Shown here: positions 1 through 49,305 of the stretch, one piece after another | How positions within the stretch are numbered: the first letter of the stretch is position 1 | How the letters are laid out: each line of letters opens with the position of its first letter | Source: Acidobacteriaceae bacterium | GTDB lineage: Bacteria; Acidobacteriota; Terriglobia; Terriglobales; Acidobacteriaceae | Direction of reading: 5' to 3' | NCBI GenBank assembly: GCA_003131585.1 | Contig: PKVW01000009.1 | Location: forward strand, 43,479 to 92,783 | Length of the DNA: 49,305 nt | Made by a program: the position numbers and the translations under genes | Notes under the pieces: generated by a model | The model's database searches: none | Seen by the model: only the letters and a program-made list of their open reading frames with translations | Told to the model about the DNA's origin: nothing

Positions 1-464
1 CGAATGTCGGCTTGCACGGCGGGCGTGGTCGCTTCTTCCCACTCCTGGCAAACCTGCGCCAGAAATCCCGTGCCCGGCGAGCTTTCCTCGGACAACGCTT
101 CGTCCCCTCGGTTGCCGTAGTAGCCGATCGCCGACCCGCACACGAAAACGTTCGGCTTCTCTTGCGCCCGCGCCAGAGCAGACGCCAGATTGAATGTCCC
201 GTCCGCGCGAGTGTCGCGAATCTTCGCTTTCTTGGCCGCGGTCCATCGTCCGAAAATGCTTTCGCCCGCAAGATGAATCACGGCGTCAAATCCGGACACC
301 GCGTCGGGCGCGAGCGGCACCGCCGGGTCCCACGGGATCTGTCCGTCGCCCGTAGCCGGGCCACGCACCAGCCGTACTACGGAACATCCACTCGTACGGA
401 GGGAAGGAAGAAGCGCGGCGCCAATCGGACCGGAAACGCCGCTGACGAGGATTCTGGAATTCAT
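1..464 (-). CDS. TIGR01777-family NAD(P)-dependent epimerase, 5' part (truncated by window edge)
   Basis: Reading the minus strand from ATG at 464 gives 154 codons open to the window edge, so the C-terminal half is missing. The N-terminus carries a Rossmann start (MNSRILVSGVSGPIG). Further on are FDAVIHLAGES, GRWTAAKKAKIRDTR and VFVCGSAIGYYGNRG, followed by LSEESSPGTGFLAQVCQEWE. This order is typical of the extended SDR group TIGR01777 (YfcH / SDR39U1-like), whose substrate is generally unknown. The usual family length is about 300 residues. The glycine motif reads GVSGPIG rather than the commoner GxTGxIG. The assignment rests on motifs and is strong for the family, open for the reaction. Confidence 0.88.
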   Translation of the reverse strand, partial: MNSRILVSGVSGPIGAALLPSLRTSGCSVVRLVRGPATGDGQIPWDPAVPLAPDAVSGFDAVIHLAGESIFGRWTAAKKAKIRDTRADGTFNLASALARAQEKPNVFVCGSAIGYYGNRGDEALSEESSPGTGFLAQVCQEWEEATTPAVQADI

Positions 465-501
465 GACTTGCAGATTTCCACTCTATCAGTTCACGGAGCG
501 C

Positions 502-536
502 GCGAGTTGCGAGTACCGAGTAGCGAGTTGCGAGTC
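502..536. repeat. Heptanucleotide tandem array, 5 units
   Basis: Five consecutive 7-nt units read gcgagtt, gcgagta, ccgagta, gcgagtt, gcgagtc. The array sits just upstream of the epimerase start, in non-coding DNA. It has the same period as arrays at 3496-3537, 3614-3641 and 11489-11516, although the motif differs at each site. Confidence 0.8.
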
Positions 537-601
537 CGTGGTGACCAGTTCTCGATTGCCATGTGACAGTGTGTGTCGCCGGCTTTGGCTTAACCTCTCG
601 G

Positions 602-852
602 CTTCCCGGTTTGGGAAGGAGGCTATTTACCCTTTTGTTAATGGGGGTACCCCGCCTCCCCCTGGCCTATTGGAATCAATGTAGTAGCGAGGAAATGCAA
701 ATTAATCTCTTAGAATCAACAAGTTACGGGCAAAGTCTTGGGAACAAAGGAGTTAGCCCCCGCACGGAGCGAGAAGTGAATCGGGCTCGCGCACTGCCTC
801 CGCGAACATGATCGGCTGTTGGGGCTGTGGATGACAAGGTTAGATGTCACAG
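602..852 (+). repeat. Dispersed repeat family A, copy 1 (about 250 bp)
   Basis: This stretch is clearly related to 48952-49191. Both begin cttcccggtttggga, continue with aggctattta, a gggggta...cccc tract and ctattggaatca. Two imperfect units of about 30 nt follow (about 697-728 and 729-758), each ending in an (a/g)gttac or (g/c)ttag motif. Both copies then share actgcctccgcga, catgatcggct and ggggctgtggatgacaagg and end at agatgtcacag. The right boundary is sharp, the left one fuzzy. No open reading frame is conserved between the copies. The gap 465-1273 also holds a degraded minus-strand coding trace (890-1030) and a REP-like palindrome (1185-1227). Confidence 0.8.
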
Positions 853-1184
853 AGGATGGTGGATGTAGCGAAACGATAGGTCTGCGCAGTTAGTAGCGAC
901 GGTAGCGGTTGTGGCGGCGGTACCTGGTTCGCTTGCGTTCAGTATACGGGGACGGCGCCACATTCTTGACTTCATACAGCGCATTGCGGGCGGCATCGTC
1001 GCTGAAGAATGCCTCGTCCTCTTCAACGAGTCAAAATCCCGACTTCTCGCAAAGAACGGGAGAAAATGGGTACCCAGGGCATTGCTGGCGTCGGCAAAAA
1101 GCAGCGGACAGGAGTTCCTTCGACTTCGCTCAGGACGGGTCCGCTCCACACGGGCATTCCACACGGGTGCGATCCGACTGCGGC

Positions 1185-1227
1185 GTCGCTTCGCTCCGCG
1201 GACAGCCGGGGGCGGCTGTCCCCACAT
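1185..1227 (-). repeat. REP-like palindrome family B, copy 1
   Basis: On the minus strand this reads atgtggggacagccgccccc followed by ggctgtcc and gcggagcgaagcgac. The core ggacagcc/ggctgtcc forms an 8-bp stem. Related copies lie at 9092-9140, inside uvrD, and at 18395-18440. The copy ends about 45 bp before the spoT start. Confidence 0.75.
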
Positions 1228-1262
1228 TTACTCCACAGAAGCTTGGCTTGCTTGGCGCGGGA

Positions 1263-1268
1263 TATAAT
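1263..1268 (+). promoter_or_regulatory. -10 box immediately before spoT/rel
   Basis: A perfect TATAAT stands five bases before the ATG at 1274. A transcript from this box would begin at or within a base or two of the start codon, implying leaderless translation. No convincing -35 hexamer is visible at 16-18 bp, and there is no Shine-Dalgarno sequence. Confidence 0.55.
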
Positions 1269-1273
1269 CCTGC

Positions 1274-3493
1274 ATGGCGAGCTTGCGCCAACAGATCGCG
1301 ACGACCGCTCTTACGCTCACCAAGTTCCGCGAGCTGATGAAGCGGATTCAGGAAAACCGTCCGCAGGACGATCTGTCCCTTGTCAAGAAAGCCTACGACT
1401 ACTCCTTGAAGCACCATGAAGGCCAGAGCCGCGCCTCGGGCGAGCCTTACCTGGTGCATCCGCTGGAAGTGGCGCTGGTGCTGGCGGAGATGAAGATGGA
1501 CCCGGTCGCCATTGCCGCCGGGCTGCTGCACGACTCGGTCGAAGACACCTCGGTCACGATCGTCGACATCCGCAAGGAATTTGGCGAGCAGGTCGCGCAC
1601 ATTGTCGAGGGCGTCACCAAGATCAGCCAGATCGACTTCGCCACGCGCGAGGAGGCACAGGCGGAGAACCTGCGCAAGATGATGCTGGCCATGGTCGACG
1701 ACATCCGCGTAGTGCTCATCAAGCTGGCTGACCGCCTGCACAACATGCGCACGCTCGAACACCTGCAGCCCGACCGCCAGCAGAAAATCGCCCAGGAGAC
1801 GCTCGAGATCTATGCTCCCATCGCCCACCGGCTGGGCATGGGAAAGATTCGCGGCGAACTGGAAGACCTGGGCTTTCTCTTTCTCGATCCCGCCGGCTAC
1901 GAACAGGTGGAAAAAGCTGTCAATGCCCGCCGCAAACAGGGTGAGGCATTTCTCGCGAAGATGCAGCAGATCATCAGCGACAAGCTGAAAGAGGCCGGCA
2001 TCCAGGCCAGCGTGGAAAGCCGGATCAAGCGGCTCTTCAGCATCCATAAAAAGCTGCAGCGCCAGCACATCTCCGTCGACCAGGTTTACGATCTCTTTGC
2101 CATGCGCGTGATCACGCGCTCGCTACCAGATTGTTACGCGGTGCTTGGGATTATTCACAACATCTGGCGTCCGGTGCCGGGTCGCATCAAGGATTTCATC
2201 GCCATGCCGCGGCCCAACTTTTATCAGTCGCTGCACACCTCGGTGATTACGGAAGACGGAACGCCGTTTGAAATCCAGATTCGCACCGAAGAGATGCACA
2301 AGATAGCGGAGGAAGGGATCGCGGCCCACTGGAAATACAAAGACGGTCCCGTCTCGGCGCAGGACGAGCAGCGGCTCGCCTGGCTGCGCCAGGTGGTCGA
2401 GTGGCAGCGCGATGTCAGCGATCCCAATGAATTTCTATCGGCGCTGAAAGTCGATCTCTATCCCGAGGAGGTCTACACCTTCACGCCCAAAGGCAAAGTT
2501 GTAGTGCTGCCGCGCGAGGCCACGCCCATCGACTTCGCCTATACGATCCACACCGAAGTCGGCCACACCTGCGTCGGCGCCAAGATAAATGGCCGCATGG
2601 TGCCGCTGCGTCACAAACTGCATTCCGGCGACATTGTCGAGATCATTACACAGGCCGGACACAAGCCCAGCCGCGACTGGCTCGGTCTGGTCAAGTCTTC
2701 CCGCTCGCGCAACAAGATCAAGCACTGGCTCAATCTGCATCAGCGGGAACGCTCCATCGAAATTGGCCGCAAGCTGATCGAGAAAGAAGCGCGCAAGTAC
2801 CGCATCGCACTCAAAGAGATCAAAGACGCAGAGCTGCTGAAAGCCGCGAGCGGTTATGGACTGGGCAAGGTGGATGACCTTATGTCGGGCATCGGCTACG
2901 GAAAATATTCCGCGCGGCAAGTGCTGGCGCGGCTGTTGCCGGCAGGCGCGACGCCTTCGATGGCGGGCGATATTGAAGCCGAGGGACTGAGTTCGAAGCC
3001 GGGCGCCATTGCCAGCGTGGTGCGCCGCGTCTTTGGCGATCACAACGCGATCATGGTGAAGGGCCAGGGAGACATGCTGGTTTACCGCGCGCGCTGTTGC
3101 AACCCCATCCGCGGCGAGAGCATTGTCGGCTACATCACCCGGGGCAAGGGAGTCGCGGTGCACGCGGTGAACTGTCCCAACGTTACGAATCTGATGTACG
3201 AACCGGAGCGGCGCATCGATGTGGAGTGGGCCCGCGACGAGAGCACGCCCACGGCATACGCGGTCAAGCTTACCGTCTACTGTGACGACCGTTTCGGGAT
3301 GCTGAAAAGTATTACCAGCGTGATCGGCGATGCGCAAAGCAACATCCGCAACATCGGGGCACGCACCGAAAACAGCCAGGCCAGCGTGGAGATTGTCCTC
3401 GACATCTCGGATCTGAAACACTTAGAGCAGATCATGGCCGGCCTGCGCAAAATCCCCGGTGTGCATGAAGTGCAGAGGCTGCAGAAAATCTGA
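1274..3493 (+). CDS. spoT: Bifunctional (p)ppGpp synthetase/hydrolase, RelA/SpoT family
   Basis: This 739-residue protein has the full long-RSH architecture. An HD hydrolase domain carries LLHDSVEDT around residues 84-92. The synthetase domain is near 240-350, with RIKDFIAMPRPNFYQSLHTS. A TGS domain begins near 397 (VYTFTPKGKVVVLPREATPI), a zinc-finger/helical region follows (RARCCNPIRGE), and a C-terminal ACT domain lies near 660-735. It makes and degrades the stringent-response alarmone in the cytosol. The intact HD motif argues for a bifunctional Rel/SpoT enzyme rather than a synthetase-only RelA. The start at 1274 follows a TATAAT box directly. The next gene, ridA, is 158 bp downstream across a repeat-rich gap. 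Confidence 0.96.
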   Translation: MASLRQQIATTALTLTKFRELMKRIQENRPQDDLSLVKKAYDYSLKHHEGQSRASGEPYLVHPLEVALVLAEMKMDPVAIAAGLLHDSVEDTSVTIVDIRKEFGEQVAHIVEGVTKISQIDFATREEAQAENLRKMMLAMVDDIRVVLIKLADRLHNMRTLEHLQPDRQQKIAQETLEIYAPIAHRLGMGKIRGELEDLGFLFLDPAGYEQVEKAVNARRKQGEAFLAKMQQIISDKLKEAGIQASVESRIKRLFSIHKKLQRQHISVDQVYDLFAMRVITRSLPDCYAVLGIIHNIWRPVPGRIKDFIAMPRPNFYQSLHTSVITEDGTPFEIQIRTEEMHKIAEEGIAAHWKYKDGPVSAQDEQRLAWLRQVVEWQRDVSDPNEFLSALKVDLYPEEVYTFTPKGKVVVLPREATPIDFAYTIHTEVGHTCVGAKINGRMVPLRHKLHSGDIVEIITQAGHKPSRDWLGLVKSSRSRNKIKHWLNLHQRERSIEIGRKLIEKEARKYRIALKEIKDAELLKAASGYGLGKVDDLMSGIGYGKYSARQVLARLLPAGATPSMAGDIEAEGLSSKPGAIASVVRRVFGDHNAIMVKGQGDMLVYRARCCNPIRGESIVGYITRGKGVAVHAVNCPNVTNLMYEPERRIDVEWARDESTPTAYAVKLTVYCDDRFGMLKSITSVIGDAQSNIRNIGARTENSQASVEIVLDISDLKHLEQIMAGLRKIPGVHEVQRLQKI

Positions 3494-3495
3494 GG

Positions 3496-3537
3496 GGCAG
3501 TGGTCAGTGGGCAGTGGGCAGTTGCCAGTTGCCAGTA
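3496..3537. repeat. Heptanucleotide array, 6 units, after spoT
   Basis: Six adjacent units read ggcagtg, gtcagtg, ggcagtg, ggcagtt, gccagtt, gccagta. They start two bases after the spoT stop codon. A second array in opposite orientation (ggcaact, gggagct, agccact, ggccact; 3614-3641) lies before ridA, so the transcript of the gap could fold into a long imperfect hairpin. Confidence 0.85.
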
Positions 3538-3613
3538 AAAGCTGACCTCGAAGTTGACCTCGGCCCCGTTCATCTGCGTTAATCTGTGAAGCGTCAGTTC
3601 TCAGGGTCTTAAT

Positions 3614-3641
3614 GGCAACTGGGAGCTAGCCACTGGCCACT
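3614..3641. repeat. Heptanucleotide array, 4 units, inverted relative to 3496-3537
   Basis: The units ggcaact, gggagct, agccact and ggccact read on the other strand as variants of the AGTGGCC/AGTTGCC motif in the preceding array. The array ends 10 bp before the ridA start codon, so any ribosome binding site must lie within or next to it. Confidence 0.75.
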
Positions 3642-3651
3642 GGTTTAACTC

Positions 3652-4029
3652 ATGCGCGAAGTCATTTCCACCAAAGATGCTCCCCAAGCTATCGGCCCGT
3701 ACTCGCAAGCCATCAAGGCCAACGGATTCGTCTTCGTCTCCGGCCAGATCGCTATCGATCCATCTACGCAGCAGATCGTCGCCGGAGATGTGGCTGCGCA
3801 AACCGAGCGCGTGCTGCGCAATCTGTCGGAGATTCTGGAAGCCGCCGGCAGTGGGCTGGGAAAAGTAGTCCGCTCCACCGTCTTTCTCAAGAATATGGGG
3901 GACTTCGCCGCCATGAACCAGGTTTATGGCAAGTATTTCAGTTCCGCCCCGCCAGCTCGTTCTACCGTGGAAGTGGCGCGCCTGCCCAAGGATGTGCTGG
4001 TGGAAATCGACGTGATCGCGCTGACGTGA
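3652..4029 (+). CDS. ridA: RidA family enamine/imine deaminase
   Basis: The 125-residue protein has the length and signatures of RidA (YjgF/YER057c/UK114). It opens with [20 protein letters not shown] and continues with VSGQIAIDP. The C-terminus holds the conserved arginine segment [22 protein letters not shown]. RidA hydrolyses reactive enamine/imine intermediates, such as 2-aminoacrylate from PLP enzymes, and acts as a cytosolic trimer. The gene appears to stand alone. The ATG at 3652 gives the canonical N-terminus; no clear Shine-Dalgarno is visible. Confidence 0.95.
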
Positions 4030-4171
4030 GAAAAACCTCAACTACAGAGAACCCTTCGGCTGCGCTCAGGGCAGGCACAGGCGATGACACAGAGGAATCT
4101 CAAGAACATCCGTGCATCTCTGTGCCCTCTGTGGTTAAGATATGGCGATAACGTCTTTGAAGGAGACGAGA

Positions 4172-4639
4172 ATGACCAAGTATCTTGCGGCAATTGCAAT
4201 CATCCTCGCGCTGACGGCAGTGTTCGTCCTCGCGCAAAGCGCAACCAAGAAGTCCACGACTCCCAACACAAGCGCTCCTACTAAAGTTACCGGCGACGGA
4301 GTGAAAACGCCCTCCGGACTGATCTATTGGGACATCCGGGCCGGTACTGGCGAGCTCGCGAAAGAAGGCAGCCACGTGCGCGTGCACTATACCGGCTGGC
4401 TCACCTCGGGCAAGAAATTCGACAGTTCAGTCGACGCGGGGAAGCCCTTCGACTTCATCATCGGCAACGGCGAGGTCATCAAGGGATGGGAAGAAGGGGT
4501 TGCGGGAATGAAAGTTGGCGGTAAGCGCCAGTTGCGCATTCCGCCGGATTTGGCCTACGGCGCCAGCGGCACTCCCGGGGGCCCGATTCCGCCCAACGCG
4601 ACTCTGATCTTCGACGTGCAGTTCCTGGGCGTGCAGTAG
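4172..4639 (+). CDS. Exported FKBP-type peptidyl-prolyl cis-trans isomerase
   Basis: The start at 4172 is chosen because AAGGAGACGAGA lies directly upstream and because it opens a clean signal peptide (MTKYLAAIAIILALTAVFVLAQS). An in-frame ATG at 4142 would spoil that peptide. The mature part is a single FKBP domain with VRVHYTGWLTSGKKFDSS, FIIGNGEVIKGWEEGVAGMK and the C-terminal PPNATLIFDVQFLGVQ. The product is 155 residues. It should catalyse prolyl isomerisation of exported proteins in the periplasm. The 140-bp gap before it contains a ccttcggctgcgctcaggg element related to one at 1116-1140. A likely terminator stem follows at 4702-4718. Confidence 0.93.
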   Translation: MTKYLAAIAIILALTAVFVLAQSATKKSTTPNTSAPTKVTGDGVKTPSGLIYWDIRAGTGELAKEGSHVRVHYTGWLTSGKKFDSSVDAGKPFDFIIGNGEVIKGWEEGVAGMKVGGKRQLRIPPDLAYGASGTPGGPIPPNATLIFDVQFLGVQ

Positions 4640-4701
4640 CACCGAAGGAAACCAGTGAGCGGCGGCTGAGATGGAGTGAGGCCGGGTCGCGCGCGGATCC
4701 T

Positions 4702-4718
4702 AGCCGCCCCCCGCGGCT
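4702..4718 (+). terminator. Hairpin after the FKBP gene
   Basis: The sequence agccgc-ccccc-gcggct forms a 6-bp GC-only stem with a 5-base loop, 63 bp after the stop codon. There is no T-run, so it could equally be a REP-like palindrome. Confidence 0.35.
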
Positions 4719-4793
4719 CCGGCCATAATTCCCAGTAACGTAAGCGCGGAGTGTCTTATATATTATGTCAGCGACTCACAATGCTGGCTCGCA

Positions 4794-4823
4794 TTGTCGG
4801 CAACGGTGCGAGTCCGGTACAAT
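4794..4823 (+). promoter_or_regulatory. Sigma-70 type promoter of rpmB
   Basis: TTGTCG (4794-4799) and TACAAT (4818-4823) are separated by 18 bases. Transcription would start near 4830 and give a leader of about 35 bases containing an AAAGGATCT ribosome binding site before the ATG at 4866. Confidence 0.6.
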
Positions 4824-4865
4824 GAAGTTTCGGGCAAGAGCCTTTGAAAGGATCTAAAGCCAGTC

Positions 4866-5054
4866 ATGTCACAACAGTGTGATATCTGCGGCAAGAAGCC
4901 GCAATTCGGAAATCGTATTAGCCACGCCCATAACGTCACCAAGCGGCGCTGGAACGTGAACCTGCGCCCGGTGCACGCCCGCGTGGGAGCTGCCACCAAG
5001 CGCATGCGCGTATGCACGTCCTGCCTGCGCAGCGGCAAAGTGGTGAAGGCGTAG
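4866..5054 (+). CDS. rpmB: 50S ribosomal protein L28
   Basis: This is a 62-residue basic protein of normal L28 length. MSQQCDICGKKPQFGNRISHAHN is followed by TKRRWNVNLRPVHA and a second cysteine pair near the C-terminus (RVCTSCLRSGK). The CxxC...CxxC arrangement is the zinc-binding C+ form of L28. It belongs to the large ribosomal subunit. It has its own promoter and Shine-Dalgarno and is followed after 53 bp by the DUF971 gene. Confidence 0.97.
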   Translation: MSQQCDICGKKPQFGNRISHAHNVTKRRWNVNLRPVHARVGAATKRMRVCTSCLRSGKVVKA

Positions 5055-5107
5055 GAATCAACCGCGAACGACGCGTAGCTTCATTCCCCGTATGCGATAC
5101 TGAAGCC

Positions 5108-5503
5108 ATGCAGTCCCCGCTTCAAGCGCCTACGGCGGCCACGGACCCCAAGTCGGTAAAAGTGAACCTCACCGCGGGTACAGGCGTAGAAATCGCATGG
5201 GGCGACGGCCACGTTTCGCATTACGACTTCGTCTATTTGCGCGACGCGTGCCCGTGCGCCATGTGCAACGAAGAGCGCGACAAAGCCGGGCGCGAGCCCG
5301 GAGTGCCCGCAAGACTGCCTCCCGGCGCGCTGCCCATGTTCAAAGCCGCCGCCAAACCGCTCTCCGCCGAAGGCATCGGCAAATACGCCATCAAGTTCAA
5401 GTGGAACGATGACCACGACCTCGGCATTTACTCCTGGAAGTTCCTGCGCGAAGTCTGCCCGTGCGCGGAGTGCAAGGGCGCGAGGACGGGAACCGGGGCA
5501 TAA
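5108..5503 (+). CDS. DUF971 (GBBH-like N-terminal domain) protein
   Basis: The 131-residue product has the DUF971 pattern: a GVEIAWGDGHVSHYDFVYLRDACPC segment with CPCAMC, and near the C-terminus the matching YSWKFLREVCPCAEC. This domain is the N-terminal fold of gamma-butyrobetaine hydroxylase and also occurs in Fe-S/Mrp-type contexts. The paired CPCxxC motifs suggest metal binding, which is inferred. The start at 5108 is chosen because GATACT (5096-5101) lies six bases upstream, consistent with a leaderless transcript. The frame stays open 32 codons further upstream but overlaps rpmB. Confidence 0.85.
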   Translation: MQSPLQAPTAATDPKSVKVNLTAGTGVEIAWGDGHVSHYDFVYLRDACPCAMCNEERDKAGREPGVPARLPPGALPMFKAAAKPLSAEGIGKYAIKFKWNDDHDLGIYSWKFLREVCPCAECKGARTGTGA

Positions 5504-5566
5504 GCTCGCGCGCCTCGCTGAATTTTTCGCGCGGTCGCTACTCGTATCAAGACTGACTTTCTGAAC

Positions 5567-6412
5567 ATGCAAGAAGGAAAATTCAGCAAGACTGCACGGC
5601 AAGTGGCGATTCGCCGGGCCGCACATCAGCTTCTCGATCACCCCCGCGTTCTCGACGATCCTCTGGCCCTGCTCATCATTGGCTATGAAGCCGCCGAAGA
5701 GCTTCAATCCAATCCGAAAGAGGACCATTCTTTTTCCCGCGCGTTCCGTGCGTTCATGGCGGCGCGCAGCCGCTGCGCCGAGGATGAACTCGCCCGCGCC
5801 GTTGGGCATGGAGTGAGCCAGTATGTGGTCCTCGGCGCCGGACTCGATACCTTCGCTTACCGCAACCCTCACCCAGGACTGCGCGTTTTCGAGGTAGATC
5901 ACCCCGCCACGCAGGCTTGGAAGTACGAGCAACTGCGGGCGGCAGCCATTCCGATCCCGCCGTCTTTAACCTTCGTGCCCATCGACTTCGAGCGGCAAAC
6001 GCTGGAGGATGGGTTTGAGCGGTCCGGTTTCAACGCAAACGCAGCAGCATTTTTCTCCTGGCTGGGCGTAACGCCTTATCTCACGCGCGAAGCCTGCATG
6101 ACGACGCTCAGTTTGATCGCCAGAATGCCCGCAGGCAGCGGCGTGGTATTTGATTTTGCGGTCGATCCTGCGCTCCTCAACCCGGGGCAGAGGATGGCGC
6201 TCGACGCACTCTCCAAACGTGTGGCTGCAGCCGGCGAGCCGTTTCAACTATTCTTCGATCCCGGAAAATTGGAGGACGAACTGAAGAGTCTGGGATTCCA
6301 CCGCATCGAGTTTCTGAAAGCCGAGCAGATCAACGCACGTTATTTCAATGATCGCAAAGACGGCCTGCTTGTGCGCGGGGGGCTGGGACATTTGATGGGG
6401 GCTTGGGTGTGA
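5567..6412 (+). CDS. SAM-dependent methyltransferase, TIGR00027 / LCM-like family
   Basis: The 281-residue protein matches the TIGR00027 methyltransferases related to leucine carboxyl methyltransferase (PF04072). It opens with SKTARQVAIRRAAHQLLDHPRVLDDPLA. Motif I reads YVVLGAGLDTFAYRNP, followed by VFEVDHPATQAWK, and later FFSWLGVTPYLTREA. In this family the VDxPxxxxxK segment binds the adenosyl part of SAM. The substrate is unknown; relatives modify small metabolites or polyketides. It stands alone. A GGCCCCGA/TCGGGGCC hairpin follows 16 bp after the stop. Confidence 0.9.
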   Translation: MQEGKFSKTARQVAIRRAAHQLLDHPRVLDDPLALLIIGYEAAEELQSNPKEDHSFSRAFRAFMAARSRCAEDELARAVGHGVSQYVVLGAGLDTFAYRNPHPGLRVFEVDHPATQAWKYEQLRAAAIPIPPSLTFVPIDFERQTLEDGFERSGFNANAAAFFSWLGVTPYLTREACMTTLSLIARMPAGSGVVFDFAVDPALLNPGQRMALDALSKRVAAAGEPFQLFFDPGKLEDELKSLGFHRIEFLKAEQINARYFNDRKDGLLVRGGLGHLMGAWV

Positions 6413-6428
6413 GGCCAAAAAGGACGAA

Positions 6429-6448
6429 GGCCCCGATTTCTCGGGGCC
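6429..6448 (+). terminator. Terminator-like hairpin after the methyltransferase
   Basis: The sequence ggccccga-tttc-tcggggcc is a perfect 8-bp stem with a 4-base loop, 17 bases after the stop codon. The following gatcaaatct has no true T-run, so termination would be weak or factor-assisted. Confidence 0.55.
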
Positions 6449-6547
6449 GATCAAATCTGGGCACCTACAGCACCCTGCGATATTTTCAGTATAGGTTACG
6501 CACTACCGCAGTCAAGTTACGTTCAAAGGCGGTTCCCAAATGGGGAC

Positions 6548-6637
6548 CATCATGCGAAACATTCGTTCGAGGATGAATTTGTCTCGCTGTTGCGCAAGTC
6601 CGGCGTGAAATACGATCCCGAGTTTGTCTTTGGATGA
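6548..6637 (+). pseudogene. C-terminal relic of a REP-associated tyrosine transposase (RAYT, IS200-like Y1)
   Basis: The frame ending at TGA 6635-6637 encodes HHAKHSFEDEFVSLLRKSG followed by VKYDPEFVFG. That is the characteristic tail of acidobacterial Y1/RAYT transposases (HxxxFEEEF...LLxKxGxxYDPxYVxG). Nothing upstream in frame looks like the catalytic HUH domain, so only about 30 codons survive. A CCCGGCAC/GTGCCGGG palindrome follows at 6684-6703, as expected for a transposase with its cognate REP. Confidence 0.6.
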
Positions 6638-6683
6638 AAGGTGCCGTCCGTGACGGGACTCGGTTCCTGCAAGATCGCCACCA

Positions 6684-6703
6684 CCCGGCACTCCCGTGCC
6701 GGG
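6684..6703. repeat. REP palindrome next to the RAYT relic
   Basis: cccggcac-tccc-gtgccggg forms a perfect 8-bp stem with a 4-base loop, 46 bp after the transposase relic. It is followed by a second weak palindrome (ccgc-tac-gcgg). The pairing of relic and palindrome suggests the 3' end of a former RAYT/REP unit. Confidence 0.6.
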
Positions 6704-6798
6704 CTTTCACATGCCGCCGCTACGCGGCTGGAACTGGGGAATCGCAAACCCAGAATCCCCTGTAAAATTGAATCATCAGCTCCGGAGCCGCTTCCTCA

Positions 6799-9513
6799 TT
6801 GTCTTTTCTCGACCAACTCAATCCGCAACAGCGCGAGGCGGTCGAAACCGTCGAAGGCCCGGTGCTGATCCTCGCCGGCGCGGGCAGCGGAAAGACGCGC
6901 GTCATTACCTACCGTATCGCCTACCTGATCGAGCACACAGGCGTGATGCCGGAATCTATTCTGGCGATGACCTTCACCAACAAAGCCGCCGCCGAAATGG
7001 GCGAGCGCGTCGAAAAACTGGTGGGCGGACTGAGCATCGCCAAGCCGGTCATCTCGACGTTTCATTCGTTCTGCGTGCGGGTTCTTCGCCGCGACATCGA
7101 AGCTCTACAGATCCCCTCGGCAACGCCGGGCCAGCCACCCATTGGGCATACGAAAAAGTTTGTCATCTACGACGAGAGCGACCAGCAGTCGGTGGTCAAA
7201 GGGGTTATGAGGCGCCTCGGCCTCGACGACAAACAGCTCACGCCGCGCACCGTGCTCTCACGCATCTCCTGGGCGAAGAACCACATGCTTGACCCGCAGG
7301 AGCTTTACCTGCAATCGGCCGATCCAAAGACGGAAAAGATCGCGCATCTGTTCGAGGAATACCGCAAGGAACTGCGCAAAGCCAACGCCCTCGACTTCGA
7401 CGATCTGCTGCTCGAAGCGACGCGCCTGCTGAAGTCCGCGGCGCCGGTGCGCGAGTATTACAACCGCCGCTTCCAATATCTGCTCATCGACGAATACCAG
7501 GACACCAACCGGCCGCAATATGAACTGATGCGCATGCTGGCGGGCGAGCGCCACAACGTCTGCGCTGTCGGCGACGAAGACCAGTCGATTTATTCCTGGC
7601 GCGGCGCCGACATCCGCAACATCCTCGAATTCGAAAAAGATTTTCCCGAAGCCAAGATCATTCGCCTCGAACAGAACTACCGTTCCACGCAGAACATTTT
7701 GCAGGCGGCGTCGTCGGTGGTGGCGAACAACATCCGCCGCAAAGGCAAGAATCTTTGGACCTCGCGCCAGGGCGGCACCAAGATCGGCTACTACGAGGCT
7801 CCCGACGGCGAAAACGAAGCCCTCTTTGCGGCCGACCACATCGCAAAATATCTGCGCGAGGCCGGTCGTGCTGAACACTCGGGCGGCGAAGCTCCGCGGG
7901 CCGCCGTGCTTTACCGCACGAATTCTCAATCGCGGCTTTTTGAAGAAGCCATGCGCCGCTACGGCCTCAAGTATCACGTGGTCGGCGGATTCTCCTTTTA
8001 CGATCGCTCCGAGATCAAAGACATGATCTCGTACCTCAAAGTCATTCAGAACCCGGATGACTCGATCTCGTTCCTGCGTGTCATCAACAGCCCGGCCCGC
8101 GGCATCGGCAAGAGCACCGTCGAAACCATAGAGCACCTCGCGCTTGAGACCGGTCTGTCGCTCTGGGGAGCGCTGGGAGAAGCCATTCGCCGCCAACTGC
8201 TGCCGCAACGGGCGCTATCCGCATTGAAGAACTTCCAGCAGTTGATCGAAGACGCGCGGGCGATGCAGGCAGGAACGTTTGCCGAGCAACTGGAAGAAAG
8301 TGTGGCTGCGGGCAATCCTTCGGCTTCCCCCTCGGCTTCGCTCGGGGCTTCGGCAAAACGGGCAGGCGCGCCCGCGGATCTCGGCAAGATAGAGCCGCCC
8401 AGCGAGGGAGACTCCACCGCCTTCGATCCGAATGATTTCGGCAATGCCTCGTTCGACTTCAGCACCGCCGTGGAGAGTAGCGCCGGAAACCCGCCGGCTG
8501 TCTTGCAAGAAGAAGATCGGGCGTTGCGCCCGCTCGCGAGCCAGCAAGATGCTGGCGCTACAACCTCCTCCACCGCCGATCTTCTGAAGTTCCTAATAGA
8601 CCGGACCGGCTACATCAAGCTTCTCGAAACCGAAGACACTCCCGAAGCCTTCTCGCGCATCGAAAACCTGCGCGAACTTGTAAACGCCGCAATGGACTCG
8701 CGCGACCGCGGCGAAACGCTTGACCAGTTCCTCGATCACGCCGCCCTCATCAGCGATGCCGACGACTACGACGAGCGTTCCCAGATCACGCTTATGAGCC
8801 TGCACGCGGCCAAGGGCCTGGAGTTTCCACTGGTCTTTCTCAGCGGCCTCGAAGAGGGCCTGTTCCCGCACTCGCGCACCATGCTCCAGCCCGACGACGT
8901 CGAAGAAGAGCGCCGCCTCTGCTACGTCGGCATGACCCGCGCCATGGATCAGCTCATCTTGACGCGGGCAGTCTATCGCCGCCGATACGGCACCGATCTG
9001 CCCGAAGCCAGCGTCCCCTCGCGTTTTCTGGAAGAAGTGCCAATCCAACTGATCGAAGAACTCGGCAGGCGCCGCAGCACAACGACAACTCATGTGGGGA
9101 CGGCCGCCCCCGGCCGTTCAGCGGGGCGGAGCCCCGCGACTCACGACGCGGACATCCACTATTCCTACGAAGACGAAGACCAGAGCGCAAACTGGAAAGG
9201 CCGGGCCAGCGTCCCGCCCAGCTCCAGCCGCCAAAAGGCCGCCGCCCCGGCCAAACCCTACAACTCCATCGAGAACATCGCTGAGTTCTTCGCGTCGCGC
9301 GGCAAGAAGTTCAGCGTCCCTAAAACGCCGGTCGAAGAGCCGACAGGAAAGCGCGGATTCCGCCCCGGGCAGAAGGTTCGCCATCCCAAATATGGCGAGG
9401 GAACGGTCTACCAGCGAGAAGGAGAAGGCGAAGAAGCCAAGATTACGGTACAATTCCCTCGCTTCGGCTTGAAGAAGCTGGTGGAGAAGTATGCCCAGCT
9501 GGAACGGGCTTGA
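6799..9513 (+). CDS. pcrA: PcrA/UvrD-type superfamily 1 DNA helicase, with repeat-filled linkers
   Basis: The 904-residue protein has all SF1A motifs. These are the Q motif LDQLNPQQREAV, Walker A GAGSGKT (27-33), LLIDEYQDTN, GDEDQSIYSWRGA, QNYRST, LMSLHAAKGLEFPLVFLSGLE and RRLCYVGMTRA. The C-terminal Tudor-like domain (FRPGQKVRHPKYGEGTV) is the part of PcrA known to contact RNA polymerase. It unwinds DNA 3'-5' in repair and transcription-coupled processes. Typical PcrA has about 730 residues; the excess sits at residues 504-593 and 764-781, where the DNA holds palindromic repeats. The start is TTG, about 30 bases after an extended -10 (TGTAAAAT). A homologue named uvrD is the alternative label. 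Confidence 0.95.
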   Translation: MSFLDQLNPQQREAVETVEGPVLILAGAGSGKTRVITYRIAYLIEHTGVMPESILAMTFTNKAAAEMGERVEKLVGGLSIAKPVISTFHSFCVRVLRRDIEALQIPSATPGQPPIGHTKKFVIYDESDQQSVVKGVMRRLGLDDKQLTPRTVLSRISWAKNHMLDPQELYLQSADPKTEKIAHLFEEYRKELRKANALDFDDLLLEATRLLKSAAPVREYYNRRFQYLLIDEYQDTNRPQYELMRMLAGERHNVCAVGDEDQSIYSWRGADIRNILEFEKDFPEAKIIRLEQNYRSTQNILQAASSVVANNIRRKGKNLWTSRQGGTKIGYYEAPDGENEALFAADHIAKYLREAGRAEHSGGEAPRAAVLYRTNSQSRLFEEAMRRYGLKYHVVGGFSFYDRSEIKDMISYLKVIQNPDDSISFLRVINSPARGIGKSTVETIEHLALETGLSLWGALGEAIRRQLLPQRALSALKNFQQLIEDARAMQAGTFAEQLEESVAAGNPSASPSASLGASAKRAGAPADLGKIEPPSEGDSTAFDPNDFGNASFDFSTAVESSAGNPPAVLQEEDRALRPLASQQDAGATTSSTADLLKFLIDRTGYIKLLETEDTPEAFSRIENLRELVNAAMDSRDRGETLDQFLDHAALISDADDYDERSQITLMSLHAAKGLEFPLVFLSGLEEGLFPHSRTMLQPDDVEEERRLCYVGMTRAMDQLILTRAVYRRRYGTDLPEASVPSRFLEEVPIQLIEELGRRRSTTTTHVGTAAPGRSAGRSPATHDADIHYSYEDEDQSANWKGRASVPPSSSRQKAAAPAKPYNSIENIAEFFASRGKKFSVPKTPVEEPTGKRGFRPGQKVRHPKYGEGTVYQREGEGEEAKITVQFPRFGLKKLVEKYAQLERA
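8318..8365 (+). repeat. Low-complexity ttcggctt element inside the helicase gene
   Basis: The stretch ccttcggcttccccctcggc and the following ttcgctcggggcttcggc repeats a (c/t)ttcggct word. It resembles the ccttcg(a/g)ct(t/g)cgctcagg(a/g) elements at 1116-1140 and 4053-4078. Here it is read in frame as a Ser/Ala/Pro-rich linker. Confidence 0.5.
8540..8556. repeat. Palindrome gccagca-aga-tgctggc inside the helicase gene
   Basis: A perfect 7-bp stem with a 3-base loop, translated in frame within the linker segment ASQQDAGAT. It lies in the region absent from standard PcrA proteins, suggesting insertion of a small palindromic element without disrupting the frame. Confidence 0.6.
9092..9140 (+). 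repeat. REP-like palindrome family B, copy 2, inside the helicase gene
   Basis: atgtggggacggccgccccc continues with ggccgtt and gcggggc-gga-gccccgc. The first half matches copy 1 (1185-1227) on the other strand. It is translated as HVGTAAPGRSAGRSPAT, between motif VI and the C-terminal Tudor domain. The frame stays open. Confidence 0.75.
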
Positions 9514-9524
9514 GCGCGACTTGA

Positions 9525-9607
9525 TAATTTTGTAATCGGATAATTTGGTAATCGCCCGGCCTTTGTCTTCGGTCTCGAATTACGAAATTGCCCAATTACC
9601 AAATTAC
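9525..9607. repeat. Octanucleotide arrays in inverted arrangement
   Basis: Four 8-nt units (taattttg, taatcgga, taatttgg, taatcgcc; 9525-9556) face four others in opposite sense (cgaattac, gaaattgc, ccaattac, caaattac; 9576-9607). The arms can pair across a 19-base spacer. The AT-rich composition contrasts with the GC-rich surroundings. The array lies between the helicase stop and a small gene. Confidence 0.8.
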
Positions 9608-9625
9608 AGCTTCAAGAAAGCATTC

Positions 9626-9787
9626 ATGGCAAACACAGCAAAGCTAACCAAAGACGAACGCAAGAAATCGAAACGCGCGTCGCGGAAAAAGACCAAGGCG
9701 GAAAAGCCAAAAAAGCCCCGCGATTACGCTCGCGGATCGAGAAAACGCAAGGTGAAGAAGTTGGTTCGCGGCCAGTCGAAACGGTAA
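9626..9787 (+). CDS. Small highly basic protein (53 aa), unknown function
   Basis: From ATG 9626 the product starts MANTAKLTKDERKKSKRASR and is almost half Lys/Arg throughout, ending RKRKVKKLVRGQSKR. The character suggests nucleic acid or ribosome binding, but no family was recognised. The frame is open further upstream through the octamer array; the internal ATG is preferred because the upstream part is repeat DNA. No Shine-Dalgarno is obvious. An inverted repeat (about 9790-9823 with 9862-9888) follows. Confidence 0.55.
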   Translation: MANTAKLTKDERKKSKRASRKKTKAEKPKKPRDYARGSRKRKVKKLVRGQSKR

Positions 9788-9915
9788 AGGCAGCCAATTG
9801 GCAGTAAGCACTTGGCATTTGGCCGGAAACGGTTCCAGCATCTGACGGGAACGCAGACTAGCTAAATGCTAAGTGCCAATGGCTAAAGGCTTGTTTTTCA
9901 GGAGACAACTACCTC

Positions 9916-11484
9916 TTGTCCCAATCATCTCCGGAACCCACCGCCACCGTGCGCACTTCTGGCAGTCAGCTTTTCTGCTGCAAGTCGATCGACAAGCTGA
10001 TCGCCGAATCCGAGGTCCCCGGGCAACGGCTGCAAAAAACTCTCGGGCCTTGGTCGCTGACCGCGCTGGGCATCGGCGCCATCATCGGCTCCGGCATCTT
10101 CGTGCTTACCGGAACGGCCGCCGCCGGAGAGTATTTCCAGGCGCCGTCCATCCTGCACGCGCAAGTTCTCGACATCATCGTGAACTTCTTTCGGGGCGGT
10201 GGCATGAGCAACGTCCTCATGCACGGACGCCCACCTGCCGGGCCCTCCATCGCCATCTCCTTTCTATTGGTTGCGATGGCGTGCAGCTTCGCCGGACTCT
10301 GCTATGCCGAATTGGCCTCGATGATTCCCATCGCCGGCAGCGCCTACACCTATTCCTACGCCACGCTCGGCGAAATCTTCGCCTGGATCATCGGCTGGGA
10401 CCTCATCCTCGAATATGTGGTCAGCAACGTGGTGGTCGCGATCGGCTTCGCCGCCTACACCAAGGCGCAACTGGAATCCTTCGGCCTGCACTTGCCCGAC
10501 AAATGGTCCACGCCGGTCTGGGAAACCGGACACTGGACCGGTTCCTACTTTAACTTCCCCGCCTTCCTCATCATTTTCATCCTGACGGTGTTGCTGGTGC
10601 GGGGCGTGCGCGAATCCGCCAAAGCCAACAACATCATGGTCGCCATCAAGATTGGTGCCATTCTGGTATTCCTCGTCATCGGAGGCGCGCTGGTGAATCC
10701 CGGCAACTGGCATCCCTTCGCACCCTCCGGATTCGGCGGCGTCGTCACCGGAGGCGCCATCGTTTTCTTTACCTACATCGGTTTCGATTCCGTCTCCACC
10801 GCGGCCGAAGAGGCGAAGAATCCTCAGCGCGATTTGCCCTTCGGCATCATCGCCTCGCTCATCGTCTGCACCATCCTCTACGTGGGCGTCTCCATCGTGC
10901 TGCTCGGCATGATGAAATACACCACCTTTATCAGCGGCGAAGCCGCCGATGCTCCCGTGGCCTATGCGCTGAAGGTGCTCGGCGCCAGCCGCTGGTCGCG
11001 CTCCGTCATCGTTATCGGCGCACTCACCGGCATGATTTCATCGCTGCTCGTCTTCCAGTACGGACAGGCGCGCATCTGGTATGCCATGTCGCGCGACCGG
11101 CTTTTCCCGGCGCTTTTTTCCAAAGTTCACGCCAAGTTCAAGACGCCCCATTACTCCACCTGGATCGCGGGCTTCGCCGTCGGCATCCCCGCCGGAATCT
11201 TCGCGATCAGCGACGCCGCCGATCTCTCGAACATTGGCACACTCTTCGCCTTCGTGTTGGTCTCGCTCGGAGTGATCATCCTGCGCCGCACTCAGCCGGA
11301 TCGCCCGCGCATCTTCAAAGTGCCCCTGGTGCCCTGGTTCCCTTTGATCTCGATCATCCTCTGCGGCGGCCTGATGACCGGACTCACCGTCATCACCTGG
11401 CTGCGCTTCGTGATCTGGCTCGGCCTCGGCCTGCTGATCTATATCTTCTATAGCCGCCACCGCAGCGAGTTCGCGAAGAAATAG
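9916..11484 (+). CDS. APC superfamily amino acid permease (cationic amino acid transporter-like)
   Basis: The 522-residue protein has about 12 hydrophobic segments. The first bears the APC signature LGPWSLTALGIGAIIGSGIFVLTG, with the GIGAIIGSGIF loop that lines the substrate site. Later landmarks are CYAELASMIPIAGSAYTYSYATLGEIFAWIIGWDLILEY and FFTYIGFDSVSTAAEEAKNPQRDLPFGI. This order is typical of the CAT/YfnA branch of amino acid-proton symporters in the inner membrane. The start is TTG at 9916, ten bases after a ggaga Shine-Dalgarno. A periplasmic loop near residues 75-110 is longer than usual. Confidence 0.93.
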   Translation: MSQSSPEPTATVRTSGSQLFCCKSIDKLIAESEVPGQRLQKTLGPWSLTALGIGAIIGSGIFVLTGTAAAGEYFQAPSILHAQVLDIIVNFFRGGGMSNVLMHGRPPAGPSIAISFLLVAMACSFAGLCYAELASMIPIAGSAYTYSYATLGEIFAWIIGWDLILEYVVSNVVVAIGFAAYTKAQLESFGLHLPDKWSTPVWETGHWTGSYFNFPAFLIIFILTVLLVRGVRESAKANNIMVAIKIGAILVFLVIGGALVNPGNWHPFAPSGFGGVVTGGAIVFFTYIGFDSVSTAAEEAKNPQRDLPFGIIASLIVCTILYVGVSIVLLGMMKYTTFISGEAADAPVAYALKVLGASRWSRSVIVIGALTGMISSLLVFQYGQARIWYAMSRDRLFPALFSKVHAKFKTPHYSTWIAGFAVGIPAGIFAISDAADLSNIGTLFAFVLVSLGVIILRRTQPDRPRIFKVPLVPWFPLISIILCGGLMTGLTVITWLRFVIWLGLGLLIYIFYSRHRSEFAKK

Positions 11485-11488
11485 CCTG

Positions 11489-11516
11489 CAGCTCTCAGCT
11501 ATCAGCCATCAGCAAA
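11489..11516. repeat. Heptanucleotide array, 4 units, after the permease
   Basis: The units cagctct, cagctat, cagccat, cagcaaa start five bases after the permease stop codon. The rest of the gap to 11671 shows no gene; it holds only the -10 box of the next gene. Confidence 0.75.
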
Positions 11517-11659
11517 GACGCATTGTCATTCTGAGCGCAGCGTGCCGATGAGCTGACACGTCTCCGTTCACACCCTTGTGGTTGATTTCCCGCTTTTCTC
11601 CGGGACTCCGTGTCTCGGTCGTGGACTGGCTTGGCCTCGCAAATCCATGAGCAAGAATC

Positions 11660-11665
11660 TACAAT
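11660..11665 (+). promoter_or_regulatory. -10 box immediately before the deaminase gene
   Basis: TACAAT is followed by six bases (caagaa) and then GTGATG. Transcription would begin at the start codon, implying a leaderless message. No good -35 is visible. Confidence 0.5.
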
Positions 11666-11671
11666 CAAGAA

Positions 11672-12691
11672 GTGATGTCCTTGGCACTCGATCGGCCGCC
11701 CAGCAGCTTCCTGCGACTCCTGCCCAAAGCCGAGTTGCACCTGCACCTCGAGGGCACCATCGATCCGGCCACGCTGCTCGAACTTCGCGTGCGCCACGGC
11801 GAACGCGTCACACGAGCCGAGGTCGACCAACTTTACCGCCCCACCGATTTTCCCGGTTTTCTGCTCGCCTTCAAGAACATCACCGAGCACGTGCGCACGG
11901 CGGAAGATTACGAACTCATCGCCTACCGGCTGATGAAGCGGCTGAAAGAAGAAAACGTCCTGCACGCCGAGGTCTATGTCTCGGTCGGCGTCTGCCTGTG
12001 GCGCAAGCAGGATTTCGCCGCCATCTTCGAAGGTCTGGATCGCGGACGTGCCCGCGGCGCGCGCGACTTCGGCATCTCGCTGGTCTGGATATTCGACGCC
12101 GTCCGCCAGTTTGGCGCCGAGGCCGCGCAAGAAGTCTTCGAGCTTGCGGTCCGCTATCACGACCGCGAAGTTGTGGGCATCGGCATTGGCGGCGACGAGC
12201 AGAAAGCGCCGCCCGAGCTTTTCCGCGACGCTTACGCGTGGTCCGCCGACCACGGTCTGCGCCTCACCGCGCACGCCGGCGAAACTGGCCCGCCGGAATC
12301 CATCTGGGGCGCGCTCAACCTGCGCGCCGAGCGCATCGGCCATGGGCTTACGGCTTTCCACGATCCCGATCTCGTGGATGAACTCGCACAGCGGCAGGTC
12401 CCCGTGGAAATCTGCCTCACCAGTAACCTGCGTACCGGTCTTTGCCCCAATCTCGCCGATCATCCCGCGAAAAACTACTTCGATCACGGCGTGATGATCA
12501 CGCTCAACACCGACGATCCCGCCATGTTCGGCACAACGCTCGCGCGCGAATACCAACTCGCCCAGCAAACCTTCGGATTCACCGACGAGCACCTGCGCGA
12601 ACTGGCCCGCAACTCGTTCGAAGCGTCGTTCCTGCCGGCGGAAAAAAAGCTCGAGTTCCTGGACCTGTTCGACGCCGCCGCGGCCAGATGA
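11672..12691 (+). CDS. add: Adenosine deaminase-family metal-dependent deaminase
   Basis: The 339-residue protein has the metal ligands of the adenosine deaminase family. KAELHLHLEGTID sits near residue 20, THAGETG-type sequence appears as LTAHAGETGPPESIW, then RIGHGL and VEICLTSNLRTG, and NTDDPAMFGTTL carries the catalytic Asp pair. It hydrolyses the amino group of a purine nucleoside in the cytosol. Relatives act on adenosine, adenine or 6-aminodeoxyfutalosine (menaquinone route), and the sequence alone does not settle which. It may start at GTG 11672 or ATG 11675; both sit right behind TACAAT. Nothing was seen in the 249-bp gap after it except the CsbD promoter area. Confidence 0.9.
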   Translation: MMSLALDRPPSSFLRLLPKAELHLHLEGTIDPATLLELRVRHGERVTRAEVDQLYRPTDFPGFLLAFKNITEHVRTAEDYELIAYRLMKRLKEENVLHAEVYVSVGVCLWRKQDFAAIFEGLDRGRARGARDFGISLVWIFDAVRQFGAEAAQEVFELAVRYHDREVVGIGIGGDEQKAPPELFRDAYAWSADHGLRLTAHAGETGPPESIWGALNLRAERIGHGLTAFHDPDLVDELAQRQVPVEICLTSNLRTGLCPNLADHPAKNYFDHGVMITLNTDDPAMFGTTLAREYQLAQQTFGFTDEHLRELARNSFEASFLPAEKKLEFLDLFDAAAAR

Positions 12692-12940
12692 GCACTGTTT
12701 TCGGTTGCGAGTGGAGGCCTTACTTTCCCGGTCTGGACAATCACGACAAGCCCACACACGAAGCTTCCCTCCGTCTACCCTCTTCGAATCGTCGGGGAAA
12801 TTGCCGCAGTTCAATTCAGATTCCTCTAAGGTATTCGCCGGATGGACTGACTCCGCCCACGCGCGTTAGGCTGATATGGTCAGAAGTTCAGCGCTATAAC
12901 ATTCACGGAACACCACATCTGTGGCGTCAAGAGAGGGAAC

Positions 12941-13243
12941 ATGAATAAGGAACAGGTTTCTGGGAAGATCGATCAGGCTGTTGGGAAGGCCAAGCAAAGT
13001 GTTGGCGAAGCCGTAGGCAACGAAAAGTTAGCAAATAAAGGACTCATTGACCAAACTAAAGGTGCGGTAAAAGAGACTTGGGGCGATGCGAAAGCCGCCG
13101 TCCAACAGATCCATGAATCGCACAAGGAAGCAGCTGCCGAAAAAGCTGACCACACTCGGAACAAGGTCAGTCAGTCCATAGAGGAAACCAAAGAGCAGGT
13201 CAAAGACAAGATCGAAGGATTTAAAGAACGGCATAAAGCCTGA
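12941..13243 (+). CDS. CsbD-like stress protein, C-terminally extended
   Basis: The 100-residue hydrophilic protein opens with MNKEQVSGKIDQAVGKAKQS and LANKGLIDQTKGAVKETWGDAK, which is the CsbD pattern. Standard CsbD proteins have about 60-70 residues; here a Lys/Glu-rich helical tail (ADHTRNKVSQSIEETKEQV) extends it, resembling LEA-type repeats. CsbD is a general stress protein of unknown mechanism. A GAGAGGGAAC ribosome binding site precedes ATG 12941. TATAAC (12895-12900) is a possible -10. Base composition is less GC-rich than the neighbours. Confidence 0.88.
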   Translation: MNKEQVSGKIDQAVGKAKQSVGEAVGNEKLANKGLIDQTKGAVKETWGDAKAAVQQIHESHKEAAAEKADHTRNKVSQSIEETKEQVKDKIEGFKERHKA

Positions 13244-13358
13244 CATTCGTGTCGGACCCTTGCGGCTCTCTCGGCCGGTATGCGCGTCTCTTGGACTCGC
13301 CGAGGAGACGTTTGGGAAGCATTCAAACTCGCGTTAAAAGCAAAGACAAGGGGTGCGT

Positions 13359-14213
13359 ATGCCACAACCCGCAATTCCGACCGCAAACCGTCAAGTCTCA
13401 GTCGCTGAGATTCCTGGGAGGAGTGAAGCATATTCCTCCGGTGTATCTTGGGCAGCGGTGATTGGCGGTGCCTTCGTGTCCGCCTCGCTGGCACTCATCC
13501 TGCTGGCTTTAGGCACTGGCTTGGGATTTTCGTCGATTTCGCCATGGTCAAATGTTGGCGCATCGGCCTCCACCATCGGGAGGGCAGCCATCGCCTGGCT
13601 GATTCTTACGCAGATCATGGCTTCTGCCATGGGTGGCTATCTGGCAGGCCGACTGCGGACCAAGTGGACCCATGTCCACACGGACGAAGTGTACTTTCGC
13701 GATACCGCGCATGGATTCCTGGTGTGGGCGGTTGGGCTCGTAATCACCGCGGCTTTTTTGGCATCCGCAGCCACTTCCTTGTCCGCGGGAGCAGTGCAAC
13801 GGGGTGGCAACGCAACCACTGTAGCCGCACCCGATGCGTCGATGCTTAGTTCGAACGCTTATTTTGTTGACCTCTTGTTACGTTCGAATGGCGCAGTTGC
13901 GGACCGGAACGATGCTTCAGAGCGTGGCGAGGTAGAACGCATTTTGGCGCACGGCCTTAGGCAGGGAATGATCCCCCCAATGGATAGCACGTATCTGGCT
14001 CAGGTTGTGTCCGCGAGAACGGGCCTTAACCAATCCGATAGCGAGAAGCGAGTGTCCGATGTGTTTGAAGAGACTCAGCGATCCGCGGAAAGGGCGCGGA
14101 AAGCGCTGGCCCATTTGTCATTGTGGCTATTCGTGGCACTCCTGAGCGGAGCGTTTTGCGCGAGCTACGCGGGGACTATCGGAGGACGCCAGCGCGATCA
14201 TGTCGCGGTTTAG
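13359..14213 (+). CDS. Four-helix inner-membrane protein, unknown function
   Basis: ATG 13359 is preferred over GTG 13353 because AAGGGG overlaps the GTG and stands six bases before the ATG. The 284-residue product has an N-terminal polar tail. Hydrophobic segments follow at about 25-50 (SWAAVIGGAFVSASLALILL), 68-90, 115-140 and 250-272. Between the third and fourth helices lies a soluble loop of about 100 residues with an RxxAERARKALAHLSLW approach to the last helix. The family was not recognised, though proteins with the WAAVIGGA opening are common in Proteobacteria and Acidobacteriota. It sits between CsbD and a membrane micro-protein, suggesting an envelope-stress group. Confidence 0.75.
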   Translation: MPQPAIPTANRQVSVAEIPGRSEAYSSGVSWAAVIGGAFVSASLALILLALGTGLGFSSISPWSNVGASASTIGRAAIAWLILTQIMASAMGGYLAGRLRTKWTHVHTDEVYFRDTAHGFLVWAVGLVITAAFLASAATSLSAGAVQRGGNATTVAAPDASMLSSNAYFVDLLLRSNGAVADRNDASERGEVERILAHGLRQGMIPPMDSTYLAQVVSARTGLNQSDSEKRVSDVFEETQRSAERARKALAHLSLWLFVALLSGAFCASYAGTIGGRQRDHVAV

Positions 14214-14278
14214 CGGTGGCACGTAACGGTGTCTAATACTTTTTGAAGAACATGCGTCCAACTTAAGGGAGGCTTACG

Positions 14279-14353
14279 ATGCGTTCGATACTACTTCTGC
14301 TGCTCGGCGTGCCGATCCCCATCGTCATTTTAATCGCGCTCTTTAGCCACTGA
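14279..14353 (+). CDS. 24-residue single-span membrane micro-protein
   Basis: ATG 14279 opens MRSILLLLLGVPIPIVILIA followed by LFSH and a TGA stop. A strong Shine-Dalgarno, TTAAGGGAGG, stands eight bases upstream. Very similar short peptides (MRxLLLxLLGVPIPIIILI) occur in many Proteobacteria as unnamed proteins; that is recalled knowledge, not searched. It would be a single membrane helix. It follows the four-helix protein by 65 bp. Confidence 0.65.
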   Translation: MRSILLLLLGVPIPIVILIALFSH

Positions 14354-14365
14354 CGAAAAGATCCA

Positions 14366-14469
14366 GCCTCTATGACGCGGGCTCGTCGATCGATTTCCCT
14401 GAGCGGCGATACTGCTCGAGGAGGAGTGGGCCTTTAGCCGCGCCACTTGCTCTCGTAGTTTGTACTCAT
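14366..14469 (-). pseudogene. Decayed small gene (frameshifted)
   Basis: On the minus strand, ATG at 14469 is preceded by GGAGGAACTAAGG, an excellent ribosome binding site. Reading begins MSTNYESKWRG and stops after 11 codons. Shifting frame gives KGPLLLEQYRR and then REIDRRARVIEAG. Together these resemble a small acidobacterial family (NYESKWRxLYxAALLExD...RIxxAxxAI). At least two frameshifts would be needed. The remaining gap 14354-14555 shows nothing else. Confidence 0.35.
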
Positions 14470-14555
14470 CCTTAGTTCCTCCAGCTACAATTACGGCTGA
14501 AAGATTCTCAACACGAGAACTGAGAACTAGGCTGGTACTGACTACCGGCAACTGA

Positions 14556-15248
14556 ATGTCTCTCCACATCGGCATCGTCGCCTGCAGCGCGGAAGGCGCG
14601 GCGCTCTGCTATCGCACCATCTGCCTTGAAGGCGCGGAGTTGCTCGGCCCGCACCATCATCCCGAAATTTCTATGCACGGCCATTCCTTCGCGGAATACG
14701 TGAAGTGCATCGATGCGAACGACTGGGTGGGCGTGGCCGAACTCATGCTCTCCTCGGCGGAAAAGCTGGCCAAAACCGGTGCGGAGTCCCTGATCGCTCC
14801 GGTCAACACCGTTCACCAGGCTTTCGATCTGGTCGAGCACCGCTCGCCGCGGCCGTGGTTGCATATTGCCGTTGAGGTCGCCAACGAGGCAAAACGCCAC
14901 GGCTTCAAGCGCCTGGGAGTTCTGGGAACCCGCGCGCTGATGGAGGGTCCGGTCTACCGCGAGAGACTGAAGGCCGCGGGCATCGAGCAACGCATCCCCG
15001 GCGCGGAGCAGCGCGAGCGCATCCACCGCATCATCTTTGACGAACTCGTCAACGGCGTATTCTTGCCGCGCACTCAAGCCTATCTCACCGAAGTGATCCG
15101 CAACCTGAAAGACGAAGGCTGCGACGCGGTAGTCCTCGGCTGCACAGAGATTCCATTGCTCATGACGCCCGAGCAGTCCTCATTGCCGATGCTGGATTCC
15201 ACGCGACTGCTGGCAAGAGCCGCGCTGCGCAAGGCTGTGGAGGGTTAG
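14556..15248 (+). CDS. Aspartate/glutamate racemase-family protein with first Cys replaced
   Basis: The 230-residue protein is of the PF01177 Asp/Glu/hydantoin racemase family. It starts LHIGIVACSAEGAALCYRTI, has RLGVLGTRALMEG in the middle and VVLGCTEIPLL near the C-terminus, which supplies the second catalytic cysteine. The first catalytic cysteine normally sits in PCNTxH; here the segment reads LIAPVNTVHQAF, with Val in place of Cys. PLP-independent aspartate racemase needs both, so activity may be altered or one-sided. Substrate is unknown. It is followed 18 bp later by an ACT-domain gene. Confidence 0.85.
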   Translation: MSLHIGIVACSAEGAALCYRTICLEGAELLGPHHHPEISMHGHSFAEYVKCIDANDWVGVAELMLSSAEKLAKTGAESLIAPVNTVHQAFDLVEHRSPRPWLHIAVEVANEAKRHGFKRLGVLGTRALMEGPVYRERLKAAGIEQRIPGAEQRERIHRIIFDELVNGVFLPRTQAYLTEVIRNLKDEGCDAVVLGCTEIPLLMTPEQSSLPMLDSTRLLARAALRKAVEG

Positions 15249-15266
15249 CGAGAACCGTGCTACCTC

Positions 15267-15683
15267 ATGCCTAAGAGCCTAAAATTTCGTCAACTTCCCG
15301 ACCTCTATGCCATCATGCGGCTGGCGCCGGATGCTCCCGTTCCCGACTGGGCCACGAAAGGCGATTTCACCTCCATCACCCGTACCACCGACGAGCTTTC
15401 CATCGTCTGCCCGGCGGAGAACATCCCAAAGGATGTGGATCCTGGCCAGCACTGGATCTGCCTGAAACTCGAAGGCCCGTTCGCATTTTCGCAGACGGGG
15501 ATATTGCTCTCGTTCATCGAGCCGCTCTCCGACAACGGCGTTCCCATCTTCGCCATCTCGACTTACGACACGGATTACGTCCTCGTGCAAGAGGAATTCA
15601 CCGGAGTGACGCTGCAAGCTCTTGACTCGGCGGACCACGAACTCTGGCCGCGAGACGAATCCTGGCGCAAGTTCATCGAATGA
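15267..15683 (+). CDS. CASTOR-type ACT domain protein
   Basis: The 138-residue protein opens with LKFRQLPDLYAIMRLAPDAPVPDW and has ITRTTDELSIVCPAENIP and FAISTYDTDYVLVQEE. That is the pattern of small bacterial proteins with paired ACT domains (ACT_7 / CASTOR type), which bind amino acids. Function is unknown. Its place 18 bp after an amino acid racemase-like gene suggests a shared operon and ligand, which is inference. Confidence 0.85.
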   Translation: MPKSLKFRQLPDLYAIMRLAPDAPVPDWATKGDFTSITRTTDELSIVCPAENIPKDVDPGQHWICLKLEGPFAFSQTGILLSFIEPLSDNGVPIFAISTYDTDYVLVQEEFTGVTLQALDSADHELWPRDESWRKFIE

Positions 15684-15798
15684 AGCGTGCTCAATCCGCA
15701 GCGCCGTGGGCGCCATTCGGCCCGCCAGTCTCGCTAAACGCTGTCGCGAATCCTGCACTTATCCCGCATCCATGCTGTAATAAGGGGTCAGCCAATCT

Positions 15799-16827
15799 AT
15801 GCCGTCTACCATCACAACCTTGCGCCGTCGCGCCAAAGCTCTCCACCGCAACCTGCGCGGAGCTGCCATGGCCGCGCGTGCGCTGGCCTCGACCGACCAT
15901 CCCCTGCTGGCGCACATTATTCCCGTGCGCCGCTGCAATCTGAGTTGCACCTACTGCAATGAGTTCGATGATTTCTCGAAGCCCGTGCCGATCGAGGAAA
16001 TGTTCCGCCGTATCGACAAGCTGGGCGCGCTGGGCACCGCGGTGGTCACAATTTCCGGCGGAGAGCCGCTGCTGCATCCTGAACTCGATGACGTGATCCG
16101 GCGCATCCGCGCGAACGGCATGATCGCTGGATTGATCACCAATGGCTATTTTCTGGTTGCGGAACGCATTCAGCGCCTGAACCGCGCCCGACTCGAGTGG
16201 CTGCAGATTTCCATCGACAACGTCAATCCCGACGAAGTATCGAAGAAGAGCCTGAAAGTTTTAGACAAGAAGCTGCAACTGCTGGCCGAGCACGCCGAGT
16301 TTCACGTGAACATCAATTCCGTGGTGGGCGGCGGCATCTCGAACCCGCAGGACGCGCTCACTATCGGCAAGCGCGCCATCGAACTGGGATTCAGCTCGAC
16401 CATCGGCATTATTCACGATGGCAGCGGCCAGGTGCAGCCGCTCAACGACGAAGAGCGCCGCATCTATAACGAAATGAAATCGCTGGAGAAGCGCAGCTTC
16501 ACCCGCATCCACGCTTTCCAGGACAACATTGCGCAAGGCCTACCCAACGAATGGCGCTGCCGCGCCGGCGCGCGCTACCTGTATATCTGCGAAGACGGAC
16601 TGGTGCACTACTGCTCGCAGCAGCGCGGCTATCCCGGAGTGCCGCTGGAAACCTACACTCGGGACGACATGCGCCGCGAGTATCTCACGGAAAAATCCTG
16701 CGCGTCGCATTGCACGGTTTCGTGCGTACACCAGGTTTCGATCTTCGACGGCTGGCGCGCGCCGCAGCGTCCCGCACCGTCGATTCCTGCGGTGGAGTCG
16801 GCGGGCGAACTGGTGCAAATCAAGTAG
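15799..16827 (+). CDS. Radical SAM protein with C-terminal cysteine cluster
   Basis: The 342-residue protein has the radical SAM motif CNLSCTYC (Cys46, Cys50, Cys53), binding a 4Fe-4S cluster. It also has [16 protein letters not shown] and LITNGYFL as in SPASM/Twitch enzymes such as MoaA relatives. The C-terminus carries further cysteines (WRCRAG, LYICEDG, YCSQQRG, then [12 protein letters not shown]), suggesting a second cluster. The [11 protein letters not shown] segment resembles SPASM domains used on peptides or lipids. Neighbours give no clue to the substrate. An AAGGGG sequence lies 13 bases before the ATG. Confidence 0.88.
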
Positions 16828-16885
16828 GGGCGTTTCGCCACTCGGCGACTCGGTGTCAGCGCCGACCTAAGTCCAACTGCATTGC

Positions 16886-17482
16886 TTACTTCTTCGGCTG
16901 CGCCGACGGCGGCAAAATATTATTCAAGCGCAAATAGATCGCGGCGGCGCCGTAGTGATCGGCCCAGCCGCTGGCCAGCCCCAGCGCAGCCATGGCGCGG
17001 GGAAATTGGTGTCCACCGAAGAGTTCGACGCTGTCGCCCAGTTTGGAGTCGTCCATCTTGCCCAGCGCGTCGCTGCAAAAATCGAACGAAGCCGTAGCTG
17101 CGGCGAGAAGCTTGTCCTTGGCATCGGTTTCACTGGCTTCCTCGACTTTGGGTTCGGCAATGTCGGCCGCTTTGGCGCACATAGAGTTGTTCGATCCAAT
17201 GATGTGGACGACCAGATGCGAAAAGCTCATCTGCTCGGGCGTGGGCTTGTACGTGAACTTATCGGCGGGCATGGCGGTAATGGCGCCAAGAATATTATTC
17301 CGCGAGCGCGGCAGCAGCATGCGGAGGGCAGCCGTCACCGGATTCTTCACGGGCGCGGAAGTTTGCGGAGCTGCCGTCGCAGCCGCGGAGGAAGGTGGAG
17401 TCATGGTCTGTGCGTGTCCGGAAGCGACACCGGCGCAAATGCACACAGAAACGAAGAGAAATGCGACAAGAATGCGTTTCAT
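16886..17482 (-). CDS. Exported DinB-superfamily protein
   Basis: The 198-residue protein begins with a signal peptide (MKRILVAFLFVSVCICAGVASGHAQ), then an Ala/Ser/Pro-rich linker. A four-helix DinB-like domain follows, with TYKPTPEQMSFSHLVVHIIGSNN and WADHYGAAAIYLRLNNILPPS. The histidines in SHLVVH and WADHYGAA fit the metal-binding triad of the family. DinB/YfiT proteins are metal-dependent transferases or of unknown role; exported ones with this layout are frequent in Acidobacteriota. A TTAAGGAGAC site precedes the ATG. It is followed on the same strand, upstream, by the Yip1 gene. Confidence 0.83.
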   Translation of the reverse strand: MKRILVAFLFVSVCICAGVASGHAQTMTPPSSAAATAAPQTSAPVKNPVTAALRMLLPRSRNNILGAITAMPADKFTYKPTPEQMSFSHLVVHIIGSNNSMCAKAADIAEPKVEEASETDAKDKLLAAATASFDFCSDALGKMDDSKLGDSVELFGGHQFPRAMAALGLASGWADHYGAAAIYLRLNNILPPSAQPKK

Positions 17483-17541
17483 TCGGAAGTCTCCTTAAAG
17501 TTTTAGATTGCAGCGTCCGGCTGCGATTTGCGGTACACCCG

Positions 17542-18312
17542 CTAAGACCGGGCGGCGAGCGCCGCGGCAGCGAGCTTCCAGACCAGATACCATCCCGCGA
17601 CGAGGGCAATGGCCGTGCTTCGTTTCACTTTGCCGGTGCAGGAAAAGCCGATGCCCATGAGCACGATGGTCCAGATGACGATGATGTCAAGACCGGAAGC
17701 CATCCCGTAAAGGAATTTATTGGCCGTGGGATCCATGAAATACGCCGGGTTCGTCGCCACAGGATTGTTCACGTTGAAGCCTTCAGGATTGACGCCAGCG
17801 AACATCGAGACCGTGCCCAAAATCGATCCGATGATGCCGGGCAGGGTGGCGTAGAAAACGATCGCGTACGCCGTCTTATAAGAGACGCCGGACCCGGCGG
17901 CAAACTTGAATGTCGCCCACAGCACCAGCGTGATGATGGCAAAGTAGAGCAGGATCATCACTGGAATCCCATACGAAAGGTAACGGACGAAGCCAGTGGA
18001 AATCGCGATCTGTTTTGCCTGTTGGTCGGCGGGGAGCTTGTCGAACTGATCGGCCCGCGAGGAATGCGCAATCTCGTTCTTGCTGATCTGGTCAAAGCCG
18101 ATCTGCCGATCCATCGAGTAGACGAAGAGCAGCGCGAAGATAGAAATCAGCAGCCAGGGTCCCCACCAGCTCGCGTTGCGGCGCAGGTCGGTGAAAGTTT
18201 TCGAGGGTGCGATGAACGTGTTGACGAGGCGCGCGCCCTCGGAAAGCGGAGCGGCGTCGAAGGCGGAAGTGGATGTGGATCCCGGCGTTGGGCTGAGCGG
18301 AGCGGCGGCCAT
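17542..18312 (-). CDS. Yip1-domain inner-membrane protein
   Basis: The 256-residue protein has a polar N-terminus, LVNTFIAPSKTFTDLRRNASWW, typical for Yip1 proteins (PF04893), then about five hydrophobic segments. YKTAYAIVFYATLPGIIGSILG is the conserved core helix pair. The role is unknown in bacteria. GGAGAAAACC stands directly before the ATG. The DinB gene lies 59 bp downstream on the same strand, so the two could share a transcript. Confidence 0.83.
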   Translation of the reverse strand: MAAAPLSPTPGSTSTSAFDAAPLSEGARLVNTFIAPSKTFTDLRRNASWWGPWLLISIFALLFVYSMDRQIGFDQISKNEIAHSSRADQFDKLPADQQAKQIAISTGFVRYLSYGIPVMILLYFAIITLVLWATFKFAAGSGVSYKTAYAIVFYATLPGIIGSILGTVSMFAGVNPEGFNVNNPVATNPAYFMDPTANKFLYGMASGLDIIVIWTIVLMGIGFSCTGKVKRSTAIALVAGWYLVWKLAAAALAARS

Positions 18313-18394
18313 GGTTTTCTCCTACACGATTCGCAGGGATTGTAATCCGCGAGAACGCGGGAAACAAGGGGGCACGCCAGGCCCTGCGGTCCCA

Positions 18395-18440
18395 GGGGGT
18401 ATTCCGGCGAACGGCCGGGGACGGCTGTTCCCGTGTAAAT
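18395..18440 (-). repeat. REP-like palindrome family B, copy 3
   Basis: On the minus strand the sequence reads acacgggaacagccgtcccc, then ggccgttcgccgg. It matches the copies at 1185-1227 and 9092-9140 in the central gggaacagccg..ccccggccgtt portion. It lies between the ABC ATPase stop and the Yip1 start and may help terminate transcription. Confidence 0.6.
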
Positions 18441-18443
18441 CAT

Positions 18444-19304
18444 CTAGACCGCGACTTCTGGCGTGGCTTCCAGCAGGCTGCGGGTGTAGGGATGCTGCGG
18501 GCGCTCGACGATCTGCCCGGTTGTTCCCATCTCGACGATCTTGCCGCGGTACATCACGGCGATGCGCGTCGAGAGATAGCGTACGACCGGCATGGAGTGC
18601 GAGATGAACAGATAGGTCAAGCCGAAGTCGCGCTGCAGCTGGGCGAGCAGGTTGACGATCTGCGCGCCCACGCTGACGTCGAGCGCGGAGACCGGTTCGT
18701 CGGCCACGATGAACTTGGGGCGCAGCGCCAGGGCGCGGGCGATGCCGATGCGCTGGCGCTGTCCTCCGCTGAATTCGTGCGGGAAGCGCTGCAGGATGGA
18801 TTCGTCGAGGCCGACGGCGCGCAGCAGTTCGACGACTCGGGCGCGCCGGGCGCGTGAGGTAAGCGCGCCCTGCCGCGAAAAACGCGACGAGGGCGGGACA
18901 TCCGCATCGTTTGCACTGCCGTGTGAGTTTCCGTGAATGATGAGCGGCTCGGCGATGATGTCCTCGACCCGGAAGCGGGGATCGAGCGAGGCGAAGGGGT
19001 CTTGAAAGATGATCTGCATATCGCGACGCTGGCGGCGCATTTCGCCGGAGCTGGCGCCGAGCAGGTCGCGGTCTTCGAAGCGGATGCTGCCGGAAGTGGG
19101 CTCGATGAGGCGCAAGATCAAGCGCCCGAGCGTGCTCTTGCCCGAACCCGATTCGCCGACGAGGCCGAGGGTTTCGCCGGAGTGAATGTCGAGCGAGACA
19201 TCGTCGACGGCGCGGACTTCGTTTTTGCCTCTGGACTTTCCGCCAAGCATAGACTCGCCTTGCGGATAGATCTTGGTGAGACTGCGGATTTCGACAAGCG
19301 GCAT
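18444..19304 (-). CDS. Oligopeptide-type ABC transporter ATP-binding protein (OppF/DppF class)
   Basis: The 286-residue protein has GESGSGKST (Walker A), [12 protein letters not shown] (Q-loop), [15 protein letters not shown] (signature), FIVADEP (Walker B) and the H-loop FISHSMPVV. It ends in [15 protein letters not shown], the hallmark of peptide/nickel ABC ATPases. It should power import of peptides across the inner membrane. No permease or binding protein lies nearby, so it is an orphan here. About 28 extra residues ([20 protein letters not shown] and on) interrupt the helical domain between AEPLIIHG and [13 protein letters not shown]; the DNA there contains the palindrome cgcg-ttttt-cgcg. 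Confidence 0.92.
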
Positions 19305-19344
19305 GGTTTTGTATCTTAATTCTAGAATAAGGAATAAATCGAAT

Positions 19345-20253
19345 CTATTGAGCCGCGATCATGGGCACGGCGGCCAGCGCGGCCAGCAGGCCAACGAACC
19401 TCCAGCGGGTGAAGCGTTCTTTCAGGAACAGGCGGGCGAGGAGCACGGTGACGGCGGGATAGAGCGAAGAGATGAAGACCGCCTCGTCGAGGCGTCCGGT
19501 CTGGCTGGCGCGAACGAAGAGTATCGTGCCCACGGAGTCGATGCAGCCGGTGAGCACGCCCCAGCGCACCCCGGTTGCGGTGATGTCGCGAAATTTCCCG
19601 TAAAGAAGAACGATCAAACCGGTAATGATCAAGCCACCAATCCGAGTAAGCGACGCGATCCACAAGGCTGAGGCATCGTCGGCCTGACGGACGCAAAGAT
19701 AGAATCCGGCGAAGCCGATGCCCGCAACGACGGCGAGCCCGATACCCTCGGGAGTGCTGCCGTCTTCCGAGCGCGTGATAAGCCAGAGTCCGGTGGCGGC
19801 GACGACGAAGCCGAGGACGGGAATCCTGCCGGGCAGGCCCTCGGTGAACATGGAAAGAAAAGTTGGGATCGCGGCGCTGAGGACGGCAGCAACGGGCGCG
19901 GTCAAGCCCATCCTTCCGGAAGACAGTGCGCGAAAGAAGATGGCCAGGGCCGCTCCTCCGGAGATGCCACCGGCCAGGACCCAGGCCGCGCTGCGTCCCG
20001 AAGGGAAGGACGCATGGCTGGCGGAGGCCAGCGTTCCTACCAAAAGCAGGCCGCCTATGTTTACCACGGCGGTGAATAGGAACGCGTTGGCACGGCGGGT
20101 GGCGTATCCGCCGAGAAAATCGCTGGTGCCCCAGGCTAGGACTGCGGCCAGTCCGTAAGCGGCGGGCACGAAATGGGGCGCGGCGGACACGTTCGACGAG
20201 GGTAACATGCACTGGCGGCGAGTCGCGGGCAACGCGGGCGACGCGCTGTGCAT
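19345..20253 (-). CDS. EamA/DMT-family transporter
   Basis: The protein has ten hydrophobic segments in two EamA repeats. [21 protein letters not shown] lies near the start, and [22 protein letters not shown] and [33 protein letters not shown] end each half, the latter being the DMT signature. It exports or imports small metabolites across the inner membrane; substrate unknown. The longest frame gives 302 residues from 20253, but ATG at 20208 ([19 protein letters not shown]) gives a more usual N-terminus. The gap 20254-20442 holds only the left half of a family A repeat. Confidence 0.87.
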
Positions 20254-20340
20254 TCCTCATCAAAATAAATCCGGGGAGGCTGGTTGGGATCCGGGTCGCT
20301 TGCGTGTGCATCGGTCTGTTTTGTCTGGGATGTGCCCGGT

Positions 20341-20442
20341 CTATACCTACCCCCCCTCCCCCCTCCTCTGAATGGCTTGCTGGGCGCGGGGTTTGCAAAA
20401 AGCGTCTGCAAAATCTTGATGTCAAAGAACTTAGAGGTCAAA
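20341..20442 (+). repeat. Dispersed repeat family A, copy 3, left half
   Basis: The pyrimidine tract ctatacctacccccc followed by ctgaatgg, and the unit tgcaaaatcttgatgtcaaa with gaacttagag, match the central parts of copies 1 and 2. The repeat is cut at aggtcaaa (20435-20442), where the insertion sequence begins. Its second unit continues at 22444. Confidence 0.65.
20435..20442. repeat. Left 8-bp target-site duplication of the IS element
   Basis: AGGTCAAA is repeated exactly at 22444-22451. Eight bases is the usual duplication length for IS1595-family elements. Confidence 0.75.
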
Positions 20443-20445
20443 CAA

Positions 20446-20468
20446 GATTATTCCCTTGACAAAGGGTA
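20446..20468 (+). repeat. Left terminal inverted repeat
   Basis: GATTATTCCC followed by TTGACAAAGGGTA. The complement of the right end differs at only two positions (GATTATACCT then TTGACAAAGGGTA). Confidence 0.88.
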
Positions 20469-20500
20469 ACGATTAAGGTAATGTAGTCGCATGGTTGCCG

Positions 20501-20641
20501 TTACTCTTTTCCTTTCTTCGGTTTCACGACTGGTTCCGAGCGGAGCATCTGGCGTAAATCCTTCTTTATCCCTGCAAGTAGCTTGCGGGTCGGTATTCGC
20601 TGTAATGGTGACTTCTCCGTTCGCTTACGAGGTTCTGTCAT
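20501..20641 (-). CDS. Small basic protein (46 aa) divergent from the transposase
   Basis: The minus-strand ATG at 20641 shares the CATG with the transposase ATG at 20640, so the two start codons overlap head to head. AGGAAG stands six bases upstream. The product begins MTEPRKRTEKSPLQRIPTRK and ends PVVKPKKGKE; it is strongly basic and has no recognised domain. It fills the space between the left inverted repeat and the transposase. It could be a regulator or accessory factor of transposition, or a chance frame. Confidence 0.4.
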   Translation of the reverse strand: MTEPRKRTEKSPLQRIPTRKLLAGIKKDLRQMLRSEPVVKPKKGKE

Positions 20642-21542
20642 GACGCTTCCTGAAGTTAACTCCCTATACTCGACTGACGACCGTTGCCGAGAACTCTTGG
20701 AACGGCTCCGCTGGCCTGAAGGCGTGATGTGTCCGCGCTGCAAAGACACGCGGGTCTCCCGCCTTAAAGAGTACGCCCGGTATGAATGCGTGGGCTGCGA
20801 ATATCAATTCACCGCGACTAGCGGAACGATCTTCCATGACTCCCATCTTCCCTTGCCAATCTGGTTCGTCGCGGTGCTGCTTCTGTGCGAAGCCAAGAAG
20901 GGCATGAGCGCGATGCAACTCAAGCGCACGCTCTGGGGAATCGACAAAGGCTCTTACAAAACCGCGTGGTATCTCTGCCACAGGATTCGTGCTGCCATGT
21001 CGCAAGTAGATCGCCCGATGATGGACGGCACGGTTGAGATTGACGAAACCTATGTTGGAGGGAAGAAACGCGGAGCTTGCATCCGTGGCCGTGGCGCGGA
21101 AAAAGAAGTCGTTATCGGCATTCGCCAGCGCAGCGGTGACCTTCGGTTTTTCCACGCCAAGGACGCCAAGAGCGCAACTCTCGCTGAATACATTCGAGAG
21201 AACGTGAGCGAAGATGTAGACGTGATCGTGACGGACGAATGGTCCGCTTACCCCGATGCGATGCGCCGGACGGATAACGTTAAGAAACACAAAACGATTC
21301 GGCACAAAGGGCATGTCTACGTTGACGGAGACATCTACACAAACACCGTAGAATCGGCTTTCAGTCTCCTCAAGCGCGGCATCATGGGGACGTGGCACAA
21401 GATTAGCGCCAAGCATCTGCAAGCCTACTTGGACGAAATGACGTTCCGCTTCGACCGCCGGAAACGCTCCGATTTGTTCATCGACACGCTGCGTCATATG
21501 GTCACTGCTGATCCTCTGACGTTCGAGCGCCTGACTGCGTGA
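20640..21542 (+). CDS. ISXO2-like transposase (IS1595 family)
   Basis: From ATG 20640 the protein has 300 residues. An N-terminal zinc ribbon reads CPRCKDTRVSRLKEYARYEC..C. The catalytic DDE-type core follows with GTVEIDETYVGGKKRG, VIVTDEWSAYPD and NTVESAFSLLKRGIMGTWHKIS, all typical of the ISXO2-like domain (PF12762). A TTG 57 bases upstream extends the frame but adds sequence alien to the family. GAGG lies about eight bases before the chosen ATG. It mediates cut or copy of the element through the terminal repeats. Its 3' end overlaps the cargo gene tail to tail by 41 bases. Confidence 0.93.
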   Translation: MTLPEVNSLYSTDDRCRELLERLRWPEGVMCPRCKDTRVSRLKEYARYECVGCEYQFTATSGTIFHDSHLPLPIWFVAVLLLCEAKKGMSAMQLKRTLWGIDKGSYKTAWYLCHRIRAAMSQVDRPMMDGTVEIDETYVGGKKRGACIRGRGAEKEVVIGIRQRSGDLRFFHAKDAKSATLAEYIRENVSEDVDVIVTDEWSAYPDAMRRTDNVKKHKTIRHKGHVYVDGDIYTNTVESAFSLLKRGIMGTWHKISAKHLQAYLDEMTFRFDRRKRSDLFIDTLRHMVTADPLTFERLTA

Positions 21543-22335
21543 TAATTTTCTTATATTCTCGGCGGTACATACGCATCATCTTGGGGAGATCGGCCAAGTT
21601 TTTGTTCACGGCTTTTTCAACATCCTTCACATTGGCAGTTACGTGGGAGATCGAAGTATAGAGGTACTGAGTGAGGAAACGATCAAGATTGCTCACCAGA
21701 GCCTCGATCTTTGCCGTGGTGTCTGTTCCCCAAAAATGGGTTATGCCATCATTTTGAAGCGCAACGGCCTCCGTCTTTCCTCCGACTCCTACAACCTGCC
21801 TCTTGGTATAAAACATCATTCTTAGCCCCAAGAAAAGCATGACTTCATCTACCCCGGAAAGCTGACAGTCTCTCAGCATGGGGTGAAGCTGCGTCTCGCC
21901 CGACCCAACTGAAACGTGCGTCAGCGGCGGAACTAAGACAACTCGGTTTCGGTGCCACTTAAACAACCACGTCATGGGCCGGATATTTACAGCAATCAAC
22001 ATATCGAAATGGGGGGCATAGTCAGGGTGGGAGCCTTCGTAGCCCTGCATGGACCTTTCAAAAAACATGCCAGCGAATTCGTTGAGCACTTGAACAACTT
22101 CATCTCCCTGCTTAATTCCAGCCGCAAATAATCGATGCAACTCCTGGTTTGCACACTCGATTAGATGCGTGTCTCCAGCACCCCCAGTAAGGACGGTGCC
22201 GCTGTTATTTCCCAGTTTAAATATGAATCTCTCCAGTTTGTCACATTCAGATTTAGCATCCACTCCAAGAGATTCTTCCGTGTCAGCCATCATTAGAACG
22301 CCGTTGATATAATGCATTCCCAGAATCGCAGTCAT
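21502..22335 (-). CDS. Proteasome-type Ntn-hydrolase carried by the IS element
   Basis: ATG 22335 is chosen because AAGGAGG stands four bases before it; a longer frame to 22404 lacks such a site. The 277-residue protein begins MTAILGMHYINGVLMMADTE. After Met removal Thr1 would be exposed, Asp lies at mature position 17 (MMADTEES) and Lys at 32 (CDKLERF), matching proteasome beta Thr1/Asp17/Lys33 within one residue. TVLTGGAGDTHLIECAN corresponds to the glycine strand before helix H1. The C-terminal 80 residues are mostly helical and unlike HslV. A threonine protease or amidase is likely; target unknown. No ATPase partner is present. Confidence 0.72.
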   Translation of the reverse strand: MTAILGMHYINGVLMMADTEESLGVDAKSECDKLERFIFKLGNNSGTVLTGGAGDTHLIECANQELHRLFAAGIKQGDEVVQVLNEFAGMFFERSMQGYEGSHPDYAPHFDMLIAVNIRPMTWLFKWHRNRVVLVPPLTHVSVGSGETQLHPMLRDCQLSGVDEVMLFLGLRMMFYTKRQVVGVGGKTEAVALQNDGITHFWGTDTTAKIEALVSNLDRFLTQYLYTSISHVTANVKDVEKAVNKNLADLPKMMRMYRREYKKIITQSGARTSEDQQ

Positions 22336-22416
22336 ACGCCTCCTTACCGGAAGCCGTATTCTCGGACGCGGATGGACTGACGGCTTCGGAAACGGCTTAA
22401 TCATGCGCCGCCTCCG

Positions 22417-22439
22417 TACCCTTTGTCAAAGGTATAATC
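22417..22439 (-). repeat. Right terminal inverted repeat
   Basis: TACCCTTTGTCAA continues with AGGTATAATC and pairs with 20446-20468, 21 of 23 positions. It ends 81 bases upstream of the Ntn-hydrolase start, so that gene's promoter must lie in the right end of the element. Confidence 0.88.
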
Positions 22440-22443
22440 GTGA

Positions 22444-22560
22444 AGGTCAAAATCTAGAGAACAAAGGAGTTATGCTCGATATTGCCCTGGCTGGCTATGC
22501 TGCCTCCGCCTTGACCATGATGGGCTGATTAGATGTGGGAGGCAAGGTTAGATGTCACAG
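22444..22560 (+). repeat. Target-site duplication and right half of family A repeat, copy 3
   Basis: AGGTCAAA (22444-22451) is the right target duplication. The following agaacaaaggagttatg, tgctgcctccgcc, gaccatgatgggctg and ggcaaggttagatgtcacag match the right half of copies 1 and 2 in the same order, ending at the same cacag. Confidence 0.7.
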
Positions 22561-22580
22561 TGGCGTTGTGGAAACTTCCG

Positions 22581-22634
22581 GTCGACGTAGACATATCCAC
22601 TGAGCCAGCCATTTTCGTCGCGGATCATGCTGCC
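22581..22634 (-). pseudogene. Fossil fragment of an HME-RND efflux pump (CzcA/CusA type)
   Basis: Eighteen minus-strand codons read GSMIRDENGWLSGYVYVD, the strongly conserved porter-domain segment of CzcA/CusA pumps (xxMIRDENGxLxGYVYVD). Sequence on both sides is unrelated. The downstream end coincides with the right end of repeat family A. Confidence 0.55.
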
Positions 22635-22784
22635 GTTTAGCAAGTAGAGCGTTCTATTGTTTCCGGTTGGCCCGTCATCCGGGCACAATCCCAAATTGAA
22701 AGATCCTGTCACGTCTCTGGTGTGCCGACTACACGACTGCCTAATAAAATGACAAGAGGGGGCGCAGCGCACTCCGCCGCATCC

Positions 22785-22957
22785 ATGGCCCCGACGCATG
22801 GCATCAAACTGGGTTCCTACGAGATCCTGGCGCGGCTGGGCGCGGGCGGGATGGGCGAAGTGGATCAAGCGCGGACACGCGGCTGCACCGTACAGTCGCC
22901 CTCAACTTTCTTCCAGCGGAGGTTTCCGGCGATGCGACTCGCGGCCAGCGTTTTTAA
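22785..22957 (+). pseudogene. Frameshifted, truncated PknB-like Ser/Thr kinase
   Basis: From ATG 22785 the frame encodes GIKLGSYEILARLGAGGMGE, the glycine-rich P-loop of bacterial Ser/Thr kinases. One base is missing near 22875, after which the next frame continues DTRLHRTVALNFLPAEVSGD and ATRGQRF before a stop. The VALK lysine that binds ATP is Asn here. The rest of the kinase is gone. The remaining gap to 23040 holds the promoter of the next gene. Confidence 0.7.
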
Positions 22958-22982
22958 GACACGACCTTCCACTGTGCTGGCC

Positions 22983-23031
22983 TTGAACGGGAACCACGAA
23001 TTTTGCTATAAGAGGGTGCAATTCAAAGGAG
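22983..23031 (+). promoter_or_regulatory. Promoter and ribosome binding site of the Oar-like receptor
   Basis: TTGAAC (22983-22988) and TATAAG (23007-23012) are spaced by 18 bases, with a TG extension before the -10. AAAGGAG at 23025-23031 stands nine bases before the GTG start at 23041. Confidence 0.6.
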
Positions 23032-23040
23032 AGTCCGCCC

Positions 23041-26000
23041 GTGACCACTCGTCTTTCGCTGTCCGCGCTGTCCGTTCGGATGTTTGCTTATCGCACGCTG
23101 CTGGTCGCGGTCCTGACTTTCACCGGTTTCTCCTTACCCGCGCTCGCCCAGGAAACGCTGGGCGCGCTGAACGGCACGGTGACCGATAGCAGCGGCGCGG
23201 TGGTGCAGAACGTGAGCGTGAAAGTCCATGCCGCAGCCACCAACTTGGAGGTGACCGCCACCAGCAAATCGGACGGCTCCTTCAGCATCGCCGACCTGCC
23301 CATCGGCACGTACGAAGTCACCTTCACGAAAGAGGGCTTTCAGAAAGCGGTCTATCCGCAGATCATCCTCCAGGGCAATCGCACCGCGACGGTGAATGCA
23401 AAGCTCAAGCCGGGCGCAGTGTCGTCCACGGTCACGGTGGATGCCACGCCGTTGCTGAATGAAACGGATACGGCGAACGGCTATACGATGGGCGCGCAAC
23501 AGATAGAATCCGTTCCGCTCGGCACGGGAAGCTTCACCCAGCTTGCCATCCAGGCGCCCGGCGTTAGCGCGGACTTCCTGTCAGGTTCGGGCTCGAACGA
23601 AGGCCTGGGCAATCAGGGGATCGTGGCCAACGGCCAACGGGATACCAGCAATCTGTTCACTTTCAATGGCGTGAACGCCAACAATTTATTTAATGGAAAT
23701 TCCACGAGCAACATCTCCGACAGCCGATTCACCCTGAACACCGGAGAAATTTTCGGTGTGGGAGGCCAGGTTCAAACTAACAGCTCTGTGTTCGACGCCA
23801 TCGGCCAAGCCATGCCCACACCGCCGATCGAAACCATCGAGGAGGTTCACGTCACGACCTCGATGTACGACGCTTCGATGGGGTCGGCTAGCGGCGCTCA
23901 CATCGAAACCACCACGAAGTCCGGAGCAAACCACCTGCACGGCCAGGCTTACGAATACTTCCAGAACAATGCCGCGGATGCGGCCCCCACTTTTCTGGCG
24001 AACAATCCGTTCTTCCACGGCGCTCCCCCGCTCCATCGCAACGTGTTTGGCGTTACCTTGGGAGGGCCTATCAAGAAAGACAAGCTGTTTTTCTTCGCTT
24101 CTTACCAGGGACAGCGAATTAGCGATGCTCTCAGTGGCGCATTTAACGGCGTCCCCACACTTCAGGGCCTGACCGACACAAATCGGAATGATCCAGCGGC
24201 CCTTATCAGTCTTGCGAACGCCAATGACCAGTGCGGTTTACCGCACGATCCGGCGTGCATCGCTGCCATAGATCCGGCGGCGCTAGCCATCCTCAACGCC
24301 AAAACACCCAGCGGTCAGTTCATCATCCCCTCGTCGAATGCGGTTAACCCCGAAAGCGGGACTCAACCTTTCAATGCTTTCGTGAAGGGGCCGCCAAGCC
24401 AGTTCAATGCCAACCAGGTCAACGGGAATCTGGATTACAACTTCAGTTCGAAGGACCGCCTTGCCGGCAAGTACTACTTTCAGAGCGATCCTACAAACAT
24501 TCCTTTCGCGGTCAGCGCGGTACCCGGCTTCCCGCAAACCTTGCATGCGGCGAGCCAGCTCTTTTCGCTTGACAACACCACTGTTCTCACCCCGAACGCA
24601 ACCTGGGAGAACCGCTACGGATTTATTCGCGAGGTGGCTAACGCTACGACCAGCCAGGCGCTGAAACCTAGCGATGTAGGTCTGAGTCTTCTTGGCAGCA
24701 AGTTCTTTCCCGGCATCACCATCGCCAATGCGGATGCTGCGGCGCCCGAGGGCGGCGGCGCGTTCGTGCCTCCGACGCATGGTAACTCGATGAGCATTGG
24801 GCCCTCCACGAACTTCGCCAACGCAGGAATCTTTCAAAACGAACATGAGGGCTCGTCGACCTTTCATTGGGTGCACGGCCGTCATTCGTGGTCCTTCGGA
24901 GGTATTTTTGACTACGTGCAACTCAATGTTGAAAACCGCGAGAACCAAGTGGCCAACCTCAGCTTTAATTCTTTCGCCGATTTCCTTTCGGGGACGTTAG
25001 GCTCAGATCACAGCAGCGGCCTGTTCCTCAACGGCGAAACCAACCGTCATTTCCGCTCGAAATCTGCCGGCCTTTTCGCTCAGGACAACATTAAACTTCG
25101 ATCGAATCTCACGGTAAATTTAGGTCTGCGTTGGGATTGGGATGGCCCGCTCACCGAAAAGAATGGGCTGCTTACCAACTTCTATCCGTCAGATTACAAG
25201 TACACCGGGACTTGTAACTCCCCCTCAGCGCCTTCTAATTGCGATACCTTCGGAACCCTTGGTAACGGCGAGCCGGGGATCGGTCTGGTGGTGGCCGGAA
25301 ACAATAAGGCATTTGGATTCAAAGGCGTTAGTGACTCGACACTGACGGGGCGCCAATGGATGTTTGCTCCACGCATCGGAATGGCCTGGAGCCCGTCCCG
25401 TTTCAAGAACGTTGTGGTCCGTGCCGGATTCGGAATTTACGCCGACCGCGGCGAATACTTTACCGAGCTTTCCGCCAGCGCCGGCTTGGGCATAAGCGGG
25501 CCGTTTAGCGTTACAACCCAAGAGCCCTTCACCGTGCCCGTTGTAGCTACATGCGCTAGTACGAACTGCCTTACCCTCGGCCCTTTTGGCACCGCCCCGC
25601 TCACGCCGCCTCCAGGCAACTTAACCCAAGTAAGCAATCTTATTTTCAATCAGTCTCAATTGAGCGGTTGTCCGGAGCCGGTTACTCCTACTTGCACACC
25701 GACCGGCTTCCCGAATTCCGATTTCCTGTTCGGCGGCTACGATCCCAAGAACAAGCTGCCGTATTCGGAAAACTGGAGCCTCGACCTCCAGTGGCAACCG
25801 AAAAACAATGTAGTGCTGACTCTGGGCTATATCGGAAATCATGGAGTACACCAGCCGATACCGATTCCTTTTAACCAGCCTGGCGTCGCAACACCAAGTA
25901 ATCCCATCAATGGACAGATTTACAGCTATGGCTTCCAAGCCGCCGATAGTACGACCTCGCCTACCTGTACCTACCCCAATTTCTCGTGCCCGCTCCTTAC

Positions 26001-27027
26001 GGAGCAGGTTCAAACTACGATCGGGGCGTTCCCGGGCTCCGATGGAAACACAGCTCTGCGCACGCCATACATTGGCTTCAATCCCAACGCGGATTTCTGG
26101 AGGGCTGAAGGCGTCTCCACATACAACGCCTTGCAACTCCAGGCGACTAAGAGAATGTCCCATGGGCTGCAGGTGAATGCTTCGTACACCTACTCGCATT
26201 CTCTCGATGAAGGCAGCGGGCTTGGGGCGGGCCTCTTCTTCAACGGAAATAATCCCCTCGTGCCTAGGACTGCGTATGCCTCCTCGGATTTCGATCGCAC
26301 GCATGTGCTGACTGTCAGTTATGTGTATCAGCTTCCGACTCGGACCTATGCATCCCATTTCGTCGACGAGATGGCAAACGGCTGGGGTGTTCAGGGCGTC
26401 ACCGTAGCCCAGAGCGGGGAGCCGTTCAGCGTCATCGATTTCTCGGGGTCGGCGGCCAGCATTTTCTTCAGTGCCGACGACTTCATCACCAATCCCATTC
26501 TGCCGTTGGCTCCCGGAATCTCTCCAAAACAAGCTATCCAAGGCGGGACCGACAATTTCTTCGGCTCGGGGCAGCTTGCCGGAGTCAGAGTTCCGTATGT
26601 CAACCCCAATGACTTCTCTATTCCGTTCCTTAGCCCGGGCCAAAGTGGAGTTCCGCCATGCGGGCCCACTACCATTGGGACCACCGTTTGCGACAACTTC
26701 GAAACCAGCTACGGGAATAACGGCCGCAATATCTTCCGCGCTCCATTTCAAACACGGTTTGATGCCTCAATCTTCAAGAATTTCAAGTTCAGGGAACGCT
26801 ACGCCTTGAAATTCCAAGCCGACGCGTTCAACATCTTCAACCATCCGAATTTCGACGCCCCACTCGGCAATTTTGCGCTGAATGGCTGTTTCAACCCAAC
26901 TCCGTGTTTTCCTGACACAACCATGATATTGGCGCCTGGCTCGCCCAATTCATCGAACTACGGCGTGATCAGACAGACGGTTGGGAGTAACCGCTTCCTA
27001 CAATTGGCAATGCACCTGACGTTCTAG
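23041..27027 (+). CDS. Oar-like TonB-dependent outer-membrane receptor
   Basis: The 1328-residue protein starts at GTG 23041 with a signal peptide ending SLPALAQ. A carboxypeptidase-regulatory-like beta-sandwich follows (LGALNGTVTDSSGAVVQNVS and FTKEGFQKAVYPQI). A plug region holds SMGSASGAHIETTTKSGANH, and a long beta-barrel contains HGQAYEYFQNN, LFFFASYQGQR and LTVNLGLRWDWDGP. It ends with NRFLQLAMHLTF, an aromatic C-terminus for BAM insertion. Such receptors are hugely expanded in Acidobacteriota and are thought to import oligomers or act in adhesion; the ligand is unknown. The S1/P1-type nuclease gene starts 28 bp downstream. Confidence 0.92.
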   Translation: MTTRLSLSALSVRMFAYRTLLVAVLTFTGFSLPALAQETLGALNGTVTDSSGAVVQNVSVKVHAAATNLEVTATSKSDGSFSIADLPIGTYEVTFTKEGFQKAVYPQIILQGNRTATVNAKLKPGAVSSTVTVDATPLLNETDTANGYTMGAQQIESVPLGTGSFTQLAIQAPGVSADFLSGSGSNEGLGNQGIVANGQRDTSNLFTFNGVNANNLFNGNSTSNISDSRFTLNTGEIFGVGGQVQTNSSVFDAIGQAMPTPPIETIEEVHVTTSMYDASMGSASGAHIETTTKSGANHLHGQAYEYFQNNAADAAPTFLANNPFFHGAPPLHRNVFGVTLGGPIKKDKLFFFASYQGQRISDALSGAFNGVPTLQGLTDTNRNDPAALISLANANDQCGLPHDPACIAAIDPAALAILNAKTPSGQFIIPSSNAVNPESGTQPFNAFVKGPPSQFNANQVNGNLDYNFSSKDRLAGKYYFQSDPTNIPFAVSAVPGFPQTLHAASQLFSLDNTTVLTPNATWENRYGFIREVANATTSQALKPSDVGLSLLGSKFFPGITIANADAAAPEGGGAFVPPTHGNSMSIGPSTNFANAGIFQNEHEGSSTFHWVHGRHSWSFGGIFDYVQLNVENRENQVANLSFNSFADFLSGTLGSDHSSGLFLNGETNRHFRSKSAGLFAQDNIKLRSNLTVNLGLRWDWDGPLTEKNGLLTNFYPSDYKYTGTCNSPSAPSNCDTFGTLGNGEPGIGLVVAGNNKAFGFKGVSDSTLTGRQWMFAPRIGMAWSPSRFKNVVVRAGFGIYADRGEYFTELSASAGLGISGPFSVTTQEPFTVPVVATCASTNCLTLGPFGTAPLTPPPGNLTQVSNLIFNQSQLSGCPEPVTPTCTPTGFPNSDFLFGGYDPKNKLPYSENWSLDLQWQPKNNVVLTLGYIGNHGVHQPIPIPFNQPGVATPSNPINGQIYSYGFQAADSTTSPTCTYPNFSCPLLTEQVQTTIGAFPGSDGNTALRTPYIGFNPNADFWRAEGVSTYNALQLQATKRMSHGLQVNASYTYSHSLDEGSGLGAGLFFNGNNPLVPRTAYASSDFDRTHVLTVSYVYQLPTRTYASHFVDEMANGWGVQGVTVAQSGEPFSVIDFSGSAASIFFSADDFITNPILPLAPGISPKQAIQGGTDNFFGSGQLAGVRVPYVNPNDFSIPFLSPGQSGVPPCGPTTIGTTVCDNFETSYGNNGRNIFRAPFQTRFDASIFKNFKFRERYALKFQADAFNIFNHPNFDAPLGNFALNGCFNPTPCFPDTTMILAPGSPNSSNYGVIRQTVGSNRFLQLAMHLTF

Positions 27028-27055
27028 TGGAGTAGATGCTCAACGCCGAGCGGAG

Positions 27056-28018
27056 ATGAAGAAAGCTCGAGTGGTCAAGCAACTGATCAGCCTGCTGCTC
27101 CTGACGTTCTCCGCGCTCTCCCCGGCGGGAACGCCGGCAGCATTCGCCTGGGGCAATGAGGGCCACGCTTACGTGAACCGGGTGGCGGCGCAGAAGATTC
27201 CGGTCGCCATGCCGCGGTTTCTTCGGCGTGCCGTTGTGGAGCTGGCTTACCTGGGGCCCGAACCGGATCGCTGGCGCAATCCCGCGGAGTTTGCGCTCAA
27301 GAATGCGCAGGAGCCGGATCACTTTATCGATCTCGAACGCGTCTTCTGGCTCGATCCACTGCCTCGCGGGCGCTACGAGTTTTACAGGAAGCTTTACGAA
27401 AAGCGCGCCGCGGCCACCGACCATCCGGATGATTACCTTCCCGAACACGTTGGATTGCAGCCCTATATCGTCATGGAGGTGTACGGGCGGCTGAAGGCTG
27501 CGTTCCGGCAATACCGGCAATTGCAGGCTTCACATCAGCCCACCGGCTCAGTGCAGCAGGCAATTATCTTTTATGCGGGCTGGCTGGGGCACTATGTCGC
27601 CGACGGATCGCAACCGCTGCACACGACCATCCAGTACAACGGCTGGGTTGGACCGAACCCCAGCGGCTACACTACGCAGCGCGACATCCACGCGCAGTTC
27701 GAGACGGCCTACGTCGCGGCCAACATTACGGCAGGGGATTTTGCGGGATTGGTGCACGCCCCCGAGGCGCTGGATGATGCCTTCGTGCGCTACGTCGCCT
27801 ACCTGAAGCAATCCAACGGCCTGGTGGAAAATGTGTACGCGCTTGAAAAAGCTGGAGGCTTTCGCGAGAAGGGCTCTCCGGAAGCGTTCGAGTTCACCAC
27901 CCGCCGCCTCGCAGCCGGATCGCAGATGCTCTTGAACCTTTGGTATACGGCGTGGCTGGAGAGCGCCGTCACTCCGGCTTCACCGGCGCGTCCAGCACCG
28001 GCTCCCAACAAAAAGTAA
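27056..28018 (+). CDS. Secreted S1/P1-type nuclease family protein
   Basis: The 320-residue precursor has a signal peptide predicted to be cut after AAFA. This leaves Trp as mature residue 1 and His at 6 (WGNEGH), exactly as in P1 nuclease, where the N-terminal Trp ligates zinc. EPDHFIDLE and the ligand block GHYVADGSQPLH (H-x3-D-x5-H) follow, then DIHAQFE with H and E. It is expected to be a zinc-dependent nuclease or phosphodiesterase in the periplasm or outside. It follows the receptor gene at 28 bp and has a gcggag site before ATG. The C-terminus is a Pro/Ala tail. Confidence 0.86.
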   Translation: MKKARVVKQLISLLLLTFSALSPAGTPAAFAWGNEGHAYVNRVAAQKIPVAMPRFLRRAVVELAYLGPEPDRWRNPAEFALKNAQEPDHFIDLERVFWLDPLPRGRYEFYRKLYEKRAAATDHPDDYLPEHVGLQPYIVMEVYGRLKAAFRQYRQLQASHQPTGSVQQAIIFYAGWLGHYVADGSQPLHTTIQYNGWVGPNPSGYTTQRDIHAQFETAYVAANITAGDFAGLVHAPEALDDAFVRYVAYLKQSNGLVENVYALEKAGGFREKGSPEAFEFTTRRLAAGSQMLLNLWYTAWLESAVTPASPARPAPAPNKK

Positions 28019-28045
28019 TAAAGCATTGGGCTGCCGCGCGTCTAT

Positions 28046-28075
28046 GATGCAGAGCCCTGGGATGCAGAGCCCTGG
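28046..28075. repeat. Perfect 15-bp direct duplication
   Basis: gatgcagagccctgg occurs twice without a gap. It lies in the 177-bp gap between the nuclease and the response regulator, where no gene is seen. Confidence 0.85.
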
Positions 28076-28195
28076 AATCCCTTCCTGCTTTGAAACAACG
28101 CTCCGCTTCTGGGAAACACTCACCTTCGTGCGGGCGGGTTTCCGTCTCAACTGAGCTTTCTCTAACTAGAATCGGGCTGTGATTAAGGCCCACTT

Positions 28196-28882
28196 ATGAG
28201 GATTCTGATTGCGGAGGACGATGCCGCTCTGGCTGGGTTTGTGCGCCAGGGGCTGCAAGGGGAGCACTACACGGTGGATGTGGTGGAAGATGGGGAGCAG
28301 GCGCGGGCCATGGGGAGCGAGTTCGACTACGACCTGGTGATCCTGGATTTGAACCTGCCCAAGCTGGACGGGGTGAGCGTGCTGCGCCATCTGCGGCTGA
28401 AGCGGCCGAGCCTGCCGGTGCTGGTGCTGACGCAGAGAAGCCGGGTGGAAGACCGGGTGCAATGCCTGGACACGGGCGCCGACGACTATCTCCCCAAGCC
28501 ATTCTCCTTCAGCGAACTATCGGCGCGTATCCGGGCGCTGCTGCGGCGCAGCCATCTGCCGTCGGAGTCGGTGCTGGCGGTAGAAGATCTCAAACTGGAT
28601 CGGGTGGAACACCGCGCCGAACGGGCCGGGCGCCGGATCGAGCTTACCTCGAAAGAGTTTTCGCTGCTGGAATACCTGATGCGCAATGCCGGGCGGCAAG
28701 TCTCGCGGGCCATGATCATCGAACATGTGTGGAATCTTACCTTCGATACGACGACGAACGTGGTGGATGTTTACATCAACTATCTGCGGCGGAAGGTGGA
28801 TGACGGACATCCGCGGAAGCTGATCCATACGGTGCGCGGGGTGGGGTATGAGTTGAGCGGGGACGCGGGAGTACCGGCGTGA
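28196..28882 (+). CDS. OmpR/PhoB-family response regulator
   Basis: The 228-residue protein has a complete receiver domain: acidic pair Asp8/Asp9, phospho-acceptor Asp51 (LVILDLNLP), Thr79 and Lys101 (DDYLPKPFSF). The C-terminal winged helix shows IELTSKEFSLLEYLMRNAGRQVSR and VDVYINYLRRKVDD..IHTVRGVGYEL. It binds DNA when phosphorylated. The next gene, a histidine kinase-like protein, starts inside its stop codon (GTGA overlap), so the pair is translationally coupled. Confidence 0.94.
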   Translation: MRILIAEDDAALAGFVRQGLQGEHYTVDVVEDGEQARAMGSEFDYDLVILDLNLPKLDGVSVLRHLRLKRPSLPVLVLTQRSRVEDRVQCLDTGADDYLPKPFSFSELSARIRALLRRSHLPSESVLAVEDLKLDRVEHRAERAGRRIELTSKEFSLLEYLMRNAGRQVSRAMIIEHVWNLTFDTTTNVVDVYINYLRRKVDDGHPRKLIHTVRGVGYELSGDAGVPA

Positions 28883-28926
28883 TTCCCAGCATGATTCCCA
28901 GCGTGATTCCCAGCATGGTTCCCAGC
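28879..28926 (+). repeat. Four 12-bp tandem units, each starting with a possible start codon
   Basis: The units gtgattcccagc, atgattcccagc, gtgattcccagc and atggttcccagc encode (M/V)IPS or MVPS. The first GTG overlaps the preceding stop codon. Slippage by whole units would keep the frame but change the coupling distance. Confidence 0.9.
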
Positions 28927-29628
28927 GAAGCGCATCCTGCGCGAAACGCGGCGGCGCTCCCGAAGACGGGCGCCCGCAGCCCGCTGGCGCAATTGCTGCA
29001 TGCCTTGAACCAGCCGCTGACCGGGCTGCAATGCTCGATGGAGGTGGCGCTGGCCAGCCCGCGCACTTTAGAGCAATACGTCCAAGGCCTGCGCACCGGG
29101 CTGGAACTCACGGAGCGCATGCGTGGCTTGGTTGAGGCGATCAGGGAAGTGGTGGAAGTGGCGGAAGAAGAAGAAAGAGAAGTGGAGGAAGAAAGAAACG
29201 AGGAGCCGCAGACGACTGAGTTGAAGACTCTTCTGCGCGAAGTCTTGGACGATCTGGAGCTTGTGGCCGAGGGGAAGAGCGTTCGCATCGCGCTCGATGG
29301 CTCCGCAGCTTCCTGCTGGGTGGGGAGGGCGGGGCGGCGAAGCTTGGCAGCCGTAATGTTCCGCCTTCTGGAAGCGGCTCTCAGCCTCGCCCTTCGGGGA
29401 ACCGCACTGCGGATTGAGACGGGCGGCGCGCCAGCCGAGGCCTGGATTCGCGTTCGTTGGCATGCGGGGCCGCAGTCCCCCGCATTCTCCCGGCCTGAAC
29501 TGGGCTTGTTAGTTGCGCAAGCCCGCCTGGAGCGGATTGGCGCGGAATGGGAACGAGAGCGGACTGAGAACCTGGAGACGGTGACCGTGCGGATGCGCCG
29601 TTTTTCGGCCGGCGGCGGGAATTCCTAG
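28879..29628 (+). CDS. Histidine kinase-like protein lacking a recognisable ATP site
   Basis: The 249-residue protein begins with the IPS repeat. The segment LAQLLHALNQPLTGLQCSME looks like a HisKA H-box with His41, and a highly acidic helix follows (VVEVAEEEEREVEEERNEE). The C-terminal 110 residues are placed like a HATPase domain but lack the N-box asparagine (LLEAALSLALRG) and clear G-boxes. No membrane segment or sensor domain is present. It may be a phosphotransfer or phosphatase partner of the coupled response regulator, or a degenerate kinase. Confidence 0.6.
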   Translation: MIPSMIPSVIPSMVPSEAHPARNAAALPKTGARSPLAQLLHALNQPLTGLQCSMEVALASPRTLEQYVQGLRTGLELTERMRGLVEAIREVVEVAEEEEREVEEERNEEPQTTELKTLLREVLDDLELVAEGKSVRIALDGSAASCWVGRAGRRSLAAVMFRLLEAALSLALRGTALRIETGGAPAEAWIRVRWHAGPQSPAFSRPELGLLVAQARLERIGAEWERERTENLETVTVRMRRFSAGGGNS

Positions 29629-29670
29629 TCTTCGTTTTCCTTCTAATCGAGACATCGACATCTTCTTCGC

Positions 29671-29686
29671 CCGCCGCTAGCGGCGG
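29671..29686. terminator. Perfect 16-bp palindrome
   Basis: ccgccgctagcggcgg is self-complementary, 43 bases after the kinase-like gene. It could be a terminator stem or an operator. The rest of the gap to 29871 shows no promoter that I can support. Confidence 0.35.
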
Positions 29687-29872
29687 CGACGCCGATCCTG
29701 TGCCTGCCGATCACGCTTCGTTTTTTGCGGCGGCCCCGGGCAGCCGGACGGTACCCAGCAACCGGACCGATCGGAGTCTTGGGTCGAAGGGATGGCTGCG
29801 CCGGGAGCTAACGAAATAAGGGAAGCGGGAAGCAACCAGTCGGGCAGAGAAACGGAAATCGGGAACCGGACC

Positions 29873-30661
29873 ATGAGCAAGAATACGGCGCAAGCCTTTA
29901 CCACGTGGCAGGAGAAAGAGGAGCGCGACCGCATCCTGCTCGAACAGTTGCCGCAGGTACGCTATCTGGCTCGCCGGATTCACGAGCGCTTGCCCCGGCA
30001 CGTGCCGCTTGAGGATATGGTGCACGCGGGGGTGATCGGGTTGATCGATGCGCTCAACAAGTTCGACCAATCCAAGCAGGTGCAATTCGGCTCTTATGCC
30101 AAGTTCCGCATTCGGGGCGCGATCCTCGACAGCCTGCGCGAGATGGACTGGGGGCCACGGGAGTTGCGGCGCAAGGCGCGCCGGGTCGAAGAGGCGCAGC
30201 GCAAGCTCAGCCTGGACCTGAGCCGCGCTCCCACGGAGATGGAGGTGGCCGCGGAACTGAAGCTGGAGCTGCGGGAATTCCAGCAACTGCTGAGCGAATT
30301 GGACGGGCTGGAGGTGGGCAGTCTTCACCTGGAGTCTCCCTGGGACGGCAAGGAAGAGGATCTTTGCGACTACCTGCCCAACGCGCCGGAGGATACGCCA
30401 TTTTTCCGCTGCATGCGCTCCGAGATGAAGGAGTTGCTGGCCCGCGCCGTCGCGGATCTGCCGGAAAAAGAGCAGCAGGTGCTCGCCCTTTATTATTTTG
30501 AAGAACTCACGATGAGGGAAGTGGGCGCCGTGCTTGGGATCGGAGAGTCCCGCGTGTCGCAGATCCATTCGCTGGCGGTGGTGCGTTTGCGGGCTCGGCT
30601 GGGGGAACTGATGAGCCCGGCCAAGCCAGCGGCACGGGCGGCGCAAGCCGGCGGGCACTGA
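29873..30661 (+). CDS. fliA: FliA/WhiG-type (sigma-28) RNA polymerase sigma factor
   Basis: From ATG 29873 the protein has 262 residues. Region 2 contains QVRYLARRIHERLPRHVPLEDMVHAGVIGLIDALNKFD followed by FGSYAKFRIRGAILDSLREMDW, the classic sigma-28 core. Region 3 (RAPTEMEVAAELKL) and region 4 (LPEKEQQVLALYYFEELTMREVGAVLGIGESRVSQIHS) complete it. It directs RNA polymerase to motility and chemotaxis promoters. An earlier ATG at 29792 would add 27 unconserved residues. Matching sigma-28 promoters precede the next two transcription units, and the next gene encodes a FlgM-like anti-sigma. Confidence 0.93.
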   Translation: MSKNTAQAFTTWQEKEERDRILLEQLPQVRYLARRIHERLPRHVPLEDMVHAGVIGLIDALNKFDQSKQVQFGSYAKFRIRGAILDSLREMDWGPRELRRKARRVEEAQRKLSLDLSRAPTEMEVAAELKLELREFQQLLSELDGLEVGSLHLESPWDGKEEDLCDYLPNAPEDTPFFRCMRSEMKELLARAVADLPEKEQQVLALYYFEELTMREVGAVLGIGESRVSQIHSLAVVRLRARLGELMSPAKPAARAAQAGGH

Positions 30662-30664
30662 AAC

Positions 30665-30679
30665 CCCGGCAAGACCGGG
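30665..30679 (+). terminator. Weak hairpin after fliA
   Basis: cccgg-caaga-ccggg forms a 5-bp GC stem three bases after the stop codon, without a T-run. Confidence 0.3.
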
Positions 30680-30791
30680 ATATCGCGCAAGACGGACTGA
30701 ACCCGGGAGGCCTTAGGATCGACGCCTGACTGCGGAGCATCTTGGCGCCAGCCGGAATCACCTCCCGGAACCAAAGACCATTTCTGGCCGC

Positions 30792-30818
30792 TAAAGTTTC
30801 CGTAACTCCTGCCGATAG
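30792..30818 (+). promoter_or_regulatory. Sigma-28 promoter P1 upstream of the flgM-like gene
   Basis: TAAAGTTT (30792-30799), 11 bases, GCCGATAG (30811-30818). This equals the enterobacterial FliA consensus TAAAGTTT-N11-GCCGATAA except for the last base. Confidence 0.85.
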
Positions 30819-30869
30819 AACCACATAAAGAGGCATTGCAGACGCACTGTGAAAAAATGCAGGGAGAAT

Positions 30870-30896
30870 TAAAGTTTTCTTAACCGGCGCCGATAC
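30870..30896 (+). promoter_or_regulatory. Sigma-28 promoter P2 upstream of the flgM-like gene
   Basis: TAAAGTTT (30870-30877), 11 bases, GCCGATAC (30889-30896). It lies 78 bp after P1 with the same spacing. Transcription would begin near 30904, giving a leader of about 30 bases with a GGAGAGG ribosome binding site. Confidence 0.85.
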
Positions 30897-30932
30897 TTTG
30901 AATTGCAGCGAAAATTCGGAGAGGAAACACTG

Positions 30933-31235
30933 ATGAGGAGCGATCTGCATCAAGCCGCGCAGCCCCTTCCCGAAAGCGGCCGAACCGGCGACCCGATCCG
31001 GGCGAATGGCGTCTGCCCTTTCGTCAGCAGCCTTCTGGACGAGGATCAAGCTCAGCATTCAGGCGCCGGGGTTCAAGTTCAGCCACTGGCGGCCAAGGTA
31101 TTGCAGTTTCCCGAAATCCGTCAGGAAAAGGTGAACGCACTGCGGCTGGTGGTTCTTGGCGGCAGCTACCAGCCTAGCTCAAATCAGGTGGCCGAGGCGG
31201 TGTTTGCGCACATGCTGGTGAAGCCGGCGGCGTGA
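30933..31235 (+). CDS. flgM: FlgM-like anti-sigma-28 factor
   Basis: The 100-residue protein has an unstructured N-terminal half and ends with FPEIRQEKVNALRLVVLGGS then YQPSSNQVAEAVFAHMLV. That is the FlgM core (IRxxKVxxLRxxIxxGxY....VAxxLL), which wraps around sigma-28. ATG 30933 is chosen because GGAGAGGAAAC lies upstream; an in-frame ATG at 30903 precedes that site. FlgM holds FliA inactive until it is exported or removed. Its transcription from two FliA-type promoters would close a negative feedback loop. The gene follows fliA by 271 bp. Confidence 0.82.
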   Translation: MRSDLHQAAQPLPESGRTGDPIRANGVCPFVSSLLDEDQAQHSGAGVQVQPLAAKVLQFPEIRQEKVNALRLVVLGGSYQPSSNQVAEAVFAHMLVKPAA

Positions 31236-31523
31236 CCTGGCACGCTGGGGAAGGGAAGAGAGCGGAGCCCTGACGAATGAAATCGCGCCGCATGAGTTAG
31301 CGCTGCATCGCGAGACGGATGGCCTGGTAGTGAGCCAGGAATTCGTTTTCTTCGAGAGCAGTTCGGCAACGAAGAATCCCGACTCTCCGTCGGCGCTTGA
31401 TCACACTGCCTGCACGGCAATCCGTGCTGCAGCCTGCGCGAAGGTCACACCGGCAATGTCCTGATTCATACCGTCCAAATGGCCTCCAATTGAGAGCTCT
31501 CGACGGCTCGCGCGTGCTCCGGC

Positions 31524-31550
31524 TAAAGTACGCCCGGCGCGTGCCGATGA
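31524..31550 (+). promoter_or_regulatory. Sigma-28 promoter of the cheR-HDOD-cheB operon
   Basis: TAAAGTAC (31524-31531), 11 bases, GCCGATGA (31543-31550). It matches the FliA consensus at 13 of 16 positions with exact spacing. The start would be near 31558, about 100 bases before cheR. The rest of the gap 31236-31655 has only unconvincing short frames on both strands. Confidence 0.7.
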
Positions 31551-31655
31551 AGTTCATGGCTGGACGCGTGTCCATCGTGCTGATGAAGTTTTGCGAAGTG
31601 CGCTTCCACGCGATCTAGAGATCGCTGCTGTAGCAGCGACCCGAAAGGCATCCGC

Positions 31656-32558
31656 GTGACCTCTGCGCCCTCGTTGCAGCCGGTCTCCAGCACGGCAGGG
31701 CCTCCCGAACCGGACCTAGTGCGCATCCGCGACCAGATTTATCGGGTGGCCGGGATTTTTCACCCGGACACCAAACTTCGCCTGCTGCGGGATCGCTGCG
31801 GCCGCCGCATGAAAGAGCTCAAGGTGCAAACGCTGCGCGAGTACTTCGAGTGCCTGACCAGCCGCCCGATTCGGCAGGCGGAAATGATCGCTCTGCTCAA
31901 CGAGATCACCGTCGGAGAAACCTGTTTCTTTCGCAATCAGCCGCAGCTAGAGGCGTTGCGCCGTATCGTGATTCCGAACATTCTTCAGGTCAAGTCCACT
32001 TTTCCGCTGCGCCGCCTGCGCATCTGGAGTGCGGGCTGCTCCACGGGAGAAGAACCCTACACTCTCCGGATGTTGCTGCTGGAGGAAGCAGCGAGTCAGC
32101 TCAAAGACTGGACCGTCGAGATTCTCGCCACCGATCTGAATGAGCGTTCTCTCGCGCATGCCACGGCCGCGGTTTACGATAACCACAGCACGCGCAACCT
32201 CACGCCCCTGTACCGGCAGAAATACTTTCATCCCTTCGGCGCTCAGCTCCAGGTGAATCCGGCGGCCCGCGCTCATGTCAGCTTCAGCCGGCTCAATTTG
32301 TCGGACGATGCCTCCATGACATTGATGAAGAGCATGGACGCCATTTTTTGCTGCAACGTGCTGATCTACTTCGATCTGGCTTCCAAGCGCCGTGTCATTC
32401 GGCACTTCTTCAACAATCTTCTGCCCCACGGATATCTGTTTCTGGGCCATTCGGAGTCTCTTTACGGGGTGAGTGAGGACTTTCGCCTGGTTCACTTGCC
32501 CGGAGCTACGGCTTATGTAAAAGGTAAAGGCGCGCCAGAAGGAGGTAAAGCGATATGA
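31656..32558 (+). CDS. cheR: CheR-type MCP glutamate methyltransferase
   Basis: The 300-residue protein starts at GTG 31656. The N-terminal helical CheR domain is followed by the SAM-binding part with IWSAGCSTGEEPYTLRMLLLE (motif I) and ILATDLNERSLAHA. FCCNVLIYFDLASKRRVI and LFLGHSESLYGVSEDF are also CheR hallmarks. It methylates receptor glutamates for chemotactic adaptation, in the cytosol. LLNEITVGETCFFRNQPQ carries the typical E(I/V)T..ETxFFR motif. It overlaps the next gene by ATGA. No MCP gene lies in the window. Confidence 0.94.
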   Translation: MTSAPSLQPVSSTAGPPEPDLVRIRDQIYRVAGIFHPDTKLRLLRDRCGRRMKELKVQTLREYFECLTSRPIRQAEMIALLNEITVGETCFFRNQPQLEALRRIVIPNILQVKSTFPLRRLRIWSAGCSTGEEPYTLRMLLLEEAASQLKDWTVEILATDLNERSLAHATAAVYDNHSTRNLTPLYRQKYFHPFGAQLQVNPAARAHVSFSRLNLSDDASMTLMKSMDAIFCCNVLIYFDLASKRRVIRHFFNNLLPHGYLFLGHSESLYGVSEDFRLVHLPGATAYVKGKGAPEGGKAI

Positions 32559-33463
32559 CCACCGCGCCCGTGGGCAAACAGGTTTTACTGCAACGGCTCG
32601 ACGGATTGCGCCAGATTCCTACCATCCCGGCCATTCTCGCCCCTTTGCTGCGCAACCTGCAGCAGCCGGTGAAGGAACTCGACGCGCAAAAAGTCACGGA
32701 TTTCCTGGCGCAGGACAAGTCGTTAGCGGCGCAGTGCCTGCAGATGGCGAACTCCCCGCTTTTCGGCCGATGGCAGAAGGTGGAATCGTTACGCGGCGCC
32801 GTAGTCAGTCTGGGATTGCATCATGTCAGCGATATCGCGATGTCGTGCGGTGTGCTGAACATGCTTCCGGGGGATAAAACCAGCCTGGAGCCGCTGGATC
32901 CAGTGGTGTTTTGGGAGCACTCTGTGGGATGCGGCCTGCTCTGCCGTCGTTTGGCACGCCAGATCAATCTGGGCGATCCCGGAAAGGCGTATCTTGCGGG
33001 TCTTCTTCATGACCTGGGAATCATCGTCAACCTTTGGGTTTTGCCCCAGGAATTCCGTGCGGCTTTCGAGATCGCCAAAGCCGAAGGGATTCCATTGCAC
33101 GAAGCCGAGCAAAGAGCCCTGGGATTTACGCACTGCGATAGCGGACGCCTGCTTGCCGAAAGCTGGGGGCTTGCTCCCGGCTTGATCGAGGTCGTGACCT
33201 ATCATCATTCGCCGGAGAAATCGTCCCCCAATGCGGGAGTAGTGGCCCTCGTGCACATCGCCGACTTGCTCTGCCGCATGAGCGGCCTTAATTATGGCTA
33301 TGTGGAAGAGCGGCAGGTGAACTTGTTCGAGGACGCTGGTTTTGCCCTCCTCGCCCAAGACTCATCCTTGCTGAAGGACTTTGACTGGGCCCGGCTCACG
33401 TTCGAGCTGGATTCCTATATGGACGAAGTCCACAGCCTTGTCCGGGCGATTTACCGCAGGTGA
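32555..33463 (+). CDS. HDOD domain protein
   Basis: The 302-residue protein has the HDOD pattern (PF08668). These landmarks are IPTIPAILAPLLRNL, VTDFLAQDKSLAAQCLQMANSPLFG, VSLGLHHVSDIAMSCGVLN, LCRRLARQINLGDPGKAYLAGLLHDLGIIV and VVTYHHSPE. Most HDOD proteins lack phosphodiesterase activity and act as signalling scaffolds, but here HD and HH pairs resembling an HD site remain (GLLHDLG, YHHSP). AGAAGGAGG precedes the ATG, which overlaps the cheR stop. cheB follows with a GTGA overlap, so it is embedded in the chemotaxis operon. Confidence 0.9.
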   Translation: MTTAPVGKQVLLQRLDGLRQIPTIPAILAPLLRNLQQPVKELDAQKVTDFLAQDKSLAAQCLQMANSPLFGRWQKVESLRGAVVSLGLHHVSDIAMSCGVLNMLPGDKTSLEPLDPVVFWEHSVGCGLLCRRLARQINLGDPGKAYLAGLLHDLGIIVNLWVLPQEFRAAFEIAKAEGIPLHEAEQRALGFTHCDSGRLLAESWGLAPGLIEVVTYHHSPEKSSPNAGVVALVHIADLLCRMSGLNYGYVEERQVNLFEDAGFALLAQDSSLLKDFDWARLTFELDSYMDEVHSLVRAIYRR

Positions 33464-34551
33464 CCGGCGAAAGCAACAAGTCGCAAGTCCGGGTGCTCAT
33501 CGTGGACGACAGCGCCTTCATGCGCACGGCGCTCTTCCGCATGATCGCTTCCGATTCCGATCTCTGGGTCGTTGGCACTGCCAGTAGTGGCGCCGAAGCT
33601 CTGCAAAAGGTACCGTCCCTCGATCCCGATGTGGTTACCCTTGACGTGCAGATGCCGGGTCTGGATGGGGTGGAGACCCTCCGCCGTATCATGGCTCAGT
33701 TTCCACGCCCGGTCATCATGGTGAGTTCGGCCACTCCCAACCAGGCGCAAATCACGTTCAATGCGCTGGAGGCGGGAGCTTTCGACTATGTGCCCAAACA
33801 GCTCTCGTGTACATCGCTGGACATCCTGCACATTCGGGATGAGCTAATCGCCAAGATCAAGGCGGCGGCAGAATCGCGGCATGCGGAAGATCGTCTCAGC
33901 CTCCCGCGGAAGCCTCCCCGCTCGGTGGATCTGCACACCCGGAAGGTTCCGCCCGGTCCACCGGCCATCGTTGCTCTAGGAATATCGACCGGAGGCCCCA
34001 AGGCCTTGCAGGAGATTCTTCCGGCTCTTCCAGGCGACCTTCCGGTTCCTATTCTGGTTGTGCAGCACATGCCAGCTGGCTTTACCGCTCCGTTTGCCGA
34101 GAGGCTGAACAACCTTTGCGCGGTTTCCATATGCGAGGCCGCGCACGGCCAAAACGTGCAGCCAGGAGTGGTTTACATTGCTCCCGCGGGATCTCATATG
34201 ACGGTGGACCGTCCGACCGACTCGCGAATTGTGATTTGCCTTTCTGGCAAACCGGAGAAGCAGGTACACGTCCCGTCGGCCGATGTCCTGATGGAATCTG
34301 TGGCCTCCGCATTTCATTCTCAGGCGATGGGAATCATCATGACCGGTATGGGATCGGACGGCGCGCAGGGAATGAATGCCATCCATCGCGAGGGCGGTTT
34401 GACGGTGGGTCAGGATGAACAGAGTTGTGCGGTCTATGGCATGCCTCGAGTTTGCGCGGAAATGGGAATCCTCGACCGGGTTGTGCCGCTCGCACAGATT
34501 CCCCATGAAATCCTGCAAGCCACGCGCTACCGCAAGACGAGCGTGAGTTAA
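33460..34551 (+). CDS. cheB: CheB protein-glutamate methylesterase/deamidase
   Basis: The 363-residue protein has an N-terminal receiver (LIVDDSAFMRTALFRMI, DVVTLDVQMPGLDGVETL, AGAFDYVPKQL) and a C-terminal methylesterase. The catalytic triad is visible: Ser in GISTGGPKAL, His in VVQHMPAGF and Asp in MTGMGSDGAQG. It removes methyl groups from chemoreceptors and is activated by phosphorylation. The GTG start overlaps the HDOD stop. Its stop converges on the receiver gene of the opposite strand with a 4-base overlap. Confidence 0.95.
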   Translation: MTGESNKSQVRVLIVDDSAFMRTALFRMIASDSDLWVVGTASSGAEALQKVPSLDPDVVTLDVQMPGLDGVETLRRIMAQFPRPVIMVSSATPNQAQITFNALEAGAFDYVPKQLSCTSLDILHIRDELIAKIKAAAESRHAEDRLSLPRKPPRSVDLHTRKVPPGPPAIVALGISTGGPKALQEILPALPGDLPVPILVVQHMPAGFTAPFAERLNNLCAVSICEAAHGQNVQPGVVYIAPAGSHMTVDRPTDSRIVICLSGKPEKQVHVPSADVLMESVASAFHSQAMGIIMTGMGSDGAQGMNAIHREGGLTVGQDEQSCAVYGMPRVCAEMGILDRVVPLAQIPHEILQATRYRKTSVS

Positions 34552-35255
34552 GCTTGTGCTCCAAAATCAAGCGGATTCGTGTCCAACACCTCGCGCACTC
34601 TGCGCAAGAGCAGGCGCATAGAGAAGGGTTTGGCCAGGTACGGCTTGCCATAGGGAGATAACTCACACAAAGCGAGTTGTTCGGAATACCCGCTCATCAG
34701 CAGAATCCGGGCGCGCGGATGCGAGTTTGCGAACTCCGCCGCCAGCTCGCGGCCGCTCATCCCGAGCATGACCACATCGGCAAGAAGTAGATCGACCGGG
34801 TCGGAACCTCGGCGGTAAGCCTCTCGTGCTTCGGCCGCGCCTCTGGCCATCACCAGTCTGTATCCGGCCGACTCAAGGACTTCGGCCGTTACCTTCCGCA
34901 CAAACGCTTCGTCTTCCACCAACAGAATGGTCTCCGGTCCGCCCCACTGACCCGCTTCGGCCACCGCTGCGCCGATCATCGTTTCGGCGATCGTTGTTTC
35001 GGCGATAGTCGTTTCGGCGATCGTTGTTTCGGCGATCATTGTTTCGGCGATCATCGTTTCGGCGATCATCGTTTCCGCGGCAACCACAGGCTGAATGCCT
35101 GGCAGACTGTCCGGTACGCACTTGGGAAGCGGACTCTCGACGCCTGTACAAGAATTCAAATGGTTCACTCCTGGCCTATGCTCGCCATCCAGCAGCTTAG
35201 TTGCCATCCTCATGTTTCCAGTGCAAAGCTGCGCAAGTGAAAGACGATCAGTCAC
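34548..35255 (-). CDS. Stand-alone receiver protein with N-terminal pentapeptide repeats
   Basis: The C-terminal 120 residues form a receiver like those at the end of hybrid kinases. They contain ILLVEDEAFVRKVTAEVLES, the phospho-acceptor region VDLLLADVVMLGMSGRELA, ILLMSGYSE and YLAKPFSMRLLLRRVREVL. Before it lie seven AETMI/AETTI units. The frame starts at GTG 35255; ATG at 35213 is an alternative. There is no output domain, so it probably relays phosphate or binds a partner, like CheY. It converges on cheB and likely belongs to the same signalling island. Confidence 0.82.
   Translation of the reverse strand: MTDRLSLAQLCTGNMRMATKLLDGEHRPGVNHLNSCTGVESPLPKCVPDSLPGIQPVVAAETMIAETMIAETMIAETTIAETTIAETTIAETMIGAAVAEAGQWGGPETILLVEDEAFVRKVTAEVLESAGYRLVMARGAAEAREAYRRGSDPVDLLLADVVMLGMSGRELAAEFANSHPRARILLMSGYSEQLALCELSPYGKPYLAKPFSMRLLLRRVREVLDTNPLDFGAQA
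34974..35078 (-). repeat. Seven 15-bp tandem repeats within the receiver gene
   Basis: Each unit reads gat(c/a)(a/g)t(c/t)gtttcggc with small changes. They encode AETMI three times, AETTI three times and AETMI once more. The purity of the units suggests copy number can vary by slippage without breaking the frame. Confidence 0.92.
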
Positions 35256-35393
35256 TTAGCTCGGCAGAATGCATCGTGTCGGCGGTGAGTTCTCGCCACC
35301 TCATTCCCGTTCCGGACACGCAAGCGCGAACGGCTCCCGATCCGGGAGGGATCGGCCCGCAATTATTACCTCTCGTGAAATCTTGCCGTTTCG

Positions 35394-38003
35394 TTACTTT
35401 GGACCTGTGAGGATGGTTCCGTTCGGATCCAGCAAAAGCTTATGCGTTCCCAGGGGTGCAGATAGATGAAACGAAGTTTCCGTCCCGTCGGCAAACACGC
35501 GGCCCAGTAGCACAGGAGCCTTACCAGAGACTACTGCATAGATAGGAACGGACGTCACCAGATCTTCCGCCGCGTCTTTCTGCCGTATAACCCCGGTCAC
35601 GACTGTCGCGTTCGCCTTCCCTGCGAATTTTACACTCTGCAACTCCAACCTGGGCAGAGAAGTGCCGTTCACCCAGCCATCCAGGAACCAGTCGAGCGAA
35701 GATTTGCCTTCATATCGCAACGACGGCGGCAAATCCTCCGCGAAAACCTCCAGCAGTTCACGAGTGCTGATGGCTTTTCCTTCGTACCGCTCTCGAAGTT
35801 TGCGCAGAGACCGCACGAAGGGCTCTTCCACAACCCTGCGGCCCGGTTCTCTTCTCCCCGCATCCTCCGCGGCGTCCTGCAACATCGAGCGCAGCATGTG
35901 GAACAGCCACGTCCCACGTCCGTAACTGATGGCTTCGTACCCTTCCGGAAAGTGAGACGAAAGGAGCCGGCTTCCTAAGGTCACAGGTCCGGCATCCTTG
36001 GGAAAGTTGCCGTCTTTATTCTTATCGGCCAAATCCTGTCGATATTTCTCCATGATAAGCCGGAAGGCCGCCGGATTCCTCTCCTGAAGCATCATCAAAG
36101 AGGAATAACTGGCCAGACCCTCCGAAAACCACTGATCGCGGTAGGAGCTCCAGGTGATCAGGTCTCCCCACCACTGATGCGCAGTTTCATGGGCGGGGAT
36201 GAGTTGTTCAATGAATGCGTTGGTAGCATTCATGTGGAGATCTTCCCGCTCCTCTCGAGTCAGGAAAGCGTAAGAGGATAGGAAGACAAGCCCAGGCCAG
36301 CCTTGGCTCTCTCGTCCCGGCAACTGAGTCAAAGCCAGTTGGCTGTAGGGAAATGGCCCGAATCGCTCGGAATAGTAACGAATGGCCCGAGCTGTAACCT
36401 CTGCCACCGCCGTCGCGTTCCGCGCGGGTGAAGGGGCGGGAGGAGCTAGGAGCGCTGGAGGAATTTGGGGCAGCGGCGGCTGCGGATCGATTGGCATTGC
36501 GGGCAGCCGGGGCTTGGGGAAGTCTCGTTCCACGCCGATCGTCGCGTAGGTTTCCACAATGACATTTCCGGCTTGCGCCGCGCCTCGAACATACTTGCCG
36601 AGGTTGAACCCGGCGACCGGGATGGGCCGCTCCGAGACCCACCGCGACACCTGCTCGTCGCCAGCATTCTGCGGGGCAGTTTGTTGTTGTCTTGCCGATG
36701 GCCGGGAGAGCGGCGCCGGTTTGCCCGTCGCCAGAAGAGTCCAACCCGGCGGACAATGGAAAGTGAGATCGAAGTCGGCCATGGACAAGCCGCGATTGGG
36801 ATACCATGTTCCGCGCTCACCGACGTAGAGCAGGCCCTTACCAGCCTCAGCTAACACTTCTCCACCGTAAACGAAGCGCAGACTGATCTTTTGTCCTTTT
36901 CTTGCCGGTTCGGGCAGGATGACAGCCACCAAGTCGTTGCCGCTGCGGGCCAGCCGGGTGCCCTCGACCGCGGGGTTGTGGATGAATTCCACCGCTTCCC
37001 CGTCCGCCTCGACGGTCTGAATCTGAAGAAAGCGCGATAGTTCGAACACCAGGAACCGCGATCCGCCGCGCACCACCTCGAGCTTCAGTTCCACCTCGGC
37101 ATCGAGCTGTTTGGGCGGTTTCACGTGCGCATCGATCACATAGTTGCGCACGAAAATCGGATCCTCATGAGATTCCGTTTCTGCCGCCAGCGCCGGAGGG
37201 GTCTGTCCCCGAGCCGGTTGGCGCCGTCCAGCTTCCTCGGTGGAGAATGACGTCCACACGTCGTAATATACGATTCCGCTTTCTGCCGTCTTGCTTTGTC
37301 CCGCCTGAACTTGCTCCCCGGCGGTCGAGTCGAAGAAGATGTCGAACACGCCGAGTTTGTTTCCCTGCAGCCGGGCATGCAGCATGCGATTGTTGGGATC
37401 GACGGCTCTCGTGGCTGGCGAATCTTTAGAGAATGTTCCGCCTGCGATAGGCAGCATCTCGCTGAAACTCGCCAGTAACCTCATGGCGTCGGCCTGCGCC
37501 AGGTTGCGGGCTGCCCCGCCCCATCGCGCGACAAACTGTTCGGCCTGCTCGGGCGCTCTGAGACCGGGCTGCAACTCAGCGGCAGTGTTGTCATTGAAGC
37601 GGAAGTAAGCCGTCGAGAAACGCTCTTCCAGAATTGCCATCCCCGTGAACAGGCTCATCGATCTTCGTTCTACATCGTTGGGCGGGACCAGCAGCAGTTC
37701 TCCGTCGCCCTCAAAACATGCCCCGGTAATCCTGCCCAGCACATCCTTCGTGAAGGCGATGGTGCCATCTTCCAGAGTGATATGGATCGCAGATCGGTCC
37801 AGCGACGCACCCCGTACCCGGAACACCCGGCCAGGATCCAACTCAGTACTGCTGAGTTGCAGGTAGAGGGACTCCGCCGGCCCAGGCCGACGCGCCTGTG
37901 CAGGAGCCGCCTGCGCACTTCCTTCCGGCAGGAATGGCAAAGCTGCAAGGCATACGGCCAGCATCATTCCAACTCTGCGCGGTGCTGTCGGTACTTTCGT
38001 CAC
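35394..38003 (-). CDS. Exported M1-family zinc metallopeptidase
   Basis: The 869-residue protein starts at GTG 38003 with a signal peptide (MMLAVCLAALPFLPEGSAQA). The M1 catalytic part contains the zinc site HETAHQWWGD near residue 604, followed by the third ligand in WFSEGLASYSS. The GAMEN-type exopeptidase motif is not evident; LPGRESQGWPGLVFL occupies its place. M1 enzymes remove N-terminal residues from peptides; this one would work in the periplasm. It diverges from the next gene, their starts being about 39 bp apart. The stretch 35256-35393 upstream of the receiver gene shows nothing else. Confidence 0.88.
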   Translation of the reverse strand: MTKVPTAPRRVGMMLAVCLAALPFLPEGSAQAAPAQARRPGPAESLYLQLSSTELDPGRVFRVRGASLDRSAIHITLEDGTIAFTKDVLGRITGACFEGDGELLLVPPNDVERRSMSLFTGMAILEERFSTAYFRFNDNTAAELQPGLRAPEQAEQFVARWGGAARNLAQADAMRLLASFSEMLPIAGGTFSKDSPATRAVDPNNRMLHARLQGNKLGVFDIFFDSTAGEQVQAGQSKTAESGIVYYDVWTSFSTEEAGRRQPARGQTPPALAAETESHEDPIFVRNYVIDAHVKPPKQLDAEVELKLEVVRGGSRFLVFELSRFLQIQTVEADGEAVEFIHNPAVEGTRLARSGNDLVAVILPEPARKGQKISLRFVYGGEVLAEAGKGLLYVGERGTWYPNRGLSMADFDLTFHCPPGWTLLATGKPAPLSRPSARQQQTAPQNAGDEQVSRWVSERPIPVAGFNLGKYVRGAAQAGNVIVETYATIGVERDFPKPRLPAMPIDPQPPLPQIPPALLAPPAPSPARNATAVAEVTARAIRYYSERFGPFPYSQLALTQLPGRESQGWPGLVFLSSYAFLTREEREDLHMNATNAFIEQLIPAHETAHQWWGDLITWSSYRDQWFSEGLASYSSLMMLQERNPAAFRLIMEKYRQDLADKNKDGNFPKDAGPVTLGSRLLSSHFPEGYEAISYGRGTWLFHMLRSMLQDAAEDAGRREPGRRVVEEPFVRSLRKLRERYEGKAISTRELLEVFAEDLPPSLRYEGKSSLDWFLDGWVNGTSLPRLELQSVKFAGKANATVVTGVIRQKDAAEDLVTSVPIYAVVSGKAPVLLGRVFADGTETSFHLSAPLGTHKLLLDPNGTILTGPK

Positions 38004-38027
38004 GTAGGTGTGTGCGGTCGCTGTTGC

Positions 38028-38033
38028 TAGAAT
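38028..38033 (+). promoter_or_regulatory. -10 box directly before the TPR/gluzincin gene
   Basis: TAGAAT is followed by eight bases and the ATG at 38042, again consistent with a leaderless start. It lies in the short divergent region with the M1 peptidase gene. Confidence 0.45.
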
Positions 38034-38041
38034 GCGCTCTA

Positions 38042-39466
38042 ATGCGGCTTCGTGTCACTACCCGGTTAGCGATGTGGATGGTGCTCGCCTTTACGGCGGC
38101 ATCGGCCGACACGATCCATTTGAAGAATGGCCGGACCATTCTCGCCGACCACGTCCATGAAAATGGCAACCGCTACGAATACGACATCGGCGACGACAGT
38201 TATGCTATTCCCAAGAGTTCGGTAGAGCGCGTCGAAGCCGGCGGCATGCCCGCTATTGCGTCGTCCGGTGCAAACCGGAGTGCCGTCGATCTTCCCACCT
38301 TCGTCCCGGTTGACAGTCTCGCGAACGAGGGTGACCTGCCCAAGATAATTGTTAAGGATGGCAAGGTTGACGCGGAGGCTCTTGGCAAACTTGAAGCTAA
38401 AGGAAATGCCGGGTTGGGCGCTACGGCAGACTTCATTGCCGGCAAGTTTGAATTCGAACACGGCAACATCGATCAAGGGCGCCGCTATTTCGACAGCGCC
38501 CTTCGCTTCCAGCCCGAGAACGCAACCGTCCTTACCTACTACGCCGCTCTGCTGGTGCGCACCGGGAATCCTTCGCAGGCGCTGTCCTACGCCCAGCGCG
38601 CCGTGCGTGCGGCGCCCGAGTCGCCCGATGCCTATACCGTGCTGGGCTATGCGCAGCACGCTTCCGACCGCACTAAAGACGCCGTCGCCTCATGGAAGCA
38701 TTCCCTCGAACTGCGTCCCGATCTAGCTGTCCAACAATACCTGGCCAAAGCGCAACGCGAACAAAATGTCGAGACCGATTTCGCCCAGCGCGAAAGCAGC
38801 CATTTTGTCCTGCACTACGAGGGCAAGCAGACCTCCGAGGAGTTCCGTGGACAAATTCTAGCTGCGCTCGAATCGGACTACGACGATTTAGCTCGCGATC
38901 TGGGCGCGCCACCCCGCGACAACATTCTTGTAACGCTCTACACAGAGCAAGCCTTTTTTGATGTCACGCGCGCGCCCGCCTGGTCGGGAGCCCTCAACGA
39001 TGGCAAACTCCGCGTCCCCATCAGCGGCCTCAATTCCATGACGTCCGAGTTGGCGCGGGTTTTGAAGCACGAACTGGCCCACTCCTTCATCAATCAGATT
39101 TCCGGCGGCCGTTGTCCGCCCTGGCTGCACGAGGGCATCGCCCAACTTCTGGAGCCGAAGTCTCTGGGCAGCGACGGACGCCAATTGGCGCGGTTGTTCA
39201 AGTCGCAGCGCAACATCCCGCTGAATGCGCTGGAGGGAAGTTTCATGCGCTTCTCTGGCGGAGAAGCTTATCTGGCCTATGCGGAATCGCTGGCCGCAGT
39301 TTCCTATATCAACGATTCTTACGGTCTGGGCGACCTCCAGCGAATTCTGCAACGCCTCAGCCAGGGCAGTTCCACCGAAGCCGCCCTGCGCACGACCATC
39401 CATTCCGATTACGGCCAACTCGAGTCCGAGATTGGCAAGTATCTCAGCGACAAATACGGCGAGTAG
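38042..39466 (+). CDS. Exported TPR protein with gluzincin (peptidase MA-like) domain
   Basis: ATG 38042 opens a signal peptide (MRLRVTTRLAMWMVLAFTAASA). The frame is open further upstream but would run into the divergent M1 gene. The mature protein begins with a DTIHLKNGRTILADHV segment common in acidobacterial envelope proteins. TPR helices follow (FEFEHGNIDQGRRYFDSALR, LVRTGNPSQALSYAQRA). The C-terminal metalloprotease part has LKHELAHSFINQ (HExxH at about residue 343) and WLHEGIAQLLE with the third ligand. Length 474 residues. Substrate unknown. Confidence 0.83.
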   Translation: MRLRVTTRLAMWMVLAFTAASADTIHLKNGRTILADHVHENGNRYEYDIGDDSYAIPKSSVERVEAGGMPAIASSGANRSAVDLPTFVPVDSLANEGDLPKIIVKDGKVDAEALGKLEAKGNAGLGATADFIAGKFEFEHGNIDQGRRYFDSALRFQPENATVLTYYAALLVRTGNPSQALSYAQRAVRAAPESPDAYTVLGYAQHASDRTKDAVASWKHSLELRPDLAVQQYLAKAQREQNVETDFAQRESSHFVLHYEGKQTSEEFRGQILAALESDYDDLARDLGAPPRDNILVTLYTEQAFFDVTRAPAWSGALNDGKLRVPISGLNSMTSELARVLKHELAHSFINQISGGRCPPWLHEGIAQLLEPKSLGSDGRQLARLFKSQRNIPLNALEGSFMRFSGGEAYLAYAESLAAVSYINDSYGLGDLQRILQRLSQGSSTEAALRTTIHSDYGQLESEIGKYLSDKYGE

Positions 39467-39550
39467 CCGCGAGACGTTTTTGGATTTGGGTACGACTCAT
39501 TTGCCCGCCACCACGGCTTATGCTAGTTTCGGCTTACGTCCAGCCGTCGA

Positions 39551-40318
39551 ATGTGCTCTCTATTCCAGTCCCGTGAGCCCGAGCCTCTACCCGCCTTGGA
39601 TCCCGTCCCGGGCGAGTTTCCGAAGATTGAGGGCGCGGAGATTGCCGCAACCACCCACGGAAAACGAATCGCCGGGGATTTCTATGACTCCATGCGAGTC
39701 AGCCCCGAGCGGATCTTGTTTGGCTTGCTCGATGTGGCCGGACGCCGCGAGAACAATCAACCAATCCTCTCGGCCGCAACGAGAATATTCCGCACTCTCG
39801 GGGCCGAGCTATTTTTGCGGTCCGACATCAACGAATCCGAAGCCATGGTCACGCTCTGCATTCATCTCAATCGCGGCCTGATGGAAGCCGCCGCGGGGGT
39901 TCACTCTTGTCCCGCATTCATCGGCTGCTACCACGAAAAATTTGGCACCCTCTGCTACACCAACGCCGGTCATACGCCGGGACTCCTCCGCGACAGCACC
40001 GGCATTATCGAACTCACGTCCACCGGCCTGCCGCTTGGCCTTTTCTCCCACGCCACCTGCGACGCTCCCACCGTTGGGTTGGAGAAAGGCGCGGTTCTTC
40101 TGCTGGTTTCGCGGGGAGTGGTTGAAGGCAAGAGCAAAGATGACACGGCGGAAGATCTGGAATTCGGCTTGGACCGCGTCAAAGAGCGCCTGCGGGCGGA
40201 GGCTTCGCCTAACGCCCAAGCGCTTTGCCAGTCCATTTTGCATAACCTAGGCGAGTTCTCGCGCGAATCGCTTATCTCAGATGACATGACCGCCCTCGTC
40301 TTTGTGCGAACCGCCTAG
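39551..40318 (+). CDS. SpoIIE/RsbU-type PP2C phosphatase
   Basis: The 255-residue protein corresponds to a bare SpoIIE domain. It has AATTHGKRIAGDFYDSMRVS (metal-binding GDFYD), FGLLDVAGRR, TLCYTNAGHTPGLL, TSTGLPLGLF and the terminal SDDMTALVFV with its acidic metal ligands. The GHxPxLL and GLPLG motifs are standard. Such phosphatases dephosphorylate anti-sigma antagonists in partner-switching. No anti-sigma partner lies nearby. The N-terminus lacks a sensor domain. Confidence 0.88.
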   Translation: MCSLFQSREPEPLPALDPVPGEFPKIEGAEIAATTHGKRIAGDFYDSMRVSPERILFGLLDVAGRRENNQPILSAATRIFRTLGAELFLRSDINESEAMVTLCIHLNRGLMEAAAGVHSCPAFIGCYHEKFGTLCYTNAGHTPGLLRDSTGIIELTSTGLPLGLFSHATCDAPTVGLEKGAVLLLVSRGVVEGKSKDDTAEDLEFGLDRVKERLRAEASPNAQALCQSILHNLGEFSRESLISDDMTALVFVRTA

Positions 40319-40456
40319 CACGCGTCCCCAGCAACCTGGCAAACGCGCCAGCGCATCAAACGATGCCAGGTCGGCCCGTGCCCGCCCAGAAGTAGTAAAA
40401 TACCCAAAAGGTCTTCGCCGGCAGGTCAGGCGGCGTGGCGGGCCACCGAAAATCCT

Positions 40457-41644
40457 ATGAAGAGACTGGTTCTAATATTCATTGCTATCGCATGTATGAC
40501 CGCATTCGCCGCGGGTCAGGTCATCGAAGAAATTATCGCGCGCGTGAACGGCCAGATCGTTACCCGCTCGGAGTTCCTCCGCAGCAAGGACCAACTCAAG
40601 GATGACGTCAAACAGCAGGATGCGGACAACGCGGACAAGCTCTACGCCGAGCGTGAAAAGGATGTCCTGCGCGATCTTATCGACCAGCAACTCTTGCTGG
40701 AAAAGGGCAAGGACCTGGGCATCACCGGCGATACAGACCTCATCAAGCGCCTCGACCAGATGCGCAAGGACATGAAGCTGGATACGATGGAAGAACTGGA
40801 AAAGGCCGCCACCGCGCAGGGCATTTCTTACGAAGACTTCAAGCAGAACATGCGCAACCAGATGATCACGCAAAAGGTCATCGGCGAAGAAGTCGGCTCC
40901 CACCTGAGCATCACCAAAGACGAACAGCAGCAGTTTTACGACGGGCACAAGAATGAGATGGAGCAACCCGAGTCGATAAAACTCAGCGAGATCCTGATCG
41001 CTCCGCAAAAGCCGGCTGCCGACAAATCCGCCGCCGGCAAGCCGGCCCAGAACAGCGCCGCCGATTCCCCCGTCGCGGGCGCCGACAATCCAAAGAATCA
41101 AGACCCCGCCAACGACGCCGCCAAACAGGTTGAGGAGGCTGCGGCTCTGTCGGCGGCCGAAACCAAGGCCAACGATCTGCTCAAACAGATTCGGGCTGGA
41201 GCCAGCTTTGAAGATGTGGCGAAGAAGTATTCCGAAGGGCCCTCGGCTGCACAGGGCGGCGATCTGGGAGTGTTCAAGCGCGGCGCTCTCGCCAAGGAGC
41301 TTGAAGATAAGACATTCGCCATGAAGTCCGGCGATGTCACCGACGTGATCCGCACCAAGCAGGGCTATGTCATCTTGAAGGTTGCCAGCCACCAGATGGC
41401 GGGCATTCCTCCGATCAAGGATGTCGAGCCCAAAATCCAGGACGCCCTGTACTACCAGAAGCTGCAGCCCGCGCTCCGCACCTATCTGACGAAGCTGCGC
41501 GAAGAGGCCTACATCGACATCAAGGCGGGTTATATCGATTCCGGCGCCAGCCCGAACCAGACCAAGCCCGTTGAAACCACCACTGCCAAGGCGTCCGAGG
41601 CCAAGAATCTCAAGAAGAAGAAAAAGAAGCTTGGCATTCTCTAG
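40457..41644 (+). CDS. SurA/PpiC-like periplasmic peptidyl-prolyl isomerase
   Basis: The 395-residue protein has a signal peptide (MKRLVLIFIAIACMTAFAAGQ), a SurA N-terminal domain (IIARVNGQIVTRSEFLRSKD, LRDLIDQQLLLEKG) and a parvulin domain (SLKLSEILI-type strand, SFEDVAKKYSEGPSAAQGGDLGVFKRGAL, VIRTKQGYVILKV). Between them is an Ala/Pro/Asp-rich linker of about 50 residues. The C-terminus ends in a run of lysines (KNLKKKKKKLGIL). It should assist folding of outer-membrane proteins, such as the Oar-like receptor. TAAAAT (40396-40401) could be its -10. Confidence 0.92.
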   Translation: MKRLVLIFIAIACMTAFAAGQVIEEIIARVNGQIVTRSEFLRSKDQLKDDVKQQDADNADKLYAEREKDVLRDLIDQQLLLEKGKDLGITGDTDLIKRLDQMRKDMKLDTMEELEKAATAQGISYEDFKQNMRNQMITQKVIGEEVGSHLSITKDEQQQFYDGHKNEMEQPESIKLSEILIAPQKPAADKSAAGKPAQNSAADSPVAGADNPKNQDPANDAAKQVEEAAALSAAETKANDLLKQIRAGASFEDVAKKYSEGPSAAQGGDLGVFKRGALAKELEDKTFAMKSGDVTDVIRTKQGYVILKVASHQMAGIPPIKDVEPKIQDALYYQKLQPALRTYLTKLREEAYIDIKAGYIDSGASPNQTKPVETTTAKASEAKNLKKKKKKLGIL

Positions 41645-41816
41645 CGAACCTCTGATCTGGCGTGGCGCAGCGCCGCTAACGCTGCGATAGCGCACTCGCC
41701 ATGATCGAGGGCTTCAGCCCCTGACGTACCTAAGCGGAGTCTCTGGGCACGCAGCCGAGCATCTCACCTTCCTTTCGCGCCGTCTTCGTACTTTCTGATT
41801 TACACTGATGGAGAGA

Positions 41817-42896
41817 ATGAAAGAGTTTTACATCTCGGACTGTACCCGCCACGAAAACAAGATCGTTACCGCGAACTTTGTCGTCGTCTCCAAGCAAATT
41901 AAGCCGAAGAAGACCGGCGAGCCCTACCTTGCCCTAATCCTCGGCGACCGCAGCGGACAGCTCGACGCCAAGATGTGGGACAACGTGGAAGAAGTGCTCA
42001 ATGCCTTCGAGCAGGACGATTTCCTCAAGATCAAAGGCTTGGTCAACAAGTACAAGAACCGTTTTCAGCTTACGATCCACAAGCTGCGCAAGCTGGGCGA
42101 ATCGGAAATCGAATTCTCCGACTATCTTCCCAAAACGATCAAGAATATTGACGAGCTCTGGCAGACCCTGACGACCTTCGTCGCGTCCTTTCAGAATCCC
42201 CACCTCAAGTCACTGGTGCAGGCCTTCATGGCCGACCCGGAGATCGCCGCCGCTTACCGCAACGCTCCCGCCGCCAAGACCTTGCATCACGCCTATATCG
42301 GTGGATTGCTCGACCACGTGGTCTCGCTATTTCGCTCTTGCGACCTGCTCTGCCGAAACTATCCTCAGGTCAATCGCGATTTGCTGCTGACCGGCGTATT
42401 TCTTCACGACATCGGCAAGATTCACGAACTTGCCTACAATCGCTCGTTTTCCTACACCACGCGCGGCCAGCTTCTCGGGCACATGATCATTGAACTTGAG
42501 ATGTTGCAGGCGAAGCTTGCTCTGGTTCCCGGCTTTCCGAACGAGCTTAAGACTCTCCTGGAGCACCTCATCATCAGCCACCATGGCGAGTATGCATTCG
42601 GCTCACCCAAGCTGCCCATGTTTCCCGAAGCCCTTCTGCTGCACTACATGGACGATCTGGATTCCAAGATGGAGGCCATGCGCGCCCACTTTGAGCGCGA
42701 GGCAGACCTGGAGAGCCCTTGGACCAGCTACAACGCATCGCTCGGACGCCCACTATTGAACAGCGCGAAGTTTCTTGCGCCCAAGGCCCCTCCTCCTCGC
42801 GAGGATTCTTCCTCTGCCGCCGAGACCGAGGGCGAGGTGGAGCGCTCCCGTGACTCCCACGAGGAAACTCCGACACTGCCCGGCCTTGAATCCTAG
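41817..42896 (+). CDS. YhaM-like OB-fold/HD-domain 3'-5' exoribonuclease
   Basis: The protein starts with an OB-fold (FYISDCTRHENKIVTANFVV, YLALILGDRSGQLDAKMWDN) and continues with an HD domain (LHHAYIGGLLDHVVSLFRSC, LLTGVFLHDIGKIHEL, LIISHHGEYAFGSPKLP). This is the YhaM layout. ATG 41817 (MKEFYISD) gives the usual N-terminus; ATG 41808, three codons earlier, lies one base after TACACT, a likely -10. The C-terminal 40 residues are a variable acidic tail. It should trim RNA 3' ends. Confidence 0.9.
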   Translation: MKEFYISDCTRHENKIVTANFVVVSKQIKPKKTGEPYLALILGDRSGQLDAKMWDNVEEVLNAFEQDDFLKIKGLVNKYKNRFQLTIHKLRKLGESEIEFSDYLPKTIKNIDELWQTLTTFVASFQNPHLKSLVQAFMADPEIAAAYRNAPAAKTLHHAYIGGLLDHVVSLFRSCDLLCRNYPQVNRDLLLTGVFLHDIGKIHELAYNRSFSYTTRGQLLGHMIIELEMLQAKLALVPGFPNELKTLLEHLIISHHGEYAFGSPKLPMFPEALLLHYMDDLDSKMEAMRAHFEREADLESPWTSYNASLGRPLLNSAKFLAPKAPPPREDSSSAAETEGEVERSRDSHEETPTLPGLES

Positions 42897-42927
42897 CTTT
42901 CGTGTAGTTGCGACCTTGTCTTGAAAG

Positions 42928-42948
42928 GGCGCGGCTTCCAGCCGCGCC
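42928..42948. terminator. Bidirectional terminator-like hairpin between convergent genes
   Basis: ggcgcggct-tcc-agccgcgcc is a perfect 9-bp stem with a 3-base loop, 31 bases after the YhaM-like stop and 60 bases after the LuxR-type gene on the other strand. Confidence 0.6.
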
Positions 42949-43007
42949 GCAAGCTGCAGCCGCTGAGGCAAGCCGGTTTCGATCGGTGTGGATTTTTCCG
43001 CAGCCGG

Positions 43008-43703
43008 CTAGAAGTTAGCCGGAATCTTGACCACTCTCTTCTGAATCGCCCACATAACCAGTTCGGCCTTGTTGTGGATTCCAAGCTTCCGCATGAGATT
43101 AAACTTATGCGCGTCCACGGTCTTGCTGCTCAACCCCAGAACTGTTGCCGCCGCACGCACCGTCTTTCCCTCCGCCAGCAGCTTCAGTACTTCTCGTTCG
43201 CGGCTGGTGAGAGCGCGTTCTTGTAGGAACAGCGTTGTGGTTGGAGGCAACCGTTCGCGTCCTGAGGGTATTTCCAATTGGTTCGTCGCGTTGCCGCGGC
43301 ACGAATTCCTGACCATCTTCACCAGATCTTCCGCGGAAGTCTGCCGCACCGCCGGGCAGCCTCCGGTTCCAGCCCGCAGCCCCGCGAACGGAGAACTGGC
43401 TTCCTCCTGAATGCTCAAAAGTACCGCTTTGGTATGGGGAGATTCCCGCGCCACGAGGAGCTCGGCTTCAGCCGCGGACATCCCGAACGTACCGGCATCG
43501 GCGATAACCACATCCGGCCGGGACTCAAAAACTTTGCGCAGGCACTCGGCCGCGTTGCCGGCTTCGCTTACAACTTCGAAGTCGGCCTCGTCTTCCAACA
43601 AACGCCGCAGACCTTGCCGGAACAGAATATGATCATGCACGAGCACACAGCGAATCTTCCTGCCGGGAAAAATCGCTTCCCTTGGTTCTGTGCGTGGGGG
43701 CAC
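43008..43703 (-). CDS. NarL/FixJ-family response regulator with eroded receiver
   Basis: The 231-residue protein starts at GTG with AAGGAGGACT upstream. The C-terminal LuxR helix-turn-helix is canonical (LTSREREVLKLLAEGKTVRAAATVLGLSSKTVDAHKFNLMRKLGI). The receiver keeps an Asp (DVVIADAGTFGMS) but has HDH where the acidic pair is expected (CVLVHDHILFRQG). The usual GYLLK lysine region reads GCPAVRQTSAEDL, without Lys. It may work without phosphorylation. The gap 43704-43933 shows only a possible TACAAT on the minus strand and the aroC -10. Confidence 0.88.
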   Translation of the reverse strand: MPPRTEPREAIFPGRKIRCVLVHDHILFRQGLRRLLEDEADFEVVSEAGNAAECLRKVFESRPDVVIADAGTFGMSAAEAELLVARESPHTKAVLLSIQEEASSPFAGLRAGTGGCPAVRQTSAEDLVKMVRNSCRGNATNQLEIPSGRERLPPTTTLFLQERALTSREREVLKLLAEGKTVRAAATVLGLSSKTVDAHKFNLMRKLGIHNKAELVMWAIQKRVVKIPANF

Positions 43704-43918
43704 ACAGTCCTCCTTGTTTGGCCAGAGAGCTTTGCGAAGTGACGCGGCGTCGCTGAGGGACGCCGGACTAAAAAAGAACTAGAAGCTCGCAAGCATTGTA
43801 TCAATCATTCGCACTCTTGGGCATGTAAAAGTCCGGCAGAGGGCTGGTCTTGGTCCGGCTCGTCCGCAGGCGCAGCTTCTTTCTCTATCCGGCAGCTCCA
43901 GTGGGACGCTGCATCAGG

Positions 43919-43924
43919 TAAAAT
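43919..43924 (+). promoter_or_regulatory. -10 box just before aroC
   Basis: TAAAAT ends nine bases before the ATG at 43934, giving a leader of zero to three bases. No Shine-Dalgarno is visible. Confidence 0.4.
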
Positions 43925-43933
43925 CGAGCACCT

Positions 43934-45106
43934 ATGCTGCGCTATTTCACGGCCGGAGAATCTCACGGCGAAGCCCTGGTCGCTTTCCTTTCGGGCCTGC
44001 CTGCCGGGCTCAAAGTGGACCAGGGCTTTCTCGACCGTGAACTATGGCGCCGGCAGCAAGGCTATGGCCGCGGCGGACGGATGAAGATTGAGCATGACAG
44101 GGCTCACATCCTCTCAGGCGTCCGGCACGGAATGACAATTGGCTCGCCGATTTCCGTCCAACTCGAAAACAGAGACTGGAAAAACTGGCAGGAATCCCTG
44201 CCCGTTGGCGAAGGCGACCCTGCCCGCCACAAGCGTGTGGCCTCTCCCCGGCCCGGGCACGCCGATCTGGCCGGCGCTCTGAAGTACAATTTTTCGGAGG
44301 CCCGCTATGTCCTCGAGCGTGCCTCAGCCCGCGAATCGGCCGCGCGCGTCGCCGTCGGAGCGATCGCCAAAACCTTCCTGCGCGAACTTGGCCTCAACGT
44401 CCTCAGTCACGTCGTCGCCGTCGGCAACGTGGCTATGCAACAAGAAGTCTCCTGGGAAGAAATTCAGGATCTCTACAATCGGAAAGAAATCTTGCTGAAT
44501 TGTGCCGACAAAGAAACCGAGCGGCGCATGAAAGACGAAGTCGACAAGATCCTCAAAACCGGTGATTCGTTGGGAGGAGTCTTCGAGGTGGTTGCGCACG
44601 CTGTCCCACCCGGCCTGGGCACTTACGCTCAGTGGGATGAACGCCTGGATGGCCTGCTAGCCGCCGCCGTCATGTCGCTGCAAGCGGTGAAGGCGGTTGA
44701 GATCGGCTCTGGCATTGCCGCCGCCGCTTCTCCCGGCTCAGCCGTGCACGATGAAATTGGCTATGGCACACCGGAGAACTTTAGCGGGTTCACCCGCGCT
44801 CGCAACAACGCCGGCGGAATCGAAGGCGGTGTTTCCAATGGGGAAGAGATCCGCGTGCGCGGTTACTTGAAGCCCATCTCCACGTTGCGCCGCCCTCTGC
44901 AATCGGTCGATTTCTCCACCCGCCAACCCGTAAGTGCCGCGTACGAGCGCTCCGACGTTTGTGTTGTTCCGGCCGCTGGAGTTGGCGCCGAGGCCATGGT
45001 CGCCCTTACTCTGGCCCGCTGCGCTCTCGATAAATTCGGCGGTGACTCCATGGGAGAAACTCTGCGCAATTTCCAGGGTTACTGCCTGCAATTGAAAAAC
45101 TACTGA
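43934..45106 (+). CDS. aroC: Chorismate synthase
   Basis: The 390-residue protein is a full-length chorismate synthase. It has MLRYFTAGESHGEALVAFLSGLPAG, RRQQGYGRGGRMKIEHD, VRHGMTIGSPISV, SPRPGHADLAGALKY with ASARESAARVAVGAIAK, and GGIEGGVSNGEEIRVRGYLKPISTL. It converts EPSP to chorismate using reduced FMN, the last common step to aromatic amino acids. It opens a tight run with def, fmt and rsmB; its stop overlaps the def start by one base (TGATG). Confidence 0.98.
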   Translation: MLRYFTAGESHGEALVAFLSGLPAGLKVDQGFLDRELWRRQQGYGRGGRMKIEHDRAHILSGVRHGMTIGSPISVQLENRDWKNWQESLPVGEGDPARHKRVASPRPGHADLAGALKYNFSEARYVLERASARESAARVAVGAIAKTFLRELGLNVLSHVVAVGNVAMQQEVSWEEIQDLYNRKEILLNCADKETERRMKDEVDKILKTGDSLGGVFEVVAHAVPPGLGTYAQWDERLDGLLAAAVMSLQAVKAVEIGSGIAAAASPGSAVHDEIGYGTPENFSGFTRARNNAGGIEGGVSNGEEIRVRGYLKPISTLRRPLQSVDFSTRQPVSAAYERSDVCVVPAAGVGAEAMVALTLARCALDKFGGDSMGETLRNFQGYCLQLKNY

Positions 45107-45615
45107 TGATCCATTTCATTGTGAAGTTCGGAAATCCCGTCCTCGAGAAGCCGGCCGAGAAAGTCACGGTCTTCGACGAAGAACTGAAGCGGCTGATCGA
45201 CGACATGTTTGAGTCCATGTATGCCGCCCGCGGTGTAGGCCTGGCGGCACCGCAGATCGGAATCGCGCGCCGCATCGCCGTCGTTGACGTCACTTTCAAA
45301 GAGGATCCCAGCGCCAAACTCGTCCTCATCAATCCCGAGATCATCCACAAGGAAGGCCGCCACATGCAGAGCGAAGGATGTCTCAGCATCCCCGACTTCC
45401 GCGAAAACGTGACTCGATCCCAGGCAGTTACCATCCGTGCCCAGAACTTGACCGGAAAAGTCTTCGAGAAATCCGGCGACGACCTGCTAGCCCGCGCCTT
45501 TCAGCACGAAATCGATCACCTGAATGGCAAGCTCTATATCAGCCATATCAGCGCGCTCAAACGCGACTTAATAAAACGCAAGATTCGCAAACTGGTCAAA
45601 GCGGGAGAATGGTAG
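45106..45615 (+). CDS. def: Peptide deformylase
   Basis: The 169-residue protein shows the three deformylase motifs GVGLAAPQIG, EGCLSIP and QHEIDHLNGKL, with Cys and two His holding the catalytic metal. It removes the formyl group from nascent proteins. It begins at the aroC stop codon and is followed after four bases by fmt, the enzyme that adds the formyl group to the initiator tRNA, so both halves of the formylation cycle are co-transcribed. Confidence 0.98.
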   Translation: MIHFIVKFGNPVLEKPAEKVTVFDEELKRLIDDMFESMYAARGVGLAAPQIGIARRIAVVDVTFKEDPSAKLVLINPEIIHKEGRHMQSEGCLSIPDFRENVTRSQAVTIRAQNLTGKVFEKSGDDLLARAFQHEIDHLNGKLYISHISALKRDLIKRKIRKLVKAGEW

Positions 45616-45619
45616 ACGA

Positions 45620-46561
45620 TTGAGTCAATCCTTCAGTCTGGTTTTTTGCGGCACGCCTCGCTTCGCGGTGCCCACACTCGACAGATTGGTCGAGGCTGGG
45701 TTCCGCGTCGATCTCGTGGTCACACAGCCCGACCGGCCCAAAGGGCGCGGCCTTGAACTCGTTTCCTCCCCAGTCAAGAAGTGCGCTCAAAAGTTAGAAT
45801 TACCGATCGCTCAGCCTGAACGCATCAAGAACAACGATGACTTCCGCGCTCAACTCACCAACCTCAAGCCTGATGCCATCGTCGTGGTCGGTTACGGCCG
45901 CATCGTTCCACAATGGATGCTCGATCTTCCGCCCCTCGGCAACATTAACCTGCACGCCTCGCTCTTGCCGAAATATCGCGGCGCAGCGCCCATTCAATGG
46001 GCGATTGCGCGGGGGGAAACTATCACCGGGGTCACTACCATGAAAATTGACGCCGGCCTCGACACCGGTGACATCCTTCTGCAGCGGGAGATCCCCATTG
46101 CCCCCAACGACACGGCAGAGACGCTTGCGCCGAAGCTGGCGGCCGTGGGAGCGGACCTCACGGTCACAACCCTGCGCGAATTGCAGACCAGCACCCTTTC
46201 TCCACGCCCGCAAGATCACACGCAAGCCACCATCGCGCCCATCCTCAAAAAAGAAGACGGCTTGATCGATTTCTCTCGCCCAGCTGCGGAAATCCTGAAC
46301 CGCATGCGTGGCTTTCAACCCTGGCCCGGCGCACACTCGACGTTTCGCGGCAAGAATCTGCAAGTATGGCAGGGGGCCGCGCTCGATCTGACGCTGCCCT
46401 TGGCTGAGCTGAATGTTGAAGGCGTTCGTCTTCTTGTCGGCTGCGGCCAGGGTACCGCAATCGAACTCCTCGAATTGCAACTGGAAGGCAAGAAGCGGAC
46501 GTCTGCCTCTGACTTTATTCGCGGCTATCGTCCGCTGCCCGGCGAGAAATTCGGCTCGTAA
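45620..46561 (+). CDS. fmt: Methionyl-tRNA formyltransferase
   Basis: The 313-residue protein starts at TTG 45620, four bases after def. It opens LVFCGTPRFAVPTLDRLVEAG, has the catalytic region INLHASLLPKYRGAAPIQWAI and MKIDAGLDTGDIL, then a C-terminal OB-like domain (GLIDFSRPAAEILNRMRGFQPWPGA). It formylates Met-tRNAfMet from 10-formyl-tetrahydrofolate. Confidence 0.97.
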   Translation: MSQSFSLVFCGTPRFAVPTLDRLVEAGFRVDLVVTQPDRPKGRGLELVSSPVKKCAQKLELPIAQPERIKNNDDFRAQLTNLKPDAIVVVGYGRIVPQWMLDLPPLGNINLHASLLPKYRGAAPIQWAIARGETITGVTTMKIDAGLDTGDILLQREIPIAPNDTAETLAPKLAAVGADLTVTTLRELQTSTLSPRPQDHTQATIAPILKKEDGLIDFSRPAAEILNRMRGFQPWPGAHSTFRGKNLQVWQGAALDLTLPLAELNVEGVRLLVGCGQGTAIELLELQLEGKKRTSASDFIRGYRPLPGEKFGS

Positions 46562-46612
46562 GGTAACACGAAGTCTTTCCCCGCACCGGCCGCTTCCGTC
46601 ATACTGGCTACA

Positions 46613-48007
46613 GTGAAACTGAACTCTCGAGACTCGCAACCCGCCGTTTCTCCCGCCCGCGCCGCCGCTTTCGACATCCTGCTTCGCATCGAGCGCGAGT
46701 CTTCTTATGCATCCGAACTCCTTCATTCCCGGATGTACGACCGGCTTGCGGTTGTCGACCACTCCCTGACTACGGAATTAGTGATGGGCGTGCTGCGCTG
46801 GCGAGCGCTGCTTGATTCCAAAATTGCCAGCGGCTCCGCACAACCGCTCTCCAAACTCGATCTGGAGGTTCTCACCGCACTCCGCCTCGCTGTTTACCAA
46901 TTCCGTTGGCTCAGCCGCATTCCCGCCCGGGCTGCAATCAATGAAAGCGTTGAGCTCGTCAAGCGCGCTCGCAAGCGTTCCGCCGCTCCCTTTGTAAATG
47001 CGGTCCTGCGGAAGCTCGCCGCAGGCGTTTCACACTTCGAGGACTTGCCCCAACAGGCGATTAACGGTACCTCCGCCGAGACGCTCGCCGCCAGCAGTGC
47101 CCACCCGCTGTGGCTCGTCGAACGCTGGACCCAGGCCTACGGACTCGATTCCGCTCTTCGCATCTGCCACTACAACCAATCGGTTCCGGTAACCGCAATC
47201 CGTCTTCGCCGTCCTGAAGCGGAAGCCCAGCTCCGCGCCGAAGGAATCGACTTTGTTCCCGGTGCCTTCCTTGCCTCCGCGCGACGAGTGCAGCACGGAG
47301 ATATCGCCGGAACTGCGGCTTTCCGAGCGGGCCTCTGTGTTATTCAGGATGAAGCCTCCCAGCTCGTCGCAGCTCTTGCCGGCCACGGAGCGCGCGTTCT
47401 CGACTGTTGCGCGGCCCCCGGCGGAAAGACTCTGGGCATCGCCGACCGCAATCCCAACGCGGAGATTGCTGCGGTCGAGCTTCATCCGCACCGCGCACGT
47501 CTGCTGCGGAAGTTACTGAGCGTGCATGATCCAGTCAAGGGCGCTGGAACCGGCAATATCCGCGTGGTCGCTGCCGATGCGCGGAATCTGCCGTTTGCGG
47601 CAAAATTCGACCTCGTTCTCGCCGATGTGCCCTGCTCCGGGACAGGCACTCTTGCCCGCAACCCGGAAATCAAGTGGCGGCTGAAGCCCGAAGATCTTGC
47701 CGACCTGCAGGTGCGCCAACTCGCGATCCTCCGTTCGGCGATGGCTCAGGTTGCTGGCGGAGGCCGCGCAATCTACTCCACCTGCTCTTTAGAAAGGGAA
47801 GAAAACGAAGAAGTCATCGAGCGCTGTCTGACGGAAGGCTTATCCTTCCGCGTAATCGACTGCCGCACTGAGCTTGAGCGGCTTCAACGGGAAGGCGAAC
47901 TAATCTGGCCGGACCCCTCTTCGCTCACTCGCGGCCCCTACCTGCGCACGCTGCCCGGCATTCATCCGTGCGACGGCTTCTTCGCCGCGATCCTGGAGAA
48001 AATCTAA
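46613..48007 (+). CDS. rsmB: 16S rRNA (cytosine-967-C5) methyltransferase
   Basis: The 464-residue protein has an N-terminal NusB-like RNA-binding domain (ARAAAFDILLRIERESSYAS, IPARAAINESVELVKR) and a C-terminal SAM domain. VLDCCAAPGGKTLGIAD is motif I; VLADVPCSGTGTLARNPE and IYSTCSLEREENEEVI carry the two catalytic cysteines. It methylates C967 of 16S rRNA. The start is GTG; CATACT (46600-46605) ends seven bases before it, fitting a leaderless transcript. The fmt stop lies 51 bp upstream. Confidence 0.96.
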   Translation: MKLNSRDSQPAVSPARAAAFDILLRIERESSYASELLHSRMYDRLAVVDHSLTTELVMGVLRWRALLDSKIASGSAQPLSKLDLEVLTALRLAVYQFRWLSRIPARAAINESVELVKRARKRSAAPFVNAVLRKLAAGVSHFEDLPQQAINGTSAETLAASSAHPLWLVERWTQAYGLDSALRICHYNQSVPVTAIRLRRPEAEAQLRAEGIDFVPGAFLASARRVQHGDIAGTAAFRAGLCVIQDEASQLVAALAGHGARVLDCCAAPGGKTLGIADRNPNAEIAAVELHPHRARLLRKLLSVHDPVKGAGTGNIRVVAADARNLPFAAKFDLVLADVPCSGTGTLARNPEIKWRLKPEDLADLQVRQLAILRSAMAQVAGGGRAIYSTCSLEREENEEVIERCLTEGLSFRVIDCRTELERLQREGELIWPDPSSLTRGPYLRTLPGIHPCDGFFAAILEKI

Positions 48008-48030
48008 CTTTCTAAAAAATCCAACTCTGG

Positions 48031-48066
48031 CTGGGGCTTGTCCGGATCGGAGCGAACCGGCCCCAG
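48031..48066. terminator. Stem-loop between convergent rsmB and PASTA genes
   Basis: ctggggc (48031-48037) pairs with gccccag (48060-48066); ccgg pairs add stability within the loop. It lies in the 67-bp space between two converging stop codons, as expected for a bidirectional terminator. Confidence 0.45.
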
Positions 48067-48074
48067 TTCGCCTC

Positions 48075-48836
48075 TTACTTCACTTCGAAGTTCACCATCG
48101 CCCCCGCCAGAACTTTCTGCCCAGCAGGCGGCGTCTGCACGACGATCGTGCTTGCCGGCGACGGTTGAGGCGGTGCGGCAGACACGGACGAAGCGGTACT
48201 CGGCGACGCCGCGCTCGCCGAAGGCGGCGACATGCTCACGTTCCCCAGTTTGAAGCCCGCATCCTGCAGCGTGCGGCTCGCACTGCCCAGCGGCTGCCCC
48301 ACAAAACTCGGCATCACATACGCCGGCGTATCGGCCGCTACCGTCATCAGCAGGCTGGTTCTCGGCGCCGCCACCTGGTTCGCGTTTGCCGGCGGACTCT
48401 GCGCCAGCACCTGATCGGCAGGGATTCCCGGCAACTGCATCTCCGCCGTCGAAGCCACTTCCAGCCCGCGCCGCCGGATGTTCCATTCGGCTGCGCGCTC
48501 GCTTTGCTTCGTTACGTCTGGAATCACCACACGCTGCGGCCCCAGACTCTGCGCCACGCGCACCTGCCATCCCCGCCGCACCTTCGTCCCCGGCGGCGGC
48601 AACTGGGTCATGATCCGTCCCTCAGGAATGTGCGGGCTGTAATATTGCCGCTCCACTTCAATCTGCAACCCCAGCCCGGCAACGGAGCGTTCCGCGTCCG
48701 AAGGTGTCAGCCCAACCATCGCGGGCACCTCGACTACCTGACCGTGAATGGCAAATCTCATCGCCGTCAGTGCCGACACCAATGCCACAACCACCAGCAC
48801 CAGCGCCAGCATCGCAAAGCGTAGCAGAGGCTTCAT
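48075..48836 (-). CDS. Membrane-anchored PASTA-domain protein
   Basis: The 253-residue protein has one N-terminal membrane helix (FAMLALVLVVVALVSALTAM) followed by three PASTA repeats outside the membrane. These read VVEVPAMVGLTPSDAERSVAGLGL, RVVIPDVTKQSERAAEWNIRRRGLEV and YVMPSFVGQPLGSASRTLQDAGFKL, each followed by a PPPG/SPPA-type loop. The third is interrupted by a Ser/Ala/Pro-rich stretch. PASTA domains bind peptidoglycan or beta-lactams, normally on kinases or PBPs; here no enzyme domain is attached. Confidence 0.9.
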   Translation of the reverse strand: MKPLLRFAMLALVLVVVALVSALTAMRFAIHGQVVEVPAMVGLTPSDAERSVAGLGLQIEVERQYYSPHIPEGRIMTQLPPPGTKVRRGWQVRVAQSLGPQRVVIPDVTKQSERAAEWNIRRRGLEVASTAEMQLPGIPADQVLAQSPPANANQVAAPRTSLLMTVAADTPAYVMPSFVGQPLGSASRTLQDAGFKLGNVSMSPPSASAASPSTASSVSAAPPQPSPASTIVVQTPPAGQKVLAGAMVNFEVK

Positions 48837-48951
48837 AAGACGGCAGAGAGTCTAGTTTCACGAGTCAGGAACGAGCCGATGTCTCGCCGATCACCCGGCA
48901 ACGATTCTTATAGTAGCGGAAGGAAGTGTCGCTCCACACGGACTTTGCGGC

Positions 48952-49191
48952 CTTCCCGGTTTGGGAAAGAGGCTATTTACCTTTTTGTTACTGGGGGTAT
49001 ACCCCCTCCCCCCCGGTCTATTGGAATCATCAGGTTGCGGAGAAAATTGTGAAAAATCTTAGAGCTGCAACAAGTTACGGGCAAAATATTGACAACAAAA
49101 GACTTAGCTAGTCGCCAGTCGAGCTCGCCATACTGCCTCCGCGACCATGATCGGCTCTTGGGGCTGTGGATGACAAGGTCAGATGTCACAG
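48952..49191 (+). repeat. Dispersed repeat family A, copy 2 (about 240 bp)
   Basis: This copy has the same order as 602-852: cttcccggtttggga, aggctattta, gggggtataccccctccccc, ctattggaatca, two units of about 30 nt (49049-49080 and 49081-49109), actgcctccgcgaccatgat, ggggctgtggatgacaagg and agatgtcacag. It fills most of the gap 48837-49305, where no gene was found. Confidence 0.8.
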
Positions 49192-49305
49192 GATATTTGG
49201 ATGGGCATATTGTCGAGCGCCCCTGGCAGGCTGCGGAAAAACTCGGCGTGGACGCAAAATGCGACCACTGAGGCTAAAGCCCACACTGATTTTGGAAGCT
49301 TTACG

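Follow-up and report, generated by a model that had tools for sequence, protein, structure and literature searches.

Divergent genes for predicted proteasome-fold hydrolases as cargo of small IS1595-type transposons in Acidobacteriaceae

Introduction

Transporter IS (tIS) of the IS1595 family were reportedly treated by Siguier, Gagnevin and Chandler in 2009. IS1595-family elements with passenger genes are by now known under this name (PMC3129680, PMC7986276), and Tn3-family transposons carry toxin-antitoxin pairs (PMC7157771). As for proteasome-like enzymes, Anbu exposes its catalytic Thr by removal of Met, has no propeptide and is encoded in an operon with transglutaminase, ATP-grasp and Alpha-E genes (PMC5666114). 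Fuchs, Alva and Lupas reported 22 new proteasome homologues in 2021, and the PPH and AAH groups among them occur in phages; the survey gives no telling genomic context for them, and the strings "transpos" and "acidobacteri" are absent from its main text (PMC8665760).

Proteasome homologues and passenger-carrying IS are each known already; their combination was found in no report. The literature searched yielded no account of a transposon-borne proteasome homologue and no paper in which IS1595 and proteasome appear together, and an earlier mention in ISfinder or in the founding IS1595 paper is possible. In a sequence-only reading of the locus, too, a threonine hydrolase is not known as transposon cargo. 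In this report we focus on such a locus in a 49,305-nucleotide stretch of Acidobacteriaceae DNA (the window), on its relatives and on the functions that its cargo may have.

Results

A complete IS1595-type element that has transposed

The element occupies 2001 bp of the window (20443-22443), its ends being fixed by an 8-bp duplication. Its features, in window coordinates, are as follows:

20435-20442, target duplication, left, 8 bp, AGGTCAAA, exact
20443-20468, terminal inverted repeat on the transposase side, 35.8 bits with the end motif
20640-21542, plus strand, IS1595 (ISXO2-like) transposase, 300 aa, zinc ribbon and DDE domain
21502-22335, minus strand, proteasome-like Ntn-hydrolase gene, 277 aa, Met-Thr start, overlapping the 3' end of the transposase gene by 41 bp
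22336-22404, minus strand, Pro/Lys/Arg-rich leader in the Ntn frame, 23 codons with an ATG of its own, MIKPFPKPSVHPRPRIRLPVRRR
22339-22345, minus strand, AAGGAGG, Shine-Dalgarno-like, within the leader, for the downstream (Met-Thr) start
22411-22415, minus strand, GGAGG, probably the leader's ribosome-binding site, found by eye
22417-22443, terminal inverted repeat on the Ntn side, 30.4 bits with the end motif
22444-22451, target duplication, right, 8 bp, AGGTCAAA, exact

The inverted repeats (20443-20468 and 22417-22442) are 26 nt long with 88% complementarity. Both ends lie beyond chance, since the highest score in a shuffled control was 13.8 bits across 312,699 positions, the control having been scored with a near-identical end motif and both motifs including the window element's own ends. 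The longer ORF at 20583-21542 matches DDE_Tnp_IS1595 (PF12762, 5.3e-33) and Zn_ribbon_IS1595 (PF12760, 3.2e-11) over cut-off, as the transposase does NF033547 of NCBIfam (3.4e-52). The hallmarks of the IS1595 family—an ISXO2-like DDE domain with a zinc ribbon, inverted ends and an 8-bp duplication—are thus all found here.

Joining the two flanks with a single copy of the duplication gave a 103-nt query for the empty site, which matched a dispersed, roughly 80-bp repeat, the insertion target of the element. An uninterrupted copy of this repeat is found at G000:C8:95617-95697 (94% identity over query 1-81). The half-matches of the flanks in the window (query 1-60 and 53-103) overlap at query 53-60, which are exactly the 8 duplicated bases. 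Together, these two observations argue for a real transposition. The repeat is matched in 26 of the 45 genomes of the genus (E≤0.001). The element itself is present in its own genome as one full copy (contig C12), the sole other match being 96 bp at 73% identity, so that no pair of recent copies is available for comparison. What had been read from the letters, a 2001-bp element whose ends match, with an exact 8-bp duplication and an ISXO2-like transposase, is therefore borne out by the ends, the Pfam and NCBIfam matches and the empty site.

The cargo is predicted to be a proteasome-type threonine hydrolase

The Ntn gene and the transposase gene are convergent and meet tail to tail. The triad of the proteasome-like superfamily (Thr/Ser1, Asp17 and Lys33) corresponds in the encoded protein to T2, D18 and K33 of the precursor (mature positions 1, 17 and 32), and GGAGD is found at precursor 51-55; the sequence-only reading had named the convergent 277-residue Met-Thr protein, its Asp and Lys and this strand, and all are present in ORF 22335-21502. 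Its AlphaFold model (pLDDT 92.2) shows the alpha-beta-beta-alpha fold of proteasome-type Ntn hydrolases, followed by long C-terminal helices. A structure search with the model returned 970 PDB chains at E≤0.001, headed by Anbu and proteasome beta, and the best Foldseek matches were the Anbu structures 5nyw, 5nyg and 5lox at 13-16% identity. As modeled, the fold is of the proteasome type, which is what the earlier reading had expected. We infer that the protein is a threonine hydrolase acting through an exposed Thr1, probably in an assembled, Anbu-like particle.

The active site is nearly all that the family holds constant. Across a 36-row alignment, whose members are 15-55% identical to the window protein, the only invariant positions are the start codon, Thr1, Asp17, Lys32 and one Gly, and in an 85-row alignment D18 and K33 are invariant while T2 is found in at least 90% of rows. 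The window protein scores 17.4 bits with PF00227, under the gathering cut-off of 22.4, and for this reason is not filed under that family; among the 85 rows, 71 match PF00227 at E≤0.1 (best 2.1e-08), and L040 lies above the cut-off with 25.7 bits. The window protein is without a match in NCBIfam, where some of the 85 rows have weak matches to archaeal proteasomes, and the Ntn search of PHROGs gave a single match at chance level. PADLOC has no match for the window protein or for any row of the 36-row alignment, and a role in defense, one of the uses that the earlier reading had floated, is neither shown nor excluded. A wider profile search retained 543 proteins at E≤1e-6 among 7996 scored candidates. 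The C terminus of the window protein is antisense to the end of the transposase gene; P0002 and P0003 share 83% and 80% identity with that protein and nearly keep this terminus.

Two better known identities were considered for the protein, HslV and Anbu proper, and both were rejected on clade and genomic context. Three rows (L116, L117 and L119) that we take from their sequence to be Anbu served as the root of a tree, in which they split from all transposon-borne rows at 100/100. Elsewhere in its genome, at C52, the host keeps what is presumably, judging by its sequence, an HslV/HslU-like pair, which argues that the window protein is not the housekeeping enzyme. As had been read beforehand, no HslU or Anbu partner lies within the element.

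Relatives ride in IS1595 and IS1 elements

Among 398 genomes of the family, 32 were matched by a profile of the Ntn protein, in 36 rows that represent 35 distinct loci including the window, and flanks were fetched for the other 34. A full IS1595 transposase is convergent with the Ntn gene at 12 of the 35 loci. At another (L059), a more distant IS1595 transposase stands in tandem with it, with an end pair of its own and an exact duplication. Five loci have a convergent transposase of the IS1 family (L042, L050, L060, L063 and L066), and two have an IS1 transposase head to head with the Ntn gene (L061 and L067), which is counted here as adjacency only. Five are remnants (L040, L041, L062, and L051 with its copy L056), and L044 and L058 show weak transposon signs. 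The remaining eight (L037, L038, L048, L053, L055, L068, L069 and L070) show no transposon sign in these comparisons, so that some members of the family evidently reside in chromosomes. The rate of 20 full transposases in 35 loci is biased because the set was picked by the Ntn profile.

A search of the phylum at 1e-6, which matched 16 of 396 genomes, added the IS1595 carriers L109 and L113, and a survey from the transposase (see below) added L096 and L097, for a total of 16 IS1595 carriers with Ntn cargo. All 16 have both ends and measure 1.97-2.56 kb, and the 8-bp duplication is exact in 15 and 7/8 in L049. The lowest end score is 17.8 bits (shuffled maximum 13.8), with a motif to which 12 of the 16 contributed; the carriers outside it (L096, L097, L109 and L113) score 17.8-33.0 bits. 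On the IS1 side, L042, L050 and L066 have PF03400 (IS1 transposase) over cut-off, both ends and exact 8-bp duplications. L063 has both ends, 4.9 kb apart, with a 7/8 duplication, and L060 has one end.

The 85-row alignment found nothing new, whether in the phylum at 1e-15 (2 of 396 genomes) or in the genus at 1e-6 (3 of 45), and searching genome contigs with the window protein returned two relatives. That protein had no match in viral contigs (a pattern scan that reaches close relatives only), plasmids or phages, and the idea of a phage or plasmid gene was dropped. From 18 plasmid records with such transposases (8 IS1595 and 10 IS1), the eight examined contain no proteasome-like annotation, a statement about annotation only, L125 being unannotated. 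Two Ntn proteins may lie together with a transposase: P0078 and transposase P0225 have a common longest contig of 219,438 bases, as do P0278 and transposase P0237 (204,607 bases).

A survey that starts from the transposase

Searching 50 genomes from 49 genera with the transposase left 19 places in 9 genomes that passed 1e-60. Wherever the transposase was at least 60% identical, Ntn cargo was found (8/8), six times by profile and in L096 and L097 by hhalign (83% and 93% probability), the profile having missed both; in L096, Ser replaces Thr. At 46-53% transposase identity, the profile found an Ntn gene in 0 of 11 places, a lower bound since L096 and L097 escape that profile. In several of these 11, ends with 8-bp duplications enclose cargo of another kind, such as a trypsin-like protein below the Pfam cut-off (L105), PIN and DUF433 proteins (L108) and, in L099 and L100, proteins of no Pfam family that are membrane-bound by appearance. 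The same kind of survey from the IS1 transposase of L063, also in 50 genomes, gave an Ntn gene by profile in 1 of 19 places, two of which are at contig edges. At L123, RES and antitoxin genes, which are candidate cargo, adjoin an IS1 transposase.

Cargo and transposase have separate histories

Across the 16 IS1595 carriers, mean identity is 66% for the transposase (55-87) and 19% for the Ntn protein (10-34), and the two identity tables are uncorrelated (Mantel rho 0.13, permutation p 0.20). In the five pairs whose transposases are most alike (82-87% identity), the Ntn proteins are only 14-21% identical. In L054 and L057, where the transposases are 87% and the Ntn proteins 20% identical, DNA identity per 100 nt runs at 67-91 in the transposase, then at 19-57, and returns to 69 in the last 100 nt, at the end of the element. 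Five further pairs show the same fall at the end of the transposase less sharply; the step is shallow in the pairs formed by the window element with L052 and by L039 with L047. Unlike cargo beside alike transposases and ends means that the gene has been exchanged between elements, those of the IS1 family included.

The Ntn tree is consistent with this. Carriers labeled IS1595 do not cluster on it (13 label changes versus a shuffled mean of 12.7, as low in 339 of 500 shuffles). Together with the absence of correlation between transposase and Ntn protein, this shows that the Ntn gene has a history separate from that of the element. The IS1 label is slightly clustered, with 6 changes versus 7.5 and 47 of 500 shuffles as low. 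All five labels taken jointly are clustered (16 versus 20.8, 0 of 200), an effect that is partly due to the grouping of the Anbu-like rows. The one IS1595-IS1 pair starred on the tree joins L062 and L051, both remnants whose family is assigned by their ends. The tree is rooted on the Anbu-like rows, its bootstrap is unsettled and 13 of its 37 inner branches are open. It omits L044, L096, L097, L056, L067, L069, L070, L118 and L120 as fragments, near-duplicates or too divergent, and labels L110 "none" although a transposase fragment lies 1.2 kb away.

For all this divergence, the gene is, on the evidence of codon comparisons, under purifying selection. The sole unsaturated pair among seven, L061 and L067, has a dN/dS of 0.09; in the six others synonymous sites are saturated, with pN/pS of 0.32-0.53.

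A leader in frame with the cargo gene

The codon preceding Thr is a start codon at 35 of 35 loci (ATG 26, GTG 8, TTG 1), counted as Met, Val or Leu before Thr, Ser or Cys close to where the profile begins. Val in this position is encoded by GTG every time, which argues that the codon acts as a start, and a purine-rich site often precedes it, as judged by eye.

The sequence ahead of this start also appears to be coding. Read in the Ntn frame, the 22 preceding codons are free of stops at 23 of 26 transposon-associated loci versus 8 of 26 for each other frame, where dinucleotide shuffles predict 11.6 ± 2.3 open leaders (maximum 17 in 500), the loci being kin whose independence the shuffles overstate. 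The 26 leaders contain 278 Pro, Lys or Arg versus 171 ± 9 in the shuffles, and proline makes up 19% of their residues, compared with 6-7% when the other frames are read. Of 17 loci that bear no transposon label, 9 have the leader frame interrupted by a stop. Some leaders begin at an ATG behind GGAGG just inside the end of the element, and the leader is similar ahead of IS1-borne and IS1595-borne Ntn copies. We read the leader as translated, with an internal start further down, which would give either two forms of the protein or a propeptide. Thus, of what the sequence-only reading had said about this region, the AAGGAGG ahead of the ATG stands, whereas the absence of a propeptide becomes doubtful in view of the 23-codon in-frame leader with its own ATG and GGAGG.

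Discussion

The role of the cargo

The interpretation toward which we lean, if by a modest degree, is that of a mobile, tIS-type IS1595 element with a slot for swapped Ntn hydrolases that serve as conflict or maintenance enzymes. The slot, convergent with the transposase, encodes a predicted proteasome-fold hydrolase with an N-terminal threonine, which would be translated from the leader start or from the start codon directly ahead of Thr. Removal of Met would expose Thr1, which Asp17 and Lys32 would activate, and the product may be an assembled, Anbu-like peptidase that works without a dedicated ATPase. By a weaker argument, it would cut one specific protein, belonging to the cell or to a rival element, to the benefit of its own element; its versions would turn over because targets differ or change, and the slot would be a place for conflict genes, like the toxin-like and other peptidase genes in more distant elements. 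A constant active site in a changing body, trading between elements and the peptidase and toxin-like cargo of distant elements would all fit an effector of conflict or maintenance. This role, changing targets included, is our guess from the pattern. It must be added that fast turnover of cargo could also be neutral exchange.

A bolder version, which we regard as tentative and put forward with some doubt, is that the slot of some IS1595 and IS1 elements contains a diversifying arsenal of single-gene, self-compartmentalizing threonine peptidases, each with its own target, controlled by a proline-rich leader and traded under selection for novelty. If true, the proteasome superfamily would have a branch that is borne by transposons and acts in conflict, not in housekeeping, and the trading of its versions would resemble that of toxin and defense genes by other mobile elements.

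Less probable, in our estimation, is a passenger that benefits the host or is neutral, that is, a chromosomal gene recurrently acquired from a large pool and not serving the IS. It would account for relatives without transposon signs, such as L037, which has about 50% identity and comes from the same genus, and for the other kinds of cargo in more distant IS1595 elements. However, the eight closest surveyed elements all hold an Ntn gene instead of mixed cargo, the IS1- and IS1595-borne copies share a similar leader, and the triad and the single usable dN/dS show selection.

The enzyme may instead regulate the element, setting transposition rates by processing or degrading the transposase or a host transposition factor, which we consider rather unlikely. 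The presence of an Ntn gene in all eight surveyed places of one IS1595 subgroup is in keeping with it, and the tail-to-tail overlap suggests a tie to the transposase. Yet cargo and transposase do not co-vary, which disfavors the transposase as a substrate and with it the earlier suggestion that the protein might process it: the closest transposases are paired with very unlike Ntn proteins, and the same Ntn superfamily also rides with a transposase of the IS1 family.

There is little to recommend a non-protease that uses the Ntn site otherwise, for peptide ligation or an amidase step. Proteasome homologues do include a ligase, connectase (PMC8665760), and both the lack of an ATPase partner and the strong divergence outside the active site could be seen in that light, but in our reading of the predicted structure the first strands are free of a long insertion of the connectase type, and the nearest folds are Anbu and proteasome beta. 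Finally, a chance neighbor between unrelated repeats, compatible as it is with a single full copy in the genome, has next to no probability left and is ruled out by the uninterrupted target copy and the recurrence of homologues within the ends of 16 IS1595 elements with target duplications, and of several IS1 elements, so that the gene is cargo as first supposed and not a trapped neighbor.

Comparison with known systems

The window element resembles tIS in its ISXO2-type transposase, inverted ends, 8-bp duplication and passenger inside the ends, and we infer that the passenger is unrelated to transposition, as in tIS. The difference is that we found no mention there of a proteasome-like passenger or of a slot that receives one divergent member of an enzyme superfamily after another. 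As small cargo inside the ends that adjoins the transposase, the Ntn gene also recalls the toxin-antitoxin pairs of Tn3-family transposons; unlike these, it is one catalytic peptidase-like gene with no antitoxin partner. These elements show that a cargo gene can pass between IS frames that are much alike and from one IS family to another. They also raise the question of why a minimal transposon pays for such an enzyme.

Compared with enzymes, the cargo is closest to Anbu, which supplies the best structural matches. However, identity to Anbu is low, the Anbu-like rows form a separate branch, and the element lacks the genes of the Anbu operon, having only the transposase besides the Ntn gene inside its ends. 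It differs from the 20S proteasome beta subunit and from HslV in that the element contains no alpha subunit, no ATPase and no adjacent HslU. A further question is what ATPase-free proteasome-like enzymes cut. With the homologues reported in 2021 it shares the character of a divergent prokaryotic proteasome-like protein with an intact active site, and for such uncharacterized homologues it offers a telling genomic context, a slot in a small transposon that is kept while its contents change.

Target sites

The window element is inserted into a dispersed repeat, roughly 80 bp long, the parts of which lie at 20383-20442 and 22452-22495 of the window. Within the genome that holds the window, this target repeat gave at least 19 scored matches, including the two halves beside the element; it is also matched in 26 of the 45 genomes of the genus. 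As read from their ends and duplications, several related elements (L046, L052, L047, L049 and L057) are inserted in the middle of palindromes. The target duplication forms the centre of a GGCACG-ACTNNAGT-CGTGCC-like palindromic site in L046 and L052, and of a GTAATCGCCTGATTAC-like one in L049 and L057. Because several relatives occupy palindrome centres, a preference for palindromic targets is possible for part of this IS group.

Other cargo and gene neighbours

Two more distant IS1595 elements, each with an exact 8-bp duplication, carry other cargo, and a plasmid locus has an IS1-family transposase:

L105, 3861-7925: IS1595 element of 4 kb
L108, 3902-6584 of the reverse complement: IS1595 element
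L123 (Acidiphilium multivorum plasmid), 2501-4221: IS1-family transposase, RES and MbcA/ParS/Xre antitoxin genes

The trypsin-like peptidase gene in L105, with a Pfam match below the cut-off (PF13365, 1.1e-4), is a predicted protease cargo of another kind than the Ntn-hydrolase. Among the cargo genes of L108 are a DUF433 and a PIN-like type, which may form a toxin-antitoxin pair. In L123, the RES and antitoxin genes are neighbours of the transposase, lying directly behind it and convergent with it. Genes that we take from their appearance to be RES-like and Xre-like are close to the Ntn-hydrolase gene of another locus, L005.

A relative without transposon signs, and the leader

L037, from another species of the same genus, encodes a protein about 50% identical to the window Ntn-hydrolase:

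L037, 6001-6834: relative with a GTG start and no leader

No transposon signs were seen in its surroundings, where the neighbouring genes resemble those for malate dehydrogenase and isocitrate dehydrogenase. The leader of the window gene (22336-22404, minus strand) might act in ribosome stalling or in control of the downstream start; its composition appears similar to that of proline-rich antimicrobial peptides.
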